A DNA stretch of 64,000 nt from Akkermansiaceae bacterium (GTDB taxonomy: Bacteria; Verrucomicrobiota; Verrucomicrobiia; Verrucomicrobiales; Akkermansiaceae): assembly GCA_017798145.1 (NCBI GenBank), contig CP059069.1, positions 1,163,226-1,227,225 on the forward strand, written 5' to 3'. Position 1 is the stretch's first letter. Each line of letters begins with the position of its first letter. The position numbers and the translations under genes were made by a program. The notes beneath the pieces are model-generated. The model was not told the DNA's origin and did no database searches. It saw only the letters and a program-made list of their open reading frames with translations. Shown here piece after piece: positions 1 to 64,000 of the stretch.

Positions 1-1
1 C

Positions 2-40
2 GATCTCTCTTTCGACCCCGGTTCCGTTTACGGAAAATAG
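2..40 (+). CDS. possible 3' end of an upstream gene (partial)
   Basis: This frame stays open from the window edge and reads DLSFDPGSVYGK before a TAG at 38-40. A hairpin with a short T-run follows 4 bases later, as expected at the end of a gene. Only 12 codons are visible, so no function can be given and the frame could be chance. Confidence 0.25.
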   Translation, partial: DLSFDPGSVYGK

Positions 41-43
41 GAT

Positions 44-68
44 CCGTGATCCACCATCACGGGTTTTG
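44..68 (+). terminator. candidate intrinsic terminator upstream of rplS
   Basis: The stem CCGTGAT (44-50) pairs with ATCACGG (56-62) around a 5-base loop, followed by GTTTT. The U-tract is short, so strength is uncertain. It would separate rplS from whatever lies to the left. Confidence 0.35.
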
Positions 69-199
69 CGCATTTCCGCATTTATTTCCCAATTTCACCC
101 TTGCAAAAGGCGAACCCATCCACTAGCCATCTCGCCCCGCGCATGAGGCTGCATTTCACGCAGCGCAAATTCAGATACCTTTCCGCAACCACCAACGCC

Positions 200-544
200 A
201 TGGACATCATCAAGAAAATCGAGCAGGAGCAACTCAAGGAAGACGTTGCATCATTCAACGTGGGCGACACCGTCAAGGTGCATTGCCGGGTGGTCGAGGG
301 CGGCAAGGAGCGCGTCCAGATCTTTGCAGGCCTCGTCATCGCCAAGGGCGGCAGCGGCATCAACTCCGCCTTCACGGTGCGGAAAATTTCCTATGGCGAG
401 GGCGTCGAGCGAGTATTTCCCGTGCACACCCCGCGCATCGCCAAGATCGAGGTGACCAACCGTGGCAAAGTCCGCCGCGCCAAGCTCCACTACCTCCGCG
501 AGCGCGTCGGCAAGCGCGCCCTGCTCGTCAAGAGCGCCGATTGA
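200..544 (+). CDS. rplS: 50S ribosomal protein L19
   Basis: This is ribosomal protein bL19 of the large subunit, 114 residues, the normal family length. The start [13 protein letters not shown] matches the conserved L19 N-terminus. The middle carries the family blocks [30 protein letters not shown] and [17 protein letters not shown], and the end has [15 protein letters not shown]. An in-frame ATG at 101 would add 33 residues with no L19 counterpart, so the start at 200 is chosen. No trmD or rimM gene is visible next to it, unlike the common rpsP-rimM-trmD-rplS order, though the left edge limits what can be seen. A strong terminator follows. Confidence 0.97.
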
Positions 545-571
545 CCGCAGCCCCGATATCATTCCAGAAAT

Positions 572-606
572 GCCCCGCAGGTTCATCGCCTCCGGGGCTT
601 TTTATT
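572..606 (+). terminator. intrinsic terminator of rplS
   Basis: GCCCCG (572-577) pairs with CGGGGC (593-598). Past a single C-C mismatch, AGG pairs with CCT around a 7-base loop TTCATCG. TTTTTATT follows directly. Confidence 0.85.
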
Positions 607-651
607 GGTTTCCTTCCGTATTTCCCCGCCTAGAGTCACGCAGAAAACATC

Positions 652-1587
652 ATGCGAATCCCCCTCTACTTCGCCATACCCATCTGCCTCATTAGCGTCG
701 CCCTGATCTGGGTCGGAGGCACACGTAGCATGGATTTCCTCACCCCACCATCCGAGGCCAGGCTGGAAATGATACGGGCGGAAGCCCTCGCCTCCCTGCC
801 CGTCTCACGCATCGAGGACGATGCCATCTCCATCAGGATCCCTCTCCCGGACAGCGAACCGGCTCTGCCCGACCCCATCCGCATCGATCCCGTGGAACTC
901 GGCGACATCCAGTCGCCCCCGCAGCTCGACAGCTACTCCGACCGCGCCCCGGAAGGTGCCGCGAAACTGATCGCCCTCGCCCGTGCGCTGGAGGGCGAGG
1001 GCGCATTCCAGCGCGCCCTGCTGGCCTACGAGCGCGTGCTCGACCTCTCGCAGGCGGATCCGGAGGAAACGAAATCCGCCCTCTCCGCCATCACGCTGCT
1101 CCGCCCCACCCTGCCGCGCTGGAACTCACAAAAGGAAGCCGCCCTGCCCGTCCTCATCCATGTCGGCACCGGCGAGAAATTCGCGGATGTGCTCCCGGAA
1201 ATCCTCGGCCAGATCAGCTCAGACCTGGGCACCGCCTCCTCCGGGTTGCTGGATTTTTCCTTCAAGCTCAACATCGGCCGCTCCATACGCAGCACGGATG
1301 CGCCCACGCCCGTCGCCGTATGGATCACCGGAGCCGGTGAAAACGCACCCTCCACGGACGTTCTGTCCTTCACCACCGACAATCCGGAAGCCCTCGCCGC
1401 AGACCTCCTCAAGACCTCCTTCAACCTCATCCGCGCCCACCTCGCGAAATCCGCTTCCTACAACCCCGCCCCGGAAGCCCTCGACGATCCCATGGCCGCC
1501 ATCAACTCCAACATCACCCGCCTCCTGTGGAGGGAGTTCGGCACCATCCTCAATCCTCCCCAAGAGCCCGAAATCAACGAAAACTGA
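652..1587 (+). CDS. membrane-anchored protein of unknown function
   Basis: I do not recognise a family for this 311-residue protein. Residues 5-23 form one hydrophobic segment (YFAIPICLISVALIWVGG) after a short basic start, so it is probably an N-terminal anchor or uncleaved signal. Residues about 100-150 (EGAAKLIALARALEGEGAFQ, then ALLAYERVLDL) look like a single TPR-type helix pair. The rest is mixed helix and strand, ending in a proline- and glutamate-rich tail. It lies 64 bases beyond the rplS terminator and 42 bases before a YdjM-like gene, so those two may be co-transcribed. A role at the inner membrane facing the periplasm is inferred from topology only. Confidence 0.6.
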   Translation: MRIPLYFAIPICLISVALIWVGGTRSMDFLTPPSEARLEMIRAEALASLPVSRIEDDAISIRIPLPDSEPALPDPIRIDPVELGDIQSPPQLDSYSDRAPEGAAKLIALARALEGEGAFQRALLAYERVLDLSQADPEETKSALSAITLLRPTLPRWNSQKEAALPVLIHVGTGEKFADVLPEILGQISSDLGTASSGLLDFSFKLNIGRSIRSTDAPTPVAVWITGAGENAPSTDVLSFTTDNPEALAADLLKTSFNLIRAHLAKSASYNPAPEALDDPMAAINSNITRLLWREFGTILNPPQEPEINEN

Positions 1588-1594
1588 CCCATCG

Positions 1595-1621
1595 CTTCAG
1601 ACTTTCAGACTTTCAGTTTTT
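1595..1621 (+). repeat. period-8 tandem repeat in the leader of the YdjM-like gene
   Basis: The unit CAGACTTT repeats about three times (CTTCAGACTTTCAGACTTTC, then AGTTTTT) just before the start codon at 1630, with no Shine-Dalgarno sequence. Similar low-complexity leaders precede tsf and ahcY in this window. Confidence 0.7.
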
Positions 1622-1629
1622 ACCCGAAA

Positions 1630-2733
1630 ATGGATTCCCTCACCCAAGCAGCACTTGGCGCAGCCGTCGGCGAGGCCGTCCTCGGGAAAAAACTCGGCAA
1701 CCGCGCCCTCGCCTGGGGCCTGCTTTTCGGAACACTGCCGGATCTCGATATCATCGCCGCACCGTTCCTCGACACCGCCGGGAACCTCTACCACCACCGC
1801 GGTGCCAGCCACTCGCTGCTGCTCATGGTCATCGCCTCGCTGTTTCTCGCCAAGCCCTTGGCGAATCTATGGAAGAGGGAAAAAATCAGCCCCGCCCGCG
1901 CCGGTATCTTCGTCTTCCTGACATGGTCCACCCACGTCCTCATCGATTGCTTCACCGTCTATGGCACCTCAGTCCTCTGGCCGTTTTCGGAAACCCGCAT
2001 CGCATTCAACCACCTCTTCATCATCGATCCCCTCTACACCCTGCCGCTCGTCGCTTCCCTCGCCTGGCTGGCATTTCTCCGCACCAAAAAACAGCAGCGG
2101 AAACGCACCCGCATCCTCCGCTGGGGGCTTGGCCTCAGCACCGGCTACGTGCTTTTCTCCATCGCCATGAAATTCATCGCCTCCGCCGGTTTCGAGGCGG
2201 ATCTCGCCCGCCGGGGAATCACCTGCGAGCGCCGCATGGAGGCACCCACCGCCTTCAACACACTCCTCTGGCGCTCTGCCGTCGATCGGGGCGACGAGAT
2301 CTGGATCGGCTACCGCTCCGTCCTCGAACTCCCATCCACGCCCGTGCGGTGGACGGTCTATCCACGCCGCAAGGAAGCCCTCGCACCCTTCCTGGGCGAG
2401 CGGGAAATCAAAACCCTCACATGGTTCTCACGCGGCTGGTGGATCGCCCGCCCCCACGCCAAGGGCGTATGGCTCGCCGACATGCGCTTCGGCGAGACCC
2501 GCACCCACGGAGCCAAGCCCGGAATGGTCGATTCACGTATCATGTTCTCCTGGTCCTTCGACCCGGCTGCCCCCGGAGACCGCCTCCGTAGCCCCGTGCG
2601 CAACATCGACGCCAAGGACTCCCTCCGCCGCATCGCATCCCGCATCATCGGCAAGGACGACCAGTGGGAGGCCAACCCCCGCCTGGCCGGCGTCCCCGGA
2701 ACACTCCCGGAATGGCTGCCCGTCGTGGAATGA
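1630..2733 (+). CDS. YdjM/DUF457-type membrane-bound metal-dependent hydrolase
   Basis: The 367-residue protein matches the family annotated as membrane-bound, metal-dependent hydrolase (YdjM, DUF457). The N-terminal signature is clear: MDSLTQAALGAAVGEAVLG, then LPDLD (36-40) and HHRGASHS (55-62), supplying Asp and His residues likely to bind metal. Several hydrophobic segments follow (about 60-85, 93-115, 135-155, 170-190), then a long soluble C-terminal part of about 190 residues that is larger than in minimal family members. Substrate and exact reaction are unknown even for studied relatives. The start codon sits directly after a period-8 repeat leader. Confidence 0.8.
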   Translation: MDSLTQAALGAAVGEAVLGKKLGNRALAWGLLFGTLPDLDIIAAPFLDTAGNLYHHRGASHSLLLMVIASLFLAKPLANLWKREKISPARAGIFVFLTWSTHVLIDCFTVYGTSVLWPFSETRIAFNHLFIIDPLYTLPLVASLAWLAFLRTKKQQRKRTRILRWGLGLSTGYVLFSIAMKFIASAGFEADLARRGITCERRMEAPTAFNTLLWRSAVDRGDEIWIGYRSVLELPSTPVRWTVYPRRKEALAPFLGEREIKTLTWFSRGWWIARPHAKGVWLADMRFGETRTHGAKPGMVDSRIMFSWSFDPAAPGDRLRSPVRNIDAKDSLRRIASRIIGKDDQWEANPRLAGVPGTLPEWLPVVE

Positions 2734-2764
2734 GTCCTTATCTTGGAAGATTCCGTGAAAATGC

Positions 2765-2793
2765 TTGCCCTTTTTCCGCGGAACCCGTAAATC
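2765..2793 (+). promoter_or_regulatory. candidate promoter of rpsB-tsf
   Basis: TTGCCC (2765-2770) lies 17 bases before TAAATC (2788-2793). This fits a sigma70-type promoter giving an rpsB leader of about 100 bases. The -10 match is imperfect. Confidence 0.3.
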
Positions 2794-2902
2794 CCCCGCC
2801 CCTTCAGCCACCTCAGAACAACGGAGCCCTTGGGAAACCATGCGTGGCAGGACTCCAGAATCGCCCGATCTGATTCAAGACGGGACAAGCAGAACAAACA
2901 AA

Positions 2903-3586
2903 ATGGTCAACGAACTAATCGCAGATATGGTGGACGCAGGCGTCCACTACGGTCACCAAACGAAAAAATGGAACCCGCGCATGAAGCCCTTCCTCATGAA
3001 GGACAAGGGCGGGATCTACATCATCAACCTCGAGAAAACCGTCCAGCAGCTCGACAAGGCCGCGGACTTCCTCGCAGATCTCGCAGGAAAAAACAAGAAC
3101 GTCCTCTTCGTCGGCTGCAAGCGCCAGGCACAGGATGCCATCCGCGAGGCCGCTGAGGCCACCGGACAACACTACGTCAACCACCGCTGGCTCGGCGGCA
3201 TGCTCACCAACGCGACCACCGTCCGCAAATCCGTCGAGCGCCTCCGCTACCTCGAGAACATCGAGAAACAACCCGAGTTCAAATCCATGTCCAAGAAGGA
3301 ACTCGCCGCCCTCGGCCGCGAGCGCGAAAAACTACTCCGCAACCTCCGCGGTGTCCGCGATCTCGACAAAAAGCCAGATGCCATCGTCATCGTCGATTCC
3401 GCCCGCGAGACCATCGCCGTCGCCGAGGCGCACCGCCTTGAGATCCCCATCGTCGCAATCGTAGATACCAACGCCGACCCTGCCAAAGTCCAATACCCGA
3501 TTCCCGGCAACGACGACGCGATCCGATCCATCCGCATCATCCTCCAGAACCTGGTCGATGCCATGGTCAAGGCAAAGAAGAAGTAA
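2903..3586 (+). CDS. rpsB: 30S ribosomal protein S2
   Basis: Ribosomal protein uS2 of the small subunit, 227 residues. The diagnostic blocks are all present: AGVHYGHQTKKWNPRMKPF near the N-terminus, IINLEKTVQQLDKA, VNHRWLGGMLTNATTVRKS, DAIVIVDSARETIAVAEA, IPIVAIVDTNADP and VQYPIPGNDDAIRSI. The start MVNELIADMV aligns with the usual S2 start. An earlier in-frame ATG at 2765 would add 46 residues of non-S2 sequence. The leader AGCAGAACAAACAAA is A-rich with no Shine-Dalgarno motif. It precedes tsf in the usual rpsB-tsf order with a 78-base spacer. Confidence 0.97.
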   Translation: MVNELIADMVDAGVHYGHQTKKWNPRMKPFLMKDKGGIYIINLEKTVQQLDKAADFLADLAGKNKNVLFVGCKRQAQDAIREAAEATGQHYVNHRWLGGMLTNATTVRKSVERLRYLENIEKQPEFKSMSKKELAALGREREKLLRNLRGVRDLDKKPDAIVIVDSARETIAVAEAHRLEIPIVAIVDTNADPAKVQYPIPGNDDAIRSIRIILQNLVDAMVKAKKK

Positions 3587-3626
3587 TTCACCCCGGAGAG
3601 CCGCCGATTTTCAATCAGCCTCTTCC

Positions 3627-3642
3627 CTGAACACTGAACACT
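3627..3642 (+). repeat. period-7 repeat (CTGAACA) in the tsf leader
   Basis: CTGAACACTGAACACT is two full copies plus two bases of the heptamer CTGAACA, 22 bases before the tsf start. The same heptamer occurs in sense orientation upstream of ahcY. Confidence 0.7.
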
Positions 3643-3664
3643 CCCAACCAGCAAACTTCCACAA

Positions 3665-4531
3665 ATGATCACCGCATCAATCGTCAAGGAACTCCGCGAC
3701 AAGACCAACGCCGGCATGATGGACTGCAAGAAAGTCCTCACCGAAACCAACGGCGACATCGAAGCCTCCATCAAGCTGCTCCGCGAGCGCGGCATCATGA
3801 AGGCCGGCACCAAGTCCGACCGCGAGGCCAACGAAGGCATCATCACCGCACGCGTCAACGACAGCACCACCTCCGGCATCCTCCTCGAGGTCAACTGCGA
3901 GACCGACTTCGTTTCCCGCAACGAGAACTTCCAGGCATTCGTTTCCGGCATCGCCGACAAGCTCTCCGCTTCCGATGCCAAGGATCGCGATGCAGCCCTC
4001 GCCATCCCCCACGGCGACAGCAGCCTTGAAAACTTCGTGAAGGAAAAAGTCCTCGAGCTCGGGGAAAACATCCAGCTCCGTAAGTACGTCCGCTTCGATG
4101 CCGCCCCGGGCGGGGTCGTCGCCTCCTACATCCACCTCGGCGGCAAGGTCGGCGTGCTCCTCGAGGTCGGCACCACCAAGCCGGAAACCGCGTCGGCCGC
4201 TGCCTTCCAGGAACTCACCAAGGATCTCACCCTCCACATCGCCGCCTCCGCCCCGAAAGGCCTTTCCCGCGACGACATCCCGCAGGACATCGTCGATGCG
4301 GAGAAGGAAATCTTCCGGGTCCGCCTGCTCGAGCAAGGCAAGCCGGAGAACATCATCGAGAACATCCTCAAGGGACAGCTCTCCAAGTTCTTCGCGGAAT
4401 CCTGCTTCCTGGAGCAAGGCTTCGTCAAAGACCCCGATACCACCGTGTCCCAGCTCCTCGAGAACAAGGGGAAGGAACTCGGCGACACCCTCACCGTCAC
4501 CCGCTTCGTCCGCTTCGGACTCGGTGAGTGA
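3665..4531 (+). CDS. tsf: elongation factor Ts
   Basis: EF-Ts is the nucleotide exchange factor that regenerates EF-Tu-GTP in the cytoplasm. The 288 residues have normal length. The N-terminal UBA-like domain is clear (VKELRDKTNAGMMDCKKVLT at 8-27, then DIEASIKLLRERG), followed by the core block GILLEVNCETDFVSRNENF containing the TDFV motif that contacts EF-Tu. The C-terminal region shows two alpha/beta subdomains as in E. coli. It follows rpsB and is probably co-transcribed with it. Instead of a ribosome binding site the leader carries the CTGAACA repeat and CCAACCAGCAAACTTCCAC. Confidence 0.97.
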   Translation: MITASIVKELRDKTNAGMMDCKKVLTETNGDIEASIKLLRERGIMKAGTKSDREANEGIITARVNDSTTSGILLEVNCETDFVSRNENFQAFVSGIADKLSASDAKDRDAALAIPHGDSSLENFVKEKVLELGENIQLRKYVRFDAAPGGVVASYIHLGGKVGVLLEVGTTKPETASAAAFQELTKDLTLHIAASAPKGLSRDDIPQDIVDAEKEIFRVRLLEQGKPENIIENILKGQLSKFFAESCFLEQGFVKDPDTTVSQLLENKGKELGDTLTVTRFVRFGLGE

Positions 4532-4632
4532 AACCAAGCGGCCCGGTTTCAAGCTTGACTTGCCAGCACTTCAAGCCCATACACCGCGCCCCAAACAAGA
4601 TCCAAGACTTACAACAAACGAAAATCATCAGC

Positions 4633-4872
4633 ATGCGTGGAGTGAACATGAAAAAAGGGGAGCCGGTTGACCGCGCCCTCAAACGCCTCAAAACCAAGCT
4701 CGATTCCGAGGGAATCCTCGAGGAAATGCGCCGCCGCCGCGCCTTCGAAACCCCGACCGAGCGCAAGCAGCGCAAGCTGCGCACCGCCTCCAAGCGCAAC
4801 AAGGTTCGCTGGCGCTTCAGCATGGGCGCCGCCCCCGCCGATCAGGAGACGGTTGATCTCACCAACGGGTGA
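4633..4872 (+). CDS. rpsU: 30S ribosomal protein S21
   Basis: Ribosomal protein bS21, 79 residues, basic and helical. MRGVNMKKGEPVDRALKRLK aligns with the E. coli start, placing the conserved EP at residues 10-11, which favours the ATG at 4633 over the internal one at 4648. RRRRAFETPTERKQRK follows, as in the family. S21 contacts the anti-Shine-Dalgarno end of 16S rRNA in other bacteria. Its leader (CTTACAACAAACGAAAATC) again lacks a Shine-Dalgarno sequence. A strong terminator follows. Confidence 0.93.
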   Translation: MRGVNMKKGEPVDRALKRLKTKLDSEGILEEMRRRRAFETPTERKQRKLRTASKRNKVRWRFSMGAAPADQETVDLTNG

Positions 4873-4913
4873 GTGAACGCGTTCGTAGGAACGCCTGGCC
4901 GTAGGATTCATAG

Positions 4914-4944
4914 AGCGGAAGCCCCTAACGGCTTCCGCTTTTTT
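4914..4944 (+). terminator. intrinsic terminator of rpsU
   Basis: A perfect 10-bp stem, AGCGGAAGCC (4914-4923) with GGCTTCCGCT (4930-4939), closes a 6-base loop and runs into six T residues. The next gene reads from the opposite strand, so the hairpin lies between two convergent genes. Confidence 0.92.
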
Positions 4945-4997
4945 CGTGCGGGTAGCCTACCCGGGAACGCAGCCTGCCCCATCGGTGAAACCGCATC

Positions 4998-5723
4998 TCA
5001 TCGCTTCTCGCTGGCCACATACCTGAGGAGCAATCCGCCGACGATGAGTCCGCCGAAGAAGATCCACCAGAACATCCCCTGGACGAATTCAGGCAGTTCC
5101 ACGTTCATCCCGAAAAGCCCGCCGAAGGCCACGAGCGGCAGGAAAAATCCGGTGACGAGGTTGAGCTTGAAGAGGATGTTCCCGAGGCGTTCCGCGGACT
5201 TCGCGTGTTCCTCGGCCGCCTCCGCCTGCCAGAAAAACATGGTCTCCCTGGCATCTGTGTGCAGCAGCTCGGATGCACGCACAAGCTCCTGCGCCCTGTC
5301 CCGGTATGCCCTCACCTCCCTGTCTTCCGGCTCCTGTACAAGCGCCTGGTCCAATGCCCCGACAAGGTTCCTGCTGGTACGCGCAAGCGGCCCGGCATGC
5401 CTCAGGATATCGAAAAGATCCTGGGCGGATTCCGTTTTCTCAAGCAACTCCTCCCTTTCATCGATCGCCTTCGCATAACGATCCAGCAGATCGCCGAGTT
5501 CATCCAGCCCCGGCCCCCCCGGCTGGATCCAGCGCCCGTCCATCCTGCGCCAGAAAAACAGCGCATCCCGCTCCGGCACGCCCGCTTTGGGAACCTCGTG
5601 CAGGACAAGCAAGAGCTCGTCATGCCCAACCACGCAGCGCTGGTGCCCCGGCCTGCCGCTCAACTGCTCGCGAAGCTCGCGCTCCAGTTCGTAATGCCCC
5701 GGCAATTGCAATTTCTCATCCAT
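4998..5723 (-). CDS. CorA-family divalent cation transporter, short form
   Basis: A 241-residue member of the CorA metal ion transporter family. The C-terminus has two membrane helices (about 188-208 and 215-234) with the family signature GMN in GLFGMNVELPEF between them. Upstream, residues 80-185 form the long helices of the CorA stalk (for example SAERLGNILFKLNLVTGFFL). Classic CorA has about 310-350 residues, so the N-terminal cytoplasmic alpha/beta domain is reduced here, with RCVVGHDELLLVLHEVP as its remnant. The protein probably moves Mg2+ or another divalent metal. MgtE lies 750 bases away on the other strand, so two magnesium-type transporters flank one cell-wall gene. Confidence 0.82.
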   Translation of the reverse strand: MDEKLQLPGHYELERELREQLSGRPGHQRCVVGHDELLLVLHEVPKAGVPERDALFFWRRMDGRWIQPGGPGLDELGDLLDRYAKAIDEREELLEKTESAQDLFDILRHAGPLARTSRNLVGALDQALVQEPEDREVRAYRDRAQELVRASELLHTDARETMFFWQAEAAEEHAKSAERLGNILFKLNLVTGFFLPLVAFGGLFGMNVELPEFVQGMFWWIFFGGLIVGGLLLRYVASEKR

Positions 5724-5826
5724 CGCTGCGCCCTTGTAGACAATCCCGCAGCTGCCTGCAACCCCGCCATCCGCCCATGTTCAACCTTGATTCCCGGCGA
5801 AAATGCGGCATAAGTCCTTCGCAAAC

Positions 5827-6435
5827 ATGAAATATCTGCTTCTACTCACCGCCTCGCTCCTGCTGGCGTCCTGCCTGAACAGCTCGCCGCCGGGTTCCGA
5901 CTACATGGCGGGCATAGGCGGCCCGATCTCACGCCCTGCCTCGGGCGGCCCTCATCATCCGGCTCCGGCCATCCCCGATGATGTGTCCTACTGGGACGGT
6001 GACGGCATATCCGGCTCCCCGCTCATCAAGATCAACCGCCGCGAGCAGAAGGCGTATTTCTACAAATCCGGCGTACTTGTCGGCGTATCCAAGATCTCAT
6101 CCGGCAAGGAGGACAAGGGCACCCCACCCGGCACCTACGAGATCAGCCAGAAGAGCAAGGACCACAAATCAACACTCTATGGTGTCATCAAGGACAAGGC
6201 CACCGGGATGACCGTCAACGAAAGTGCGGATATCCGGAAGGACAAACCCGGCCCCGGCCAGGTTTTCTATCCCGCGCCTATGCCCAACTTCATGCGCTTC
6301 AACGACGCGATCGGGATGCACACCGGATACCTTCCGGGCTACGCCGCATCCCACGGCTGTGTCCGTATGCCCCATCACATGTCGGAGAAATTCTTCGAGA
6401 ACGTCTCGGTGGGAACGCCGGTCATCGTCGAGTGA
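5827..6435 (+). CDS. L,D-transpeptidase (YkuD domain) lipoprotein
   Basis: A 202-residue lipoprotein with a YkuD-type L,D-transpeptidase domain, which cross-links peptidoglycan stem peptides or anchors proteins to them in the periplasm. Starting at 5827 gives MKYLLLLTASLLLASCLNSS, a textbook lipoprotein signal with lipobox LASC. The catalytic block IGMHTGYLPG, then ASHGCVRM contains the conserved His and the nucleophile Cys of the SHGCxR motif. The earlier ATG at 5803 would put a polar extension before the signal and is not preferred. It is followed 35 bases later by mgtE. Confidence 0.9.
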   Translation: MKYLLLLTASLLLASCLNSSPPGSDYMAGIGGPISRPASGGPHHPAPAIPDDVSYWDGDGISGSPLIKINRREQKAYFYKSGVLVGVSKISSGKEDKGTPPGTYEISQKSKDHKSTLYGVIKDKATGMTVNESADIRKDKPGPGQVFYPAPMPNFMRFNDAIGMHTGYLPGYAASHGCVRMPHHMSEKFFENVSVGTPVIVE

Positions 6436-6470
6436 ATCGCACGGCGGTTGACGGGGCGGGGAAAGAGTGA

Positions 6471-7874
6471 ATGGTAGCGCCCATGCCGGAGACAGTCCAG
6501 GAAGACAGGGAGTATATAGCCAAGGCCTTGGAAGCCCTCTCGGCTGCGATCAGTGCCAGGGACGGCATCCGCGCCCTTGGGGCAATCAAGACCCTCGACT
6601 GGGAGGACCAACGCCGCGCCGTCTCGCGCCTGAGCGCGGAACGTGCGGAAACGCTGATCCAGATCCTCGGTGCGGAGGATGCCGCAAAACTTCTCTCCCA
6701 CCTCACCGAGGCCCAGGCCGTCGAGATCATCGAAGGACTGGCCGCGGAAGAGGCCGCCGCCATCCTTTTCGAACTCCCCACGGAACAATCATCCAATCTC
6801 CTGCGCGAACTCCACGAGGACGATGCGGAGGAAATCATCGCCGGGATCGCGGATCCGGGGATCAGGAGGAGCTTTAGGAAGCGCCTCGAGTATGAGGACG
6901 GCTGCGCGGGATCGCTGATGCGCGGCAGGCCGGTGACCTTTCGCGAGAGCTGCAGCGTCGGGGAAGTGCTCCAGGATCTCGGTGAGCACGCGGAGGATTA
7001 CTCTGACCGGGATGTGCAATACCTGTACGTCGTGGATGCGGGCGGAGTCCTCATCGGTGTGCTGCGTCTCCGGGACCTTGTGCTTTCCCTTCGCAACATC
7101 ACGGTGCGCGAACTCATGATCCCGGATCCCCTGACCGTGGTCGACACCATGCCGCTGGAGGACCTTGCGGAGGTTTTCGAGAGGAAACCATACTTCGGGC
7201 TGCCTGTGGTCGATGCCGGGGGACACATCCTCGGGGTCGTCCCGAGGGATGCGGTCAGGCATGAGACGGCGGAAGACCAGGCGGAAATGTTCCTTCAGGC
7301 CAGCGGTATCGTCAACGGGGAGGAACTCCGCTCCATGCCGATCCGGGACCGCTGCATCAAGCGCCTCGCCTGGCTCGGGCCCAACATCGTGCTGAACATC
7401 GCCGCGGCCTCCGTGATCGCCGCGAACGAGGCGACCTTGCAGGAGGTCATCGCACTGGCCGTTTTCCTGCCCATCGTTTCCGACATGTCCGGCTGTTCCG
7501 GGAACCAGGCGGTAGCCGTCTCCATCCGTGAGCTCACGCTCGGAATCCTCCGTCCCGGAGATTACTGGCGGGTGGTCATCAAGGAAGGCGCGGTCGGCAT
7601 CATCAACGGCATTGTGCTCGGCTTTGTGCTCGGCTCCATCGCCACTCTCTGGAAAGGCAACGTCTATCTCGGCCTGACCGTCTTCATCGCGCTCTGCCTC
7701 AACACCATCCTCTCAGTTCTACTCGGCGGACTCGTCCCTCTTTTCCTCAAGCGCCTCAAGGTCGATCCCGCGCTCGCCTCCGGCCCCATACTCACCACCT
7801 GCACGGACATGTGCGGTTTCCTGCTGGTGCTGTCCATCGCCTCCGCGATGATCTCCAAGCTGTCCGGCATCTGA
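6471..7874 (+). CDS. mgtE: magnesium transporter MgtE
   Basis: MgtE is a Mg2+ channel/transporter gated by cytosolic magnesium. The 467 residues contain the N-terminal helical domain (about 30-130, with LIQILGAEDAAKLLSHL and similar repeats), a pair of CBS domains (about 140-265: MRGRPVTF, VRELMIPDPLTVVDTMPLE) and five C-terminal membrane helices. The pore region FLPIVSDMSGCSGNQAVAVS corresponds to the conserved GNxGxQ block of the family. Length and domain order are standard. The start at 6471 is taken; an ATG at 6483 is also possible. Confidence 0.94.
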   Translation: MVAPMPETVQEDREYIAKALEALSAAISARDGIRALGAIKTLDWEDQRRAVSRLSAERAETLIQILGAEDAAKLLSHLTEAQAVEIIEGLAAEEAAAILFELPTEQSSNLLRELHEDDAEEIIAGIADPGIRRSFRKRLEYEDGCAGSLMRGRPVTFRESCSVGEVLQDLGEHAEDYSDRDVQYLYVVDAGGVLIGVLRLRDLVLSLRNITVRELMIPDPLTVVDTMPLEDLAEVFERKPYFGLPVVDAGGHILGVVPRDAVRHETAEDQAEMFLQASGIVNGEELRSMPIRDRCIKRLAWLGPNIVLNIAAASVIAANEATLQEVIALAVFLPIVSDMSGCSGNQAVAVSIRELTLGILRPGDYWRVVIKEGAVGIINGIVLGFVLGSIATLWKGNVYLGLTVFIALCLNTILSVLLGGLVPLFLKRLKVDPALASGPILTTCTDMCGFLLVLSIASAMISKLSGI

Positions 7875-7876
7875 GT

Positions 7877-8335
7877 TCAGCCCGAGCGGCGGTCGAAGTG
7901 AAATGGCTGCGGTTGGGAGATCTTGATTTTCACGAAATCGGGATGCCGCACATTGACCATCAGGATGCGCTCTTCGGGAATGATCGCGCTTGGCAGCAGG
8001 ATGGCCGCACTCGCACTTCGCTCCAACCAGCCAGCACCGAAGTTGCGGGATGGCGATGGTGATTCGAGATCATCCCAGCCAGCTGGCAGGTTTCGCGGAG
8101 TGGCGGAATCGGTGATTTCCCCGGGCACATCCACCGTGATGACAACCCATGGCAAGCGCACGGCATCCCACCCTGCATGGACGAGGATTTCCAGCGCTGC
8201 AAGCGCCCTCGATTCGGTTAGATATGCGGCGGGAACCCCTTGCGGGTTCCAGCGTCCACCCATCTTCCTGGCGGCCTCGCCGTCCATCGCGGTGGCGGCG
8301 CGGTGCTTGCCAACGATCCGGTAGAAAACGGCCAT
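7877..8335 (-). CDS. RES-domain toxin (putative NAD+-degrading)
   Basis: A 152-residue RES-family toxin. Members of this family deplete NAD+ by phosphorolysis or hydrolysis when not neutralised. The three name-giving residues are all visible: Arg in FYRIVGK and GGRWNPQG, Glu in ESRALAALEILVH and Ser in LLPSAIIPEE, followed by the family block MVNVRHPDFVKI. The start at 8335 is chosen because it lies one base after the antitoxin stop (TGA-C-ATG), a classic translational coupling. An upstream in-frame start at 8359 would lie inside the antitoxin gene. No residue known to be critical appears lost, so the toxin is probably active. Confidence 0.88.
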   Translation of the reverse strand: MAVFYRIVGKHRAATAMDGEAARKMGGRWNPQGVPAAYLTESRALAALEILVHAGWDAVRLPWVVITVDVPGEITDSATPRNLPAGWDDLESPSPSRNFGAGWLERSASAAILLPSAIIPEERILMVNVRHPDFVKIKISQPQPFHFDRRSG

Positions 8336-8336
8336 G

Positions 8337-8771
8337 TCAGTTTGGCACCCCGTTCTCAATCCTCCAGATCAGCGCCTCCACTTCCCGCGCCCCGATCTCC
8401 GTATCCGCATAATCGAGCGGGTTCTCGTAATTGAAGGCCATCTCCGGACTATTGAGCCAACGGGCGGCTGTTTCCTGATTTCGATGGAAATCCCTGACCG
8501 TCCTGAAAACCCTGGCGTAGCGCACAAGCCGATCCGATTCCGCACGATCCAGGAAACCCGTGTTCTTCCGGCGGTGCAAGGTGGCGCGGGACATCCCCAG
8601 CAACGCGCCCATCTTCTCCTCCGTAACCCCGGGGATTTCCTGCATCGCGTGGAACTCATCGAAAGACAGCCCCTCGCGCACCTTGTTCACCACATAGGCT
8701 GACTCAGGCTCTCGGAGAATGCGGTTCCCTGCAAATTCCCCATCTGCTCCAGCATGCTGATGCCCATCCAT
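8337..8771 (-). CDS. Xre/MbcA/ParS-type antitoxin (DUF2384) of the RES pair
   Basis: A 144-residue antitoxin that precedes the RES toxin gene. The middle has a helix-turn-helix-like region (VTEEKMGALLGMSRATLHRR) and the C-terminus has the DUF2384 toxin-binding signature (ARVFRTVRDF, AARWLNSPEMAFNYENPLDY, EVEALIWRIENG). It should neutralise the toxin and repress its own promoter. ATG at 8771 is taken as start. A TTG at 8816 in the same frame would add 15 basic residues (SQTKRKKAAYRVQK) and cannot be excluded. A dyad overlapping that TTG could be its operator. Confidence 0.85.
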   Translation of the reverse strand: MDGHQHAGADGEFAGNRILREPESAYVVNKVREGLSFDEFHAMQEIPGVTEEKMGALLGMSRATLHRRKNTGFLDRAESDRLVRYARVFRTVRDFHRNQETAARWLNSPEMAFNYENPLDYADTEIGAREVEALIWRIENGVPN

Positions 8772-8808
8772 TTTCTGGACCCGATACGCTGCCTTCTTTC
8801 GTTTCGTT

Positions 8809-8830
8809 TGTGACAAAAATTTGCATCACA
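8809..8830 (-). promoter_or_regulatory. candidate operator of the RES/Xre module
   Basis: On the coding strand TGTGA and TCACA flank a 12-base AT-rich centre (minus strand TGTGATGCAAATTTTTGTCA followed by CA). The outer arms match perfectly and 8 of 11 positions are symmetric overall. It sits 40-60 bases upstream of the antitoxin ATG, a fitting site for autorepression. The spacing does not fit CRP. Confidence 0.35.
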
Positions 8831-8860
8831 TGAGATAAACCAAGCATTTTTGCCAAACAA

Positions 8861-8892
8861 AAAAGCCAGCCGTGTTCCAACGGCTGGCTTTT
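8861..8892 (-). terminator. intrinsic terminator of metK-ahcY
   Basis: AAAAGCCAGCCGT (8861-8873) pairs with ACGGCTGGCTTTT (8880-8892) around a 6-base loop. Read on the minus strand it lies 23 bases after the ahcY stop and ends in a T-run. The T-run on the other side would let it work in both directions. Confidence 0.88.
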
Positions 8893-8915
8893 GGATTCGT
8901 TTCGGATAAAACCGA

Positions 8916-10328
8916 TCAATAACGGTAATGATCCGCCTTGAACGGGCCGTCCGGGGAAAGTCCGATGTAGTCGGCCTGTGCCTGGGTGAGCCGGGTCAGC
9001 TTCGCCCCGATCTTCGCGAGGTGGAGGCGTGCAACCTCTTCGTCGAGATGCTTCGGAAGCACGGTCACCTGTCCGGCCTTGTAGCTATCCCGGTTTTCCC
9101 ACAGGTCGATCTGGGCGAGCGTCTGGTTGGTGAAGCTGTTCGACATCACGAAGGACGGATGGCCCGTTCCGCAGCCGAGGTTCACGAGGCGACCCTCGGC
9201 GAGCATGTAGATGCTGTTGCCGGTCGGGAAGGTGTATTTGTCCACCTGCGGCTTGATGTTGAGACGGGTTACGTCAGGCGCCTTGTTGAGCTTGTCCATC
9301 TGGATCTCGTTGTCGAAGTGGCCGATGTTGCAGACGATGGCCTGGTCTTTCATCTTCGACATGTGATCGAGGGTGATGATGTCCTTGTTGCCGGTGGTGG
9401 TGACGTAGATATCGCCCCAGCCGAGGGTGTCCTCGATGGTGAGGACGCGGAAACCTTCCATCGCCGCCTGGAGGGCGCAGATCGGATCGACCTCGGTGAC
9501 GACGACCTGGGCGCCGGCTCCGCGGAGAGCCTGGGCGCAGCCTTTGCCGACATCGCCGTAGCCGAGCACGACCCCGACCTTTCCGGAGATCATCACGTCG
9601 GTGGCGCGCTTGATGCCATCAAGCAGGGATTCGCGGCAGCCATATAGGTTGTCGAACTTCGATTTGGTGACGGAGTCATTGACGTTGATCGCAGGGACAA
9701 GGAGGGTGCCCGCCTTGGCCATCTGATAGAGGCGGTGAACGCCGGTGGTGGTCTCTTCGGAAACGCCTTTCCAGTCTTTGACGATGGTGTGGAAAATACC
9801 GGGCTGCCTGACCTTGATGTCGGCAAGCAGATCCTTGATGACCTGCTCCTCCTCGCTCTCGCCGGGGCTTTCGTGCCAGGTGGAGCCGTTTTCCATTTCG
9901 TAGCCCTTGTGGATCAGCAGGGTCGCGTCGCCACCATCATCGACGATGAGCTGCGGGCCGAGGCCGTCCTTGTTGACGAGCGCCTGCCAGGTGCACCACC
10001 AATATTCCTCAAGTGTCTCGCCTTTCCATGCGAAGACCGGGATCTCGCGGGCTGCCATCGCGGCGGCGGCGTGGTCTTGCGTCGAGAAGATGTTGCATGA
10101 GACCCAGCGCACATCTGCGCCGAGATCCGCAAGCGTCTCGATGAGCACCGCGGTCTGGATGGTCATGTGCAGGGAGCCCATGATGCGGACGCCCTGGAGC
10201 GGCTTGGTCTTGCCGTATTTCTCGCGGGTCGCCATCAGGCCGGGCATCTCGTGCTCGGCGATGTCGATTTCCTTGCGGCCGAAATCGGCGAGGCCGATGT
10301 CCCTTACTTTGTAGTCTGTGAAGCTCAT
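8916..10328 (-). CDS. ahcY: adenosylhomocysteinase
   Basis: S-adenosylhomocysteine hydrolase splits SAH into adenosine and homocysteine and so relieves product inhibition of methyltransferases. The 470 residues include the substrate motifs ([34 protein letters not shown]), the NAD-binding glycine loop [15 protein letters not shown] and the conserved C-terminal end FKADHYRY. It also has the extra segment of long-form bacterial enzymes ([20 protein letters not shown]). It lies 43 bases downstream of metK on the same strand, with CTGAACA-type heptamers in the spacer instead of a Shine-Dalgarno sequence, and shares metK's terminator. Confidence 0.97.
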
Positions 10329-10339
10329 AAAATATTTCT

Positions 10340-10366
10340 AGTGTTCAGTTGTCGGTGTTCAGTGTG
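10340..10366 (-). repeat. heptamer repeat (CTGAACA) in the metK-ahcY spacer
   Basis: Read towards ahcY, the spacer contains CTGAACA-CCGACAA-CTGAACA-CT. This is two exact heptamers flanking one degenerate copy in the same phase. The same heptamer precedes tsf. Confidence 0.65.
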
Positions 10367-10371
10367 ATTGC

Positions 10372-11586
10372 TCAGGCGATTGCCTTCTTGAGGGCGGAGG
10401 CCTTGTCGGTCTTCTCCCATGTGATGTCGGAATCCTCCTTGCCGAAGTGGCCGTAGTTGGTGGTCTTCGAGTAGATGGGGCGGAGCAGGTTGAGCTGCTT
10501 GACGATGTCCGCGGGATTGAAGGAGAAAACCTTGAGCACGGCGCCGAGGATCTTCGCGTCATCGACGGTGCCGGTGCCGAAGGTGTCGATGTGGACGCTG
10601 ACCGGTTCGGGATGGCCGATCGCATAGGCGAACTGCACCTCGCACTTCTCTGCGAGACCGGCTGCGACGACATTTTTCGCGACCCAACGGCCCATGTAGG
10701 CGGCGGAGCGGTCGACCTTCGAGGGATCCTTTCCGGAGAAGGCGCCGCCGCCGTGGCGGCCGCTGCCTCCGTAGGTATCGACGATGATCTTGCGCCCGGT
10801 CAGGCCGCTGTCGCCCTGGGGCCCGCCGATGACGAACTTGCCGGTGGGATTGATGAGAAACTCGGTTTTCGAGGTGAGCATTTCCTTCGGGAGCACTTTC
10901 TTGATGACCTGCTCGATGCAGAATTTCTCGATCTCCGCGTGGGTCACATCCGCGGTGTGCTGGGTGGAGATGACAACATTGACGATGCGGGTCGGCTTGC
11001 CATCGACGTATTCGACGGAGACCTGCGTCTTGGCATCCGGGCGCAGCCAAGGTGCGAGCTTGCCGGCCTTGCGGATGCGGGTCATCTCACGGCCGAGGCG
11101 GTGCGCGAACATGATCGGCGCAGGCATCAGCTCAGGGGTCTCGTTGCAGGCGTAGCCGAACATGATGCCCTGGTCGCCGGCTCCCTGCTTGGCGGTTTTC
11201 TTACCTTCCGCCGCCTTTGCGTCAACGCCTTGTGCGATGTCCGGGCTCTGGATGGTGAGATAGTTGTTGATGAAAAGAGTGTCGGCGTGGAAGACATCGT
11301 CGCTGTTCGTGTAGCCGATGCCGCGGACTGCATCACGGATCACCTTGCCGATGTTGATCACTTCGTCGATCGGCTTGGTCGTGCCTTTCTTCTTGTCCTG
11401 GAGTTTCGGGATCGTGATCTCACCGCCGACGACGACGATGTTGCTTTTCACGAAGGTCTCGCAGGCAACGCGACTCTTTGGATCGATGGCCAGGCAGGCG
11501 TCGAGGATGGCATCGGAGATGGTGTCCGAAACCTTGTCCGGGTGGCCTTCGCCGACGGATTCTGAGGAGAATATGTAGGTGCTCAT
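10372..11586 (-). CDS. metK: S-adenosylmethionine synthetase
   Basis: Methionine adenosyltransferase makes SAM from methionine and ATP. The start [20 protein letters not shown] at 11586 matches the conserved MetK N-terminus; the in-frame extension to 11643 does not belong to the family. Other motifs include [20 protein letters not shown] (the methionine adenosyltransferase signature), [15 protein letters not shown] and the metal/phosphate loop region. With 404 residues it has standard length. It is the first gene of a metK-ahcY operon and starts 57 bases from the divergent ArsR-methyltransferase gene, which is probably its regulator. Confidence 0.97.
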
Positions 11587-11643
11587 GTGTTTTTCAATTT
11601 TCGTATCGTCAAATCGCGATGCGTTGATGTAAACTTTACCCAC
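11587..11643. promoter_or_regulatory. divergent control region between metK and arsR-methyltransferase
   Basis: Only 57 bases separate the two start codons, so promoters and operator must overlap. CGTCAA (11607-11612) and TTGATG (11624-11629) form an imperfect inverted repeat (TCAA-N11-TTGA) around the self-complementary core ATCGCGAT. This is a plausible ArsR-family binding site. No Shine-Dalgarno sequence is visible on either side. SAM and SAH riboswitches are excluded by the short length. Confidence 0.45.
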
Positions 11644-12558
11644 ATGGAGTCAATCATCAAATCCCTGAAATTGGTTTCCGATCCCACAAGGCTCCGCATC
11701 CTGTCGCTGCTCCTCCAGGACGCGCTGACCGTGGCCGAGCTTCAGGAAATCATGGGGATGGGGCAGAGCCGCATTTCCACCCAGCTCTCCCAGCTCAAGG
11801 CCGCTGGGCTGGTGAACGATGAACGAAGCGGGAAAAACAACGTCTATTCCGCCGACATACCCGATGCCCTGCTGCCGATCACGCTCCGAGCGGCGGGGGA
11901 GATCCCGGAGCTTGGAGCGGACAACACCGCCCTGCGCCACATCCTCTCCAAGCGCAAGGACTACGCCCGCGCCTACTTCGATGAGCTGGCAGGCCGTTTC
12001 GGGAAAGACTACGTGCCGGGCCGCTCCTGGAAAGCCCTCGCCGAAGCGCTCATCAAGGTTCTCAATTACCGCCGCGTGGCCGATCTCGGCGCAGGCGAGG
12101 GCACGCTCTCGCAGCTCCTCGCGCAGCGTGCCGAAAAGGTGATCGCCATCGACCTATCCCCGAAAATGGTGGATTACGCCCAGAAACTGGCCGTCGCAAA
12201 CGGGCTCACCAACCTCGAATTCCGCATCGGTGACATCGAAGAGCCACCCATCGACGCCGAATCAATCGACCTCGCCATCCTCAGCCAGGCGCTCCATCAC
12301 GCGGAGAACCCGCAGCGTGCCATCGACTCGGCGTTCCGCATCCTCCGGCCCGGCGGCAGGCTGATCATCCTCGATCTGCTGCAGCACAATTTTCCCGAAG
12401 CGCGCGAGCTCTACGCAGACCGCTGGCTCGGGTTTTCCGAGAGCCATATCCACTCCATGATGCAGAAATCCGGCTTCCAGGGGATCGAAACGCTCATCGC
12501 CGACAAGGAGGAGACCGCACCAAAATTCCAGACATTGCTGGCGCTCGCATCGAGGTGA
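11644..12558 (+). CDS. ArsR-family regulator fused to a SAM-dependent methyltransferase
   Basis: A 304-residue fusion. Residues 1-85 are a winged helix of the ArsR type ([30 protein letters not shown]). No obvious ArsR metal-binding CxC motif is present. Residues 110-300 are a class I methyltransferase with the SAM-binding loop [15 protein letters not shown] (146-160) and post-motifs [28 protein letters not shown] and [13 protein letters not shown]. It is divergent from metK-ahcY. In Proteobacteria the ArsR-family protein SahR controls SAM-cycle genes in response to SAH. By analogy this fusion probably senses SAH or SAM through its methyltransferase fold and represses metK-ahcY. That role is inferred from context. 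The start at 11644 begins exactly at the HTH domain. Confidence 0.88.
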
Positions 12559-12702
12559 TGCACGCAAAGACCCCTCACCCCACGCGTCCGTCATTCTCCC
12601 CCCGGATCATGACAGCGCTGCGCGGAATGAGAGGCGGCAGCCAGTCTGTTCATGGTGGTCGGTTCCGCAAGATGCTTTTGGAAAGTGAAACGCACGTATT
12701 TT

Positions 12703-12714
12703 TGTATGCATACA
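12703..12714. promoter_or_regulatory. perfect 12-bp palindrome, possible operator
   Basis: TGTATGCATACA is fully self-complementary and lies in an AT-rich part of the leader, about 145 bases before the protease start. The binding protein is unknown. Confidence 0.3.
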
Positions 12715-12788
12715 TTACCCATTCATTTCCAACATGTTATGAAAATATCTAACATCACACAATCCCACGATTAACGGAAGCGGACATT

Positions 12789-12810
12789 CCGGGAATTCAC
12801 AACATCCCGG
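12789..12810. promoter_or_regulatory. inverted repeat CCGGGA-N10-TCCCGG
   Basis: A 6-bp perfect inverted repeat with a 10-base spacer about 50 bases before the protease start. It could be an operator or a small hairpin in the leader. No T-run follows, so it is not a standard terminator. Confidence 0.3.
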
Positions 12811-12859
12811 ACACTTCTCCTTTGCCATTTCGAACGGCGCGGATAGCTTCAGCCCCGAC

Positions 12860-14323
12860 ATGAACCGCTACGCATACGCCCTGGCCATTACGATCAGCCT
12901 GTTTCTAACAGCCAACGTCCGGGGGCAGGGTGGCTCGTCCGGCCTCTACCGCTCCGTCCTCCGGATCGAGGTGGCAACACAGACACCGGACTACCAGACT
13001 CCATGGAATTCGGGGCGTTTCGGCGGGGGCATAGGCACCGGCTTCCTGATCGGGAAAAACCAGATCATGACCAACGCGCACGTCGTCTCAAATCACCAGC
13101 GCATCCTCGTGACGATTCACGGCTCACCGGAAAAATACCCGGCCAAGGTGGATTTCATCGCGCACGACTGTGACCTTGCGATCATCTCGCTGGAGGATTT
13201 CTCGGACTTTGAGGATTTTCCCATTTTTTCCCTCGGAGAAGTGCCCGTGCTGGAGTCCCAGGTCACGGTCATCGGCTATCCCGTCGGTGGCGAGCGCATC
13301 TCCGTCACCAAGGGAATTGTCTCCCGGATCGACTTCCAGCCCTATTCCCACAGCCGCTCGGACTCCCACCTTGTTGTCCAGATCGACGCGGCGATCAACC
13401 CCGGCAACTCCGGCGGCCCAGTGCTGCAGGATGGGAAAGTCGTGGGAGTGGCGTTCCAAGGGCTGCGGCAGGCGGACAACACCGGCTACATCATACCCAC
13501 GCCCGTGGTGAAACGTTTCCTGAAGGACATCGCGGACGGCAGATACGACCATTACGCGGATCTTGGCCTGAGCACCTTCCCCCTGCACAACCCGGCGATG
13601 CGCAAAGCCCTCGGCCTGCCCAACAGCGGCGAAGGCGTCCTGGTCACCAACGTGGTGCCCACCAGCACAGTGGACGGCATCATGGAAACGGGTGACATCC
13701 TCATTTCGCTCGATGGCAAGACCGTGGACAGCGATGGGAAAGTCCTCTTCGATGGCGAGAAAGTGGATCTCAACGAGATCGTCGAGCGGAAATTCAGCGG
13801 AGACAAGCTCGCCGTCCGCTTCCGCCGCGATGGCGGCTGGAACGACGTGGAGATTACGCTCAAGCCCCTTCCGCCATCCAGGATGTATTCCATCCAGTAT
13901 GAGAAAAAACCCCGCTACGTCGTCTTTGCAGGGCTTGTGTTCCAGCCACTGGATACGAACCTCTTCGCCACCTCGAAGTTCACGGACATCACCGTCCGGC
14001 GCCTCTACTCGGACTATGTTTCCAAAGGGATATTCCAGGAAAAGAAAGACATCGTCATGCTCACCCAGATCCAGCCGGATCCCGTCACCTCGCAGGTCGA
14101 TGATTTCAGCGGGCTGGCCGTGGACAAGATCGATGGCGTGGCCGTGCGCGATCTCAGCCACGCCCACGGGCTGCTGTATGCGGAGAAGCCCCCGGAATTC
14201 CATGTCATCGAGCTCTATGGTGCGCGCCGGCCACTCATCATTCCCTCCGCAAAGGTAGCCGAGGCGAATCTCCGTGTGCAGGAAAACTACGGCATCAGCA
14301 AGCTCTACAACCTGGAGGACTGA
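12860..14323 (+). CDS. Deg/HtrA-type secreted serine protease with PDZ domain
   Basis: A 487-residue periplasmic or secreted trypsin-fold protease. Residues 1-22 are a signal peptide (ending TANVRGQ). The catalytic triad is visible: His74 in TNAHVVS, Asp105 in HDCDLAIIS and Ser184 in NPGNSGGPV. A PDZ domain follows at about 235-340 (GVLVTNVVPTSTVDGIMETG, then DILISLDG). The remaining C-terminal region of about 150 residues contains a second PDZ-like stretch (DDFSGLAVDKIDGVAVRDLS). The layout resembles plant Deg2/Deg9-like proteases more than E. coli DegP. Likely role is quality control of envelope proteins. The 300-base upstream region has two inverted repeats. Confidence 0.9.
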   Translation: MNRYAYALAITISLFLTANVRGQGGSSGLYRSVLRIEVATQTPDYQTPWNSGRFGGGIGTGFLIGKNQIMTNAHVVSNHQRILVTIHGSPEKYPAKVDFIAHDCDLAIISLEDFSDFEDFPIFSLGEVPVLESQVTVIGYPVGGERISVTKGIVSRIDFQPYSHSRSDSHLVVQIDAAINPGNSGGPVLQDGKVVGVAFQGLRQADNTGYIIPTPVVKRFLKDIADGRYDHYADLGLSTFPLHNPAMRKALGLPNSGEGVLVTNVVPTSTVDGIMETGDILISLDGKTVDSDGKVLFDGEKVDLNEIVERKFSGDKLAVRFRRDGGWNDVEITLKPLPPSRMYSIQYEKKPRYVVFAGLVFQPLDTNLFATSKFTDITVRRLYSDYVSKGIFQEKKDIVMLTQIQPDPVTSQVDDFSGLAVDKIDGVAVRDLSHAHGLLYAEKPPEFHVIELYGARRPLIIPSAKVAEANLRVQENYGISKLYNLED

Positions 14324-14374
14324 CACAATCGGCGGGAGCCTTTTGTTCGAAGAATTCCAGAACCCACCGACAAC

Positions 14375-14794
14375 GTGCCGCTCGTAGCCATCGCCCTAGG
14401 CTCCAACCTCGGTGACCGTGAGGCGAACATCGCCGCGGCCATATCCAGCCTCCGCAGCCTGGCCTGTCCGGAGCGGCCATTTCTGGTGGCATCCATCCAC
14501 GACACGGAGCCGGATGGCTGCCCGGCCGGCTCCCCGCGATTCCTCAACACCGCCGTTGCCTTCGATTACTCCGGCGGGGATCCCCTGGAGCTCCTGGCCC
14601 GGACACAGGCCATCGAAAGGGAATTGGGGCGCGAGCCTTCGCCAGTGCGCAACGCCCCGCGCGTGATCGACATCGACATTCTCACCTTCGGCGGCATGAC
14701 CCTGGATCACCCCGCGCTCACTCTCCCCCACCCGCGCATCGCCGAACGAACTTTCGTGCATCTGCCGCTGCGGGAAATCGTGCCGGACTCCTGA
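14375..14794 (+). CDS. folK: 2-amino-4-hydroxy-6-hydroxymethyldihydropteridine diphosphokinase
   Basis: HPPK transfers pyrophosphate from ATP to hydroxymethyl-dihydropterin in folate synthesis. The 139-residue protein starts with GTG and the typical VAIALGSNLGDREANI. The mid-section has FLNTAVAF and the signature RNAPRVIDIDILTFGG (family: RxxPRxxDxDIL), whose two Asp residues bind magnesium. The pattern LPHPRIAERTFVHLPLREI near the end also matches. It is a single-domain HPPK, slightly shorter than E. coli FolK (159). It is followed by an SDR gene and a flavin reductase-like gene in the same direction. Confidence 0.93.
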   Translation: MPLVAIALGSNLGDREANIAAAISSLRSLACPERPFLVASIHDTEPDGCPAGSPRFLNTAVAFDYSGGDPLELLARTQAIERELGREPSPVRNAPRVIDIDILTFGGMTLDHPALTLPHPRIAERTFVHLPLREIVPDS

Positions 14795-14841
14795 TCGTCA
14801 ATTCGCGCTTGCGCGGCCATGATCCCACCCCACCTTCCGCC

Positions 14842-15537
14842 ATGACGAAAAACACATTGCTGTTAGGCGGGAATTCCGGGATCGGCCTGGCCACCGCAAA
14901 GCTCCTGCTAAGCACCGGCCATTCCCTCACCGCCGCCTCGCGCTCATCCGGGCAACTCACCGAACTCGGCATCCACGTCCAACCCTTCGATGCGGAAAAC
15001 CCCTCCCCCATCGAACTCCCCGAAACGCTCGACGGGCTGATCTACTTCCCCGGCACGATCAACCTCAAGCCGTTCCACCGCCTGACAGCCGAGGATTTCC
15101 TCCGCGATTTCCAGGTCAACTGCCTCGGAGCGGTAGCCGCCATCCAGCAAGCCCTCCCCGCCCTGAAAAAATCCCCCGCCGCATCCATCGTGCTTTTCTC
15201 AACCGTTGCCGTCGCACAGGGCATGGCTTTCCACGCCTCCATCGCCGCCGCCAAGGCAGCCGTCGAGGGGCTCGGGAGATCGCTCGCCGCGGAGCTGGCA
15301 CCTAAGATCCGCGTGAACGTGATCGCTCCCTCCCTCACCGACACCCCGCTTGCCTCCACGCTCCTTGGAAACGATGCGAAGATGGAGGCCGCCGAAAAGC
15401 GCCACCCGCTGCAAGCCGTCGGGAACCCCAAGGATGTCGCCCGCCTCGCCGCATTCCTGCTCTCCGACGAATCCGCCTTCATCACCGGCCAGATCCTCCG
15501 CCCCGATGGCGGCCTGTCCTCCATACGCACCTTCTGA
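14842..15537 (+). CDS. short-chain dehydrogenase/reductase family protein lacking the catalytic Tyr
   Basis: A 231-residue Rossmann-fold SDR protein. The cofactor loop is GGNSGIGLA (9-17), the structural Asn is N93 (QVNCLG) and the catalytic-type Ser is S120 (VLFSTVAV). At the YxxxK site the protein reads HASIAAAKAAVEG, so Tyr is replaced by Ile134 while Lys138 remains. The C-terminal ITGQILRPDGG block is standard. The start at 14842 (MTKNTLLLGG) fits the fold; the ATG at 14809 adds 11 polar residues. Without the Tyr, ordinary dehydrogenase chemistry is doubtful, and it may use another acid or have a binding role. It lies between folK and a flavin reductase-like gene, so a pterin- or flavin-linked substrate is possible but unproven. 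Confidence 0.8.
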   Translation: MTKNTLLLGGNSGIGLATAKLLLSTGHSLTAASRSSGQLTELGIHVQPFDAENPSPIELPETLDGLIYFPGTINLKPFHRLTAEDFLRDFQVNCLGAVAAIQQALPALKKSPAASIVLFSTVAVAQGMAFHASIAAAKAAVEGLGRSLAAELAPKIRVNVIAPSLTDTPLASTLLGNDAKMEAAEKRHPLQAVGNPKDVARLAAFLLSDESAFITGQILRPDGGLSSIRTF

Positions 15538-15544
15538 TCCCAGG

Positions 15545-16171
15545 ATGAAAACCATCACGAGCGCCGACATCGATGCCATGGACAAGCTCGCGCGCGTCCA
15601 ATTCGCCAACTCCCTTCCCGGCCCGAAACCCATCTCGTTGATCGGCTCCATCTGTGCCGACGGGCGGACCAACCTCGCGCCTTATTCCACCGTCACCCAC
15701 CTCGGATCGAACCCCGCCCTCATTGGCCTGGTATCGCGCCCGGATCTTGTGGAAAGGCATACGCTATCCAACATCCTCGCCACGAAATCCTACACCATCA
15801 ACCACGTCCACGCGGACATCCTCGGCAAGGCGCACGCCTGCTCCGCCCGCTATCCGCGCGATGTCTCGGAGTTCCACGCCACCGGCCTGACAGCCCATTT
15901 CGAGCAAGACATCGCAGCACCATTCGTCTCGGAGTCGCGGCTTCGCTATGCCCTGGAGCTTGTCGGCACGGTTCCCATCGAGGCGAACGGAACCGTCCTC
16001 ATCATCGGGAAAGTCCTCCTCGTCCAGCTTCCGGAAAACACCCTCGGCGAAGACGGCTCCATCGATCTCACCTGCCTCGGATCGCTCGCATCCACCGCGC
16101 TCGACACCTATTTCCAGCTCACCTCGCCCACTCGGCTACCATATGCCAAGGCCAAGCCGGGCGACGCCTGA
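15545..16171 (+). CDS. flavin reductase-like protein (FMN-binding split barrel)
   Basis: A 208-residue protein of the DIM6/NTAB flavoprotein group. Telling features are PKPISLIGSICADGRTNLAP, then YSTVTHLGSNPALIG near the N-terminus and YTINHVHADILGKAHACSAR, the FMN-binding split-barrel pattern. It starts 8 bases after the SDR stop, so the two are almost certainly co-transcribed. It probably binds FMN, either as an NAD(P)H-dependent flavin reductase or as a flavin-using oxidoreductase. The substrate is not known. Confidence 0.85.
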   Translation: MKTITSADIDAMDKLARVQFANSLPGPKPISLIGSICADGRTNLAPYSTVTHLGSNPALIGLVSRPDLVERHTLSNILATKSYTINHVHADILGKAHACSARYPRDVSEFHATGLTAHFEQDIAAPFVSESRLRYALELVGTVPIEANGTVLIIGKVLLVQLPENTLGEDGSIDLTCLGSLASTALDTYFQLTSPTRLPYAKAKPGDA

Positions 16172-16189
16172 AATCAGAAGAGCCGGCCC

Positions 16190-16696
16190 TCACTCAGCGG
16201 TCTTGCCCGTTTCCACAGGCAGCCCTGCCTCCCTCCAGGTGTCGATGCCCGCACCGAAAACCAGGATGTCGTAATCGCGGCGCGCCAATTTTTTCGCTAC
16301 GTTGCGTGCTTCCGGACAGCCGCTGTTGAAGCAATACAAGACGACCTTCTTGCCATCGTTCAGGGCTCGCTGGATCTCGAGGTCGCGTTTCTGCACCTGG
16401 GCATCATACTCGGTGTAAGGCCAGTTCACCGCCCCGGGGATGTGATCCTTGGCATAGAAGTATGCGACGCGGACATCGTAGACCAGGGCGGCGCCGGCTT
16501 GCTGGAGCGCGAAAAACTCGTCAAGGGCAATTCCCCTCGAGCTGCCGAGCTTGCGGTTCGTCGGCGGCATTTTCACCGGCTTGGCCTTAGGCTCGCCAAC
16601 CGACGTCGGCGGAGCCGGCGCAACTTCCGAGCACGAAACGGAGGCCGCGCAAACCGCAGCGAGCAAAAAATTCACCCTTGGAATCCAAAGGCTCAC
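16190..16696 (-). CDS. rhodanese-domain lipoprotein
   Basis: A 168-residue exported protein with one rhodanese domain. The start is a GTG at 16696 that overlaps the sodN stop (GTGA), giving VSLWIPRVNFLLAAVCAASV, then SCSEVAP, a hydrophobic leader with a possible lipobox at SVSC. The domain spans about 65-165: ALVYDVRVAYFYAKDHIPGA and the active-site loop VVLYCFNSGCPEARNVAKKL, with Cys where sulfurtransferases carry the persulfide. A much longer frame up to 16780 would run into sodN and lacks a sensible N-terminus. Coupling to a nickel superoxide dismutase suggests envelope redox or thiol work, perhaps repair of the nickel-ligating cysteines. That link is inference. Confidence 0.82.
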   Translation of the reverse strand: MSLWIPRVNFLLAAVCAASVSCSEVAPAPPTSVGEPKAKPVKMPPTNRKLGSSRGIALDEFFALQQAGAALVYDVRVAYFYAKDHIPGAVNWPYTEYDAQVQKRDLEIQRALNDGKKVVLYCFNSGCPEARNVAKKLARRDYDILVFGAGIDTWREAGLPVETGKTAE

Positions 16697-17148
16697 TTTT
16701 TCGTCCCGAATTCCTTGGCGAAGGAATGAAGCAGATCGTGCAGCTTTGTCACGTTGGCCATATCGGTGGATTGCTTGCATTTCATCGCCGCAACGATGAC
16801 CTCATGGCAGAGCCTGAGCTTAGCGATATAGGCCTCATTTTGCTCATCGTTTTCCGGAAGTTTCAGACGCTGCGCCATGAAATGGTTGAGCACCTTTTCC
16901 TGGAGATCCTGCGCATGCGTCTCCTTGTTCGTCGTCCAGCGGACGATCTGATGCGCATTGGCAGCGGGATCCTTCGAGAGCGCGGCGATCTCCACACACG
17001 CTTTTTCGATCGTGAGGAAATCGGTGTTCATCGAACCGATCACGTTGTCGTCGTCGAAAATCCCGCAAGGCACCTGGCAATGCGCGGAAACATTTGTCGG
17101 GATTGCTGCGACAAGCAGCACGGCTGAGAGCAATTCTGTCAGTTTCAT
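16693..17148 (-). CDS. sodN: nickel superoxide dismutase with Sec signal peptide
   Basis: A 151-residue NiSOD-family protein. Residues 1-22 (MKLTELLSAVLLVAAIPTNV, then SA) form a clean signal peptide whose predicted cut after VSA exposes His-Cys-Gln-Val-Pro-Cys-Gly at the mature N-terminus. That equals the nickel hook HCxxPCGx of NiSOD: His1, Cys2 and Cys6 bind nickel. Two differences from Streptomyces NiSOD are visible: Tyr9 is Phe and Asp3 is Gln. The helical body (SMNTDFLTIEKACVEIAALS, NAHQIVRWTTNKETHA) matches the four-helix bundle. Cytoplasmic NiSODs need the SodX peptidase to expose His1; here signal peptidase could do this during export. It is followed by a rhodanese lipoprotein with a 4-base overlap. 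Confidence 0.88.
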   Translation of the reverse strand: MKLTELLSAVLLVAAIPTNVSAHCQVPCGIFDDDNVIGSMNTDFLTIEKACVEIAALSKDPAANAHQIVRWTTNKETHAQDLQEKVLNHFMAQRLKLPENDEQNEAYIAKLRLCHEVIVAAMKCKQSTDMANVTKLHDLLHSFAKEFGTKK

Positions 17149-17199
17149 GATCCCCAAAAATAGGAGCCTTCCCGCCCGATGCAAGGGAAACCCATGGAA

Positions 17200-17796
17200 T
17201 CAGCCCGCGATGACCCCGTTCATCCTTGCGTCATGCTCCTCCATGACGATCGATTCCACCAGCTGGTAGCCGTAGCAAACCCCAAGCTTCACCGCATCCG
17301 GGCGCGCCCGCTCCAGCATCCTGTCGTAAAAACCCTTGCCCCTGCCTATCCTCCCGCCCTTCAGGTCAAAGCCCAGCCCCGGGCAGAGAAAGAGATCCAC
17401 CTCATCGATCCTCACCCTCCTTAGCTTCGCCTTCGGCTCCAGGATCCCGAATTTCCCCTTTTTCAGATCCTTTTCAAAATCCCCCACCTCATGGAAAACC
17501 AACTCCTCCCCCTCCACCCTGGGAAAAACCCAGACCCTCTCGATCACACCCGGCAGCGCCCGCAGATTCACCTCCCCCGGCAGCGCCGCAAACACCGCAA
17601 CCACTTTCAGCGCCGGCCTTTCCGCAAGATACGCCGCAATCTCCCTCACCACCGCCGCATCGTCGCCATCCGGGTATTCCGCGACCCTTCGCCGCAGATC
17701 CTCCCGCAGCCTGTCCTTCAGATACGCCTTCGCAAACGGTCCGACAAGATGGCAGGCCAGAAGGTCGTCGGGATTTGTCACTTGCCACTCGCCCAT
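17200..17796 (-). CDS. 5-formyltetrahydrofolate cyclo-ligase
   Basis: A 198-residue member of the MTHFS family, which converts 5-formyl-THF to 5,10-methenyl-THF with ATP. The N-terminal helix KDRLREDLRRRVAEY resembles the family start. The C-terminal block is diagnostic: DLFLCPGLGFDLKGGRIGRG, then KGFYDRML contains the GxRLGRGKGFYDR substrate/ATP motif. The start at 17796 (MGEWQVTNPDD) gives normal length; longer readings run across the divergent gene at 17818. The two start codons are only 21 bases apart. folK lies 3 kb away, but I see no operon link. Confidence 0.9.
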   Translation of the reverse strand: MGEWQVTNPDDLLACHLVGPFAKAYLKDRLREDLRRRVAEYPDGDDAAVVREIAAYLAERPALKVVAVFAALPGEVNLRALPGVIERVWVFPRVEGEELVFHEVGDFEKDLKKGKFGILEPKAKLRRVRIDEVDLFLCPGLGFDLKGGRIGRGKGFYDRMLERARPDAVKLGVCYGYQLVESIVMEEHDARMNGVIAG

Positions 17797-17817
17797 GCTT
17801 TCCCATCTTCTACCGCG

Positions 17818-18408
17818 ATGAGAAAAACATGGCAATTCCCGATGATCGCGATCTTCGCCCTCGGCTCCACCCTTGCCCGTGCGGAAGAGAAAAAATTCGA
17901 CTGGCAACCGCTTGAGATCAAGGTGAGCGCCTTTTCCCCGGAGCTCGTGATGCTCAACACGGAACGGGACGAATACGCCACCAACCTCGCCGCCTATGCC
18001 GCCAACCGCATCGTGGCGGAAAAAGCGTCCGCCGCCAGCACCGGCCAAGCCCGCCGCATCATCGCGCTCGCCCTGCACCTCTCCCCGCGCAACCGCCAGG
18101 CCGTCGTCACCCAGTTCCAGCTCGCCAAGGGGATCATGCCGGAAAAAACCGAGGCCGACTACAGCCCGCAGGTGCTGGCCCGCCTCCTTCTCACCCGCGG
18201 CCAGCTCCTCCTCCAGCAGGCCGAGGGCGAAAACACCCTCCTCGGGCATTTCCTAATCACCCTGGCCGCCGAGATCGACCCTCACAACGAAGATGCCGTC
18301 TACGCCAGCGAGCTGATCCGCATCGACCACGGCACCCCGGATTGGAAAACCCTGACCGATCCCGGAAAGAACAATGAGGCTGAGCCCTCCAACCGGCAAC
18401 AACCCTGA
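17818..18408 (+). CDS. exported protein with TPR-like helices, unknown function
   Basis: A 196-residue protein with an N-terminal signal peptide (MRKTWQFPMIAIFALGSTLA, cut near ARA-EE). The mature part is helical, with repeated 30-40-residue pairs (QARRIIALALHLSPRNRQAV, LLTRGQLLLQQAEGENTLLG, ITLAAEIDPHNEDAVYASEL) that look like degenerate TPRs. No enzyme motif is visible. It is divergent from the cyclo-ligase and ends 4 bases before the gamma-carbonic anhydrase start, so it is probably co-transcribed with that gene. Confidence 0.65.
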   Translation: MRKTWQFPMIAIFALGSTLARAEEKKFDWQPLEIKVSAFSPELVMLNTERDEYATNLAAYAANRIVAEKASAASTGQARRIIALALHLSPRNRQAVVTQFQLAKGIMPEKTEADYSPQVLARLLLTRGQLLLQQAEGENTLLGHFLITLAAEIDPHNEDAVYASELIRIDHGTPDWKTLTDPGKNNEAEPSNRQQP

Positions 18409-18412
18409 AACC

Positions 18413-18922
18413 ATGGCCATCGAACCCTACGAAGGACAATTCCCCAGCATCAGCCCGACGGCATTCATCGCCGCCAGCGCGGATCTGATCGGCGATGTGG
18501 AAATCCGCGATGAGGCCAGCGTATGGTACAACGCGACGCTGCGCGGAGATATCAACCGCATCCGCATCGGCCCGCGCTCGAACATCCAGGACAACGCCGT
18601 CATCCACCTCTCCGATGATTACGGATGCCATGTCGGGGAGCTGGTGACCATAGGCCACTCCGCCATACTCCACGCCTGCATGGTAAAGGACGAGGTGCTT
18701 GTCGGCATGGGTGCCATCATCCTCGACGGCGCGGAGATCGGCGAGCGCTCCATCATCGGCGCGGGGGCGCTCGTCACAGGCGGCAGCATCATCCCCCCGG
18801 GATCGCTCGTCCTCGGCTCCCCCGCAAAGGTCGTGCGCACCCTTTCCCCGGAGGAGCAGTCAAAGGTCAAGGGCTGGGCGCTGAAATACGTCGTCCAGTC
18901 GCGCAAATTCCTCGCCCGCTGA
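18413..18922 (+). CDS. gamma-class carbonic anhydrase family protein
   Basis: A 169-residue left-handed beta-helix protein of the gamma-carbonic anhydrase/YrdA/PaaY group. Hexapeptide repeats run from about 25 to 145 (DLIGDVEIRDEASVWYNATL, RIGPRSNIQDNAVIH, VGMGAIILDGAEIGERSIIG). The three zinc-binding His positions are present in VIHLSD and TIGHSAILHACM. Many members interconvert CO2 and bicarbonate, others have no known activity, so the reaction is not certain. The start at 18413 (MAIEPYEGQFP) is chosen over an earlier ATG at 18374 that overlaps the upstream gene. Confidence 0.88.
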   Translation: MAIEPYEGQFPSISPTAFIAASADLIGDVEIRDEASVWYNATLRGDINRIRIGPRSNIQDNAVIHLSDDYGCHVGELVTIGHSAILHACMVKDEVLVGMGAIILDGAEIGERSIIGAGALVTGGSIIPPGSLVLGSPAKVVRTLSPEEQSKVKGWALKYVVQSRKFLAR

Positions 18923-19004
18923 TCCGGCCGCCTTGCCTGCGGAAAAAACGCCGCGATGTTAATATCGCTGGCAAGTGACCGAATCGGTGTTCCCTTGATG
19001 CATC

Positions 19005-20711
19005 ATGGAACATCCCAACAGAGCAATGGCCATTGCAACCGCATGCCTCACCCTCACCCTCGTGCCAGGCACCGCCTTCGCAAAACCCGGATCCGTCGCC
19101 GAGTTCTCCCCGGATGAGTCACGCAAACTCGGATGGCAGGTCGTGAACGACGGCGTCATGGGCGGCCTTTCCAAAGGCAAGCTCTCGATCGGCGCGGACG
19201 GCATACTCAGCTTCAGCGGGAACCTCTCGCTTGAGAACAACGGCGGATTCTCCTCCCTGAGGACGAATGATGTTTCCCTCGATCTGAGCGATGCGAAAGG
19301 CCTCGCCGCCCGCGTCAAGGGCGATGGCCGCACCTACCAGATCCGACTCGCCACCGATGCACGCTTCCGTGGCATGGAGGTTTCCTTCTCCGCTGATTTC
19401 CCCACGGAAAAAGGCAAATGGACCGAGGTGGAAATCCCGTTTTCCGACTTCACAGGAAGCTTCCGCGGCATGAGCCTCAATAACGAAAATTCGACCCCTG
19501 CCAAGATCCGCCGCCTCGGGATACTTCTCGGCGACAAGAAAGCGGGCGCCTTCGAAATGCAGATCGACTGGATCAGGACATACGGTGCGAACAAGCAAGA
19601 GGACGGCAATTCCATCCTCTCCGCCGCCGCAAAGGACGGTCGCTTCAAGACCCTCGCCGCCGCGATCCAATCCGCAGGCCTCGCGGAAACCCTCTCCGGA
19701 GATGGCCCCTTGACCGTCTTCGCTCCCACGGACGAGGCTTTCGCAAAACTGCCGCAAGGCACCGTCGGGGATCTGCTCAAGCCGGAGAACATCGACCAAC
19801 TCAAAGCTGTCATCACCATGCACGTCACCCGTGGAAAAGCCGGGCTGGCCGATGCGCTCAAGTCAGGCAGCGTGAAATCGCTCCAAGGCTCTCCGCTCAA
19901 CATCGCCTTCGCCAAAGGCCGGGTGCGCGTCAACGATGCCGCCATCCTTGACGCGGATCTAGCCTGCGGGAACGGTGTCATCCATGTGATCGATTCCGTC
20001 CTCCTTCCGCCGCCGCCGGAAAACGACATCCTCGCGGTCGCGGAAAAAAACGGGAATTTCAAGACACTCATCGCCGCCGTCAAGGCTGCCGGCCTCGTCG
20101 ATGCCCTCAGCGCCGATGGACCCATCACCATCCTCGCACCCACCGACGAGGCATTCGATCGTCTTCCGGAGGGAACCGTGGAATCCCTCCTGCAAAAGGA
20201 AAACCTCGGGAAACTCCGGTCCATCCTCACCGGTCATGCCATCCCCGGGAAAGTATCCGCAGGTGATGCCCTCAACGCCCGCAAGGCAAAATCCATCTCC
20301 GGACAGACGATCAACTTCGCCATCAAGGACGGCACTTTGAAAGCGAACTCATCCACCATCCTATCCACCGATATCGCCTGCGACAACGGCATCATCCACA
20401 TCATCGACGCCGTCCTCCTGCCTGAAGGAAATGACAAAAAATCGGACGCACCCGCCAGCGCCCTGAAAAGCATCGAGAACGCCATCGACCGCGGGGTGCC
20501 GATCTACAATTCCGGAGACCCTGCGAAGTGCGCAGCCATCTACCGTGAGTGCCTCATGTCCCTCTCCAAGGACAAATCCCTCGATGCCAGGCTACGCGAA
20601 ATGCTCTCCACGGTCGCCGAGCGCGGCTCCCGACATGACAACGCGGAAGACCAGGCCTGGCTGTACCGCAGCGCGCTGGACAAGGCATACGCCATCATCG
20701 GACAGGACTGA
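19005..20711 (+). CDS. secreted CIA30 domain plus two fasciclin (FAS1) domains
   Basis: A 568-residue exported protein with an unusual domain chain. After a signal peptide (ending GTAFA-KP, about residue 26), residues 32-190 form a CIA30/NDUFAF1-like domain (WQVVNDGVMGGLSKGKLSI, KGKWTEVEIPFSDFTGSFRG). Two FAS1 domains follow at about 200-330 and 340-465, each with the H1 and H2 motifs (LTVFAPTDEAFAKLPQGTV and ITILAPTDEAFDRLPEGTV; GNGVIHVIDSVLLP and DNGIIHIIDAVLLP). The C-terminal 90 residues are helical (AAIYRECLMSLSKDKS). FAS1 domains mediate adhesion and CIA30 domains are galactose-binding-like folds, so a cell-surface binding role is likely. The start could also be the ATG at 19026. Confidence 0.85.
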   Translation: MEHPNRAMAIATACLTLTLVPGTAFAKPGSVAEFSPDESRKLGWQVVNDGVMGGLSKGKLSIGADGILSFSGNLSLENNGGFSSLRTNDVSLDLSDAKGLAARVKGDGRTYQIRLATDARFRGMEVSFSADFPTEKGKWTEVEIPFSDFTGSFRGMSLNNENSTPAKIRRLGILLGDKKAGAFEMQIDWIRTYGANKQEDGNSILSAAAKDGRFKTLAAAIQSAGLAETLSGDGPLTVFAPTDEAFAKLPQGTVGDLLKPENIDQLKAVITMHVTRGKAGLADALKSGSVKSLQGSPLNIAFAKGRVRVNDAAILDADLACGNGVIHVIDSVLLPPPPENDILAVAEKNGNFKTLIAAVKAAGLVDALSADGPITILAPTDEAFDRLPEGTVESLLQKENLGKLRSILTGHAIPGKVSAGDALNARKAKSISGQTINFAIKDGTLKANSSTILSTDIACDNGIIHIIDAVLLPEGNDKKSDAPASALKSIENAIDRGVPIYNSGDPAKCAAIYRECLMSLSKDKSLDARLREMLSTVAERGSRHDNAEDQAWLYRSALDKAYAIIGQD

Positions 20712-20717
20712 TCCCGG

Positions 20718-21182
20718 TTGGAATCCCTCGATCCCCTTGTGCAAACCCCCATTCCCATTGTTCCGGAAACGCACCTGCTCATCGCCCAGCTTGTCATCTC
20801 CGCCCTGATGACAGGCGTCATCTGGCATGTGCAGCTGCTCACCTACCCGCAGTTTCGCAGACTGCCGCCAGAATCCTTCCTGCCCCTGCACGACTTCCAC
20901 TGCCTGCGCATGGGGATGCTTGTCGTCCTCCCCATGCTCCTCGAGCTTGGCCTCGCCGCACTCCATCTCATCATGTTCCGCAGCACGCCTTCCCTGCTCG
21001 GCTTCATCGCAGTGGCCCTCATCTGGGCAAGCACCGCATTTTTCCAGGCACCACTCCACCATAAGCTCGGCAGGCGCCACGATCACGCCGCAATGGAACT
21101 CCTCATCCGCACCAACTGGATCCGCAGCGTTCTCTGGTCTGCCCGCACGATGCTACTCGCCTACATGCTCTCGGTTGCATGA
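20718..21182 (+). CDS. small four-helix integral membrane protein
   Basis: A 154-residue protein with about four membrane helices (about 19-40, 65-88, 93-112 and 132-152). It has loop signatures LLTYPQFRRL and FQAPLHHKLGRRHD, suggestive of a DUF1772-like or small anthrone-oxygenase-like membrane fold, though I cannot confirm a family. The start is a TTG at 20718, 7 bases after the preceding gene's stop and supported only by frame length; GTG at 20739 or ATG at 20808 are alternatives. No function can be given. Confidence 0.6.
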   Translation: MESLDPLVQTPIPIVPETHLLIAQLVISALMTGVIWHVQLLTYPQFRRLPPESFLPLHDFHCLRMGMLVVLPMLLELGLAALHLIMFRSTPSLLGFIAVALIWASTAFFQAPLHHKLGRRHDHAAMELLIRTNWIRSVLWSARTMLLAYMLSVA

Positions 21183-21193
21183 ATCCACCCATC

Positions 21194-22615
21194 TCACACC
21201 TTCGCCTCCAGCCATTTCCCCTTGAAATGCAACCGGGAGAAAACGACAGCCTGCGTAACGAGATCCAGCCCCAGGACGATCCAAACCCCGGTCAGCGAAA
21301 TCCAGCCGAGCTGCGATAGCACCCACAGCACTCCTACCCGGTAAAAGATCATGCTGCCGAACGCCCAGCGCATCACCAGCTTGGTCGCTCCCGCCCCGCG
21401 CATCGTCGTTTTCAGGATGATGCAGGTGGCGAAAAACGGCTGGGTGAACGCGCAAACGACAAGCAGGGGACCCGCCAACCGCTCATGCAAGCCGCTGCCG
21501 GGAGCCATCAGGCCGATGAGCCACTCCCTGCCCAGGACAAAGCAGAGTCCCATGGACACCATCAGCGCAACCGCCAGCTTCCAGGAAAACCGGACAGCCT
21601 TGACCGCCATCCCCGGGGCACCCGCGCCGAGGTATTGGCCGGTCAGAGCAGCAGCCGCCGCCGCAATCGCGAAGCCGGGCAAGAAACTCATCGACTCCAG
21701 GCGCACGGCGATGAAATGCGCCCCCAGCGCGCCCTTCTCCCCGAGGTTTGAGATCACCCGCAGCCCATAGGAATGGATCACCCACATGCCGGCGATCTCC
21801 ACCGCCTGCGGCACCCCGACCCGCCAGATCCGAAGCATCGTTTCCCCGTGGAAGCCCAGCCCCTCTCGGGTCCAGCGCAGGCCCTCGTTGCGCTTCAGCG
21901 CCAGGATCAGCACCACGGTCACAAGCCCCACGCCCCAGCCGACCACCGTTCCCAGCGCGATGCCCTCCACCCCGTGCCCGCCGAAGGGAGCCGGCCCGAA
22001 TACCAGCAGGACGCTGACCGCGACGTTGACAAGGTTCACCACCACCATCGCCAGGAAAGGCGTCCTCGTATCGCCCGATCCGCGAAGCGCGGCGTTCACC
22101 GCGAACATCGCCCCCGCCAGCGGCCCGCACCACGCGAAGACACGGATGTATCGCTCAGCCTGTGAGGATGCCTCGGGGCTCAGACCCATCCAATGGATCA
22201 GGGGGGAAAGGCCGATCTGGAGGATGAAGAAAGCCGCCAGCCCGGCGATGAATCCAAGCCACAGCCCCTGCCCCAGCGCCAGCGCGCCGAGCTTGGGGTC
22301 GCGGGCACCCGTCGCCCTGGAAACCAATGCCATCACACCGGTCGCCACCGCTCCTTGGAAAATATAGATGAACCATCCCACGTAGCCGCCAAGGCTCATC
22401 GCATCGAGGATCGCCACGCGCTCCGCTCCATCAGCCATGCGCCCGGCGATGACGATGTCCGTCATCCCCACAAAGAATGCGAGGATCTGCTCCAGCAGCG
22501 GCCAGAATGCAAGGGTCAGCACCTGCTTCGGCAGGGTCATCTCCCCCAGTTTCCCTGCAAGTCGTATCTCCCCCCCGCGCTCCTGCGCCTCGATTGTCAT
22601 CCCCGGCCTGTCCAT
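21194..22615 (-). CDS. MATE-family efflux transporter
   Basis: A 473-residue cation-coupled exporter with about 12 membrane helices in two six-helix halves. Recognisable features are the first-helix block LAFWPLLEQILAFFVGMTDI, the conserved GAARGSGDTRTP-like loop (NAALRGSGDTRTPF) and the second-half equivalent VGVPQAVEIAGMW. Such transporters export drugs, dyes or metabolites with Na+ or H+. It is read in the same direction as the TPM-like proteins and the sigma cluster upstream, with a 64-base gap to the next gene. A second start at 22600 is possible. Confidence 0.9.
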   Translation of the reverse strand: MDRPGMTIEAQERGGEIRLAGKLGEMTLPKQVLTLAFWPLLEQILAFFVGMTDIVIAGRMADGAERVAILDAMSLGGYVGWFIYIFQGAVATGVMALVSRATGARDPKLGALALGQGLWLGFIAGLAAFFILQIGLSPLIHWMGLSPEASSQAERYIRVFAWCGPLAGAMFAVNAALRGSGDTRTPFLAMVVVNLVNVAVSVLLVFGPAPFGGHGVEGIALGTVVGWGVGLVTVVLILALKRNEGLRWTREGLGFHGETMLRIWRVGVPQAVEIAGMWVIHSYGLRVISNLGEKGALGAHFIAVRLESMSFLPGFAIAAAAAALTGQYLGAGAPGMAVKAVRFSWKLAVALMVSMGLCFVLGREWLIGLMAPGSGLHERLAGPLLVVCAFTQPFFATCIILKTTMRGAGATKLVMRWAFGSMIFYRVGVLWVLSQLGWISLTGVWIVLGLDLVTQAVVFSRLHFKGKWLEAKV

Positions 22616-22679
22616 CCGCCGCGAGCCTCGCCCGCAGCCTGCCGTTCATCAACCAATCATTCGCAATATCATGCCAAGC

Positions 22680-23705
22680 TCAGGCACGGCGCATGTAGTC
22701 CGGCACCTGGTTGCGCTGCTTCGCGGGTGGCAGCGAGGGGCTCGCGAAGGAAATGACCGCACCTATCCCCGCCGCATGGCTGCCGCCCAGCCTCGGTTCC
22801 ACCTCGAACTCCGGGAAACGGAACCTCACCCTGCTGCGCCACCACATCACCAGGCTCCAGAGCGCGAGAAGCCCGCCACCCGCGGCGGCAGCCGACCACA
22901 GGGCGAGCCGCCCCCATGCGGGCACTTCAAAACGTTTCGGCCTGGGCTGCTCATTCCCAGCCGGCACCGCCACCACATCTCCGGGCATCTCCTCCATCGT
23001 TTCATCCGCCATCCCGGATGCCATGCGCTCCATCCAGTAGATGCGGATGGACATCTGCACCAGGAAAGCCTCCAGCTGCTCGAAGGGCTGGGCGCTGCCG
23101 AAGGCCTGCATCACGGAGCTTTCAAGCGCCCGCCTCTGCTCGGCCGCAGAGACCGAATCAGTGATCACCGGGCTGAGGTAAACGGTAGCTCGCTGCGGCG
23201 CTCCAAGATGGTAATAGACCACGAGCGCCGGCTTTCCCACCGAATACAGCCGCTCCACGACCTCCTCCTCCCGCACATCGCCCGGGATCTGCTGGTCCAT
23301 CCCGAAGAGATACACATACATCTCGATGGATGAGTCCCCGGAGTGCCTCGCCAGGAAAGCCTCAAGATCCTGGCTCTCCCGCGTGGAGAGTAGATTCTGC
23401 GGATCGACAAGATGCCCCTCCGGCCGCTCCGCGAAGTAAGCCGCCAGGAATTCCTCGGAGACCTCGTTCTCATCCTCCGGAAAACCGGCAAGTTCCTCCG
23501 CAGTCGGCCCCTCGACATCCAGGGGGGTCTCCGCCTCCTCCTCTTCGGGGGGGAAGGCTTCGTATGTAAGTAGCGATCCGCCTGCGACCCATCCGCCTCC
23601 AATGGCTTTCCTGCGCTCCTCGGAATTCCAGTCCGGAAGCGGCGGCTCCGAGTTTGCGGACGCCAGGCAAGACCCCAGCAGCAGGATGGAAAGGTGGCGC
23701 ATCAT
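22680..23705 (-). CDS. exported TPM-like protein with C-terminal membrane helix
   Basis: A 341-residue protein. The start ATG at 23705 overlaps the stop of the upstream gene by 4 bases (ATGA). It has a signal peptide (MMRHLSILLLGSCLASANS) and an acidic linker rich in Glu (residues 45-90). A region at about 95-230 has the pattern of a TPM domain (LLSTRESQDLEAFLARHSGD, EMYVYLFGM, KPALVVYYHLG). A single membrane helix follows near 275-297 (LALWSAAAAGGGLLALWSLV) with a basic cytoplasmic tail. The TPM call is by pattern only. The overlap with another TPM-like protein suggests they work together at the membrane. Confidence 0.65.
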   Translation of the reverse strand: MMRHLSILLLGSCLASANSEPPLPDWNSEERRKAIGGGWVAGGSLLTYEAFPPEEEEAETPLDVEGPTAEELAGFPEDENEVSEEFLAAYFAERPEGHLVDPQNLLSTRESQDLEAFLARHSGDSSIEMYVYLFGMDQQIPGDVREEEVVERLYSVGKPALVVYYHLGAPQRATVYLSPVITDSVSAAEQRRALESSVMQAFGSAQPFEQLEAFLVQMSIRIYWMERMASGMADETMEEMPGDVVAVPAGNEQPRPKRFEVPAWGRLALWSAAAAGGGLLALWSLVMWWRSRVRFRFPEFEVEPRLGGSHAAGIGAVISFASPSLPPAKQRNQVPDYMRRA

Positions 23706-24364
23706 CGCTCCGCCTCCTTCCTCGCCGCTTCCGTGGAAGCTGCAGGGCGATGGTCCCCCCGGATTTTCCGAACCAGATCCCCCACCGCCACCGGGGGGGC
23801 GACCTTGCGCTCGTATTTCTCCGGATCGCGCCTCACCTGCCGGCTGCGCTTGGCAAGGATCTTCCGCAGATGCCTGAGGCTGCGCAGCATCCCCTCCGCA
23901 TACCTGCCCTCGAGCCAGTGCGCGTGGGCGCGCGAAAGGCACTCGAAGCTATCCTGCTCCTCGATAAACGGATCCAACAGGTAGCCGAAGGTCATTCCCG
24001 CCGCCTTCGAGTCCGGGTCGATGACGAACAACACCCCTGCCTCGTTCGGTTTCTCCACCGCCACATCCTCGAATACACCGCGGTTGAGGAGCCAGAACCC
24101 GAATTGCCGGAGGTTCGCAAGCTCGCCCAGGCTGCCTGTATAGACCGCCACGAACATCTGGGGGAAAGCCGCGCCGAAACGCCAGATCTCATCCTCCAGC
24201 CTGTCCCGCTCCCCCCTCCGGAAAAGCCCCGCCGTATCCGTCAGGCTGCGGAGCTTCACCTCCTCGTTGCCGAACACCCTATCGGCATCCCCCAGATTGA
24301 AACCGCAATGAGGGCAGCCCGCGGCAGCGCGGTGGATCTGCTGCACACATCGCGGACATTTCAT
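23702..24364 (-). CDS. zinc-ribbon TPM-domain protein
   Basis: A 220-residue cytoplasmic protein. It opens with a zinc ribbon MKCPRCVQQIHRAAAGCPHC (CxxC...CxxC). Residues about 30-170 fit a TPM domain (RGERDRLEDEIWRFGAAFPQ, MFVAVYTGSLGELANLRQFG, WLLNRG, GVLFVIDPDSKAAGMTFGYL). The TPM fold is known from thylakoid and bacterial phosphatase-like proteins. The C-terminus is basic and helical. It overlaps the following gene by 4 bases and lies 136 bases downstream of an anti-sigma gene. Its job is unknown. Confidence 0.72.
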   Translation of the reverse strand: MKCPRCVQQIHRAAAGCPHCGFNLGDADRVFGNEEVKLRSLTDTAGLFRRGERDRLEDEIWRFGAAFPQMFVAVYTGSLGELANLRQFGFWLLNRGVFEDVAVEKPNEAGVLFVIDPDSKAAGMTFGYLLDPFIEEQDSFECLSRAHAHWLEGRYAEGMLRSLRHLRKILAKRSRQVRRDPEKYERKVAPPVAVGDLVRKIRGDHRPAASTEAARKEAER

Positions 24365-24376
24365 CTTTGCCGCCGA

Positions 24377-24405
24377 TTGCTACAGAATTCCCGGTATTTC
24401 GTCAA
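24377..24405 (-). promoter_or_regulatory. candidate sigma70 promoter for the TPM gene pair
   Basis: On the minus strand TTGACG (24405-24400) is followed after 17 bases by TAGCAA (24382-24377), 12 bases before the start codon. The -35 box is good and the -10 box weak. It would allow the TPM pair to be read separately from the sigma/anti-sigma genes. If used, the leader would be only a few bases long. Confidence 0.35.
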
Positions 24406-24500
24406 AGCAAAACATCTCCCCGACTACCATGTTAACCGTAGTTGGCGGCGGTCATGGCCCCAGTTACGCGCCGCAGATCACGATGGAATCCGTTTCCCGC

Positions 24501-25388
24501 TCAGAACATTGCGGCAAGGCTCTCCTTGTCGCGCATCCCGAGCAGGACGAAGACGAAGTCTCCGCTGCACCAGCTTGCCTCCGCCCAATGGCCGTCCTGT
24601 TCCAGCATCGGGCTTGCCATGCCTGGCAATTTGCAGCCGACATCCTTCTTGCGGAAAATGACCAGATGGACGGTGCCGCCCGCCTCATCGAAGCATAGCA
24701 GGGACCCCCGCTTCCCATCGATCACCAGCTCGCGGCAGCCCAGCCCTTTGACGCCGATCAGCCCGGGAGGCAGATAGCCCTTCCCGCATGGCAGCCCCTT
24801 GCCCCGCAGGTAAGACATGAGCTGCGGCGGCTTCTCATCCTCACGGTCCAGGCTGAAAATCGGGGATTCGAATGTCCTGACAAAACCAGCCTGCACGGCC
24901 TTCACAGTGATAGGGCGCGCTGCCGTGTTACCCGCGGCGGGCGCACTCCCATCCACAAACACAAAGGCCAGCGCAACCCCTGCGGCGGCGGCCAGCGGAA
25001 TGCCGAAACGCTTCCACCCAAAGCTCTCGCGCTGCACCTTCGCCGTCTGCTCCATGGCCTCCAGGATACGGCCGCGCAGCCCGGGCGGAACCGCTATGCC
25101 GGCCATCGCCACGATGATCTCGCGCTCGCCCTCCTGATCGACTCTCGGGAATCCGCCTTCACCCCTGACCATAGCAAGCAGCACTCCCTCGCGCAGCCCT
25201 TCCGGCAGATCGACACGCGCCAAGGCCTCCGCGAACTCCGCGTCAAAGGCGCGCTCCCTCATAAGCCACTCGCCAAGCTCGCGGTCTCCTGTCGCCATCT
25301 GCAGCGCCTCCGCGAAATCCGCGTCCACCGCATCCGCCCCGTCGGGGCGGAAGCTCCGCAATACGAATTTTGCCCTCTCCCTATCCAT
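24501..25388 (-). CDS. putative anti-sigma factor, single membrane helix, Cys-rich outer domain
   Basis: A 295-residue protein that starts inside the last codons of the ECF sigma gene (8-base overlap), the usual place for the cognate anti-sigma. Residues 1-125 are cytoplasmic and helical and contain a duplicated motif, VDLPEGLREGVLLAMVRG and IAVPPGLRGRILEAMEQ. There is no HxxxCxxC zinc motif, so it is not of the ZAS type. One membrane helix lies at 129-145. The outer domain (about 150-295) has five Cys residues (201, 218, 232, 252, 274), which could sense redox state or be structural. A TTG at 25400 is an alternative start. The anti-sigma role is inferred mainly from gene order. Confidence 0.72.
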   Translation of the reverse strand: MDRERAKFVLRSFRPDGADAVDADFAEALQMATGDRELGEWLMRERAFDAEFAEALARVDLPEGLREGVLLAMVRGEGGFPRVDQEGEREIIVAMAGIAVPPGLRGRILEAMEQTAKVQRESFGWKRFGIPLAAAAGVALAFVFVDGSAPAAGNTAARPITVKAVQAGFVRTFESPIFSLDREDEKPPQLMSYLRGKGLPCGKGYLPPGLIGVKGLGCRELVIDGKRGSLLCFDEAGGTVHLVIFRKKDVGCKLPGMASPMLEQDGHWAEASWCSGDFVFVLLGMRDKESLAAMF

Positions 25389-25929
25389 TTCTGTGTTCAA
25401 AAAGTTCCGGTTTCACATCTACAAGGTTCTTGGGGCCGCTAGAGGGCTCCGCAACCATCCTTTTCCTCAGCATTTCCTTACCCCGCGAAAGCCGCGACAT
25501 CACCGTCCCTATCGGGACATCGAGGATCTCGGCGATTTCCTTGTAGCTGTGCTGCTGCAGGTAGAAAAGCGCCAGCGGTGCCTGATAGATCTCATCCATC
25601 TCCCCCAGCAACTCCACGGCGCGCTGCCCGTCCATCTGGCGCTCCGCGCCGTCCTCCCCCAACTCCTGCTCGCCCATGCGGTTCTCATCCACCGGCTCGT
25701 CGGAAAACCGCGACATCTTCCTCCTCTGCCCGAGGAACTCCCGGTGCAGCGTCGTGAAAAGCCAGGTCTTCGCCTTGCTCCTGTCACGCAGCTGGGCGTT
25801 CTTCTCCGCCCAGATGCAGAATGTCTCCTGCACAAGATCCGAGGCCCGGTCCGGGCTCCTCGTCAGGGAGTAACCGAACCGATATAGCGCCTGATAATGG
25901 GCATCAACCAATTCCGCGAATTCGCTCAT
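25381..25929 (-). CDS. ECF-type RNA polymerase sigma factor
   Basis: A 182-residue extracytoplasmic-function sigma factor. Region 2 is clear (HYQALYRFGYSLTRSPDRAS, then DLVQETFCIWAEKN, KTWLFTTLHREFLGQRRK) and region 4 follows (LALFYLQQHSYKEIAEILDV, then PIGTVMSRLSRGKEMLRKRM) with the helix-turn-helix that reads the -35 box. The start at 25929 (MSEFAELVDAH) matches family starts better than the ATG at 25956. It is the first gene of a minus-strand cluster: sigma, membrane anti-sigma, then two TPM-like proteins. These downstream genes, or the divergent PmoA-like gene, may be in its regulon. Confidence 0.92.
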   Translation of the reverse strand: MSEFAELVDAHYQALYRFGYSLTRSPDRASDLVQETFCIWAEKNAQLRDRSKAKTWLFTTLHREFLGQRRKMSRFSDEPVDENRMGEQELGEDGAERQMDGQRAVELLGEMDEIYQAPLALFYLQQHSYKEIAEILDVPIGTVMSRLSRGKEMLRKRMVAEPSSGPKNLVDVKPELFEHRNG

Positions 25930-26038
25930 CTTCTGCACATTAGAGAGGATTCCCACGGATGCTATTCCGAAAATATCCTCCTTTCATGAAAAACACCTCT
26001 TCCATAAACCGTAGCCGACCGTTTACCGCGCCCATCCC

Positions 26039-26995
26039 ATGAAAATGCATGCCCCCCGTATCGCTGCGGCGATCGCCCTCGCAATATCAGCGCCTGCCGC
26101 AAAAGCGGAGTTCTCTTTCGCCAGGACTGACGGAACGCTCCAACTACTCGATGGCGGCAAACTCATCACATCCTTCCGCACCGACTACCGCGTCCCTTAC
26201 CTTTATCCGCTGACCGCCCCCTCCGGCGCGAACATCCTCCGCCACTGGCCCATGGAAAAGGACGCCCCATCCGAGGAAAAGGACCACCCCCACCACCGCG
26301 GCGTCTGGCTCTCCCACGGCAATGTCAATGGCTACGACTTCTGGGCGGGGACCGGAAACAAGGACGCATCCATCAAGGAGAAATCGATCTATGGCGAGAA
26401 AGTGGAAAACGGGGTCGCGAGCTTCAACGCGGATCTCTATTGGAGCGTGGACGGAGCGGCGGCGATCCTCACCGAAGACCGCCGCCATTTCATCTCGCGC
26501 CCGGACGCAGACACCCTGCGCATCGACATCAGCTCGCGGCTCACCGCACGCAACGGGGACGTCGTTTTCGGCGATACCAAGGAAGGCACCTTCGCCATCC
26601 GCACCGACCGCACCCTCAGGGTCAAAGGCAAGGAGGCCAAGGCCACCCTAACCAACTCCAACGGCGAGACCGACCTCGACGCCTGGGGCAAGCGCGCCAC
26701 ATGGCCGCCTACTCCGGCCCCGGACGAACTCGGCAAACCCGTCGTCGTCGCCATCCTCGACGACCCCTCATCCTTCCGCCACCCCACCCACTGGCACGCC
26801 CGCGACTACGGCCTCCTCGCCGCAAACCCCTTCGGCATCCACGATTTCGAAAAAAACAAAGACAAGAAGGCAGGGAACCATGTCCTGAAAAAAGGGGAGT
26901 CCATCATGCTGAAATACACGGTCATCATCCACAGCGGCTCGCTGGAATCCGCGAAACTCGATGAAATCCACAGATCGCTTTCATCAAAGCCCTGA
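26039..26995 (+). CDS. PmoA-like (DUF6807) secreted protein
   Basis: A 318-residue exported protein with signal peptide (cut near APAAKA-EF). It belongs to the 'methane oxygenase PmoA' annotated family, a misleading name for beta-rich proteins found near sugar dehydrogenases. The signature KDHPHHRGVWLSHGNVNGYD, then FWAGTG is strong, and HWHARDYGLLAANPFGIHDF near the C-terminus is also typical. It lies 10 bases before a Gfo/Idh/MocA gene, a frequent pairing in Planctomycetota and Verrucomicrobiota that points to carbohydrate breakdown. True methane oxidation is not implied. Confidence 0.85.
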   Translation: MKMHAPRIAAAIALAISAPAAKAEFSFARTDGTLQLLDGGKLITSFRTDYRVPYLYPLTAPSGANILRHWPMEKDAPSEEKDHPHHRGVWLSHGNVNGYDFWAGTGNKDASIKEKSIYGEKVENGVASFNADLYWSVDGAAAILTEDRRHFISRPDADTLRIDISSRLTARNGDVVFGDTKEGTFAIRTDRTLRVKGKEAKATLTNSNGETDLDAWGKRATWPPTPAPDELGKPVVVAILDDPSSFRHPTHWHARDYGLLAANPFGIHDFEKNKDKKAGNHVLKKGESIMLKYTVIIHSGSLESAKLDEIHRSLSSKP

Positions 26996-27005
26996 AAAAA
27001 CGGCC

Positions 27006-28412
27006 ATGAACACCACACGCCGCGGCTTCCTCTCCAGCACCGCACTCGCCGGCGCGTTCGCGCTCACACCCCCTTTCGCCCGGGCGGCGGGCAGCGCCAA
27101 CGGCGATCTCCGCGTATGTGTGATCGGCTTCAATGGCCGCGGAAAAGGCCTGGCCAACGAGGTCATCAACGCCAAGGGTGCAACTCTCGTAGCCCTCTGT
27201 GACGTAGATTCCGAAGTGACGGAGGGCTTCGCCGCCGAGCTCGAAAAACGTGGCACCAGGGTCGTGAAATTCGGCGACTACCGGAAAGCCTGCGAATCCA
27301 AGGACATCGACGCCGTGGTGATCGCCACCCCGAACCACCTCCATGCCCTCATCGCCACCACCGCCACCGCCAACGGCAAGCACGCCTACGTGGAGAAACC
27401 CGTTTCCCACAATGTCCGGGAGGGCCGCCAGCTCGCCAACGCGGCGGGGAAATACGGTGCCGTCATCCAGCACGGCTTCCAGCGCCGCTCCGAGACCGCA
27501 TGGCACGAGGCCTTCGATTTCCTGAAATCCGGTGAGCTTGGGAAAATCACCCTCTCGCGCGGATTCTGCTACAAGCCGCGAGGATCCATCGGAACGGTCG
27601 GAAAACCCATCGCTCCCCCAAGCTCGGTGAACTACGATCTCTGGTGCGGCCCCCGGGAAGTAGTCCCCATACCGCGCAAGCGCTTCCACTACGATTGGCA
27701 TTGGCAGCAGGACTATGGCAACGGCGACCTCGGCAACCAGGGCCCCCACCAGCTCGACGTCTGCCGGTGGTTCATCGGCGATCCCAAGCTCCCCGCCTCC
27801 ACCGTATCGGTAGGTGCCCGCCTCGGCTACGTGGATGACGGAAACTGGGCGAACACCCAGGTCTGTTACTACGACTATCCCATTCCCATCGTCTTCGAGG
27901 TCCGCGGCCTACCCACCGGTGACTACCGGGGCGAAAGGATAGGCAACATCATCGAATGCGAGGGCGGTCACCTCTCCGGCGGCCACGGCGCCGGCTGCTC
28001 CGCCTATGACAAGGACGGCAAAAAGCTCAAAACCTTCAAAGGCGGGAAATCTCACATGCAGTCGTTCGTCGATTCCTGCCATTCGGGAAAAATCCCGTAC
28101 TCCCATGGCGCGGAAAACGGGCACCTCTCCTCCGCTCTCGCACACATCGGCAACATCTCCTGGAAACTCGGCAGACCCACGACACCCGCCGACATCAAAT
28201 CCGCCATCAAGGACGAGGCGAGCACGGACGCCATCGAACGGATGCTGGAGCATCTCGTGAAAAACGGCATCGACCCATCCAAACACCTGCTGACGCTCGG
28301 CAAGCACCTCTCCCTGGATCCGGAAAGCGAAAGCTTCACCGGTGAATACGCGGACATCGCCAACCCATTGCTCCAAGGCTCATACCGGAAAGGCTACGAG
28401 ATCGTGACCTGA
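27006..28412 (+). CDS. Gfo/Idh/MocA-family oxidoreductase, Tat-exported
   Basis: A 468-residue NAD(P)-dependent sugar or sugar-acid oxidoreductase. The N-terminus MNTTRRGFLSSTALAGAFAL is a Tat signal with twin Arg. The Rossmann domain follows (LRVCVIGFNGRGKGLANEVI) with the family motif HAYVEKPVSHN (EKP) and IQHGFQRRSE. The C-terminal domain has WHWQQDYGNGDLGNQGPHQL, then DVCRWFIG, the usual substrate-side block with conserved His and Asp. Tat export with folded cofactor fits the many periplasmic members of this phylum. Together with the PmoA-like gene it probably processes a plant or algal sugar. Confidence 0.9.
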   Translation: MNTTRRGFLSSTALAGAFALTPPFARAAGSANGDLRVCVIGFNGRGKGLANEVINAKGATLVALCDVDSEVTEGFAAELEKRGTRVVKFGDYRKACESKDIDAVVIATPNHLHALIATTATANGKHAYVEKPVSHNVREGRQLANAAGKYGAVIQHGFQRRSETAWHEAFDFLKSGELGKITLSRGFCYKPRGSIGTVGKPIAPPSSVNYDLWCGPREVVPIPRKRFHYDWHWQQDYGNGDLGNQGPHQLDVCRWFIGDPKLPASTVSVGARLGYVDDGNWANTQVCYYDYPIPIVFEVRGLPTGDYRGERIGNIIECEGGHLSGGHGAGCSAYDKDGKKLKTFKGGKSHMQSFVDSCHSGKIPYSHGAENGHLSSALAHIGNISWKLGRPTTPADIKSAIKDEASTDAIERMLEHLVKNGIDPSKHLLTLGKHLSLDPESESFTGEYADIANPLLQGSYRKGYEIVT

Positions 28413-28543
28413 GCCGCGATCCGATTGCAGCATCCTCCTCCAGCCCTCCCAAGGAAGGGTTGATCCCGCCGCCCGGCAACCCCTGCCGTTTCCTCTGGCA
28501 CTCAGCCCGGCGCGTCGGTTGCTGATCCCGCGGATTTCAATGC

Positions 28544-29935
28544 TCAGTCCCCGCCGCGGCCCCGCCCGGCACGGTCGCCGCCACCCCACATGGGTTGGCC
28601 GCTGAGGAGGCGTTCCTTCATCTCGTCGGGGATGGCCGTGTTTCCGTTTATGTATTGGGTGGCGGCGGCCTTGTCCTCCTGCATCCAGCGGGCTGCGACG
28701 ATACCTGTCGCCCGGTTCCTGTCGCCCTCGTCGGTGATCATGCCGGCGACTTCCGCGAGCTCTGACGGCGGCGAGTTCCGGTTGCTCCAGACGTAGGTTT
28801 CCGCCGCACGATCCTTCACTTCGGGCGAGGTCTGCCCCTTGATGAAATCCATGGCGGCGGCGCTGTCGGCGGCGGCCCAGATCGGCATGACCTGACGCAT
28901 GGAATCACGTTTCGCATCGTCGTTGTCGAGGCTGTTGAGCCAGTCCATCGATCCGCGAACATCGGAGCGGGCGTAGTTCATCGCCACGGTCGGCACCGCA
29001 TCCCGGATCGCATCCGCATCGGTCATTTTTCCGATCTCCGCCGCAGCCAGTTCAGGGCTGCCCTGGGCAAGCCCGGCTATCGCCGCGGACATGGCGGCGG
29101 CTCGCTGTTCCTCGGGAAGGCCGTTCGCCCAGGCACGGGCTTCTGAGAAATCCTTTGCGCCCCACTGCTTGGCGATGTTCTCGTAGGCGGCGGTCTGCTC
29201 ATCCGCAGGCATGCCGCCGACCATTTGCGCCGCCTTGGTGGGATCCGTCTTGGCAACCTGGGAGATCACGGCGGTCATGGCCTGGCCGCTGTTGTTCTTC
29301 AGGCCGGATGCCCATGCCATCGCTGCGGAGGGATCCTGCTTCGCCCACTCGCCGGCGATGATTTCCCCTGGTCCCTGGGCTCCCATGCCGCCACGCCCGC
29401 CGCGCCCGCCCATCATGTTCATCATGGCGAACTGGGATGGATTGTCGGTATAGTATTTCGCGGCGTTGACCGGATCGGTGCTCGCCCAGCCCTGGAGAAC
29501 GGTCGGCTTCACGAAGGCACCGGCAAAACCCATGGTGTCGGTGAAGGCCATCGCGGCGGTCGGATCGACCTCCGCCCATTTTCCGAAAAGCAGCACGGAA
29601 GCGAGGATGCGCTCGTTGAAAGGCAATGCATCGAGCTTCTCCGCCTCCCCTGCGAACTCATCGGGGCCGAGGCTCGCATAGCGGTCGAGCAAGGCCTGGA
29701 TGCGGTTGCTCTGTCCCGGCTTGTTGTAGATTTCATCGAGCGTCCTCGCCTTCTTGTCCCTTCCTGGCTGCTCCCCCGCCCTGTCCATCCCCGGGCGCGC
29801 GCCGGGGCCCGTTCGGGCGTTCAGTGCCTCAAGGCCATCGGCGGTGGCGGGGTCACCGCCGGATTTGCCTACGCCAAATCCCACACCCAGCCCGATGGCC
29901 AGTGCCAAACCCGGAATCAATACGTTCGTTTTCAT
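28544..29935 (-). CDS. exported helical-repeat protein, unknown function
   Basis: A 463-residue secreted or membrane-anchored protein. The first 25 residues are hydrophobic and glycine-rich (MKTNVLIPGLALAIGLGVGF). The mature region is built from about eight helical repeats of roughly 30 residues with the pattern W/V-A-x-x-D-P-x-x-A-x-x-W, for example WAEVDPTAAMAF, WASTDPVNAAKYY, WAKQDPSAAMAW, VAKTDPTKAAQM, WGAKDFSEARAW and WAAADSAAAMDF. Glycine-rich stretches interrupt it (GGRGGRGGMG) and the C-terminus ends in GGGDRAGRGRGGD. Similar proteins seem common in Verrucomicrobiota, but no role is known to me. It probably forms a curved binding scaffold in the envelope. Confidence 0.75.
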   Translation of the reverse strand: MKTNVLIPGLALAIGLGVGFGVGKSGGDPATADGLEALNARTGPGARPGMDRAGEQPGRDKKARTLDEIYNKPGQSNRIQALLDRYASLGPDEFAGEAEKLDALPFNERILASVLLFGKWAEVDPTAAMAFTDTMGFAGAFVKPTVLQGWASTDPVNAAKYYTDNPSQFAMMNMMGGRGGRGGMGAQGPGEIIAGEWAKQDPSAAMAWASGLKNNSGQAMTAVISQVAKTDPTKAAQMVGGMPADEQTAAYENIAKQWGAKDFSEARAWANGLPEEQRAAAMSAAIAGLAQGSPELAAAEIGKMTDADAIRDAVPTVAMNYARSDVRGSMDWLNSLDNDDAKRDSMRQVMPIWAAADSAAAMDFIKGQTSPEVKDRAAETYVWSNRNSPPSELAEVAGMITDEGDRNRATGIVAARWMQEDKAAATQYINGNTAIPDEMKERLLSGQPMWGGGDRAGRGRGGD

Positions 29936-30012
29936 GATGATAAAAAATGGAATCAGCCGTGCAACACCGGCGGCAGGGCAAAGTTGCGCGGGATCCGGGA
30001 AACCGCCGCAAA

Positions 30013-30043
30013 AAAAAGCCGCTCCGGACAGGAGCGGCTTTTT
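30013..30043 (-). terminator. intrinsic terminator of rplM-rpsI
   Basis: GCCGCTCC (30018-30025) pairs with GGAGCGGC (30031-30038) around a 5-base loop, with A-runs and T-runs on the two sides. It lies 22 bases after the rpsI stop on the minus strand. Confidence 0.9.
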
Positions 30044-30064
30044 GGAAAAGGTTCGGAAAGCGGA

Positions 30065-30460
30065 TCAACGCTTGGAGAACTGGAAGCGGGCGCGGGCGCC
30101 TGGCTGGCCGGATTTCTTGCGCTCCTTCATGCGAGGATCCCGGGTGAGGAAACCTTCCGGCTTGATGAGCTTGCGGTGCTCGGGATCGACCAAGGTCAGC
30201 GAGCGGGAGATTGCATGTCGGATGGCGGTGGCCTGGGCATGCTTGCCGCCGCCCTTGACGACCACGTTTGCGTCGAACTTGTTGACCAGGTTGACGGCCT
30301 GGAAGGGCGCGATGACGGTGTTCTGGAGGTCGATGGTCGGCAGGTATTCCTCGAAAGAGATCCCGTTGATGGTGATCTCCCCGGTTCCCTCGGAGAGGCG
30401 CACGTGTGCGACTGCGGTCTTGCGGCGCCCGGTTGCGCTCTTGGTTTCGGTGGCTGGCAT
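30065..30460 (-). CDS. rpsI: 30S ribosomal protein S9
   Basis: Ribosomal protein uS9, 131 residues. It has the family blocks ATGRRKTAVAHVRLSEGTGE, GGGKHAQATAIRHAISRSL and LTRDPRMKERKKSGQPGARA, and ends with the conserved RFQFSKR tail, whose Lys-Arg end reaches the P-site tRNA. It lies 17 bases downstream of rplM in the universal rplM-rpsI order and ends before a strong terminator. Confidence 0.97.
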   Translation of the reverse strand: MPATETKSATGRRKTAVAHVRLSEGTGEITINGISFEEYLPTIDLQNTVIAPFQAVNLVNKFDANVVVKGGGKHAQATAIRHAISRSLTLVDPEHRKLIKPEGFLTRDPRMKERKKSGQPGARARFQFSKR

Positions 30461-30477
30461 GGTGTTGGAAAGTTAGG

Positions 30478-30909
30478 TTAGCGGATCTCGTGGACGGCCG
30501 GTTGCTGGGCCTCGTGAGGATGGCTCTCGCCGGCATAGACCTTGAGTTTGCCGAACTGGGCGCGGCCAAGGCGGGTCTTGGGGATCATGCCCCAGACAGC
30601 ACGTTCAACCAGGAGCACCGGGCGGCGCTCACGCAGCTTGTGCGGGGTCTCCACCTTCTTGCCGCCGACGTAGCCGGTGAAGCGGGTGTAGATCTTCTCG
30701 GTTTCCTTGTTGCCGGTCAGTACGCATTGATCCGCGTTGATCACCACGACGAAGTCGCCGGTGTCAACGTGGGTGGTGAAAATCGGCTTGTGCTTGCCAC
30801 GGAGCAAACGCGCGGCTTCGACGGCTACCTGGCCGAGGACTTTGCCTTTGGCGTCGATCACATACCATTTGCGGTCAACTTCGTGCGGCTTTGCGGAAAA
30901 TGTCTTCAT
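30478..30909 (-). CDS. rplM: 50S ribosomal protein L13
   Basis: Ribosomal protein uL13, 143 residues, standard length. The start at 30909 gives [20 protein letters not shown], the usual L13 N-terminus. Other marks are [41 protein letters not shown] and [15 protein letters not shown] far longer frame reaching 31509 is not real because it crosses the promoter. A consensus -35 box lies about 90 bases upstream. Confidence 0.97.
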
Positions 30910-31237
30910 TTCTTTGGATGGGAAGTCCTGCGGGACGTGCGCGAAATTGCTCGTTTCCCGAAGGGGCGCGAAAGCTAGGGCAGCCGCGGCGGGCATGTCA
31001 ACCGGGAAATATCGTGAAACTTGAGCATTTTTTCCTTGGCTGCGGCCATGAATCGACAGGATTCCATCCGAGCCCACGCGGATGGCGGGGTGGCAGGGGT
31101 TGCCACCGATGGCCCTGTCTTCCGGCATCCATCCAAATTTCCCCTCCCCGCCCCATTTTGCCCTTTTCCCCCCGCCGCAAGTCGGCTGTATTCGCCCTGC
31201 GGAAGCGGAACCTTCCGCCCCAACGTCATTTTTCCCA
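30910..31237. other. 328-base intergenic region between divergent rplM and nuoM
   Basis: I see no gene here. It contains the rplM promoter on the minus strand at 30972-31001. Towards nuoM it is C-rich and low in complexity (for example 31138-31190), with no clear plus-strand promoter or ribosome binding site. Confidence 0.5.
30972..31001 (-). promoter_or_regulatory. promoter of rplM-rpsI
   Basis: On the minus strand a perfect -35 box TTGACA (31001-30996) is followed after 18 bases by TAGCTT (30977-30972). Transcription would start about 55 bases before the rplM ATG. Confidence 0.55.
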
Positions 31238-32677
31238 ATGCTCGCCCTCCTCGTCGCACTTCCCATCCTCGCATTCCTCGCGATCCTTTTCGGCGCTCCG
31301 GCCCGCCTCACCGCGATTGCCGCCGCCGCGATCAACCTGGTGCTAGGCCTCGGCTCGATGTTCTGCTGGCGGGAAAAAATCTGGGAGTTCTCGCTGCCCG
31401 TGCTTGAAAAGCCAGCCATCCACCTAGCCTTCGGATACATCGATGGGATGAGCCTGGTGATGGTGGCGCTCTCGGTCATCGTGACCCTCGCCGCCGTGAT
31501 GTCGGGCAAGGCCCCCGCGGGATCGGAAAAGCTTTACTACGGTTCCTCACTGCTGATTTCCGCAGGGGCGCTCGGTGCCTTCGCTTCCACCGACCTGTTT
31601 TTCTTCTACGCCTTCCACGAACTCGCCCTGATTCCCACTTTCCTGATGATAGGCATACTCGGCCGTGGCGACCGCCGCGGCATCGCCTGGAAAATCACCA
31701 TCTACCTCGGCCTCGGCTCGCTGGTGCTTCTCGCAGGGCTGGTCTGGCTGGCATCGCTCACCGGCACCTTCGACCTCCGGGAAATGCAGAACGCCGCCGG
31801 AACCATAGGCCCCGCTGCCCAGAAAGGCATCGCCGCGTTGCTCATCGTCGGCTTCGGCACGCTCGTCTCCCTTTTCCCCTTCCACTCCTGGGCCGCACCC
31901 GCCTACGCCAGCGCGCCTGCGCCCACTGCCATGCTACACGCCGGGGTTTTGAAGAAATTCGGACTCTACGGGATGCTCCGCATCGCCATCCCGCTCGTCC
32001 CGGAAGGCCTCCAGGCATGGCTGACCCCCTTGCTCGTTCTTCTTCTCGGAAACATCCTCTGGGTCGGGCTCGTCACCATTTCCCAGAAGCGCCTTGATAC
32101 CCTGCTCGGCAATTCCTCGGTGATGCACATGGGCTACATCTTCCTTGCCATCGCCGCACTCATAGCGGCGCCAGACTCCAACACCCTCGCCCTTCCCGCC
32201 GCTGTCGTCCTGATGTTTGCCCACGGCGTTTCCATCGCACTTCTCTTCGGCCTCGCGGATCGCATCGAGCGCAGCACCGGTTCCCTCGACCTCGCGGACA
32301 TGGGCGGGCTCGCAAAATCCGCCCCCGGCATGGCTTTCCTCTTCGGCATCGCCGCGATGGCCTCGATCGGCCTCCCCGGACTAGCGAACTTCTCCGGCGA
32401 AGTCCTCGTCTTCCTCTCCGCCTTCGAGAACTACGTCCCGGCCAATGGCCTCGGCCCCGTGCAGATCGCCTGCATCCTCGCCATCTGGGGCGTGGTGATC
32501 TCCGCCGTTTACATGCTCCGCGCCTACCGCAACATCTTCCAAGGGCCAACCGTGAAATCCACCGAGAACGCCGCCGACCTCACCCTCGCCGACCATATCC
32601 CGGCAGTCCTTCTCATCACCGCCCTACTCGCCGTCGGCTGCTACCCGAACCTTTTGCTCAATTTGCTGAAGCATTGA
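31238..32677 (+). CDS. nuoM: NADH-quinone oxidoreductase subunit M
   Basis: NuoM is one of the antiporter-like proton-pumping subunits of respiratory complex I. The 479 residues form about 14 membrane helices. The key Glu in [20 protein letters not shown] (helix 5), the helix-7/8 block [16 protein letters not shown] with the conserved Lys, and [16 protein letters not shown] are all present. The start at 31238 ([13 protein letters not shown]) is chosen; the frame is open upstream but lacks membrane-protein character. It is followed by nuoN. The other complex I genes are not in this window. Confidence 0.94.
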
Positions 32678-32752
32678 GTTAGATGTTATTCGTTATCAGT
32701 ACATAGGAAGAACACTTCTAACCGATAACAAATCACCAACCACTTTCCAACC
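32678..32752 (+). other. AT-rich nuoM-nuoN spacer with repeated AACC/GATAAC words
   Basis: The 75-base spacer contains GTTATC (32692-32697) and, 27 bases later, the matching GATAAC, then an A/C-rich leader AAATCACCAACCACTTTCCA right before nuoN, with no Shine-Dalgarno motif. It is much lower in GC than the flanking genes. Confidence 0.45.
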
Positions 32753-34225
32753 ATGCCCGCCTACTACCTCGAAGCCCTCACCGTCACCCTCGGTTTCGCC
32801 ATCCTGATTTTCGAGGCATTCGTGCCATCGAAAAACAAATCATGGCTTGGCATATCGGGCGCCATCGGCCTGGTCCTGATCCTCATCACCACCTGCCTCG
32901 CCATCGGCCCGAATGAAAAACCCGATTCCGCTTGGGCCGGCTGGCCGATCTGGAACTTCTACCAGTTCGATTCCCTGGCCCGCTTCTACAAGATCTTCGC
33001 CCTGCTCGCCACCGCGCTGGTGCTGCTGATGGCGGTCGATTACCGGAAGATCCTTTCCCGTTTCACCGAAACGCCGGACTCCGAGGAAGGCACCGGGGAA
33101 TTCTACTCCCTCCCCATCTTCGCCTGCGCGGGCATGATGTGGATGGCCTCCGCGAAAGACCTTGCGGGCGCATTCGTCGCGCTGGAGCTGGTCACGATCA
33201 CCTTCTACATACTCGTCGCCTACATGCGCCGCAACGTAGGCTCGCTGGAGGCGGGCGTGAAATACCTCATCCTCGGTGCGCTCAGCACCGGTTTCCTCGT
33301 CTATGGCATCGCCTGGGTCTATGGCTCCACCGGCACGATGCGACTCGATCTCATCCCATCCTCATTCCCAAATCTCCAATCCCCAATCCCGCTCCTATTT
33401 GGCATCGCACTCGTGCTCGTCGCGCTCGGATTCAAGGTCGGTGCCGTGCCGATGCAAATGTGGATCCCTGACGTCTACCAAGGCGCACCAACCCCCACCA
33501 CCGCCTTCCTCTCGGTGGCTTCCAAGGCCGCAGGCTTCGTCCTGCTGATCCGTTTCCTAACACCCTTCCTCGGCGAAAGCTCCCCTGTCCGCAACCAGGT
33601 GCTGACCATCCTCCTCATCATCGCCGGAGCCACCCTGCTCTACGGCAACCTCGCCGCGATCCCGCAAACGAATTTCAAGCGGCTGCTCGCCTACTCCTCC
33701 ATCGCCCACGCGGGTTTCCTGCTCCTTGCCCTCGCCGCATGGCGTCCCGTCTCCGGCTGGAGCGTCACCTCCACCGAGGCGGTCTCGTTCTATCTCGCCA
33801 CCTACCTGCTGATGACGCTCGGCGTGTTTTTCATCCTCGCCCAGATCCGCATCCACCGTGATGGAGAGGCGGTCACCGACTTCAACGGCCTTGGCAAGAC
33901 CAATCCCCTGCTCGCCCTCGCCCTCACCATCCTGCTCGCCGCCCTTGCCGGAGTCCCCCTGACCGCAGGATTCATCGGGAAATTCTTCGTCTTCTCCCTA
34001 GCCGCCGAGTCCGGCCTCTGGATAGGCATCGGCATCGCGGTCATCGCAGCTGCCGCCGGCTTCTACTACTATTTCAAGACCATCCGCGCCATGTGGTGGA
34101 TAGACGCCGGCGATAACACCACCATCGCACTGCCGCAGATCTCGAAAATCGCCATCGGAGCACTCACCGTCCTGACATTGGTGTTCGGCGTGTATCCGGC
34201 ACCCATCCTCGCGCTGCTCCGCTAG
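32753..34225 (+). CDS. nuoN: NADH-quinone oxidoreductase subunit N
   Basis: NuoN is the third antiporter-like subunit of complex I. The 490 residues have about 14 membrane helices. Key motifs are ALELVTITFYILVAYMRRN (the conserved helix-5 Glu), GVKYLILGALSTGFLVYGIA (conserved Lys), FKVGAVPMQMWIPDVYQGAP and TPTTAFLSVASKAAGF. A loop at about residues 200-210 (SSFPNLQSPIP) is encoded by a low-complexity C/A-rich stretch (33358-33395) and may be an expanded segment. It ends the nuoM-nuoN pair. Confidence 0.94.
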   Translation: MPAYYLEALTVTLGFAILIFEAFVPSKNKSWLGISGAIGLVLILITTCLAIGPNEKPDSAWAGWPIWNFYQFDSLARFYKIFALLATALVLLMAVDYRKILSRFTETPDSEEGTGEFYSLPIFACAGMMWMASAKDLAGAFVALELVTITFYILVAYMRRNVGSLEAGVKYLILGALSTGFLVYGIAWVYGSTGTMRLDLIPSSFPNLQSPIPLLFGIALVLVALGFKVGAVPMQMWIPDVYQGAPTPTTAFLSVASKAAGFVLLIRFLTPFLGESSPVRNQVLTILLIIAGATLLYGNLAAIPQTNFKRLLAYSSIAHAGFLLLALAAWRPVSGWSVTSTEAVSFYLATYLLMTLGVFFILAQIRIHRDGEAVTDFNGLGKTNPLLALALTILLAALAGVPLTAGFIGKFFVFSLAAESGLWIGIGIAVIAAAAGFYYYFKTIRAMWWIDAGDNTTIALPQISKIAIGALTVLTLVFGVYPAPILALLR

Positions 34226-34326
34226 GGTTCCGAGGGGTGATCCAAAACAGGCAGCTGTGGGAACCACACCCGCCCTAACATGATTTTCGTTGCGCCGCAC
34301 GGCGGCTTGGAGAGGATCGTATCCAT

Positions 34327-35724
34327 ATGAAACTCAAATTTTGCGGCGCAGCCGGAACCACCACCGGCTCCCAGCACCTGCTGGAAGTGAATGGCAAGCG
34401 CATCCTCCTGGATTGCGGGCTCTATCAGGGCAGCCGCAAGGATGCCTACGAGATCAACTGCTGCTTTCCGCACTTCGATCCCGCATCGGTGGATGTCGTG
34501 GTGCTTTCCCATGCCCACATCGACCACAGCGGCAACCTGCCCAACCTTTCCAAGAAAGGCTTCAACGGCACAATCTTCTCGACCCACGCCACCCGCGATC
34601 TCTGCCAGATCATGCTGAGGGATTCCGCGCGGATCCAGGAACATGACATCGAGTGGCTCAACAAACACCGCAAGCGCAGCGGGCTTGCTGCGGTGGAGGC
34701 GCTCTACACGGAGCAGGATGCGGAAAAGTGCCTCCGCCAGTTCGTGACCCTCGGCTATGACAGGCCTCTGACAATCTGCGATGGCGTGGAGCTCACCTTC
34801 GTTGACGCGGGACATATCCTCGGGTCCGCGCAGGTCGTGCTGGATGTGAAGGACCAGTCCGACGGGGTCGAGAAACGCTTCCTGTTTTCCGGCGATGTCG
34901 GCCGGGGCGGCAACGAAGTGTTGCGCGATCCGGTGGCCGTGAAGGACGTGGATTTCGTGCTCATGGAAAGCACCTACGGCGGGCGTGAGCATGAGGCGCC
35001 TCCCGGTTTCGACGACCATTTTGCCAAGGTCATCAAGCAGGCGGCGAAGCGCGGCGGGAAAATCCTCATCCCCGCCTTCGCGGTCGAGAGGACGCAGAAG
35101 CTTCTCTACGTGCTCAACGAGATGTTCGTTTCCAAGGATCTTCCGCCCATCCCCGTTTACGTGGACAGCCCGCTGGCGGTGAGCGCCACCGAGATCTACC
35201 GGCTGCATCCCGATTCCTTCAACGAGGAAGTGTATGCCGCCCTTTTCGAGAAACAGAACCCCTTCGGCTTCGAAGACCTCACCCTGATCCGATCGGTGAA
35301 AGGCTCCAAATCGCTGAACGATCTCAAAGGCGTTGCGATCATCATTTCCGCCTCCGGCATGTGCGAGGCGGGGCGCATCCTCCATCACCTGCGCAACAAC
35401 ATCGAGGATCCGAAAACCACCGTGCTCTTTGTCGGCTACTGCGCAGAGCGCACACTGGGGCGGCGCATCCGCGATGGAGAGAAAACCGTTAGAATCCTCG
35501 GCGACGAGTTCCGCGTGAACGCGAACATCGAGATCGTGGATTCCTTTTCCGGCCATGCGGATCACTCCGAGCTGGTGGACTACCACAATCGCATCACGGG
35601 GCCGAAAACCCACACCTGGCTCGTCCACGGGGAACCGGAATCCGCGGAACACCTGGAGGCCGCCCTCAAGGAACAGGGTGCCACGGTGGATATCGCAGAG
35701 CTGGGCAAGGAAGTGGTTTTCTGA
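34327..35724 (+). CDS. metallo-beta-lactamase/beta-CASP nuclease family protein
   Basis: A 465-residue MBL-fold RNA-processing exonuclease-type protein (YSH1/CPSF73-like bacterial branch). Motif 2, SHAHIDHSGNLP, supplies the zinc-binding His and Asp residues. Further ligands lie in FVDAGHILGSAQV and FSGDVGRGG. The beta-CASP part has ESTYGGREHE, SASGMCEAGRILHHLRNN and the last zinc His in SGHADHSEL. It should cut RNA in the cytoplasm. The start ATG at 34327 puts the fold at its normal N-terminus (MKLKFCGAAGTTTGSQH). It is 80 bases before thrB. Confidence 0.9.
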   Translation: MKLKFCGAAGTTTGSQHLLEVNGKRILLDCGLYQGSRKDAYEINCCFPHFDPASVDVVVLSHAHIDHSGNLPNLSKKGFNGTIFSTHATRDLCQIMLRDSARIQEHDIEWLNKHRKRSGLAAVEALYTEQDAEKCLRQFVTLGYDRPLTICDGVELTFVDAGHILGSAQVVLDVKDQSDGVEKRFLFSGDVGRGGNEVLRDPVAVKDVDFVLMESTYGGREHEAPPGFDDHFAKVIKQAAKRGGKILIPAFAVERTQKLLYVLNEMFVSKDLPPIPVYVDSPLAVSATEIYRLHPDSFNEEVYAALFEKQNPFGFEDLTLIRSVKGSKSLNDLKGVAIIISASGMCEAGRILHHLRNNIEDPKTTVLFVGYCAERTLGRRIRDGEKTVRILGDEFRVNANIEIVDSFSGHADHSELVDYHNRITGPKTHTWLVHGEPESAEHLEAALKEQGATVDIAELGKEVVF

Positions 35725-35804
35725 AGCCGGCTGCGGCCAAAGTGGGGCTTGATATCCGAGCTGGAACCGAAGCAGACTCCCGCCCCTCATCGGGAAATCC
35801 TGCC

Positions 35805-36746
35805 ATGTCCGCCAACCAAGAGATCCGAGTTTTCGCCCCGGCAACCGTTGCCAACGTCGCCTGTGGCTACGATGTGCTCGGCTTCGCCATCGACTCGCCC
35901 GGCGATGAAATCGTCGTCCGCCATTCCCAGAAACCGGGTTTCCAGATCACCAAGATCACCGGTGATGGGGGCAAGCTGCCCAAAGATCCCGAGAAAAACA
36001 CCGCCGGCGTCGCGGCGCTCGATCTGCTCAAGCACCTCGGGATGCTCGACCGCGGGATCGAGATGGAGATCCACAAGAAGATGCCCTTCGGTTCCGGCCT
36101 CGGTTCATCCTCCGCATCTGCCGTCGCAGGTGCGTATGCGGTCAACAAGCTCATCGGCGAGCCACTTTCAAAACGCCAGCTCCTACCCTTCGCGATGGCC
36201 GGGGAGGCCTCGGCGGACGGGGCGTGGCACGCGGACAACGTCGGCCCCTGCCTGCTGGGTGGCATCGTTTTCATCCGCTCCAACGAGGAACTCGACATCG
36301 CCCAGATCCCCGCCCCGAAAAATCTCTGGGCCGCTGTCGTCCACCCGGACATCGAGATCCTGACCAAGGTCGCCCGCGAAATCCTGCCCAAGGACATCCC
36401 GCTGGTGAACGCCACCCAACAGATCGGCAACCTCGGCGGCCTTCTCTGCGGCCTGATCCAGTCGGACTACGGCCTCATTTCCCGCTCCATCCATGATGTG
36501 ATCGCCGAGCCGCGCCGCCAGAAGCTTATCCCGGATTTCTACAAGGCGAAACGCGCCGCCCTCTCCGCCGGGGCACTCGGATTCTCCATCTCCGGTGCCG
36601 GACCCTCGGTCTTCGCACTGTGTGAGGGCGAGGAAAGCGCCCGCAAGGTCGGGGCGGCGGTGGAGAAGGTTTTCCAGGCGATCCCCATCAACTGCCAAGT
36701 GCATGTGTCAGGGATCAACCCGCGCGGCGTACATGTGGTTGAGTGA
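35805..36746 (+). CDS. thrB: homoserine kinase
   Basis: ThrB phosphorylates homoserine, the step before threonine synthase. The 313-residue GHMP kinase has the ATP loop PFGSGLGSSSASAVAGAYAV and the C-terminal GHMP block GALGFSISGAGPSVFALCEG. The start at 35805 gives MSANQEIRVFAPATVANVAC, with the PATVANVACGYDVLG pattern of homoserine kinases. An ATG at 35742 adds 21 residues without family match. It is 18 bases upstream of thrC, forming a thrB-thrC unit. Confidence 0.95.
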   Translation: MSANQEIRVFAPATVANVACGYDVLGFAIDSPGDEIVVRHSQKPGFQITKITGDGGKLPKDPEKNTAGVAALDLLKHLGMLDRGIEMEIHKKMPFGSGLGSSSASAVAGAYAVNKLIGEPLSKRQLLPFAMAGEASADGAWHADNVGPCLLGGIVFIRSNEELDIAQIPAPKNLWAAVVHPDIEILTKVAREILPKDIPLVNATQQIGNLGGLLCGLIQSDYGLISRSIHDVIAEPRRQKLIPDFYKAKRAALSAGALGFSISGAGPSVFALCEGEESARKVGAAVEKVFQAIPINCQVHVSGINPRGVHVVE

Positions 36747-36764
36747 TCCGAGAGTGAGTGTTTC

Positions 36765-38069
36765 GTGAAATATCATTCCACCAACAACCCCGGCCATCGG
36801 GTCGGCTTGAAAGAGGCGATCCTCCGCTCGCTGCCGCCGGACAATGGCCTCTACATGCCCGATGCTATGCCCGTCCTCGGAGAGGGCTTCTGGTCGTCCT
36901 ACCGGGAGCTTTCCTTCCGTGAGATCGGTTTCGCCGTGGCGGAATCGTTTTTCGGCGAGGATGTCCCGGCGGATGACCTGAAGAAGATCGTGGACGGCAC
37001 CCTGGAGTTCGATGCGCCGGTGGTGACGCTGGATCCCGGCGACCACATCCTCGAGCTGTTCCACGGGCCGACTCTGGCTTTCAAGGATTTCGGTGCGCGT
37101 TTCATGGCGCGGCTCATGGCTCACCTGACCGAGGATGATGACAGGATGCTGACCGTGCTGGTCGCGACCTCCGGCGATACCGGCGGTGCGGTGGCATCGG
37201 CCTTCCATAATGTGCCGGGCACGCGGGTGGTGATCCTCTATCCGAAGGGCAAGGTATCAGGACTTCAGGAAAAGCAGCTCACCTCGCTGGGCGGGAACAT
37301 CACCGCGCTGGAAATCGAGGGAACCTTCGACGACTGCCAGGCGCTGGTGAAGAAAGCGTTCCTCGACCGGGAGCTTTCCGAGCGGATGAACCTCACCTCT
37401 GCGAACTCGATCAACCTGTCGCGGCTCGTTCCGCAAAGCTTCTATTACATCCATGCCGCCCGCCAGTTGGAGGAGGGGGCAAAGCCGGTGTTCGTGGTGC
37501 CTTCCGGCAATTTCGGCAACCTAACGGCCGGCCTTCTCGCCCGCCAGCTCGGTTTGCCCGTCGAGGGATTCGTGGCAGCCACGAACCGCAATGACGTCGT
37601 GCCGCGCTACCTCGAGAGCGGAAGCTACGAACCGCGTCCCAGCATCTCGACAATCTCCAACGCGATGGATGTGGGGGCACCATCGAACTTCGTCCGCATG
37701 ACGGCCATTTTCGGAAACTCATGGCAGGAACTCAAGGGCTGCATGGGCGGGATGAGCTTCTCCGATGAGGAAACCCGTGCGGCCATCCGTGAGGTGAAAT
37801 CCCTCTACGGCTACAACATTGATCCCCACGGAGCGGTCGGCTGGCTTGCTGCGGGCAAATACCGCGAGGCGAATCCCGGTGCCGAAACGATCACCTTGGA
37901 GACCGCGCATCCCGCGAAGTTTCCCGATGTGATGGATGAGGAGCTGGGAGCCGGAACCGTCGATATCCCGGAACGTCTGGCGGTTCTTGCCGATCGGCCT
38001 AAGGTGGCAACGGAGCTCCCGAAGCACTGGGAGACTTTCAGGGACTGGTTGGCGGCGAACATTCACTAG
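36765..38069 (+). CDS. thrC: threonine synthase
   Basis: ThrC is the PLP enzyme that turns O-phosphohomoserine into threonine. The 434 residues begin at a GTG with KYHSTNNPGHRVGLKEAILR, a known N-terminal pattern. The PLP Lys lies in GPTLAFKDFGARFMARLM. Phosphate and cofactor loops are ATSGDTGGAVASAFH and VPSGNFGNLTAGLLA. Length fits the long bacterial/fungal type I class. It is coupled to thrB by a short spacer. Its stop overlaps a small convergent reading frame by 4 bases. Confidence 0.95.
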   Translation: MKYHSTNNPGHRVGLKEAILRSLPPDNGLYMPDAMPVLGEGFWSSYRELSFREIGFAVAESFFGEDVPADDLKKIVDGTLEFDAPVVTLDPGDHILELFHGPTLAFKDFGARFMARLMAHLTEDDDRMLTVLVATSGDTGGAVASAFHNVPGTRVVILYPKGKVSGLQEKQLTSLGGNITALEIEGTFDDCQALVKKAFLDRELSERMNLTSANSINLSRLVPQSFYYIHAARQLEEGAKPVFVVPSGNFGNLTAGLLARQLGLPVEGFVAATNRNDVVPRYLESGSYEPRPSISTISNAMDVGAPSNFVRMTAIFGNSWQELKGCMGGMSFSDEETRAAIREVKSLYGYNIDPHGAVGWLAAGKYREANPGAETITLETAHPAKFPDVMDEELGAGTVDIPERLAVLADRPKVATELPKHWETFRDWLAANIH

Positions 38070-38242
38070 CGCTCGGTGCGTGCCTTGTAGGGGCCTTCTG
38101 CGGAGGATTTCTCAATGTCGCAGGGGGCTATGGGAGGTCTTTCGATGGTTGGGGCGGATTTTTCCGACAGGTCGGATTCCGACGTGAACCCCATTCCCCG
38201 GATGATCTCGTTAGCCCGGCAGCCGAGAACAAACCCCCGCAT
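38066..38242 (-). CDS. small 58-residue protein of unknown function
   Basis: A short frame starting at ATG 38242: MRGFVLGCRANEIIRGMGFT, then SESDLSEKSAPTIERPPIAP, then CDIEKSSAEGPYKARTER and TAG at 38068-38066. Codon use follows that of the neighbours, with mostly G or C in third position. The protein has two Cys, a proline-rich middle and a basic end. It shares 4 bases with the thrC stop and is divergent from the UvrA paralogue 82 bases away. No family is recognised, and it is small enough to be missed by gene callers. Confidence 0.5.
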   Translation of the reverse strand: MRGFVLGCRANEIIRGMGFTSESDLSEKSAPTIERPPIAPCDIEKSSAEGPYKARTER

Positions 38243-38324
38243 CGCAACCCTTGGACATTGAAAGAATCCCGATAAGCCTCATGCTTGTCGCAGCTCTTCG
38301 GGGGGTGGGGATTTTTTGGAACTT

Positions 38325-40790
38325 ATGAACGAAGTACGAATCAGCGGTGCACGCCAGCATCACCTGAAAAACCTGACGGTCGCCATCCCGAAAGGGAAAC
38401 TGACCGTCATAACCGGCCCCTCCGGCTCCGGAAAATCCTCGCTTGCCTTCGACACCCTCTATGCGGAGGGACAGCGCCGCTACGTCGAGTCCCTCTCGGT
38501 CTATGCCCGCCAGTTCCTATCCCAGCTGGAGAAGCCCGATGTCGATTCCATCGAAGGCCTCAACCCCGCCATCGCCATCGAACAGCGCGTCGGCGGCCTC
38601 TCCCCCCGCTCCACCGTCGCCTCCGCCACGGAAATCTACGATTACCTCCGCATCCTCTGGGCCGCAATCGGCATCCCCCACGACCCAGAAACCGGCCAAG
38701 CCATGACCCGCATGGGTCCCTCCGAAATCATCTCCGAGCTCTCCGCCCAGCCACAAGGCACAAAGCTCATCATCCTTGCCGCCGTCCCCAAAGCGGAAGC
38801 CGCCGAACCCGAACGACTGCTCGGCGACCTCCAGCGCCAGGGCTTCATCCGCATTCGCATCGATGGGCAGATCAGGGAAATCAACGAGGTCACCATTGCG
38901 GATCATGCCAGCCCGGAAATCGAGATCGTGATTGACCGCCTGGTAATCCGCGAAGGAATCGGGTCACGCCTCGCCGATTCCATCGAGCTCGCCCTCCGCC
39001 TCTGCGGTGCGGAAGCGAAAGTCCTCTTGCAGAAACCCGGCGAGGCCGAATACCGCGAACTCACATTCCAAACCTCCTACCGCAACCCCCGCAGCGGGGA
39101 GATCTTCGGTGATCTCACCCCCCGCCATTTCTCCTTCAACACCCTCGAGGGTGCATGCCCCGCCTGCGAAGGCCTAGGCTGCAAATCCTGTGGAAACCTC
39201 CGCCTTAAAAACGAAATCCAGTCCGTGAAAGTTCGTGGCGGCGGATTGCATCCGCCAAGCCTTTCGCTGGGCATCATGCAGTTCTGCCAACTGGGAGTTT
39301 CCGAAGCCAAGCAATGGATCTCCGCCCTGAAATCCTCCCCCGCCCCGCTCGGAGACCTCGCAGCCGAAGTCGAAAAGCGCCTCACCTTCCTGGAAGAAGT
39401 CGGCCTCGATTACCTCACGCTAGACCGATGCTCCGGCACACTCTCGGGCGGCGAAGTCCAGCGCATCAAGCTCGCCACCCAACTCGGGGCCGGCCTCTCC
39501 GGCGTGATCTACGTCCTCGATGAGCCCTCCATCGGCCTCCATTCCTCGGACACCGCACGCCTCATCTCCGCCATCACCCGCCTCCGCGACATCGGAAATA
39601 CGGTGGTCGTAGTGGAACACGACGAGGACATCATCCGCGCCGCAGATCACCTCATCGACATGGGGCCCGGCGCAGGCGCGCAGGGAGGGGAAATTCTCGC
39701 CGAGGGCTCACCCCTTGATATCGAAAGCCCGACAGGAAAATGGCTGCGCGGGGAGATTCCGCGATTCTTGCCAGAGAGCGGCCCGCGGAACCCGGAGGCC
39801 AGATTCATCACGATCCACGGTGCCCGGGAACATAATCTGAAGGATCTGACGGTGAAAATCCCCCTCCACCAGGTCACCGTGGTTTCAGGCCCCTCGGGAT
39901 CGGGAAAGTCCACCCTCATCAACGGCATCCTCGCAAAGTCACTTGCCAGGCATTTCAACAATGCGAAGGAAGAACCCGGTGCCCACGACTCGATCACCGG
40001 CCTCGGGCACATCGAAAAATTCGTCCTCTGCGACCAATCCTCCATCGGTCGTTCGCCGCGTTCGAATCCCGCCACATTCATCGGCGCCTTCGACATCATC
40101 CGGGATCTTTTCGCAAAACTCCCGCTCTCCAAACAACGCGGCTACGGCAAAGGCCGCTTCTCCTTCAACGCAAAAGGCGGCCGCTGCGAACGCTGCCAGG
40201 GCAACGGCAAATTGAAGATCGAGATGCACTTCCTTCCAGACGCATGGACGGGGTGCCCGGCCTGCCTCGGCAAGCGCTTCAACCGGGAGACACTCGAGAT
40301 CACATACAAGGGGAAATCTATCGCCGAGGTCCTGGAAATGCCTGTGTCCGAGGCAAAGGCGCACTTCCGCCCCATACCGAAACTTTACCGCCTGCTACAT
40401 ACCATGGACGGCTTGGGGCTAGGCTACCTAGGCCTCGGCCAAGCCGGAAGCACGCTCTCTGGCGGCGAATGCCAACGCCTCAAGCTAGCCCTTGAAATTT
40501 CCCGGCCAAGCTCGCCACACACCCTCTATCTCTTCGACGAGCCGACCACCGGCCTGCACTTCGGAGATGTTGAAAAGCTGTTGGAAGCCATCTTCCGGCT
40601 CCGTGATTCCGGCCACTCCGTCATCATCATCGAACATCATCCCGATGTCATCGCCGTCGCGGATCACCTGATCCGCCTCGGCCCCGGCGGCGGAAAGAAA
40701 GGGGGCGCCTTGCTCAGAACGGATTGTCATCACCCACCCACTCGCTCCCCACGTTCCACTCCTCCACCATCTCCTTCGGGAAATCGTTGA
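38325..40790 (+). CDS. UvrA paralogue lacking the insertion domain
   Basis: An 821-residue UvrA-type ABC ATPase, about 120 residues shorter than E. coli UvrA. It has two ATPase halves: Walker [10 protein letters not shown] (31-39) with signature LSGGEVQR (373-380), and GPSGSGKST (522-530) with LSGGECQR (711-718). The UvrB-binding-type domain (about 115-235) and the C-terminal zinc finger (C621, C624, C644, C647) are present. The insertion domain is missing: [20 protein letters not shown] runs straight into CGNLRLKNE, where E. coli has about 100 residues between the two Cys pairs. The first CxxC upstream is also absent. The end GPGGGKKGG breaks off into a low-complexity tail that overlaps the convergent helicase gene. 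The start ATG at 38325 is preferred over TTG at 38316. Confidence 0.87.
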
Positions 40791-42777
40791 GGAAGCGCGA
40801 GGGGCGGCAGAGGATGTCGCCCGTGTAGCTTTTCGGATTGAGCATCGGGTAGCTGAGGTAGAGCTCGTCCTTCGCCCGGGTAAGTGCGACGTAGAACAAC
40901 CGCCTTTCCTCCTCAAGGGCAGCCTCATCGTCCGCTTCCAATATGCGCCCGTTGGGAAATTGCCCGTCCACCAGCCAGATGAGGAAAACCGCTTTCCACT
41001 CCAAGCCCTTCGCCTGGTGGATGGATGAGAGCGTGACCTTGTCGTCATCGGCTTCCGCCCTGTCACCGGTCGGTTCCACATCGGTGGTGGCCATCAGGGA
41101 AAGCTGTGCCAGAAACTCCAGCACATCCCCGAAGGCCGTACCGTACTGGATGAGCTGCTCGATGTCCGCACGGCGCAGCTCGTAATTATCGAAGCTTTCC
41201 TTCAGGTAGTCGTCGTAGACACCCTCCAGCACGCTGAAAATCATTTCCGAGGGCGTGACGAATTCCCCGCCGGGACTGAGCTCGTCGAGCGTGTAACAGA
41301 GCTGCTCCCAAGGTTTTGCCGCCTTCTTCGGCACCGGGTACGACAGGAAAACCTCAGACCATTTCCCCGGTGGCTCCGGGTTTCCCGAAGCGGGATCGCG
41401 CAACCATTTCTGCCATAGTTTCTCCGAACTTCCCGGTCCGCATCCGGGCAACAGTTCGACCATGCGCTTGAAGCTGACCTCATCCCTCCGGTTCGTGACG
41501 AAGCGCAGGAAGGCGGCGATATCCTTGACGTGCGCCTGTTCGAAAAACCTCAGGCCGCTTGTGATCGCGAAGGGGATGCCGCGCCGCGTCAGCTCCATCT
41601 GGATCTCCATGCTCTGGAAATGCGCCCGGTAAAGCACCGCCATTTCCGAGAGCTCGATCCCCTCCTCGCGCAGCTCCAGCATCCGCTGCGCCACAAACAT
41701 CGCCTGCGAGGAAGGATCCTCCACCGCCACCAGCGCCGGCTTCGCGCCGATCTCCGCGCGCGACGAGCGCAGGTTTTTCTCGTAGCGCATCCGGTTGGCG
41801 GAAATCGCCGCGTTGGAGAGATCGAGGATCTCCGGCACGCTGCGGTAGTTCGTCTCGATCGTGTGCACCACGGAATCCGGGTAGCGTTTCTTGAAATTGA
41901 GGATGTGATCCACCTCCGCACCGCGCCATGAGTAGATCGACTGCGAATCGTCCCCGACCGCCATGAGGCTGTTTGAATCGCCCGCCAGGAGGTCGATCAG
42001 CTGGCTCTGCACCGAGTTCGTGTCCTGATACTCATCGACAAGGATGTTGCGGAAACGTTTCCGATAGATTTCCAAGACATCCGGATGCCCGCGGAAAAGC
42101 TCCACCGCCATGACCAGCATGTCATCGAAATCCAGCGAGTTGGTGTCCCGCTTTTTCTTCGCGTATCCCTCCCGCACCTTCTCGAGCTCATCCTCCCTGT
42201 CGGCGAAATACGGATACCTCGCATGAAGCACATCGCGCAGTTCCGCACCGGTGTTCGACATCAGGCTGAACATCGCAATGAGAACGTCCGCCTTCGGGAA
42301 CCGGCGCTGCTTCGTATCGATGTCGCAGGAGGCCACCACCGCGTTCATAAGGGATTTCTGGTCGTCCCTGTCGAGGATGGAAAATGATTTCGTGAAACCG
42401 ATCTCCTCCGCGTGGCGGCGCAGTATGCGGTTGCAGATCGAGTGGAACGTCCCCGCCCAGAGATCCGAGACATCTCCTGCCACCAGCGCCCGCACCCGCT
42501 CGACCATTTCCCGCGCGGCCTTGTTGGTGAAGGTCAGCAGCAGGATGTTGCGAGCATCCTCGCTGCGATCCAGCAGCCAGGAAACCCGGTAGGTCAGCGT
42601 GCGCGTTTTCCCAGAGCCCGCCCCGGCGATCACCAGCGCTTTTCCGGGCGGCGAGCTGACCGCACGGAATTGCTCCGCGTTGAGTTCCTTTTCGTAGTCG
42701 ATCCCGGAGGCCGAAACCGGCTTCGATCGCTGCAGTTTGTATTCACGCGCCATTGTCAGCCGCAGCTTTCCATGCAT
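40714..42777 (-). CDS. UvrD/PcrA/Rep-type superfamily 1 helicase
   Basis: A 687-residue SF1A DNA helicase that unwinds DNA 3' to 5' in repair or replication. All motifs are visible: I GAGSGKT, Ia TFTNKAAREM, II DEYQDTN, III GDDSQSIYSWRGA, IV NYRSVPEIL, V SSIHQAKGLEWKAVFL and VI EERRLFYVALTRAK. It is a little shorter than UvrD (720), lacking the long C-terminal tail. The last 77 bases overlap the tail of the convergent UvrA paralogue. The start could also be the ATG at 42753 (MAREYKLQ). UvrD removes UvrABC products in excision repair, so the neighbour pairing makes sense functionally. Confidence 0.93.
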   Translation of the reverse strand: MHGKLRLTMAREYKLQRSKPVSASGIDYEKELNAEQFRAVSSPPGKALVIAGAGSGKTRTLTYRVSWLLDRSEDARNILLLTFTNKAAREMVERVRALVAGDVSDLWAGTFHSICNRILRRHAEEIGFTKSFSILDRDDQKSLMNAVVASCDIDTKQRRFPKADVLIAMFSLMSNTGAELRDVLHARYPYFADREDELEKVREGYAKKKRDTNSLDFDDMLVMAVELFRGHPDVLEIYRKRFRNILVDEYQDTNSVQSQLIDLLAGDSNSLMAVGDDSQSIYSWRGAEVDHILNFKKRYPDSVVHTIETNYRSVPEILDLSNAAISANRMRYEKNLRSSRAEIGAKPALVAVEDPSSQAMFVAQRMLELREEGIELSEMAVLYRAHFQSMEIQMELTRRGIPFAITSGLRFFEQAHVKDIAAFLRFVTNRRDEVSFKRMVELLPGCGPGSSEKLWQKWLRDPASGNPEPPGKWSEVFLSYPVPKKAAKPWEQLCYTLDELSPGGEFVTPSEMIFSVLEGVYDDYLKESFDNYELRRADIEQLIQYGTAFGDVLEFLAQLSLMATTDVEPTGDRAEADDDKVTLSSIHQAKGLEWKAVFLIWLVDGQFPNGRILEADDEAALEEERRLFYVALTRAKDELYLSYPMLNPKSYTGDILCRPSRFLNDFPKEMVEEWNVGSEWVGDDNPF

Positions 42778-42798
42778 TCAGGGAAACGTCCAACCGCA

Positions 42799-44490
42799 TC
42801 ATTCGGCGGAGACCTTGGCCTCCGCCTCATCCAGCGAGTCACCGGCATCCACATGCTTCGTGTAGGCTTGGAATTTCCTCAGCTCCCTTGCCACGACGGG
42901 CATCAGCACATACACGCCGATGAGGTTCGGAACGCTCATCGCGAAGAGCGAGGCATCCGAAAAATCGATCGCGCTGGACATGGAGGCGGCAGCTCCGGCG
43001 ACGATGATGACGCAGAACAGCAGCTTGTATGAGAGGGCGACGAGCGGGTTTTTCCCGAACAGGAACTGCCATGCCTGGAGCCCGTAGTAGCTCCATGTGA
43101 TGAGCGTCGAGAAAGCGAACAGCAGCACGCACATGAACAGGACATACTTGAAGCCCGAATGAACCGTCTCGAAGGAAGCCGAGGTCAGCCCGATCCCGAA
43201 TGCGGTGCTGTTGTTCGCGGGGTTGCCGATCTCAAAAGCCTGGCCATTGATCAGGAAATTCCCCGAGTCGTTGTCGAAGTGCATGGTCGTGACCAGCACC
43301 AGGGAAGTCATCGTGCAGACCACCACGGTGTCTATGAACGGCTCGAGCAGCGCGACGATCCCTTCGCTGGCCGGCATCCGTGACTTCGCCGTGGAGTGGG
43401 CGATGGGCGCGGACCCTATCCCCGCCTCGTTGGAAAAGGTGGCCCGGCGCATGCCCCAGATGAATGCGGCGAGAATCCCTCCGCCCACCGCTGCGCGCGG
43501 GGTGAACGCCTCTGTGACGATTTCCCGCAGCGCAATGGGGATATGCCCCGCATTCACCACCAGCACAATGGCCGCGCTGATGACATAGACCACGCACATG
43601 AGAGGCACCAGCCGCGAGGTCACGCGGGCGATGCTGTTGATGCCTCCGATGATGACCAAGCCTGTCGCAACCGCGATGATCAGCCCGAAGAGCCACTGCT
43701 TGTCAGCGAAAAAGCTGGCTTGACCGCCGGTCACGTTCAGGAGCTGGGCGGTCGCCTGGTTGATCTGGAAAACATTGCCGCCGCCAAAGGATGCGAACAC
43801 GCAGAAGATCGCGAAAAAAAACGCCAGCACCACACCGACCGGTTTCAGCCCCAGATCGGCAAAGCCCTTGCGCAGATACTGCATGCCCCCGCCCTGGATG
43901 CGGCCTTGCTTGTCAATCTCCCGGTATTTCATCCCGAGTGTGCATTCCGCGAATTTCGTGGCCATGCCGAGGAATCCGCTCAGGAAAAGCCAAAACGCCA
44001 CACCCGGGCCGGCCATCGAGATGCCGATGGCGACACCCGCGATGTTCCCCAGCCCAACCGTCCCCGAGACCGCGGTGGCCAGCGCCTGGAAATGGGTGAT
44101 TTCCCCGGGATCGGACTCATCGCTGTATTTCCCCTTCACCGTTCGGATCGCGAGCGGAAAGGCGCGGATGTTGATGAAGCGGAACGCGAGGGTGAAAACC
44201 ACACCTGCCAGCGCGAGCCAGAGGACGATCCAAAGCACATCGTATCCCGCGACCCTTATGGTCGAAAAAATCCCGGAAACGAACCAGCCTGTGGATTTCG
44301 CAAAGACCGCATCGATTTTCTGGTCGATTCCCTGCGCCTGCACAGCCGGATCGGGAGCAGGCTTTCCCGCCACCGCGACGTCCTCAACCGGGACAATCGG
44401 CTCGTTGTCCTGCGCATGCAGGACATTCGGCCCATTGAGAGAACATAGAATGATGGCAAGCCACGGCAACAGGGACATCCTTCGGGTCAT
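42799..44490 (-). CDS. sodium:alanine/glycine symporter (AGCS family)
   Basis: A 563-residue Na+-coupled amino acid carrier. After an N-terminal hydrophobic segment (LLPWLAIILCSLNGPNVLHA) and a hydrophilic stretch of about 50 residues, about 10-11 membrane helices follow. AGCS marks include ATAVSGTVGLGNIAGVAIGI, then SMAGPGVAFW, and RRATFSNEAGIGSAPIAHST. Helix 7-8 region MTSLVLVTTM also fits. The exported extra N-terminus of about 90 residues is longer than in typical members. The ATG at 44490 is taken because it gives a basic start before the hydrophobic segment; the frame is open to a TTG at 44526. It probably imports alanine or glycine. Confidence 0.92.
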   Translation of the reverse strand: MTRRMSLLPWLAIILCSLNGPNVLHAQDNEPIVPVEDVAVAGKPAPDPAVQAQGIDQKIDAVFAKSTGWFVSGIFSTIRVAGYDVLWIVLWLALAGVVFTLAFRFINIRAFPLAIRTVKGKYSDESDPGEITHFQALATAVSGTVGLGNIAGVAIGISMAGPGVAFWLFLSGFLGMATKFAECTLGMKYREIDKQGRIQGGGMQYLRKGFADLGLKPVGVVLAFFFAIFCVFASFGGGNVFQINQATAQLLNVTGGQASFFADKQWLFGLIIAVATGLVIIGGINSIARVTSRLVPLMCVVYVISAAIVLVVNAGHIPIALREIVTEAFTPRAAVGGGILAAFIWGMRRATFSNEAGIGSAPIAHSTAKSRMPASEGIVALLEPFIDTVVVCTMTSLVLVTTMHFDNDSGNFLINGQAFEIGNPANNSTAFGIGLTSASFETVHSGFKYVLFMCVLLFAFSTLITWSYYGLQAWQFLFGKNPLVALSYKLLFCVIIVAGAAASMSSAIDFSDASLFAMSVPNLIGVYVLMPVVARELRKFQAYTKHVDAGDSLDEAEAKVSAE

Positions 44491-44621
44491 GCGCAATAGG
44501 CTGGCAATCCGTGTGCCATGGTGCAAGGAGCAATGCGGATTCTGCGTAGCCTTTCCGGGATTCGTTTGCCACCGGTTGATATCCCGCCTACTGATACCCC
44601 GGCCAGACCCTCACCATCACC

Positions 44622-45527
44622 ATGAATCGTATCCTCCAATCCGCATTTTTCGCGCTGTCACTCAGTGCTGCAATGACCGCATCCGCAGAACCCGTCAGGG
44701 CGCTCTCATGGAACATCGAGTGGTTCCCCGGCGGGCGCCCCAACGCAAAACAGGATGAGAAAGACAAGCAGTTCGCAGCCGTCCAGGCGGAACTCGAGAA
44801 GCTCAAGCCGGACATCCTTCTCGCACAGGAAGTCAGCGATGAGGTGGCTTTCGAAAAACTCGTCGCCACCATGCCGGGGATGAAAGTCGATGTCTTCAGC
44901 CGTTTTCCGGAACCGGATTCCGACAAGCTCGGCCTGCAGCAGTGCTGCATCGCCTCGAACCTCAAGGCGGATTCCGCCTTCTTCGAGCCGTTCAAGCCCA
45001 CAGCCAACCTCCCGAACCTTCGTCGTGGATTTGCCTTCGCGGCCCTCTTCCATCCCGATGGCGGCCTGATCATGGTCTATTCCGTCCACCTGAAAAGCAA
45101 CGGCGGCAGCAACACCCCGGAGGGCGAGCAGGATGTGGCCAACACCCGCGCGGAATCCGTGCGCCAGATCCTCGCCCACAAGGCCGAGATGGAGAAACGC
45201 TTCGCCGGGCGCAAGATCGCGGGCTGGCTCATCGGCGGGGATTTCAACACCAACCACGACGGCCAGTTCCCAAAGTGCACCGTCGTTGCTGACCTGGTCA
45301 AGGCCGGCTTCCACAACTCATGGGATTCCACGCCGAAAGACCAGCGCCTCACCTGGCACAACCCCCCATGGGACAAGAAATTCAAGCCGACCACCTTCGA
45401 CTACATGATGACCATGGGCTTCAGGGAAAAACAGGCAAAGGCCATGCCGGATCCGCTACGTGGCAAGCAAGGCCACGAGCCCGCCTCGGATCACGATCCG
45501 GTCGGGCTGCTTCTGGAAGTGAAATAG
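44622..45527 (+). CDS. secreted endonuclease/exonuclease/phosphatase (EEP) family protein
   Basis: A 301-residue exported hydrolase with signal peptide (ending AAMTASA-EP). The EEP fold is shown by RALSWNIEWFPGG (metal-binding Asn), DILLAQEVSD (catalytic-type Glu), YSVHLKSNGG, WLIGGDFNTNHDG (GDFN motif with Asp and Asn) and the final His in EPASDHDPVGLLLE. The family includes DNase I, sphingomyelinases and phosphatases, so the substrate cannot be fixed. Secretion suggests use of extracellular DNA, phosphoesters or lipids. Confidence 0.87.
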   Translation: MNRILQSAFFALSLSAAMTASAEPVRALSWNIEWFPGGRPNAKQDEKDKQFAAVQAELEKLKPDILLAQEVSDEVAFEKLVATMPGMKVDVFSRFPEPDSDKLGLQQCCIASNLKADSAFFEPFKPTANLPNLRRGFAFAALFHPDGGLIMVYSVHLKSNGGSNTPEGEQDVANTRAESVRQILAHKAEMEKRFAGRKIAGWLIGGDFNTNHDGQFPKCTVVADLVKAGFHNSWDSTPKDQRLTWHNPPWDKKFKPTTFDYMMTMGFREKQAKAMPDPLRGKQGHEPASDHDPVGLLLEVK

Positions 45528-45538
45528 GCAGAGGCCTG

Positions 45539-46270
45539 CTAGCCGAAGCACTGCGTCAGCCACGCGTCGATGGCCTCCACCACCACCGGGTAGCTCTCCT
45601 CATCGAAGGAGTGCCCGGCATCCGGGATGCGGATCAGCTTCTTCTCGCACCTCGCCGCATCATGGGCGTCGATGCTATCCTGGAGCGGCACCACATCATC
45701 CGCCGTGCCGTGGATCAGCAGCCATGGCTGCCTGACCTTCGCCGCCGTTTCGACAAGGCTTCCGATTTGCTTCATGTCCTCGGAAAAAGCCTTGGATAGC
45801 GGGCAGCCCTCCTCATCCCACATGTTCCCTTCGCCCGGGCTGACATCCCCGAACTCCCTTTCCAGGAACTCCCCCGTATGCACCATCCCTGCCAAGGAAA
45901 CCAGAGCCTGGATGGCAAGTCCTCGGCTCGCGTTGATCACACCCACAGCAGCCCCCATGCTGTGCCCGATGTATGCGATCCGCCGCTCCTGCGGCACCGC
46001 CCTCAGAACCGCCATCAGATCCCCGGTTTCCTTGGTGATCGTCGCATCGGCGAAGCTCCCTTCGGATTCCCCGTTCCCCGAAAACGAAAACCTTACACAG
46101 GGCCAACCCTTCGCCGAAAGCCCATTTGCGATGGCCACCAGCAGCGGCCTGTCCTTGTTCCCGGTCACCCCGTGGCCGAGCACAACCATCACGCCTTGCC
46201 TGTCTCCGCCGTGGAATGCGGTGTCGATCCGCTCCCCCTGCTCGTTCCTGATCTGGCCTGTCGTGGTCAT
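45539..46270 (-). CDS. alpha/beta hydrolase
   Basis: A 243-residue serine hydrolase of the alpha/beta fold, similar to the YciA/2-hydroxymuconate-type 'prolyl oligopeptidase family' small hydrolases. The nucleophile elbow is IAYIGHSMGAAVG, the acid lies in HGTADDVVPLQD and the His in IPDAGHSFDEES. The oxyanion region VVLGHGVTGNKDRP is typical. No signal peptide, so it is cytoplasmic. Substrate unknown. It sits 6 bases downstream of a dehydrogenase gene on the same strand and is probably co-transcribed with it. Confidence 0.87.
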   Translation of the reverse strand: MTTTGQIRNEQGERIDTAFHGGDRQGVMVVLGHGVTGNKDRPLLVAIANGLSAKGWPCVRFSFSGNGESEGSFADATITKETGDLMAVLRAVPQERRIAYIGHSMGAAVGVINASRGLAIQALVSLAGMVHTGEFLEREFGDVSPGEGNMWDEEGCPLSKAFSEDMKQIGSLVETAAKVRQPWLLIHGTADDVVPLQDSIDAHDAARCEKKLIRIPDAGHSFDEESYPVVVEAIDAWLTQCFG

Positions 46271-46276
46271 GATTCT

Positions 46277-47164
46277 TCAGTTCTCCGCGCGCCCCGGGAA
46301 AGTGAGTTCCGCCACGGCGGATTTGTCCAACTCCCCGCGTCCCATCCCGATGAGCAGCCTGTATTGCGCCTCGGTCGCCTCAGAGAGCGGGACTTTCACG
46401 CCCGCACGCTCCGCGATCCGGTTGGCGATCCCGCTGTCCTTCGCCGCATGGGAGGCGGAGAAAAAGCAATCGTGCTCCCGCAGGACCATATCGTCCCCGT
46501 CGGTCTCCAGCACCCGCGAGTTCGCACCCGTCTGCGCAAAAACCTCCCGCAAAAGATCCAGGTCTATGCCAAGGGCATGGCCCAGCCCCAGCCCCTCCGC
46601 CAGCCCTGCGGTGTTGATGTTCATCACCATGTTGACCAGAGCCTTGATCTTCGCCGCATTCCCGACCGGCCCGACGTATCTCAACGATGAGGAAATGTCA
46701 CGGAGCAGGGCTTCGTTTTCGGAAAACACCGCCTCATCCCCGCCCACCATCAGATAGAGCGTCCCCTGCCGGGCCTGGGTGATCGAGGACGCCATGCTCG
46801 CCGCCATGGTCTCCGCACCGGCCTTGCCCGCGGCTTCCGCCGCCATCTCATGCGCCTCCGGGCTTACTGTCGCGCAGTTGATGAAGGTCTTGCCCTCCGC
46901 CCCCTCCAGGAGCGATCCCGCACCGGAGAAAATCCCAACCATTGCGGCATCATCCGTCACCACCGTGAAAATCACATCCGCCGCCGCCGTCACCTCCGCA
47001 GGTGACATAACCGCCTTCGCCCCGATCTCGGCAGCCACCGCCTCCGCCACCTCATGGCAGTGGTCATGGATCGCCGTGACATCGTAGTGCATGTCGTGAA
47101 GCCGCCGCGCCATGTTCGCACCCATCCGCCCAGCCCCCACAAAACCGATTTTCTTTTTGCTCAT
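46277..47164 (-). CDS. NAD(P)-dependent beta-hydroxyacid dehydrogenase (HIBADH family)
   Basis: A 295-residue member of the 3-hydroxyisobutyrate dehydrogenase/tartronate semialdehyde reductase family. The cofactor loop is KKIGFVGAGRMGANMARRL, with the substrate block FINCATVSPEAHEMA and the catalytic Lys region GNAAKIKALVNMVMNINTAG. The start at 47164 (MSKKKIGFVG) places the Rossmann strand at the N-terminus; the frame to 47200 adds 12 unrelated residues. It probably reduces or oxidises a small beta-hydroxyacid. It pairs with the downstream alpha/beta hydrolase. Confidence 0.9.
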   Translation of the reverse strand: MSKKKIGFVGAGRMGANMARRLHDMHYDVTAIHDHCHEVAEAVAAEIGAKAVMSPAEVTAAADVIFTVVTDDAAMVGIFSGAGSLLEGAEGKTFINCATVSPEAHEMAAEAAGKAGAETMAASMASSITQARQGTLYLMVGGDEAVFSENEALLRDISSSLRYVGPVGNAAKIKALVNMVMNINTAGLAEGLGLGHALGIDLDLLREVFAQTGANSRVLETDGDDMVLREHDCFFSASHAAKDSGIANRIAERAGVKVPLSEATEAQYRLLIGMGRGELDKSAVAELTFPGRAEN

Positions 47165-47301
47165 CGCCCTAAAAAACCCACATGGACGGCCATACCGCAA
47201 TACAAAAAAGGGCGAGATCTGATAGATATCTCACCAGGCAGGGGCGAAGCCGCGGTCCCGAGGGATTTCGCCGTCGGGTCGCATGGCAAAGGCCGCCACA
47301 G

Positions 47302-47577
47302 TCACATCAGCGCCACCCTTCCGGCCAGCGCGAGGAAACCAAGCACCGCAAAGATCAGCTTGATCGCAAGGAACAGGCGGCACCAGCGTATCATCGCACG
47401 GTCGCCACGCAGCGCGGCGAGCTCGCGCGCCTCCTGCCAGTCGATCCACATGGTGGTGTCCCAGTTCGCCCCCGGCGTGTAAGCCATGCCATTCCTGATG
47501 CAGTAGCGCCGTATCACGAAAAGCCAGAGCGTGAGGGGCGAGGTTATGACAAGGACGGTGAGAAATGCGGGGAACAT
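47302..47577 (-). CDS. small two-helix membrane protein
   Basis: A 91-residue protein with two membrane helices (MFPAFLTVLVITSPLTLWLF and RLFLAIKLIFAVLGFLALAG) around a 40-residue soluble loop containing GANWDTTMWIDWQEARELAA. The start at 47577 lies 16 bases after the GAF gene stop, so the two form a unit. No family is recognised. A longer frame to 47661 overlaps the GAF gene and is not preferred. Confidence 0.6.
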   Translation of the reverse strand: MFPAFLTVLVITSPLTLWLFVIRRYCIRNGMAYTPGANWDTTMWIDWQEARELAALRGDRAMIRWCRLFLAIKLIFAVLGFLALAGRVALM

Positions 47578-47593
47578 GGCAGGTCGCTCCGCT

Positions 47594-48007
47594 TCAGAGA
47601 CAAGCCGCCATCCCCGCCCCGATCTCTGCCAGCCGCGCCTTCTCGGCATCCGAAAAATCATAGGGCACCACCTTGCCCACCCCGAGGGTCCCTATCACCG
47701 ACTTGCCGTCTTGCGAAAGGACCGGCACCGCCAGCGAACCGGAGACACCCGTTTTCCTCGCATCCTCTTTCGCCACCCCACCGAGATCCTGCTGAAGATT
47801 GCACAGCTCCACCGGTTCACGCGTCGCCGCCGCCACGCCCGCGATCCCTTTCCCGAAGGGTATCCTGGAAATTTTCTCCAGCAGGAACTCCGGCACCCCT
47901 GCATGCGCCACCAGATGCAGCCACTCGCCCTCCGCCCGGTGCAAGGTTCCCGTCTGGCAGGAAAACTCATCCATCGCATCTTTCAGCATCAGCCCGGCGT
48001 CTTTCAT
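47594..48007 (-). CDS. single GAF-domain protein
   Basis: A 137-residue protein that is almost entirely one GAF domain. Typical parts are FGKGIAGVAAATREPVELCN, then LQQDLGG, and GSLAVPVLSQDGKSVIGTLG, then VGKVVPYDF. The three Cys of free-methionine sulfoxide reductase are not all present, so it is not clearly fRMsr. GAF domains bind cyclic nucleotides, haem or small ligands, and this one could be a signal sensor. It is upstream of a small membrane protein, which may be its partner. Confidence 0.8.
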   Translation of the reverse strand: MKDAGLMLKDAMDEFSCQTGTLHRAEGEWLHLVAHAGVPEFLLEKISRIPFGKGIAGVAAATREPVELCNLQQDLGGVAKEDARKTGVSGSLAVPVLSQDGKSVIGTLGVGKVVPYDFSDAEKARLAEIGAGMAACL

Positions 48008-48238
48008 ACCCCACCCTAACCCACCAAGGCACCCCTGTCCATCCCCCCAGGCGGAACATTTCGCGCATCACGGCGGCGAAGGCCACTTCCGGTTCCTTGC
48101 CAGTCCCGTTCAGATTCACAGGCCTGTTGCAGGACGCCTTGGGCACGGGATTGCCGCGCATGTTCCCGCCTTGTTTCGGATGGGGAGCCACTCCGGAGAT
48201 GCAAGCGTGGGGCTCGTCTCTTCGCTGGCAAGCCTAGC

Positions 48239-49381
48239 TCACTTCGCAGCCGCCTCCTGAAGCTGCCTGCGGGTGCCGGAGGCATCGCCGTTGTTGAAGT
48301 TCGTGCGCTGCACCATCATCACGGTGTAGCGTCCTTTTGCGGGATCAATCCATGCCTGGGTGCCATAGGCTCCGCCGTGGCCGTAGGAACCGGGGGAGAG
48401 CGGGGCGGTGACGCCGACCGGCTCGGCCACACGGATCCAGCCGAGGCCGTAGTTGCTGCCCGGGACAAAGCCGGCCTTCAGATCGCCGGTGTGGGAGCGG
48501 GTCATTTCCGCGATGGATTCCGCGGTGAGGTAGCGTTTTCCGTCGAGCTCGCCGCCGTTGAGGATCATTCGGGCGAACCTGCCGTAATCGGCGGCGGTGG
48601 AGAAGAGGCCGCCCGCCGCGCTGGGGAAGCGATCGGTGGAGGTCGGTGGTTTCCCGTAGAAAATTTTCACCGGCTGGGGCTGGAAACCGTCCTTGGTGGT
48701 CGCGTAGGAGACGGCGAGACGCTTCGCTTGGGCCTCGGTCAGGTTGAAGGTGGTGTCCTTCATGCCGAGGGGGGTGAAGAGGCTTTCGTTCAGGAAATCG
48801 GGGAAGGATTTTCCGGAAACGACCTCGATGATGCGCGCGGCGGTGCTGATCCCTGTCTGGCAATATTGCCATTTGGAGCCGGGTTCGAAATGGAGGGGCT
48901 TCCTGGAAACGAGTGCGGTGAGTTCGGCGAGTGTGGTGGTCGTGGCGTTTTCCCCGGCATCCAGATCCTGAAGTCCGCTGGTGTGGGCAAGGATCTGGGC
49001 GATTGTGATTGTGGCGGGTTTTCCGTCCGCACCCTTGAGATCCTTGAACTCCGGGAGGTGTTTCGAAACCGGATCGGAGATCGCGACGAAGCCTTTCTCG
49101 ACGGCCATCATCATCGCGGTGCCGGTGACGGGCTTGGTCATCGAGGCGATCCAGAACATGTGATCCGGCGCCAGTTTCTCCCCGGTTGCGATGTTGGCGA
49201 AACCTGCGGTGGCGGCGGCGAGGATGCCTTCGCGGTTGCCCACCTCTGCGGTGACCCCGGCGATTTCGCGGGATTCGATCTGGTCCGCGGCAAAGGAATC
49301 GAGGGCTTGCTGAAGCGTGGATGTCGCCCCGGCGGCTGGGAGCGCGAGAGCGAGTGAAACTGAGGAGAGGAATTTTTTCAT
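48239..49381 (-). CDS. serine beta-lactamase/D,D-peptidase-like protein (class C fold)
   Basis: A 380-residue exported protein of the beta-lactamase/transpeptidase-like family (AmpC/EstB group). The signal peptide ends near PAAGA-TS. The active-site Ser-x-x-Lys is WIASMTKPVTG, the Tyr motif is in WQYCQTGISTA, and the third motif is HGGAYG near the end (PGSYGHGGAYGTQAWIDP). Such proteins often act as esterases or peptidases on D-amino acid peptides and rarely give antibiotic resistance. A bare claim of resistance is not justified. The 231 bases downstream (48008-48238) contain no gene. Confidence 0.88.
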   Translation of the reverse strand: MKKFLSSVSLALALPAAGATSTLQQALDSFAADQIESREIAGVTAEVGNREGILAAATAGFANIATGEKLAPDHMFWIASMTKPVTGTAMMMAVEKGFVAISDPVSKHLPEFKDLKGADGKPATITIAQILAHTSGLQDLDAGENATTTTLAELTALVSRKPLHFEPGSKWQYCQTGISTAARIIEVVSGKSFPDFLNESLFTPLGMKDTTFNLTEAQAKRLAVSYATTKDGFQPQPVKIFYGKPPTSTDRFPSAAGGLFSTAADYGRFARMILNGGELDGKRYLTAESIAEMTRSHTGDLKAGFVPGSNYGLGWIRVAEPVGVTAPLSPGSYGHGGAYGTQAWIDPAKGRYTVMMVQRTNFNNGDASGTRRQLQEAAAK

Positions 49382-49426
49382 GGCCTTGGGGGAACCCTAA
49401 GGAGCGCGATCCCGGCTGGCAAGGGA

Positions 49427-50401
49427 TCAGCAGCCGAGCGGCTTGCCGAGTTTCAGGAGCGCGGGGTCGATCTTGTATTTCGCATCCGCCACCTGTTCGA
49501 TGGGAAGCTCGCCGTAGGTGCCGTCCCTGTAGATCATGATGGAATTCGTGTGCCCGGCCTCCAGTGCATCGACCGCGGCAACGGCGAACTTGTATGCCAT
49601 GATCCGGTCGTATACGGTGGGCGATCCGCCTCGCTGGACATGGCCAAGGACGGTGAGGCGCGCCTCCATTCCGATGGAGTCGTTGATGAATCGGGTGATG
49701 TATTCCCCCATTTTCGTGCCCTCCGCGACGACGGCAATGACGTAACCGCGCCCTTCCTCGATCTCCGCCTTGATGCGCGCGCCGATCGTGTCGAGGTTGT
49801 ATTCGATTTCCGGGACAAGGCAGATTTCCGCCCCGCAGGAGAGAGCGGAGGTGAGGGCCAGATACCCGCAGTGGCGACCCATGACCTCGACGACGAAGGC
49901 GCGGGAGAAGGAGGATGCGGTGTCGCGGATCGAGTCGATGGACTGGCGGATGACGTTGAGGGCCGTGTCAACGCCGAGGCAGTAGTCGGTGCCGGCGATG
50001 TCGTTGTCGATGGTGGCGGGGATGCCGGCGAAGGGGATCTTGAAATCCGCATGAAACTGGTTGAGCGCCCGGAACGAGCCGTCGCCTCCGATCACGATGA
50101 GCTTTCCGATGCCATGGGACTTGAGGTTGTCGTAGGCCTTCTGACGGACAGCCAGGTCATAGAATTCCGGCGAGCGGGACGATCGCAGGACGGTGCCGCC
50201 CTTGTGCATGATTCCGGAAAGCAGATCCTTGGTGGCCGGGACGATCCTGCCCGCGACCAGGCCTTTGAGGCCGTCATAGACGAGGTAGGGTTCGTAGCCG
50301 CGCTGGGCGGCGTATTCCGCCGCGCATTTCACGGCGGGGTTCATCCCTGCGGAGTCGCCCCCGGATGTCATGATGGCCAGTCCTGGCTTCTTTTGTCCCA
50401 T
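49427..50401 (-). CDS. pfkA: ATP-dependent 6-phosphofructokinase
   Basis: PfkA phosphorylates fructose 6-phosphate in glycolysis. The 324 residues have the nucleotide-binding TSGGDSAGMNPAVKC, the block IGGDGSFRALNQF, the catalytic PATIDNDIAGTDY and RGGSPTVYDRIMAYKFA. The Gly after IGG-D (GGDGS) is the residue found in ATP-type rather than pyrophosphate-type enzymes. EVMGRHCGYLA and GHVQRGG also match. Length fits the classic 320-residue bacterial enzyme. Confidence 0.95.
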   Translation of the reverse strand: MGQKKPGLAIMTSGGDSAGMNPAVKCAAEYAAQRGYEPYLVYDGLKGLVAGRIVPATKDLLSGIMHKGGTVLRSSRSPEFYDLAVRQKAYDNLKSHGIGKLIVIGGDGSFRALNQFHADFKIPFAGIPATIDNDIAGTDYCLGVDTALNVIRQSIDSIRDTASSFSRAFVVEVMGRHCGYLALTSALSCGAEICLVPEIEYNLDTIGARIKAEIEEGRGYVIAVVAEGTKMGEYITRFINDSIGMEARLTVLGHVQRGGSPTVYDRIMAYKFAVAAVDALEAGHTNSIMIYRDGTYGELPIEQVADAKYKIDPALLKLGKPLGC

Positions 50402-50461
50402 GGTCTGGTGCCGGGTAGCAGGAAAGGTGCCGGACTTGGCGGATCGTCGGAAAACGCCGCT

Positions 50462-51745
50462 TCAATGGGCTGCGCAGCCACCGCAATTTTCCACCACCGC
50501 CGGCTCCCGGGATCCGTGAACGGCCTCACCGAGCCACATTTCCGGCGCGGATGCGAAGGAAGGCGGTGTCACCGGCGCAGGGGCTGGCCCCACCTCCAGG
50601 CGGTAGAAATTCGCCCCGGTGGGCGGCGTTGTGTCGGTGACGGAGGCCGGCCCGGAAACACCGGACACGGGGGAACCGAGATCCTGCCAGCCCGAAAGGA
50701 TGGGCGATTCCTCGAGCTGGTATGCGAACGAGTTTTCGGCCGTCCATGAGAGTGTCACATGCCCGTTGGAGGGGTTACGGGAAATCGCCAGCGCGGGTGC
50801 CACGATTTCCGCCGGAGGGGCGCTTGTGATGTCCCAGCCTATGTCATCAAGCCCGGCCAGATCCAGCTCGGTGAACACCAGGTGGTTTCCAGGGATCTGG
50901 CAGCTGCTTGGATCCATCCTCGCGATCTGGTCCAGCCCCGCCGGGGTGCCGAACTGCCCGACTGTCTTGCTGAGGACATTGAGCGGGTTGAGTGGGTTGT
51001 ATCCATTCGGTAAAACGCAGGCGGCATCGTCCCGCCAGTGCGCCCCGTCACCGGACATCGGAACATTTGCCCCGAAGCTCGCAGCGGACTTCGGCCCGGT
51101 GAAAACGGAGCCGATGATGTAGGCGGTCCAGGATGCGGAGGTGCCGACTCCGAAAATATGTCCGAGCTCATGCAAGGCGGTGCTGACAAAACTGGGATTG
51201 CCCGTCGCCGAAGTGAGCGAGAAATTCCATGTCGTGGACGTATTGAATGCGACCGAGCCGCCCCATGATGCGAAGTCCCTCGGCGGCACCTGCAGAGCCC
51301 CCGATTCACCGCGTGTTTCCACCAGGTTGAACCACGCCTGCGCGTCCGCTCCGGTGCCAGTCACCGAGTATCCGCCCGGGCCGCCCCTTCCGAGCGAGCC
51401 GCCCAGCGGCCTGCCTCCGGCGTAGATGACGACCGTATCGGCGGGTATCACCTTTCCGGGGATCGATTCCACCACATCGGTGGCCGGATTCCTCACCCTG
51501 GCGGCCCATGTCTCACCCGTCCACTCCGACTGGTCTATCCTTGCGAGATCGTCGGTCAATATGGATTCGAAATAATCGCAAACGGCACGGAAAGCCTCCT
51601 TGGACCCTGGCTGGTTGAAGAAACCGTTCGCATCCAGCGAGTAGTCGATCTCGATCTCGATGGCATCGGATGATGCGGATGACGCAATACACACCGTTGC
51701 GGCGACCATCAGGCTGCGATTTCTGGATTTTGCCGGAAACAACAT
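50462..51745 (-). CDS. secreted metzincin-like zinc metalloprotease
   Basis: A 427-residue exported protein. The signal peptide covers about residues 1-27 (ending ASSASS-DA). The zinc motif is TALHELGHIFGVGTSASW: HELGH at 192-196 with Gly199 as in metzincins, but the eleventh position of HExxHxxGxxH is Thr, not His. A later His236 in SGDGAHWRDDA could supply the third ligand, as in leishmanolysin-like and related families with a distant His. The C-terminal third holds a beta-rich domain ending PTGANFYRLEVGP, a style common in Verrucomicrobiota, and a Cys-rich end (CGGCAAH). The ATG at 51745 is used; the GTG at 51763 lies too close to the upstream gene. Confidence 0.75.
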   Translation of the reverse strand: MLFPAKSRNRSLMVAATVCIASSASSDAIEIEIDYSLDANGFFNQPGSKEAFRAVCDYFESILTDDLARIDQSEWTGETWAARVRNPATDVVESIPGKVIPADTVVIYAGGRPLGGSLGRGGPGGYSVTGTGADAQAWFNLVETRGESGALQVPPRDFASWGGSVAFNTSTTWNFSLTSATGNPSFVSTALHELGHIFGVGTSASWTAYIIGSVFTGPKSAASFGANVPMSGDGAHWRDDAACVLPNGYNPLNPLNVLSKTVGQFGTPAGLDQIARMDPSSCQIPGNHLVFTELDLAGLDDIGWDITSAPPAEIVAPALAISRNPSNGHVTLSWTAENSFAYQLEESPILSGWQDLGSPVSGVSGPASVTDTTPPTGANFYRLEVGPAPAPVTPPSFASAPEMWLGEAVHGSREPAVVENCGGCAAH

Positions 51746-51763
51746 GGTCTCAGGATAATCCAC

Positions 51764-52168
51764 TCAGGATGGATCGCCAGAAAAACCGCCTGAGATTTCG
51801 GCAAGGATGGGCAGGTCCGCCTCCGCCCAGTCCAGTGCGGCAAGCCCGGACAAATCGCACCAGAGGATTTCCGAATGCTCCAATGCCATCGCACGGCCGT
51901 GGATGATCTTGCAATGGAAGGCCGACAGGCGTATCGAGACATCGCCGTCCGCCCATTCCACCTGAGCACTCAGCCTGTTTCCCACCGAAACGATGATTCC
52001 GAGTTCCTCCTGCAACTCTCGCCTCAGGGCGTCGCTGTGGCTTTCCCCGGCATCCACCTTCCCGCCCGGGAATTCCCATAGCCCGCCAAGATGCCTGCCC
52101 TCGCCCCTGCGGCAGGCAAGGATCCTGCCACGGGCATCGGAAATCACGGCGCACACCACCTCCAACAT
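51764..52168 (-). CDS. Nudix hydrolase, MutT-like
   Basis: A 134-residue Nudix protein. The Nudix box is complete: GGKVDAGESHSDALRRELQE followed by ELGI, with all the Glu residues that bind magnesium. The N-terminal VVCAVISDARGRILACRRGE and FPGGK pattern is close to MutT, which destroys 8-oxo-dGTP, and size fits. The family is broad, so the exact nucleotide is not certain. It starts 12 bases after the kinase stop and ends 18 bases before the metalloprotease start, so the three genes are probably one unit. Confidence 0.87.
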   Translation of the reverse strand: MLEVVCAVISDARGRILACRRGEGRHLGGLWEFPGGKVDAGESHSDALRRELQEELGIIVSVGNRLSAQVEWADGDVSIRLSAFHCKIIHGRAMALEHSEILWCDLSGLAALDWAEADLPILAEISGGFSGDPS

Positions 52169-52180
52169 GAGCCCGGCTTG

Positions 52181-54754
52181 TCAAAGATCCTCCGCCCGCT
52201 GGCGTATCCACTCCAGCCCTTCGCGGTATTCCTCGCTCTGGGGCCGGGATTTCACCAGCCTCTGCCACAGGGAAACCGCCTCGCGGTAGATCGCCGCGGA
52301 CTCCTGCTTTTTGTCCGCCAGCTCAAGCGCGAGCGCGAAATCCCCTAACAGATAAGCGCTTGACCGCTGCAGCTCCTCAACCGGCAGACCGCTCTCCAAA
52401 CCTTTCGCCTCAAGATCCATCAGGGAATCCCTGGCCCTTCCCAGCAGTGCGATTTCCTCCTGCTTCTTGCCATCGTAGCCGAGCATCCTGCCCTTCTGCC
52501 ACCACAGCAAGGCAAGCCGGTAATCCACCAGCGGCTCGCGCCCCGCACCGAGCCGTTCCAGCAGCTGGATGCCTTGCTCGAAGGCTGCCATGGCTTCCTT
52601 CGCCTTGCCCTTGTCCCGCAGCAGCCCCGCCTGCAGGCCGAGCTGCGCCGCCTTCCTGGCGGCCGCGACCGTGGAGTCTGGACGTTTCTGCAAAACACCG
52701 TCGAGGAGCTTCATCGCCTCTGCGGAAACCTGCTCCGCCGCAGCCACATCGCCGGAAAGGACGGAAGCCTCAGCCATCGCGCCGTAGCAGCCGGCCAGAT
52801 CCAGCCGCAAGCCTATGTCCTCTGGGTTTTCGTTGAGCAGGCGCACCATTTCCGCCACCGCCAGCGCTCGCACTTCGCGCGCGTCGCCGAGCTTTCCCAT
52901 CCCCTCCAGGATCGTCGCGGAGGAAAGGAAACACGCTGCCAGCTCAGACCGCAGCACGGCGGCATCCGGCCTGGCGTCGGCGAGTTCGTTGAGCTTCTGG
53001 GTGGCCCGCATGAGCTGATCCAGGGCTTTCCCGTCCTCGCCCGCTGCGGCAAGGAGCTTTGCTTCCTGGAAATCCAGGATCGCCAGCAACTGCTGGAGGC
53101 GCTGGGAATCGACATCGGCCTGCGGCACCGCGTTGAGCGCATCCCGCGCCTCACGGAACGCCTCACCGGCCTTTTCGTCCCCCTTTTCCAGCTTCAGCAG
53201 CGCGAGCAAAAGCGAATTCCTGCCGAGCCGGAGCTTTGTGTCGCCATCGGGTGCGGAGCCTGTCCAAGCGGAGATCGCCTCAGCGAGCCTGCGCTCCGCG
53301 GCTTCCGCATCGCCCGCCGCGAGCGAGACTTCCGCAAGCTGCAGCCGCACCCGCGAGCGCTCGTCGTCGAGGCTTTTGATCTCCGCCGTCCTTACCAGGA
53401 AATCCTCGAAAAACCTTTCCAGCCGTTTCAGCCGCAGCTCTCGCCCGTCGAGCGGGGGAAGGTCGCGCCGCCCCTTCTCCATCGCCCAGTCGAAGAGCCT
53501 GTCGCCGATGAGCCGCGAGGCCTCCAGCCGCGCCAGCCCGAGATCGCGCTGATACTCCATTTCATGCTCCGCCGCCGCCTTTGCAACCACCGCAGCGTTC
53601 ATTTCCTGAACCGCATTTTCCGCCTTGGTCTCCAGCGAAAGCTTCGCGCCCTGCGCCTCCGCCCGCTCGGATTGGAGCCTGCTGCGCGTGAGAAGCCACA
53701 GCCCTGCGAAAACCGCACAGGCTGCCGCCGCCATCCCCGCGAAAAACACCGCCCGCCGCCCGAACCTCACCGCCCGCCTGCGCTGGTCCATCAGGCTCTC
53801 CCGCTCCGAATGTGCCGCCACATCACGCTCCACCTGCGCGAAGCCTTCCATCACCGCCCCCATCGAACCCGGCCGCTCCGGCGGATCAAGCCGCAGACAT
53901 CTGCCCACCCACTCCCGGTAGCCCGACTCAAGCAGGTTGCGCGGCTCGCACGCCCATGAGAAATTCGCCTCCTGCAGCAGGCTGGCCGCGATCTTTTCCG
54001 AGTCCGCGTGGATGCCCTCCATGCGTGTCTCACCGTCGCTTGGCGCCACCGAAGTGAAAATCTCGTTGCAGCGCGGGAAGCGCCCCGTCAGCAAGCGGAA
54101 CGCCAGCACGCCGAACGAGAACACATCCCAGCGATAGCCATCCTCCTCGAAGTATCCGCCCGGATCGAGCAGCTGCTCCGGTGCCTGGTAAAGCAGGGCG
54201 TCGGTGAAATCGAAATGGGTGATCCCCGGCATGTTGCCCAGGCTCCAGTCGGTGAGCCTCACCTCGCCGCCATCTCCGAAAAACACGTTCCCGGGCTTGA
54301 GGTTCCCGTGCACCACCCGCCTCGCGTGCATCTGGGCGAGTGCCTCCCCGATCTCCATCACAAGATCCCACGTATTCTCGCCCGGATGATCCCCGAGCCG
54401 GTGCTGCAGGCTTGCCGGACTCCAGCAAAAATTCTCCCCTTCCTCTTCCGCCTTGCCGTAGATGGGCAGCACCCAACACGCCGGCCGGCCTTCCAAATCC
54501 GCAGACTCGATCGGTGCAAGCCCCGCAGGCCACCCCCCCGCCTCGAGCCGCGCGACCGCCCTGGAAAGCAGCCCCCGGTTCACCGCCATGCCCTCGAAAA
54601 CCTTCACCGCCCACACCACCCCGTCATCATCCCGCGCCGCGAACACCCTGCCGCTTTCTCCTGTGCCCACCGTGCCGAGCACCTCCAAGCCGTTCATTTC
54701 TGGCAATTTCATCTGCCGCAGCATTACACGAAAGCCACGCATGCTGCACCCCAT
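52181..54754 (-). CDS. Ser/Thr kinase-fold protein with HGN in place of HRD, membrane helix and TPR region
   Basis: An 857-residue protein. Residues 20-310 form a Hanks-type kinase: glycine loop GTGESGRV, ATP Lys51 (AVKVFEG), APE at 191-193 and WDVFSFG. The catalytic loop reads HGNLKPGN (149-156), so the catalytic Asp is Asn151 and the Arg is Gly. The DFG site is DWS (Asp169 kept). It is therefore predicted to be inactive or very slow. One membrane helix lies at 335-356, then a coiled coil (357-420) and helical TPR-like repeats to the end. The start at 54754 has a GGAAGG sequence 8 bases upstream, one of few good Shine-Dalgarno sites here. It probably acts as an ATP-binding scaffold or receptor at the membrane. 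Confidence 0.85.
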   Translation of the reverse strand: MGCSMRGFRVMLRQMKLPEMNGLEVLGTVGTGESGRVFAARDDDGVVWAVKVFEGMAVNRGLLSRAVARLEAGGWPAGLAPIESADLEGRPACWVLPIYGKAEEEGENFCWSPASLQHRLGDHPGENTWDLVMEIGEALAQMHARRVVHGNLKPGNVFFGDGGEVRLTDWSLGNMPGITHFDFTDALLYQAPEQLLDPGGYFEEDGYRWDVFSFGVLAFRLLTGRFPRCNEIFTSVAPSDGETRMEGIHADSEKIAASLLQEANFSWACEPRNLLESGYREWVGRCLRLDPPERPGSMGAVMEGFAQVERDVAAHSERESLMDQRRRAVRFGRRAVFFAGMAAAACAVFAGLWLLTRSRLQSERAEAQGAKLSLETKAENAVQEMNAAVVAKAAAEHEMEYQRDLGLARLEASRLIGDRLFDWAMEKGRRDLPPLDGRELRLKRLERFFEDFLVRTAEIKSLDDERSRVRLQLAEVSLAAGDAEAAERRLAEAISAWTGSAPDGDTKLRLGRNSLLLALLKLEKGDEKAGEAFREARDALNAVPQADVDSQRLQQLLAILDFQEAKLLAAAGEDGKALDQLMRATQKLNELADARPDAAVLRSELAACFLSSATILEGMGKLGDAREVRALAVAEMVRLLNENPEDIGLRLDLAGCYGAMAEASVLSGDVAAAEQVSAEAMKLLDGVLQKRPDSTVAAARKAAQLGLQAGLLRDKGKAKEAMAAFEQGIQLLERLGAGREPLVDYRLALLWWQKGRMLGYDGKKQEEIALLGRARDSLMDLEAKGLESGLPVEELQRSSAYLLGDFALALELADKKQESAAIYREAVSLWQRLVKSRPQSEEYREGLEWIRQRAEDL

Positions 54755-54849
54755 AATATCGGCCTTCCACGGCTTGCCGGAAAGATCACGATTCCATGCA
54801 ACATGACGGCTCCATGCCGCGTATCCCTCGGGTTAGCCGCCATTGCTCC

Positions 54850-56181
54850 ATGAAGCCCCACTGCCCAGGAAACCCGCTCGACCGTTACACCTCCCGCCGC
54901 GAGTTCCTCTACGTCGGCCTGCTCGGCTCCGTCGGATTGGGACTGCCGCAGTTCCTCGGATCGCGCGCCAGCGCCGCCACCAAGACCTTCCCGCTCCACA
55001 CCCCGGTCGCCGAAAGCGTCATCCACATCTTCCTCCCCGGCGGGCTCGCCCACCAGGAATCCTTCGATCCGAAACCCTTCGCCCCCGCCGAATACCGCGG
55101 CCCCTTCGGCGCGATCGACACCAAGATCCCCGGCATCCAGTTCGGCCAGTTCATGAAGGAAACGGCCAAGATCGCCGACAAGGTCACCATCATACGCAGC
55201 ATGTCCCACGGCGAGGCCGCCCACGAGCGCGGCACCCACAACATGTTCACCGGCTACCGCCCATCCCCCGCACTCGCCTTCCCCTCCATCGGCTCCGTCG
55301 TCTCCCACGAGCTCGGCCCACGCAACGATCTCCCTCCCTACGTCTGCGTCCCCAGCGTCCCAAACGAATACGCAAACTCCGGCTACCTCTCCTCCGCCTA
55401 CGGCCCCTTCGCCCTTGGTGCGGATCCCGCACAGGCCAATTTCCGGGTGCGCGACCTCAACCTCGCCGCAGGGGTCGATGAAAAACGCTTCGAGCGCCGC
55501 CGCTCGCTGCTTCAGACCGTGGACGACCATTTCCGCACTTTGGAAAAATCCGATGCGCTCGATTCCATGGACGCGTTCTACCAGCACGCCTACAAGCTCA
55601 TCTCTTCCCAGAAAGCCCGCGAGGCCTTCGACCTCTCCAAGGAGGACGACAAGACCAAGGAGGAATACGGCAAGACCCAGGCCGGCCAGCGCATGCTGCT
55701 CGCCCGCAGGCTCGTCGAGGGCGGCGTCCGCTTCGTTTCGCTCACCGCAGGCGGATGGGATCACCACGACAACATCAAGAACGGCATCGAGAAAAACATG
55801 CCCGAGACAGACAAGGCCATCGCCGCCCTGATCCGCGACCTCGACCGCCGCGGCATGCTCGCCAACACCCTCGTCATGGTCACCTCGGAGTTCGGCCGCA
55901 CCCCCAAGATCAACCCCACCGCCGGGCGCGACCACTGGCCGCGCGTCTTCTCCACCATGCTCGCCGGCGGCGGCGTGAAAGGTGGCTACGTCCACGGCTC
56001 CTCCGATGCGCTTGGTGGCGAACCCGAGGAGGACAAGGTCGGCGTCCAGGATCTCGCCAAAACCATCTACCACCAGATCGGCATCAACGCCGAAAGCGAA
56101 CTCATGTCCCCCGGCGCACGCCCCATCGAGATTGTGGACGGCGGCGACATCCTCGACGCCATCCTCTCAAAGAAAGCGTAG
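54850..56181 (+). CDS. DUF1501 domain-containing protein, Tat-exported
   Basis: A 443-residue DUF1501 protein of the sulfatase/alkaline phosphatase-like superfamily, frequent in Planctomycetota and Verrucomicrobiota. The Tat signal is in DRYTSRREFLYVGLLGSVGL. Typical blocks are SVIHIFLPGGLAHQESFDPK, HERGTHNMFTGYRPSPALAF and LVMVTSEFGRTPKINPTAGR, then DHWP, with likely metal ligands. It is followed 2 bases later by a PPC-domain protein. In related genomes DUF1501 genes pair with DUF1549/DUF1553 cytochrome-type genes; here that partner is absent. The start at 54850 sets the twin Arg close to the N-terminus. Confidence 0.92.
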   Translation: MKPHCPGNPLDRYTSRREFLYVGLLGSVGLGLPQFLGSRASAATKTFPLHTPVAESVIHIFLPGGLAHQESFDPKPFAPAEYRGPFGAIDTKIPGIQFGQFMKETAKIADKVTIIRSMSHGEAAHERGTHNMFTGYRPSPALAFPSIGSVVSHELGPRNDLPPYVCVPSVPNEYANSGYLSSAYGPFALGADPAQANFRVRDLNLAAGVDEKRFERRRSLLQTVDDHFRTLEKSDALDSMDAFYQHAYKLISSQKAREAFDLSKEDDKTKEEYGKTQAGQRMLLARRLVEGGVRFVSLTAGGWDHHDNIKNGIEKNMPETDKAIAALIRDLDRRGMLANTLVMVTSEFGRTPKINPTAGRDHWPRVFSTMLAGGGVKGGYVHGSSDALGGEPEEDKVGVQDLAKTIYHQIGINAESELMSPGARPIEIVDGGDILDAILSKKA

Positions 56182-56183
56182 CC

Positions 56184-58595
56184 ATGGCTAAGCCTCGTAT
56201 TCTTCCACTGATCACCGCTCACTTGGCACTGATCACGCAATCCTTCGGATTGACCCCCATATCCCCTGCCGGCGGCCAGCGCGGCACCGACGTCACGGTC
56301 ACCCTCCGCGATGACAACATCGCCTCCTTCCAGGAACTCATCACCTACCAACCCGGCCTCTCCCTCTCCGGACTCAAGGTGAACGAAAAGGACAACAAAC
56401 TCGCCACCGCCACCCTCCACATAGCGCCCGACGCACCCCTCGGCGAGCACTCCGTCCGCATCCGCACCGCATACGACATCTCCTACGTGCGCCCGTTCTG
56501 GGTCGGCCCCTTCCCTTCCGTGAAATCGGTCGAGTTCGAGGAAAACCCCAACCCGATCCAGCGCGTCGAACTCAACACGACCGTCGAGGGAACCATCACC
56601 CTCGAGGACGTGGACATGTTCGTCGTAGCCCTGAAAAAAGGCCAGCGGCTCTCCGTCGAGGCCGAGGCGATGCGGCTCGGGCGCGTGCTCTTCGATGCCT
56701 ACATCGCCGTCCTAGATCCGAAGGACACCGAGATCGCCTCCTGCGACGACTCGCCTTTCCTGAAAACCGATCCCTTCGTTTCCTTCATCGCACCCGAGGA
56801 CGGGGACTACCGCATCGTGATCCGCGAAGCCGCCTACGAGGGCGGCGACAGCTCGAAATACCGCCTCCACATCGGCACCTTCCCGAGACCCACTGCGGTC
56901 TTCCCGCCCGGAGGGAAACCCGGCGAAACCCTGGATCTCACATTCATCGGCGATCCCACCGGCCCCTTCGTGCAAACCGTCACGCTCCCTTCCGAAGCTT
57001 CCCCGGATTTCGCAATCCACCCGGTGCAGAACGGCGAGACCGCCCCCTCGCCCGTCCCATTCGCCGTCTCGCCACTCGAACATTCGTCGCAACCGCAAAA
57101 CAACACCGGGCTCAATCTCGCCCACCCCTTCCCGCCCATTCCCTCTGCCGTCGATGGGATCCTTGACGCCACCAGCCCGCAGCGTTGGTTCAGTTTCACC
57201 GCGAAAAAAGGCCAGAACCTCGATATCCGCCTCATCGCCCGCTCGCTCGGCTCGCCTCTCGATTCCGTGCTATCGGTCCGCGATGCGAAATACAAGACAC
57301 TCATCTCCAGCGACGACGACCAGCTATCACCGGACAGCTTTATCAAATGGACCTGCCCGGAAGACGGCACGTATTACCTCCAGCTCCGCGACCAGCTCGG
57401 CCGCACCGGCCCGGACTTCACCTTCCGTATCGAGATCGAAAACCGCAGGCCGGCCATCTCCGCATCGCTTCCCGTCGCGGAACGGAACGAATCCCAGAAG
57501 GAAAAGTTTTTCACCATCCCCCGCGGCAACCGCAGCGCCGCCGTAATCCAGCTCAAGCGTGAGAACACCGCCTGCGACATCGCCTTCGAAACCGTGGATC
57601 TCCCCCCCGGCATCCGCATGATCGCGCCTCCCGTCCCGAAATCGCTCAACAGCTTCCCGGTCATTTTCGAGGCATCGCCGGACGCGCCCCCCGGCTCCTC
57701 CCTCCAGGCTTTCACCATCCGCGCCACCGGCGAGCAAGCCCCGGAAAACCTCAGCGGAGCACTCTCCGACACCGTCCACCACATAGAGGTCAACAACGAG
57801 GGAACCTACCACTCGTTTTCCTCGGATCGCATCCCCACCGCCGTCACCGAGGCCGTTCCGTTCTCCATCGAGCTCGCCCCACCCGCCGTTCCCATCGTCA
57901 GAAACGGCAAGCTCATGCTCAGGATGCAGGTGACCCGAAGCGGCGATTTCAAAGGCAAGATCACCGCGAAACTCCCGTGGTTCCCACCCGGAATCACAGG
58001 CCCGGTCACCGTTGAGATCCCGCCGGAAAAAACCGAGGCCGAATACGAACTCAACGCCAGCGCCGAAGCGGCGGCAGGCACATGGCAGATCTGCGTGATG
58101 GCCGCCTCAGACACCCCGAACGGTCGCCGCTCCGTCTCCTCGCAATTCGCGCCACTCATCGTCGCCGAGCCCTACCTCAGTTTCACCCTAGACCTCGCCG
58201 CAGGCCGCATCGGCGAACCATCCGCCCTGCTCGCCAAGATCGAGCAGCTCCGCGAATTCAGCGGGGAGGCCACCGCCGAGCTGCTCTCGCTTCCCTTCGG
58301 CGTGACCTCGTCACCGGTGAAATTCACCAAGGATCAGTCCGAAATCACCTTCCCGCTCACCATCGCCGCGGATGCAAAACCAGGCAAAACCACCGGCCTC
58401 CTCTGCAAGGTGCTCGTCCCGGAAGGCGACGCAATGGTCACCCACCAGACCGGCCAGGGCGGAACCCTGCGCATCGACCCCGCCCCGAAAAAGGAAGAAG
58501 GCAAGCCCGCCCCAAAACCGCAGCCCGAAGTCGCCGGTGCCACGCCGCCCGCCAAACCCCTCTCCCGCCTCGAGCAGCTCCGGCAGAAAAAGTGA
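56184..58595 (+). CDS. large exported beta-sandwich protein with PPC domains
   Basis: An 803-residue secreted protein. The signal peptide covers about residues 1-22 (MAKPRILPLITAHLALITQS, then FG). Next comes LTPISPAGGQRGTDVTVTLR, an IPT-like start seen in these phyla. Two pre-peptidase C-terminal domains are visible: FVVALKKGQRLSVEAEAMRL with PEDGDYRIVIREAAYEGGD, and FSFTAKKGQNLDIRLIARSL with CPEDGTYYLQLRDQLG. The rest is more beta-sandwich, ending in a Pro/Lys-rich tail and SRLEQLRQKK. It starts 2 bases after the DUF1501 stop and is surely co-transcribed with it. A surface role with the DUF1501 enzyme is likely. Confidence 0.85.
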   Translation: MAKPRILPLITAHLALITQSFGLTPISPAGGQRGTDVTVTLRDDNIASFQELITYQPGLSLSGLKVNEKDNKLATATLHIAPDAPLGEHSVRIRTAYDISYVRPFWVGPFPSVKSVEFEENPNPIQRVELNTTVEGTITLEDVDMFVVALKKGQRLSVEAEAMRLGRVLFDAYIAVLDPKDTEIASCDDSPFLKTDPFVSFIAPEDGDYRIVIREAAYEGGDSSKYRLHIGTFPRPTAVFPPGGKPGETLDLTFIGDPTGPFVQTVTLPSEASPDFAIHPVQNGETAPSPVPFAVSPLEHSSQPQNNTGLNLAHPFPPIPSAVDGILDATSPQRWFSFTAKKGQNLDIRLIARSLGSPLDSVLSVRDAKYKTLISSDDDQLSPDSFIKWTCPEDGTYYLQLRDQLGRTGPDFTFRIEIENRRPAISASLPVAERNESQKEKFFTIPRGNRSAAVIQLKRENTACDIAFETVDLPPGIRMIAPPVPKSLNSFPVIFEASPDAPPGSSLQAFTIRATGEQAPENLSGALSDTVHHIEVNNEGTYHSFSSDRIPTAVTEAVPFSIELAPPAVPIVRNGKLMLRMQVTRSGDFKGKITAKLPWFPPGITGPVTVEIPPEKTEAEYELNASAEAAAGTWQICVMAASDTPNGRRSVSSQFAPLIVAEPYLSFTLDLAAGRIGEPSALLAKIEQLREFSGEATAELLSLPFGVTSSPVKFTKDQSEITFPLTIAADAKPGKTTGLLCKVLVPEGDAMVTHQTGQGGTLRIDPAPKKEEGKPAPKPQPEVAGATPPAKPLSRLEQLRQKK

Positions 58596-58604
58596 TGAAC
58601 ATGC

Positions 58605-59477
58605 TCAGATCGACGAAGCCACCCGCCTGAGCTCCGCCAGCACCTCCGCTGCCAGCGGATGAATCGTACCCCGCCATACCCCGGCGATCGTAAGTTTCCC
58701 GAAATCCTTCAGCTCGATCGTTTTCACCGCCTTGGAAAACCCGACGCCGGGAACCTTCACCGTAACGCCAACTCCCATCCCCCGCGATACGTATGCCTCC
58801 ACCAGCTCGATGGAACTGACTTCCATGCGGGCGGGCCAGCGGATGCCTTTCTTCGCCAGCCCTTTTTCGAACATCCTCGCCATCGACGATCTGGAGGAAG
58901 TGCGTATCAGCGCCTGTTCCCCGGCAAGTTTCGCAAGGCCGCCCCTCGGCATCGGCAAGCCGGCGGGCAACAACAACAGCAGGGGCAGCGAACCAAGCGT
59001 CTCCTTGCTTATACCCTGTGGCACCTTCGCATCCAGATCCACGATGCCCAGATCGATCTCCTCCCTCTCGAGCAGCCGGAAAACGCCTTCCGACCCGACA
59101 TCCAGCAGGGTGAGTTCCATCGCCGGATGTTTCTTCCTGATCCGGAAGATCACTTCGGGCAGATAATTCTTCATCGCGATCCCGGGCGCGGCCATGCGCA
59201 GATGGGATGAGGATTTGCCCGCAATCCTCTCCGCCACCTGCGGCAGCTTCCCGAAAAACGGCGCAATGAAATCGTACAACTCCTGTCCGGGCGGAGTCAG
59301 CTTGAAAGGCCTCCGATGGAACAGCCGCACACCCATCCCCGCCTCCAGCAGTGAAATCTGCGCACTCACCGCCGGTTGCTGGATGCCATAGCTCATCGCG
59401 CGGGTGGCGGCGGTGATCCCACCCGCCTTGGCCACTTGGTGGAAAAGCTCCAGATGATGTAGATTCAGATCCTGCAT
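58605..59477 (-). CDS. LysR-type transcriptional regulator
   Basis: A 290-residue LTTR. The winged helix is at the N-terminus (LHHLELFHQVAKAGGITAAT, QQPAVSAQISLLEAGMGVRL, LFHRRPFKLTPPGQEL). The effector-binding domain spans about 90-290. It is divergent from the sterol desaturase operon, with 80 bases between the two starts and a T-N11-A dyad in between, the classic LTTR set-up. It most likely controls that operon in response to an unknown ligand. Confidence 0.92.
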   Translation of the reverse strand: MQDLNLHHLELFHQVAKAGGITAATRAMSYGIQQPAVSAQISLLEAGMGVRLFHRRPFKLTPPGQELYDFIAPFFGKLPQVAERIAGKSSSHLRMAAPGIAMKNYLPEVIFRIRKKHPAMELTLLDVGSEGVFRLLEREEIDLGIVDLDAKVPQGISKETLGSLPLLLLLPAGLPMPRGGLAKLAGEQALIRTSSRSSMARMFEKGLAKKGIRWPARMEVSSIELVEAYVSRGMGVGVTVKVPGVGFSKAVKTIELKDFGKLTIAGVWRGTIHPLAAEVLAELRRVASSI

Positions 59478-59485
59478 GCCCTGAT

Positions 59486-59502
59486 CATCGTTTTTATCGA
59501 TG
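59486..59502. promoter_or_regulatory. LysR-type T-N11-A box in the divergent promoter
   Basis: CATCG-TTTTTAT-CGATG is a perfect 5-bp inverted repeat containing TCGTTTTTATCGA, i.e. T-N11-A. It lies 9 bases from the LysR start and is followed by an AT-rich stretch (TTTTGTAAATAATTTTC) suited to a promoter for the opposite operon. Confidence 0.55.
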
Positions 59503-59557
59503 TTTTGTAAATAATTTTCAACTCACGCGATACAGCAGGATTGGGCATTGTCGCAGC

Positions 59558-60361
59558 ATGTTGATTCTCCTGATATGCATCGCGGCGCTCATGGTGCTCA
59601 TCGAGCGCATCTGGCCTGCCAACGGACTTCCCCGGGTTCGCGGTTGGTGGCTGCGCATCCTGCTCGTCAATCTCGCCCAGGTCGGGGTTGTCATCCTCGC
59701 CGGGTTCACTTGGGAGAAATGGCTCTCGGCGGCTTCGCTTTTCCATCTCAGCACATGGCTCGGCGATATCCCGGCCGCGCTGATCGCATACTTCGTCTCC
59801 ACCTTTGTTTACTACTGGTGGCACCGCGTCAGGCACGAGTCCGCTTTTTTCTGGAAGCTCTGCCACCAGCTCCATCATTCGCCCCGCCGCATCGAGCTGC
59901 TCGCCAGCTTCTACAAGCACCCGCTCGAAATTTTCCTGAACTCACTCATCAGCGCCACGTTGGTTTATGCATTGCTCGGCTGCTCGGTCACCGCCGCCGT
60001 GATCTACACCGGGCTTACCGCCGTCGCCGAATATTTCTACCACTGGAACATACGCACCCCGCATTGGCTGGGATTCCTCATCCAACGCCCCGAATCCCAC
60101 CGTATCCATCACAAGCGCAACCACCACACCCAGAATTACGCGGATCTGCCGCTGTGGGACTGGCTTTTCGGAACCTTTCACAACCCGGAGAAATCCCCCA
60201 CGCGCTGCGGGTTCGATCCCGCCAGGGAGCAGCGCGTCATCGAGATGCTCGCCTTCCGCGACGTCCACAAAACGGAACCCTCCCCCGTGCTGGCACCCAC
60301 CTGCATCGGCTGCTCGAAACGCTGGGCCTGCACCATGTCGAAACAACTCCACAACCCATGA
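59558..60361 (+). CDS. sterol desaturase/fatty acid hydroxylase family protein
   Basis: A 267-residue membrane di-iron oxygenase. Four hydrophobic helices surround the three His clusters: WHRVRHES (HxxxH), CHQLHHSPR (HxxHH) and ESHRIHHKRNHHTQNYADLP (HxxHH plus extra His), then LWDWLFGTF. These place two irons for hydroxylation or desaturation of a lipid. Length is near the bacterial norm. It heads a four-gene operon whose members overlap by 4 bases each and which faces a LysR gene. The substrate may be a fatty acid, carotenoid or hopanoid-type lipid, which cannot be told from sequence. Confidence 0.9.
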   Translation: MLILLICIAALMVLIERIWPANGLPRVRGWWLRILLVNLAQVGVVILAGFTWEKWLSAASLFHLSTWLGDIPAALIAYFVSTFVYYWWHRVRHESAFFWKLCHQLHHSPRRIELLASFYKHPLEIFLNSLISATLVYALLGCSVTAAVIYTGLTAVAEYFYHWNIRTPHWLGFLIQRPESHRIHHKRNHHTQNYADLPLWDWLFGTFHNPEKSPTRCGFDPAREQRVIEMLAFRDVHKTEPSPVLAPTCIGCSKRWACTMSKQLHNP

Positions 60362-60837
60362 AAACGCGCAACTTCATCGCCTGCCTCCTGCTCGGGATCG
60401 GCTCGTTGCAAATGGCCGGATACCTTACTGGATCAAAAATCCTTCGTGGAGCCGGGCTCGCAAGCGGCATATCACCGTTCCCGAAAGTCTTCTGCGAAGC
60501 GGACGGCTACGAGGCCTTCGCAGCCAGCTTCCGTTTGGAGGGGATGCGCGATGGCGACCCGTGGGTCATGACGCTCACACCGGAAATCTATTCCCGCCTC
60601 CATGGCCCATACAACCGCCGCAACGTTTACGGCGCATCGCTCGCCTTTGCTCCGCGCCTGCCGATGGAGCTTCGCGAGAACCTCTTCGCACAGTCACTCT
60701 CGCCGGGCTCAGCCATGCGCTCCGAACTCGGCATCCCGGCGGACGTCAACGGGTTGAAAGTCATCGTGACTCCTCGCGACGGAGAAAGCCACGGCCCGTG
60801 GATTTATGAAATCCAAACCAACTCCGCAAATCCATGA
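60358..60837 (+). CDS. exported protein of unknown function in the desaturase operon
   Basis: A 159-residue protein with a signal peptide or anchor (MKTRNFIACLLLGIGSLQMA). The mature part is beta-rich with CEADGYEAFAASFRLEG, WVMTLTPEIYSRLHGPYNRR, NVYGASLAFAPRLP and VIVTPRDGESHGPWIYEIQ. I do not know a family. The start overlaps the desaturase stop (ATGA) and the stop overlaps the next start (ATGA), so translation is coupled on both sides. A periplasmic accessory role in the operon is inferred. Confidence 0.75.
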   Translation: MKTRNFIACLLLGIGSLQMAGYLTGSKILRGAGLASGISPFPKVFCEADGYEAFAASFRLEGMRDGDPWVMTLTPEIYSRLHGPYNRRNVYGASLAFAPRLPMELRENLFAQSLSPGSAMRSELGIPADVNGLKVIVTPRDGESHGPWIYEIQTNSANP

Positions 60838-62048
60838 ACGCCTCATCCAACGCCATGACCGCATGGCAATTCACCGCTTTCCGCATCATCTTCGGAGCCT
60901 ACCTCGCCATCCACTTCACCGGCCTCGTTCCCTACGCCACCGAACTCTTTGGAAGCACCGGCCTGATCGGCGACCCATCGCTCAATCCCGCCGCAGGGCT
61001 TTTCCCGAATCCGCTCAACCTCGGGCTTCCGCCCGCCTCCCTCGCCGCAATCCTGATATCGCTGGTCGCCCTCTCGCTCTGCTACGCAGCGGGATTCCTA
61101 CGCCCGCTTGTCTCCATTGTCCTCTGGTTCGGCTGGACCGCCCTGTTCCACCGCAACAACCTCATCTCCAATCCATCCATCCCATACGTCGGCCTGCTGC
61201 TGGCACTCTCTGCCATCGTGCCCGGAGGCGAGCCCCTTTCCACCGGCAGGATCCGCGATGATTGGAAAATGCCTGCCTGGATCCCTCGCTGCGCGTGGTT
61301 TCTACTCGCCGCCGGTTACACCTTCAGCGGATACACGAAGCTCCACTCCCCTTCCTGGACGGATGGCAGCGCGATGAGATTCCTGTTAGAAAACCCCCTC
61401 GCCCGCCCAGGTTTCATCCGTGATTCCATGCTCGCGCTTCCTGACGGATTCCTGGCCTCCGCAACCTGGTTCACGCTTGCCGCCGAGTTGCTATACCTGC
61501 CACTTGCTTGCTTCAGGAAAACCCGCCCGTGGATCTGGCTGGTGATGGTCTTGCTGCACATCGGCATCATCCTCGTGGTGGATTTCGCCGATCTCAGCCT
61601 CGGGATGCTCATGATCCATGCCTTCACCTTCGACCACCGCTGGCTACCCGGAAAATTCTCAAGGATCATCGTGGCATACGATGGCGATTGCGCGACCTGC
61701 AGCCGCTCCATCCGTTTCCTGGCCGGGCAGGATGATCGGGACATCATCCGTTTCACCACCCTGCAAAGCGATCGCGGCAAACAAATGGAAGCCACATCCG
61801 GCTCCGGACACCTCACCGGTCTGGTCATCGAGGCGGATGGCGCGATCCTGACGAAATTCCCCGCCGTGATCGCACTGCTAGAATCGCTCGGCGGCATGTG
61901 GCGGATAGCCGCCTGCTGCGCCTCATGGCTGCCGAAATCCGCCGGTGGCTTCGCATACGACCGCTTCGCCGCAAACCGCTACCGCTGGTTTGGGAAAAAC
62001 CTTTCCTGCGGACTTCCGGACGCAGGGATCCGTTCAAAACTCCTGTGA
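60834..62048 (+). CDS. HTTM membrane domain fused to DCC thiol-disulfide domain
   Basis: A 404-residue fusion. Residues 1-280 form about seven to eight membrane helices with the style of HTTM/vitamin K-dependent carboxylase-like proteins (AFRIIFGAYLAIHFTGLVPY, FTFDHRWLPGKF). Residues 285-404 form a DUF393/DCC domain with IIVAYDGDCATCSRSIRFLA, where DxxC-x2-C is the thiol-redox-type motif. Such fusions are known in Bacteroidota and relatives, often near desaturases or acyltransferases. The DCC part is probably cytoplasmic. It overlaps both neighbours by 4 bases. Confidence 0.85.
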   Translation: MNASSNAMTAWQFTAFRIIFGAYLAIHFTGLVPYATELFGSTGLIGDPSLNPAAGLFPNPLNLGLPPASLAAILISLVALSLCYAAGFLRPLVSIVLWFGWTALFHRNNLISNPSIPYVGLLLALSAIVPGGEPLSTGRIRDDWKMPAWIPRCAWFLLAAGYTFSGYTKLHSPSWTDGSAMRFLLENPLARPGFIRDSMLALPDGFLASATWFTLAAELLYLPLACFRKTRPWIWLVMVLLHIGIILVVDFADLSLGMLMIHAFTFDHRWLPGKFSRIIVAYDGDCATCSRSIRFLAGQDDRDIIRFTTLQSDRGKQMEATSGSGHLTGLVIEADGAILTKFPAVIALLESLGGMWRIAACCASWLPKSAGGFAYDRFAANRYRWFGKNLSCGLPDAGIRSKLL

Positions 62049-62833
62049 CAACCAAAACAAAAAAACGCAGCCGCCGAATCACCGTCCCATTGGCCGTCAT
62101 TATCCTGCTCTCATTGCTTGGAGGTTGCGGGAGCCAGACCCCACACAAGGGCCGGCTGCCCTTTTCACTCGCGGAAAGGCCCCCTCGCAACGCAGGGAAA
62201 ACGATGGATGTCATCGCCCGCAACGACCATCCCGGCACCCCATCCGAAAGCGCCGCCATCGCCACCCTCAGGCCGGGTGACGTGATCGCCTTCCACATGA
62301 GCCACAGCGAAGCGTGGACGCAGCTGCGCAAGGGGAAAATCCAGAAGATCCCCTACGACCTATTCCGCTACGGACACATCGCCCTAATCGTACCCGATCC
62401 TGGAAACGACCTTGCCACATCGGATCTCCGCCTGCTCCAGATCGCCATGAAACAGGCGGCCAATGCGGATGCGGCCACGGATTACCTGGAGGGAAAGCAT
62501 TGGGTCGCCTACCGTCCGTGCGGAGATCTCGACTTGGCAAGGCTCCATGGGTTCTCCCGGCAGGTCACCATCACCGCCGGGAATGCGGAACATGCCTACG
62601 ACTACGCGGGAGTGCTCGGACTCCGAAACAAGCCCTATCAGCCCGATTCCATTTCCGAGATCGGCGGGAAATTCAGTTGCGCCACACTCGTGGTGGCCGG
62701 ATTGCACTATTCCGGCTGCCACCTCGATGCCGTGCACCGCAACGGCTGGTTCGATATCGTCACGCCCGGGCAGGTGGTGGACAGCTCAGTCCGCCAGGAG
62801 AAGAAGACCCCTCATCTCCTCTCCGGGAAATAG
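62045..62833 (+). CDS. permuted papain-fold (YiiX/NlpC-like) lipoprotein
   Basis: A 262-residue lipoprotein. GTG at 62045 overlaps the upstream stop (GTGA) and gives a basic start, a hydrophobic core (ITVPLAVIILLSLL) and the lipobox LGGC. The domain has the circularly permuted papain order: GDVIAFHMSHSEAW and RYGHIALIVPD with the active-site His first, then KFSCATLVVAGLHYSGCH with the nucleophile-type Cys. YiiX/YaeF-type proteins may cleave amide or ester bonds of lipids or peptides. It ends the desaturase operon. The last 22 bases overlap the convergent GYF_2/RDD gene. Confidence 0.8.
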   Translation: MTTKTKKRSRRITVPLAVIILLSLLGGCGSQTPHKGRLPFSLAERPPRNAGKTMDVIARNDHPGTPSESAAIATLRPGDVIAFHMSHSEAWTQLRKGKIQKIPYDLFRYGHIALIVPDPGNDLATSDLRLLQIAMKQAANADAATDYLEGKHWVAYRPCGDLDLARLHGFSRQVTITAGNAEHAYDYAGVLGLRNKPYQPDSISEIGGKFSCATLVVAGLHYSGCHLDAVHRNGWFDIVTPGQVVDSSVRQEKKTPHLLSGK

Positions 62834-63633
62834 ATCTTCTCCCATTGCTCAGCGATCTTTCGCTGCTCCGGGGTCATCTCATCCATCTGGTGCTTCATCG
62901 CATATCTTCCGAGAACGCAAAAGTGGATTACCAAAAAGAATTGAAATGCGAAGATCATGGCAAGGATGGGGAATGCGCCGATATCCCGCGCCACCACCTT
63001 GTGCCCGCCGATGTGATCCCAGATCGGTTTGCCGAGCCGCCTCGTCGTGAACCAGCTCATCGCGTTGCATAGGACCGCCAGCAGGCCCCAGCCGAAACCC
63101 ACCCCCGTGACCATCACCCGCAGCGAGCGCCAGACCGCCGGTTTGAGCGCCAGGGCGGAGCCGTCCTCGTTCACCACCCTCAAGCCCATCAGCCATTTTC
63201 CCGGAGTCCATCCCAAGCTGTGGAGCAACCAGGACTCGATGGCGAACCAGGGCATGTACATGGACAGCAGCAGCCACATGTTCGCCATCGCAACCTCGAT
63301 ATCCCTGCCGCTCAGATACATCCCCAGCCACCAAAGCGCGGAAAAACCCATCAGATCCAGCCACCGGGCCCAGAACCTCCTGCCCAGATGCGGATTCGGC
63401 TGTCCGGACTTATCGAGATGCCCGGTCGGCAGCGGAGGTGGCAGCGCCTTCGCACGCCCACCTCCGAAGCTCTTGCTGAACAGCTCCAGCTCACCCACCG
63501 GCGTCCACTCCGCCAGCCCCTCATGCCAGACCATTTCATCCCGCCCCATTTCCCCATGCTCGATCCTGCCACGGATCTCATAATCCGGATACGGGCCGGA
63601 ACGCTTGCCGTTGATGATGAGCCAGATTTCCAT
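62812..63633 (-). CDS. GYF_2 plus RDD domain membrane protein
   Basis: A 273-residue protein. Residues 1-55 form a GYF_2-type domain (MEIWLIINGKRSGPYPDYEI, MVWHEGLAEWTPVGELELF). A proline-rich linker follows (ALPPPLPTGH). Residues about 85-250 are an RDD domain with several membrane helices (RRFWARWLDLMGFSALWWLG, LGWTPGKWLMGLRVVNEDGS, KPIWDHIGGHKVVARD). RDD proteins are thought to act in ion transport or as partners of envelope complexes. It starts 2 bases after the stop of the permease gene and is probably in its operon. A longer frame to 63711 crosses into that gene. Confidence 0.85.
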   Translation of the reverse strand: MEIWLIINGKRSGPYPDYEIRGRIEHGEMGRDEMVWHEGLAEWTPVGELELFSKSFGGGRAKALPPPLPTGHLDKSGQPNPHLGRRFWARWLDLMGFSALWWLGMYLSGRDIEVAMANMWLLLSMYMPWFAIESWLLHSLGWTPGKWLMGLRVVNEDGSALALKPAVWRSLRVMVTGVGFGWGLLAVLCNAMSWFTTRRLGKPIWDHIGGHKVVARDIGAFPILAMIFAFQFFLVIHFCVLGRYAMKHQMDEMTPEQRKIAEQWEKIYFPERR

Positions 63634-63635
63634 GG

Positions 63636-64000
63636 TCAGAGATTGCGCAGGGATTTCGCGGCATCGCTGCGGGCTGCGAAAAATGCGGGAACCAGCGCCG
63701 CAAGCGAACACAAAACAAAGGCGAGGAACCCGATCACCGCCTGCTCCAGGGGATCGTTGAATGCCGGCAAGACCCCGAATCCGGTCAGCTGCGCGGAAAA
63801 GGGATCGAACCCGATCAGCCGCATCCCCTCCTGCACCACCCCGCGGAAATGGATCACGATGCGCCCGAGGCCGACCCCGAGCGCCGCCCCGAGCAAGCCC
63901 AGCAACATCCCCTGATAGAGGAACACCCGCACGATCTGGCCCGGCGCGGCACCCAGCGCCTTCATCACCCCGATCTCGCGCCTCTTCTGGATCGTCACCG
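63636..64000 (-). CDS. FtsX/LolC-type ABC transporter permease, C-terminal part (cut by window edge)
   Basis: The last 121 residues of a permease; the gene continues beyond 64000. TIQKRREIGVMKALGAAPGQ, then IVRVFLYQGMLLGLLGAALG is the signature before the penultimate helix in LolC/LolE and MacB-FtsX proteins. A long extracytoplasmic loop and a last helix follow (AVIGFLAFVLCSLAALVPAF, then FAARSDAAKSLRN). The ending SDAAKSLRNL is typical for LolC/E. It is probably part of a lipoprotein-releasing or related export ABC system. Confidence 0.85.
   Translation of the reverse strand, partial: VTIQKRREIGVMKALGAAPGQIVRVFLYQGMLLGLLGAALGVGLGRIVIHFRGVVQEGMRLIGFDPFSAQLTGFGVLPAFNDPLEQAVIGFLAFVLCSLAALVPAFFAARSDAAKSLRNL

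Follow-up and report, generated by a model that had tools for sequence, protein, structure and literature searches.

Nickel superoxide dismutase (NiSOD) has been known as a cytoplasmic enzyme dependent on SodX. The closest described systems to the locus considered here are the SodN proteins of Streptomyces and marine cyanobacteria (TIGR02753; SodX is TIGR02754), which have a short leader, Asp at position 3 of the hook, and proline at position 11. Cyanobacteria with sodN and without sodX are read, in the relevant part of one report, as perhaps unable to use NiSOD (PMC8346466). In the ubiquitin-NiSOD fusions of algae, the sequence running straight up to the hook is ubiquitin (PMC6332867). The planctomycete Roseiconus lacunae encodes a Sod_Ni protein (WP_230780104.1) in which a signal peptide is followed by a metal-binding His, so that a NiSOD with this combination is already in print in the signal-strapping paper (PMC12537917). 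In the portions of that paper covered here, the R. lacunae protein serves only as a search query; SodX, maturation, and the two NiSOD types distinguished below are not treated, and its main text uses neither the term rhodanese nor the term NiSOD.

We analysed a stretch of 64,000 nucleotides from an Akkermansiaceae bacterium, here called the window. On its minus strand, genes for 5-formyltetrahydrofolate cyclo-ligase (5-FCL), a Sod_Ni family protein, and a rhodanese-domain protein follow one another in this order (Table 1). The Sod_Ni match is the only one in the 4.39-Mb genome, which is a single contig. The protein resembles SodN in its fold (Z 14.4), its H-C-x-x-P-C-G hook, its Arg/Lys/Glu core, and a leader whose last residues, immediately ahead of His, are a small-x-small motif. 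Unlike SodN, it and the relatives with an HC[QE] hook have a long hydrophobic export leader, Gln or Glu at position 3, and Asp at position 11, and no SodX exceeds the cut-off in the window genome or in the Verrucomicrobiota genomes with NiSOD. It also differs from the algal fusions, which carry ubiquitin instead of an export signal. Elsewhere in the window, positions 19005-20711 (+) encode a CIA30 domain and then two fasciclin stretches in the same protein, and positions 8916-12558 presumably hold S-adenosylhomocysteinase- and S-adenosylmethionine synthetase-like genes beside a regulator-methyltransferase fusion.

Table 1. Positions in the window of the NiSOD gene, its parts, and its two neighbours
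Feature	Position	Strand	Evidence
Sod_Ni family protein, 151-aa precursor	16693..17148	-	PF09055, 97 bits; AF2 model; Foldseek ranks 1-16
Predicted Sec signal peptide, MKLTELLSAVLLVAAIPTNVSA; cleavage expected ahead of His23	17083..17148	-	Sequence, hydrophobic stretch, (-3,-1) rule
Nickel hook HCQVPCGIF; His1, Cys2, and Cys6 are the expected ligands	17056..17082	-	Sequence, alignment
Rhodanese-domain protein, probable lipoprotein (S-V-S-C), GTG start	16190..16696	-	PF00581, E 4.4e-11; leader Cys
5-FCL, upstream of NiSOD	17200..17796	-	TIGR02727, 117.8 bits, cut-off 84.9

The sequence-only reading had assigned the middle gene to the NiSOD family, had placed the start of the hook exactly at a predicted signal peptidase site, and had pointed out Phe for the hook Tyr (position 9) and Gln for Asp3. 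All four statements are borne out. Residues 19-151 match PF09055 with 97 bits (cut-off 25, E 1.6e-27), and the SodN equivalog model TIGR02753 gives 36 bits, which is below its cut-off of 90. The ATG product consists of the leader and then HCQVPCGIFDDD, so that VSA is followed by HCQVPCG from residue 23 and the pattern H1-C2-x-x-P5-C6-G7 stands at the predicted mature N-terminus. The Asp3 and Tyr9 of the SodN hook are replaced by Gln3 and Phe9, and the window protein is among the 21 of 234 NiSOD rows with Phe9. We take the ligand roles of His1, Cys2, and Cys6 to be those of the Streptomyces enzyme.

The AF2 model of the mature protein is a four-helix bundle (pLDDT 91.9) in which hook residues 1-4 fall below 50. 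With this model, Foldseek ranks 1 to 16 are all NiSOD chains (best E 3.8e-3, TM 0.72). Because no Foldseek match reaches E <= 0.001, the family call is based on Pfam, the motif, and the rank order. VIA-align scores its first row at Z 14.4 (111 residues, 2.2 A) and the next unrelated row at Z 12.0. Among 81 sampled HC[QE] rows, H1, C2, P5, C6, G7, R48, and K53 are invariant, and at position 54 there are 75 rows with Glu and six with Asp. These rows were chosen by hook pattern and their hook invariance is partly built in; the phylum set described below, drawn by Pfam, agrees with it. Arg48, Lys53, and Glu54 align with invariant residues of the second, HCD type of NiSOD. At the position of Streptomyces Arg47, His occurs in 79 of the 81 rows and in the window protein. 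Nickel binding and superoxide dismutase activity of the window protein are predicted from these similarities.

The window leader is hydrophobic, ends in VSA as an AxA-like site, and has no twin Arg, which led us to reject Tat export for it. The call of a signal peptide here combines hydrophobicity, length, and the cleavage rule. Of 208 distinct leaders, which are hydrophobic and have a median length of 23 amino acids, 205 satisfy the small-residue (-3,-1) rule for signal peptidase immediately ahead of the hook, compared with 14-31% at positions shifted one to eight residues upstream; the value of 0% at downstream shifts arises because the hook residues are fixed. Information in the leader columns is concentrated at -1 (3.62 bits) and -3 (2.23 bits), and columns -2 and -4 stay below 0.8 bits. 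A loose Tat-like motif is found in four of the 208. Leaders of the HCD type also keep [AV]xA (23/23), and the two types therefore differ in the hydrophobic stretch and not in the cleavage site. SodX is a relative of signal peptidase, which agrees with a small-x-small site common to both types.

This leader is common to a large bacterial branch, as judged from the N-termini of relatives, and is not unique to the window genome. In the phylum sample of Verrucomicrobiota, 62 of 387 genomes have a Sod_Ni match. The 61 that were read comprise 60 fetched loci and the window's own, with a fragment (G146) left out; these rows were drawn by Pfam and not by the hook. One of them (L095) is cut off on its 5' side and its N-terminus is unreadable, and a hydrophobic leader ends directly at H-C-x-x-P-C in 60 of the 60 others. 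The family sample has Sod_Ni matches in 76 of 244 genomes, of which 69 are new relative to the phylum set; all 69 were read, and 68 have the leader at the hook. The remaining one (L165) is a ubiquitin fusion. A scan of named genomes gives the same arrangement in 80 of 80 among the best 80 of 571 relatives, although one of these (L200) has no ATG within 45 codons. The 80 include 78 loci in 11 named phyla and two without a phylum. Since the scan patterns favour this hook, they show the spread and not the share of the HC[QE] type. Leaders that end at HCxxPC were to be expected among Sod_Ni relatives if the sequence-only reading was right, and the pattern holds over the whole family branch.

Controls for the second type were drawn from the phylum sample of Alteromonas (Pseudomonadota, 6/398 genomes), from a Planctomycetota sample (46/294) in which 30 of 50 Sod_Ni matches were turned into loci, and from two plasmid records. 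The Pseudomonadota and Planctomycetota samples hold both types, and the plasmid records are of the HCD type. NiSODs of the second type combine a short leader with the hook HCD[GIL]PC[GK][IV]YD[PT], and most of them adjoin a sodX-like gene. The 234 distinct NiSODs divide into 211 HC[QE] rows, the window included, and 23 HCD rows. Within the HC[QE] type, the leader up to the hook is hydrophobic in 210 and ubiquitin in one. The script left five loci unclassified; by eye, L166, L207, and L294 are HC[QE], L262 is HCD with a sodX-like match, and L095 is a truncated sequence. The peak hydropathy of the leader has a median of 2.62 in HC[QE] versus 0.68 in HCD rows, and an arbitrary cut at 1.9 leaves ten rows on the wrong side, namely nine HC[QE] rows (the ubiquitin fusion included) and one HCD row. 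In a quick tree (194 rows, 134 columns), a branch with SH-aLRT 100 sets the 23 HCD rows, without exception, apart from the others; the program flagged L252 and L165 as long branches that may have been joined wrongly. A second Sod_Ni match is present in four Planctomycetota genomes (G1106, G1134, G1203, and G1225). In the literature searched, with most subscription journals outside its scope, we found no account of two NiSOD types, of an export leader together with lack of SodX, or of a rhodanese neighbour, and no experiment on an HC[QE]-type protein.

Two further features of these rows can be noted. At least four His occur in the last 25 residues of 37 of 211 HC[QE] rows (L038, L041, L062, L101, L290, and others) versus none of 23 HCD rows, and the window protein has no such tail. 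The ubiquitin-NiSOD fusion (L165:1998-2594, minus strand) comes from a short contig within a Verrucomicrobiota assembly and is probably algal contamination. Its hook is HCQVPCGIF, and the quick tree groups it with the HC[QE] rows, although its branch is long and its exact placement uncertain.

A sodX-like gene is present in the fetched stretch of 21 of 23 HCD rows versus 0 of 211 HC[QE] rows (Fisher p = 6e-28, a value that overstates independence because the rows are related). Depending on the locus, the stretches cover some 1.5-5 kb on either side, and less at contig ends. The model used was built from five TIGR02754 matches (L253-L257) that lie beside HCD rows of the same table. The two HCD rows that have no such neighbour are from Nonomuraea (L252) and from a contig that ends on that side (L265). 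The window, which was searched separately, has no sodX-like ORF.

The same picture emerges genome-wide, where TIGR02754 exceeds its cut-off in none of 66 Verrucomicrobiota genomes with NiSOD. As the sequence-only reading would lead one to expect, the window genome has no SodX over the cut-off; two of its four weak matches (at 3090405 and 712319) are its signal peptidase I genes, and the others (3564309 and 761574) are likewise below the cut-off. For 46 genomes with an HC[QE] locus (46 of the best 80 loci of the named scan), two exceed the cut-off, and in a further four a weaker candidate of full length scores 31-59 bits. In all six (G613, G634, G603, G611, G594, and G627), a SodX candidate adjoins a second NiSOD of the HCD type; the weakest candidate is that of G594, where the serine-box pattern was not found. 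Three other weak matches that were opened (in G610, G613, and G594) have no adjoining NiSOD. The single plasmid control, from Novosphingobium, has a SodX match of 44 bits beside an HCD-type gene. True SodX genes can thus score far below the cut-off, and absence by cut-off alone is a weak argument. The positional control agrees with the absence of SodX for the HC[QE] type.

The rhodanese-domain protein matches PF00581 with 43.6 bits (cut-off 22.2, E 4.4e-11) and is below the NCBIfam cut-offs. It resembles periplasmic PspE-like rhodaneses in having a rhodanese domain with a Cys loop and a leader with a Cys, and differs from them in its loop, CFNSGCPEARN, which has two cysteines. Its leader motif S-V-S-C departs from the canonical lipobox consensus, [LVI][ASTVI][GAS]C. 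Behind a hydrophobic or small stretch, a Cys is preserved in 30 of 30 rhodanese leaders of the genus, and support for the assignment as a lipoprotein is only moderate. Relatives occur in 57 of 61 genomes of the genus; in-frame stops in them, of all three types, are read as matches that run past the true start, as seen directly in G509 only. A close group with 58-69% identity to the window's protein is found in G475, G556, G509, G514, G496, and G554. In L125 (G509), no in-frame ATG, GTG, or TTG occurs at about 3405-3450, between the NiSOD stop and the hydrophobic leader of the rhodanese; an ATT start behind GGAGG is possible there, or an assembly error.

A 4-nt overlap (GTGA) between the NiSOD stop and the rhodanese GTG start, recorded correctly by the sequence-only reading, had suggested co-production and a possible functional partner that protects or repairs the hook thiolates. 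The two proteins would probably share a compartment, and the order 5-FCL, NiSOD, rhodanese, with the rhodanese directly downstream of NiSOD, recurs in G475 and G509. We nevertheless consider a functional partnership very unlikely, and comparison with relatives does not support it. The rhodanese adjoins NiSOD at three of five NiSOD loci of the genus; G452 has 5-FCL and then NiSOD, without the rhodanese, and G506 has neither neighbour. Three congeners (G514, G496, and G554) carry a close homologue after 5-FCL with no NiSOD between them; G496 is listed as NiSOD-negative, and G514 and G554, which were presumably included in the family sample, are not among its 76 Sod_Ni positives. NiSOD itself is patchy in the genus, with the window genome and four congeners positive and at least 20 congeners negative, as against rhodanese relatives in nearly every genome. 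Among L036-L246, the rhodanese is found at loci of the genus (L117 and L125, from one genome, and L123), and phmmer and a genus-built HMM yielded no convincing case at the others. There, a single weak HMM match (L205, E 2.7e-4) lies on the strand opposite NiSOD, and a phmmer match in L121 has an E of 0.1. The rhodanese as a conserved NiSOD partner was accordingly rejected, there being no convincing recurrence among these loci outside the genus.

The more constant element is 5-FCL, which adjoins NiSOD at four of five NiSOD loci of the genus and is grouped with the rhodanese at six of seven close-group loci, the exception being G556, where no 5-FCL lies within about 1.5 kb of the rhodanese. On this evidence the rhodanese most plausibly belongs to the 5-FCL neighbourhood as an accessory, probably co-transcribed with NiSOD where both occur and probably only a local neighbour of it. 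A 5-FCL gene is also found at most 5 kb upstream of NiSOD in seven loci of a different family, f30 (L049, L054, L059, L069, L071, L075, and L089), directly upstream in L089. At 136 HC[QE] loci, a close same-strand ORF lies downstream of the NiSOD gene in 49 and upstream in 63. A recurrent operon partner was sought by Pfam scans of 88 of these 112 neighbour ORFs and rejected, with no family in more than four of the 88. The 25 families listed for these 88 close neighbours include no recurring nickel chaperone or transporter.

The score below the SodN equivalog cut-off and the replacement of Tyr9 by Phe, Asp3 by Gln, and the Arg47 equivalent by His would also suit an exported protein that is not a superoxide dismutase and uses its hook otherwise, for example to bind or carry nickel or copper in the periplasm. 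The His-rich tails of some HC[QE] rows fit such a role, and exported nickel and copper binders with an N-terminal His are read as metal-acquisition proteins in part of one source (PMC12537917). We regard this as unlikely, given the NiSOD chains at the top of the fold search and the invariant Arg48 and Lys53 and nearly invariant Glu54, which match invariant HCD-type residues. His1, Cys2, Pro5, and Cys6 are moreover kept in all 81 sampled rows, a count subject to the pattern choice mentioned above. Crystal entries exist, by their titles, for Y9F and D3A mutants of Streptomyces NiSOD, and both proteins reportedly keep activity.

It is highly improbable that a SodX-like peptidase, diverged beyond the reach of the model, acts in the cytoplasm on a leader that is not an export signal. 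This is so even though both types have leaders with a small-x-small ending like that of signal peptidase sites, and even though some SodX candidates beside HCD NiSODs reach only 31-44 bits, where the cut-off is 63.25. The hydrophobicity and length of the HC[QE] leaders speak against this. The model seeded from lower scorers too found nothing in the 211 HC[QE] stretches, and half of the four weak matches in the window genome are signal peptidase I.

The reading we prefer, and consider likely, is a secreted HC[QE]-type NiSOD that is exported by Sec, matured by signal peptidase I without SodX, and loaded with nickel outside the cytoplasm, where it removes superoxide. The window precursor would be exported by Sec, and a cut by signal peptidase I after VSA would expose the N-terminal His1-Cys2 of the hook in one step. 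Nickel would then bind to the hook outside the cytoplasm, and the mature enzyme would remove superoxide in the periplasm. Predicted export and cleavage of HC[QE] NiSODs are well supported by comparison of relatives; that the cut takes place, where and how nickel is loaded, and that the protein binds nickel and is active are inferred. The two cysteines, exposed in an oxidising compartment, could instead pair as a disulfide and leave nickel unbound. The earlier suggestion that general signal peptidase replaces SodX stands in so far as the leader, the lack of a SodX over the cut-off, and the branch-wide pattern make it the likely maturase, with the cleavage itself at the level of prediction. The window genome has one Fe/Mn-SOD, which lacks a signal peptide, and no match to Cu/Zn-SOD, and an exported SOD would therefore fill a gap; the NiSOD is the only SOD predicted to be exported among the three families searched there.

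More tentatively, NiSOD may have two maturation lineages, one cytoplasmic and dependent on SodX and the other exported, processed by signal peptidase I only, and supplied with nickel outside the cytoplasm, in some cases perhaps aided by a His tail. The algal ubiquitin-NiSODs would then derive from the exported type by a swap of leader. If signal peptidase I matures the exported type, the lack of sodX no longer implies, for a large share of the family, that the enzyme is inactive. Superoxide defence in the periplasm would, if this is true, draw on nickel as well as copper, and the assembly of a nickel enzyme outside the cytoplasm would become testable in a laboratory strain with one gene.
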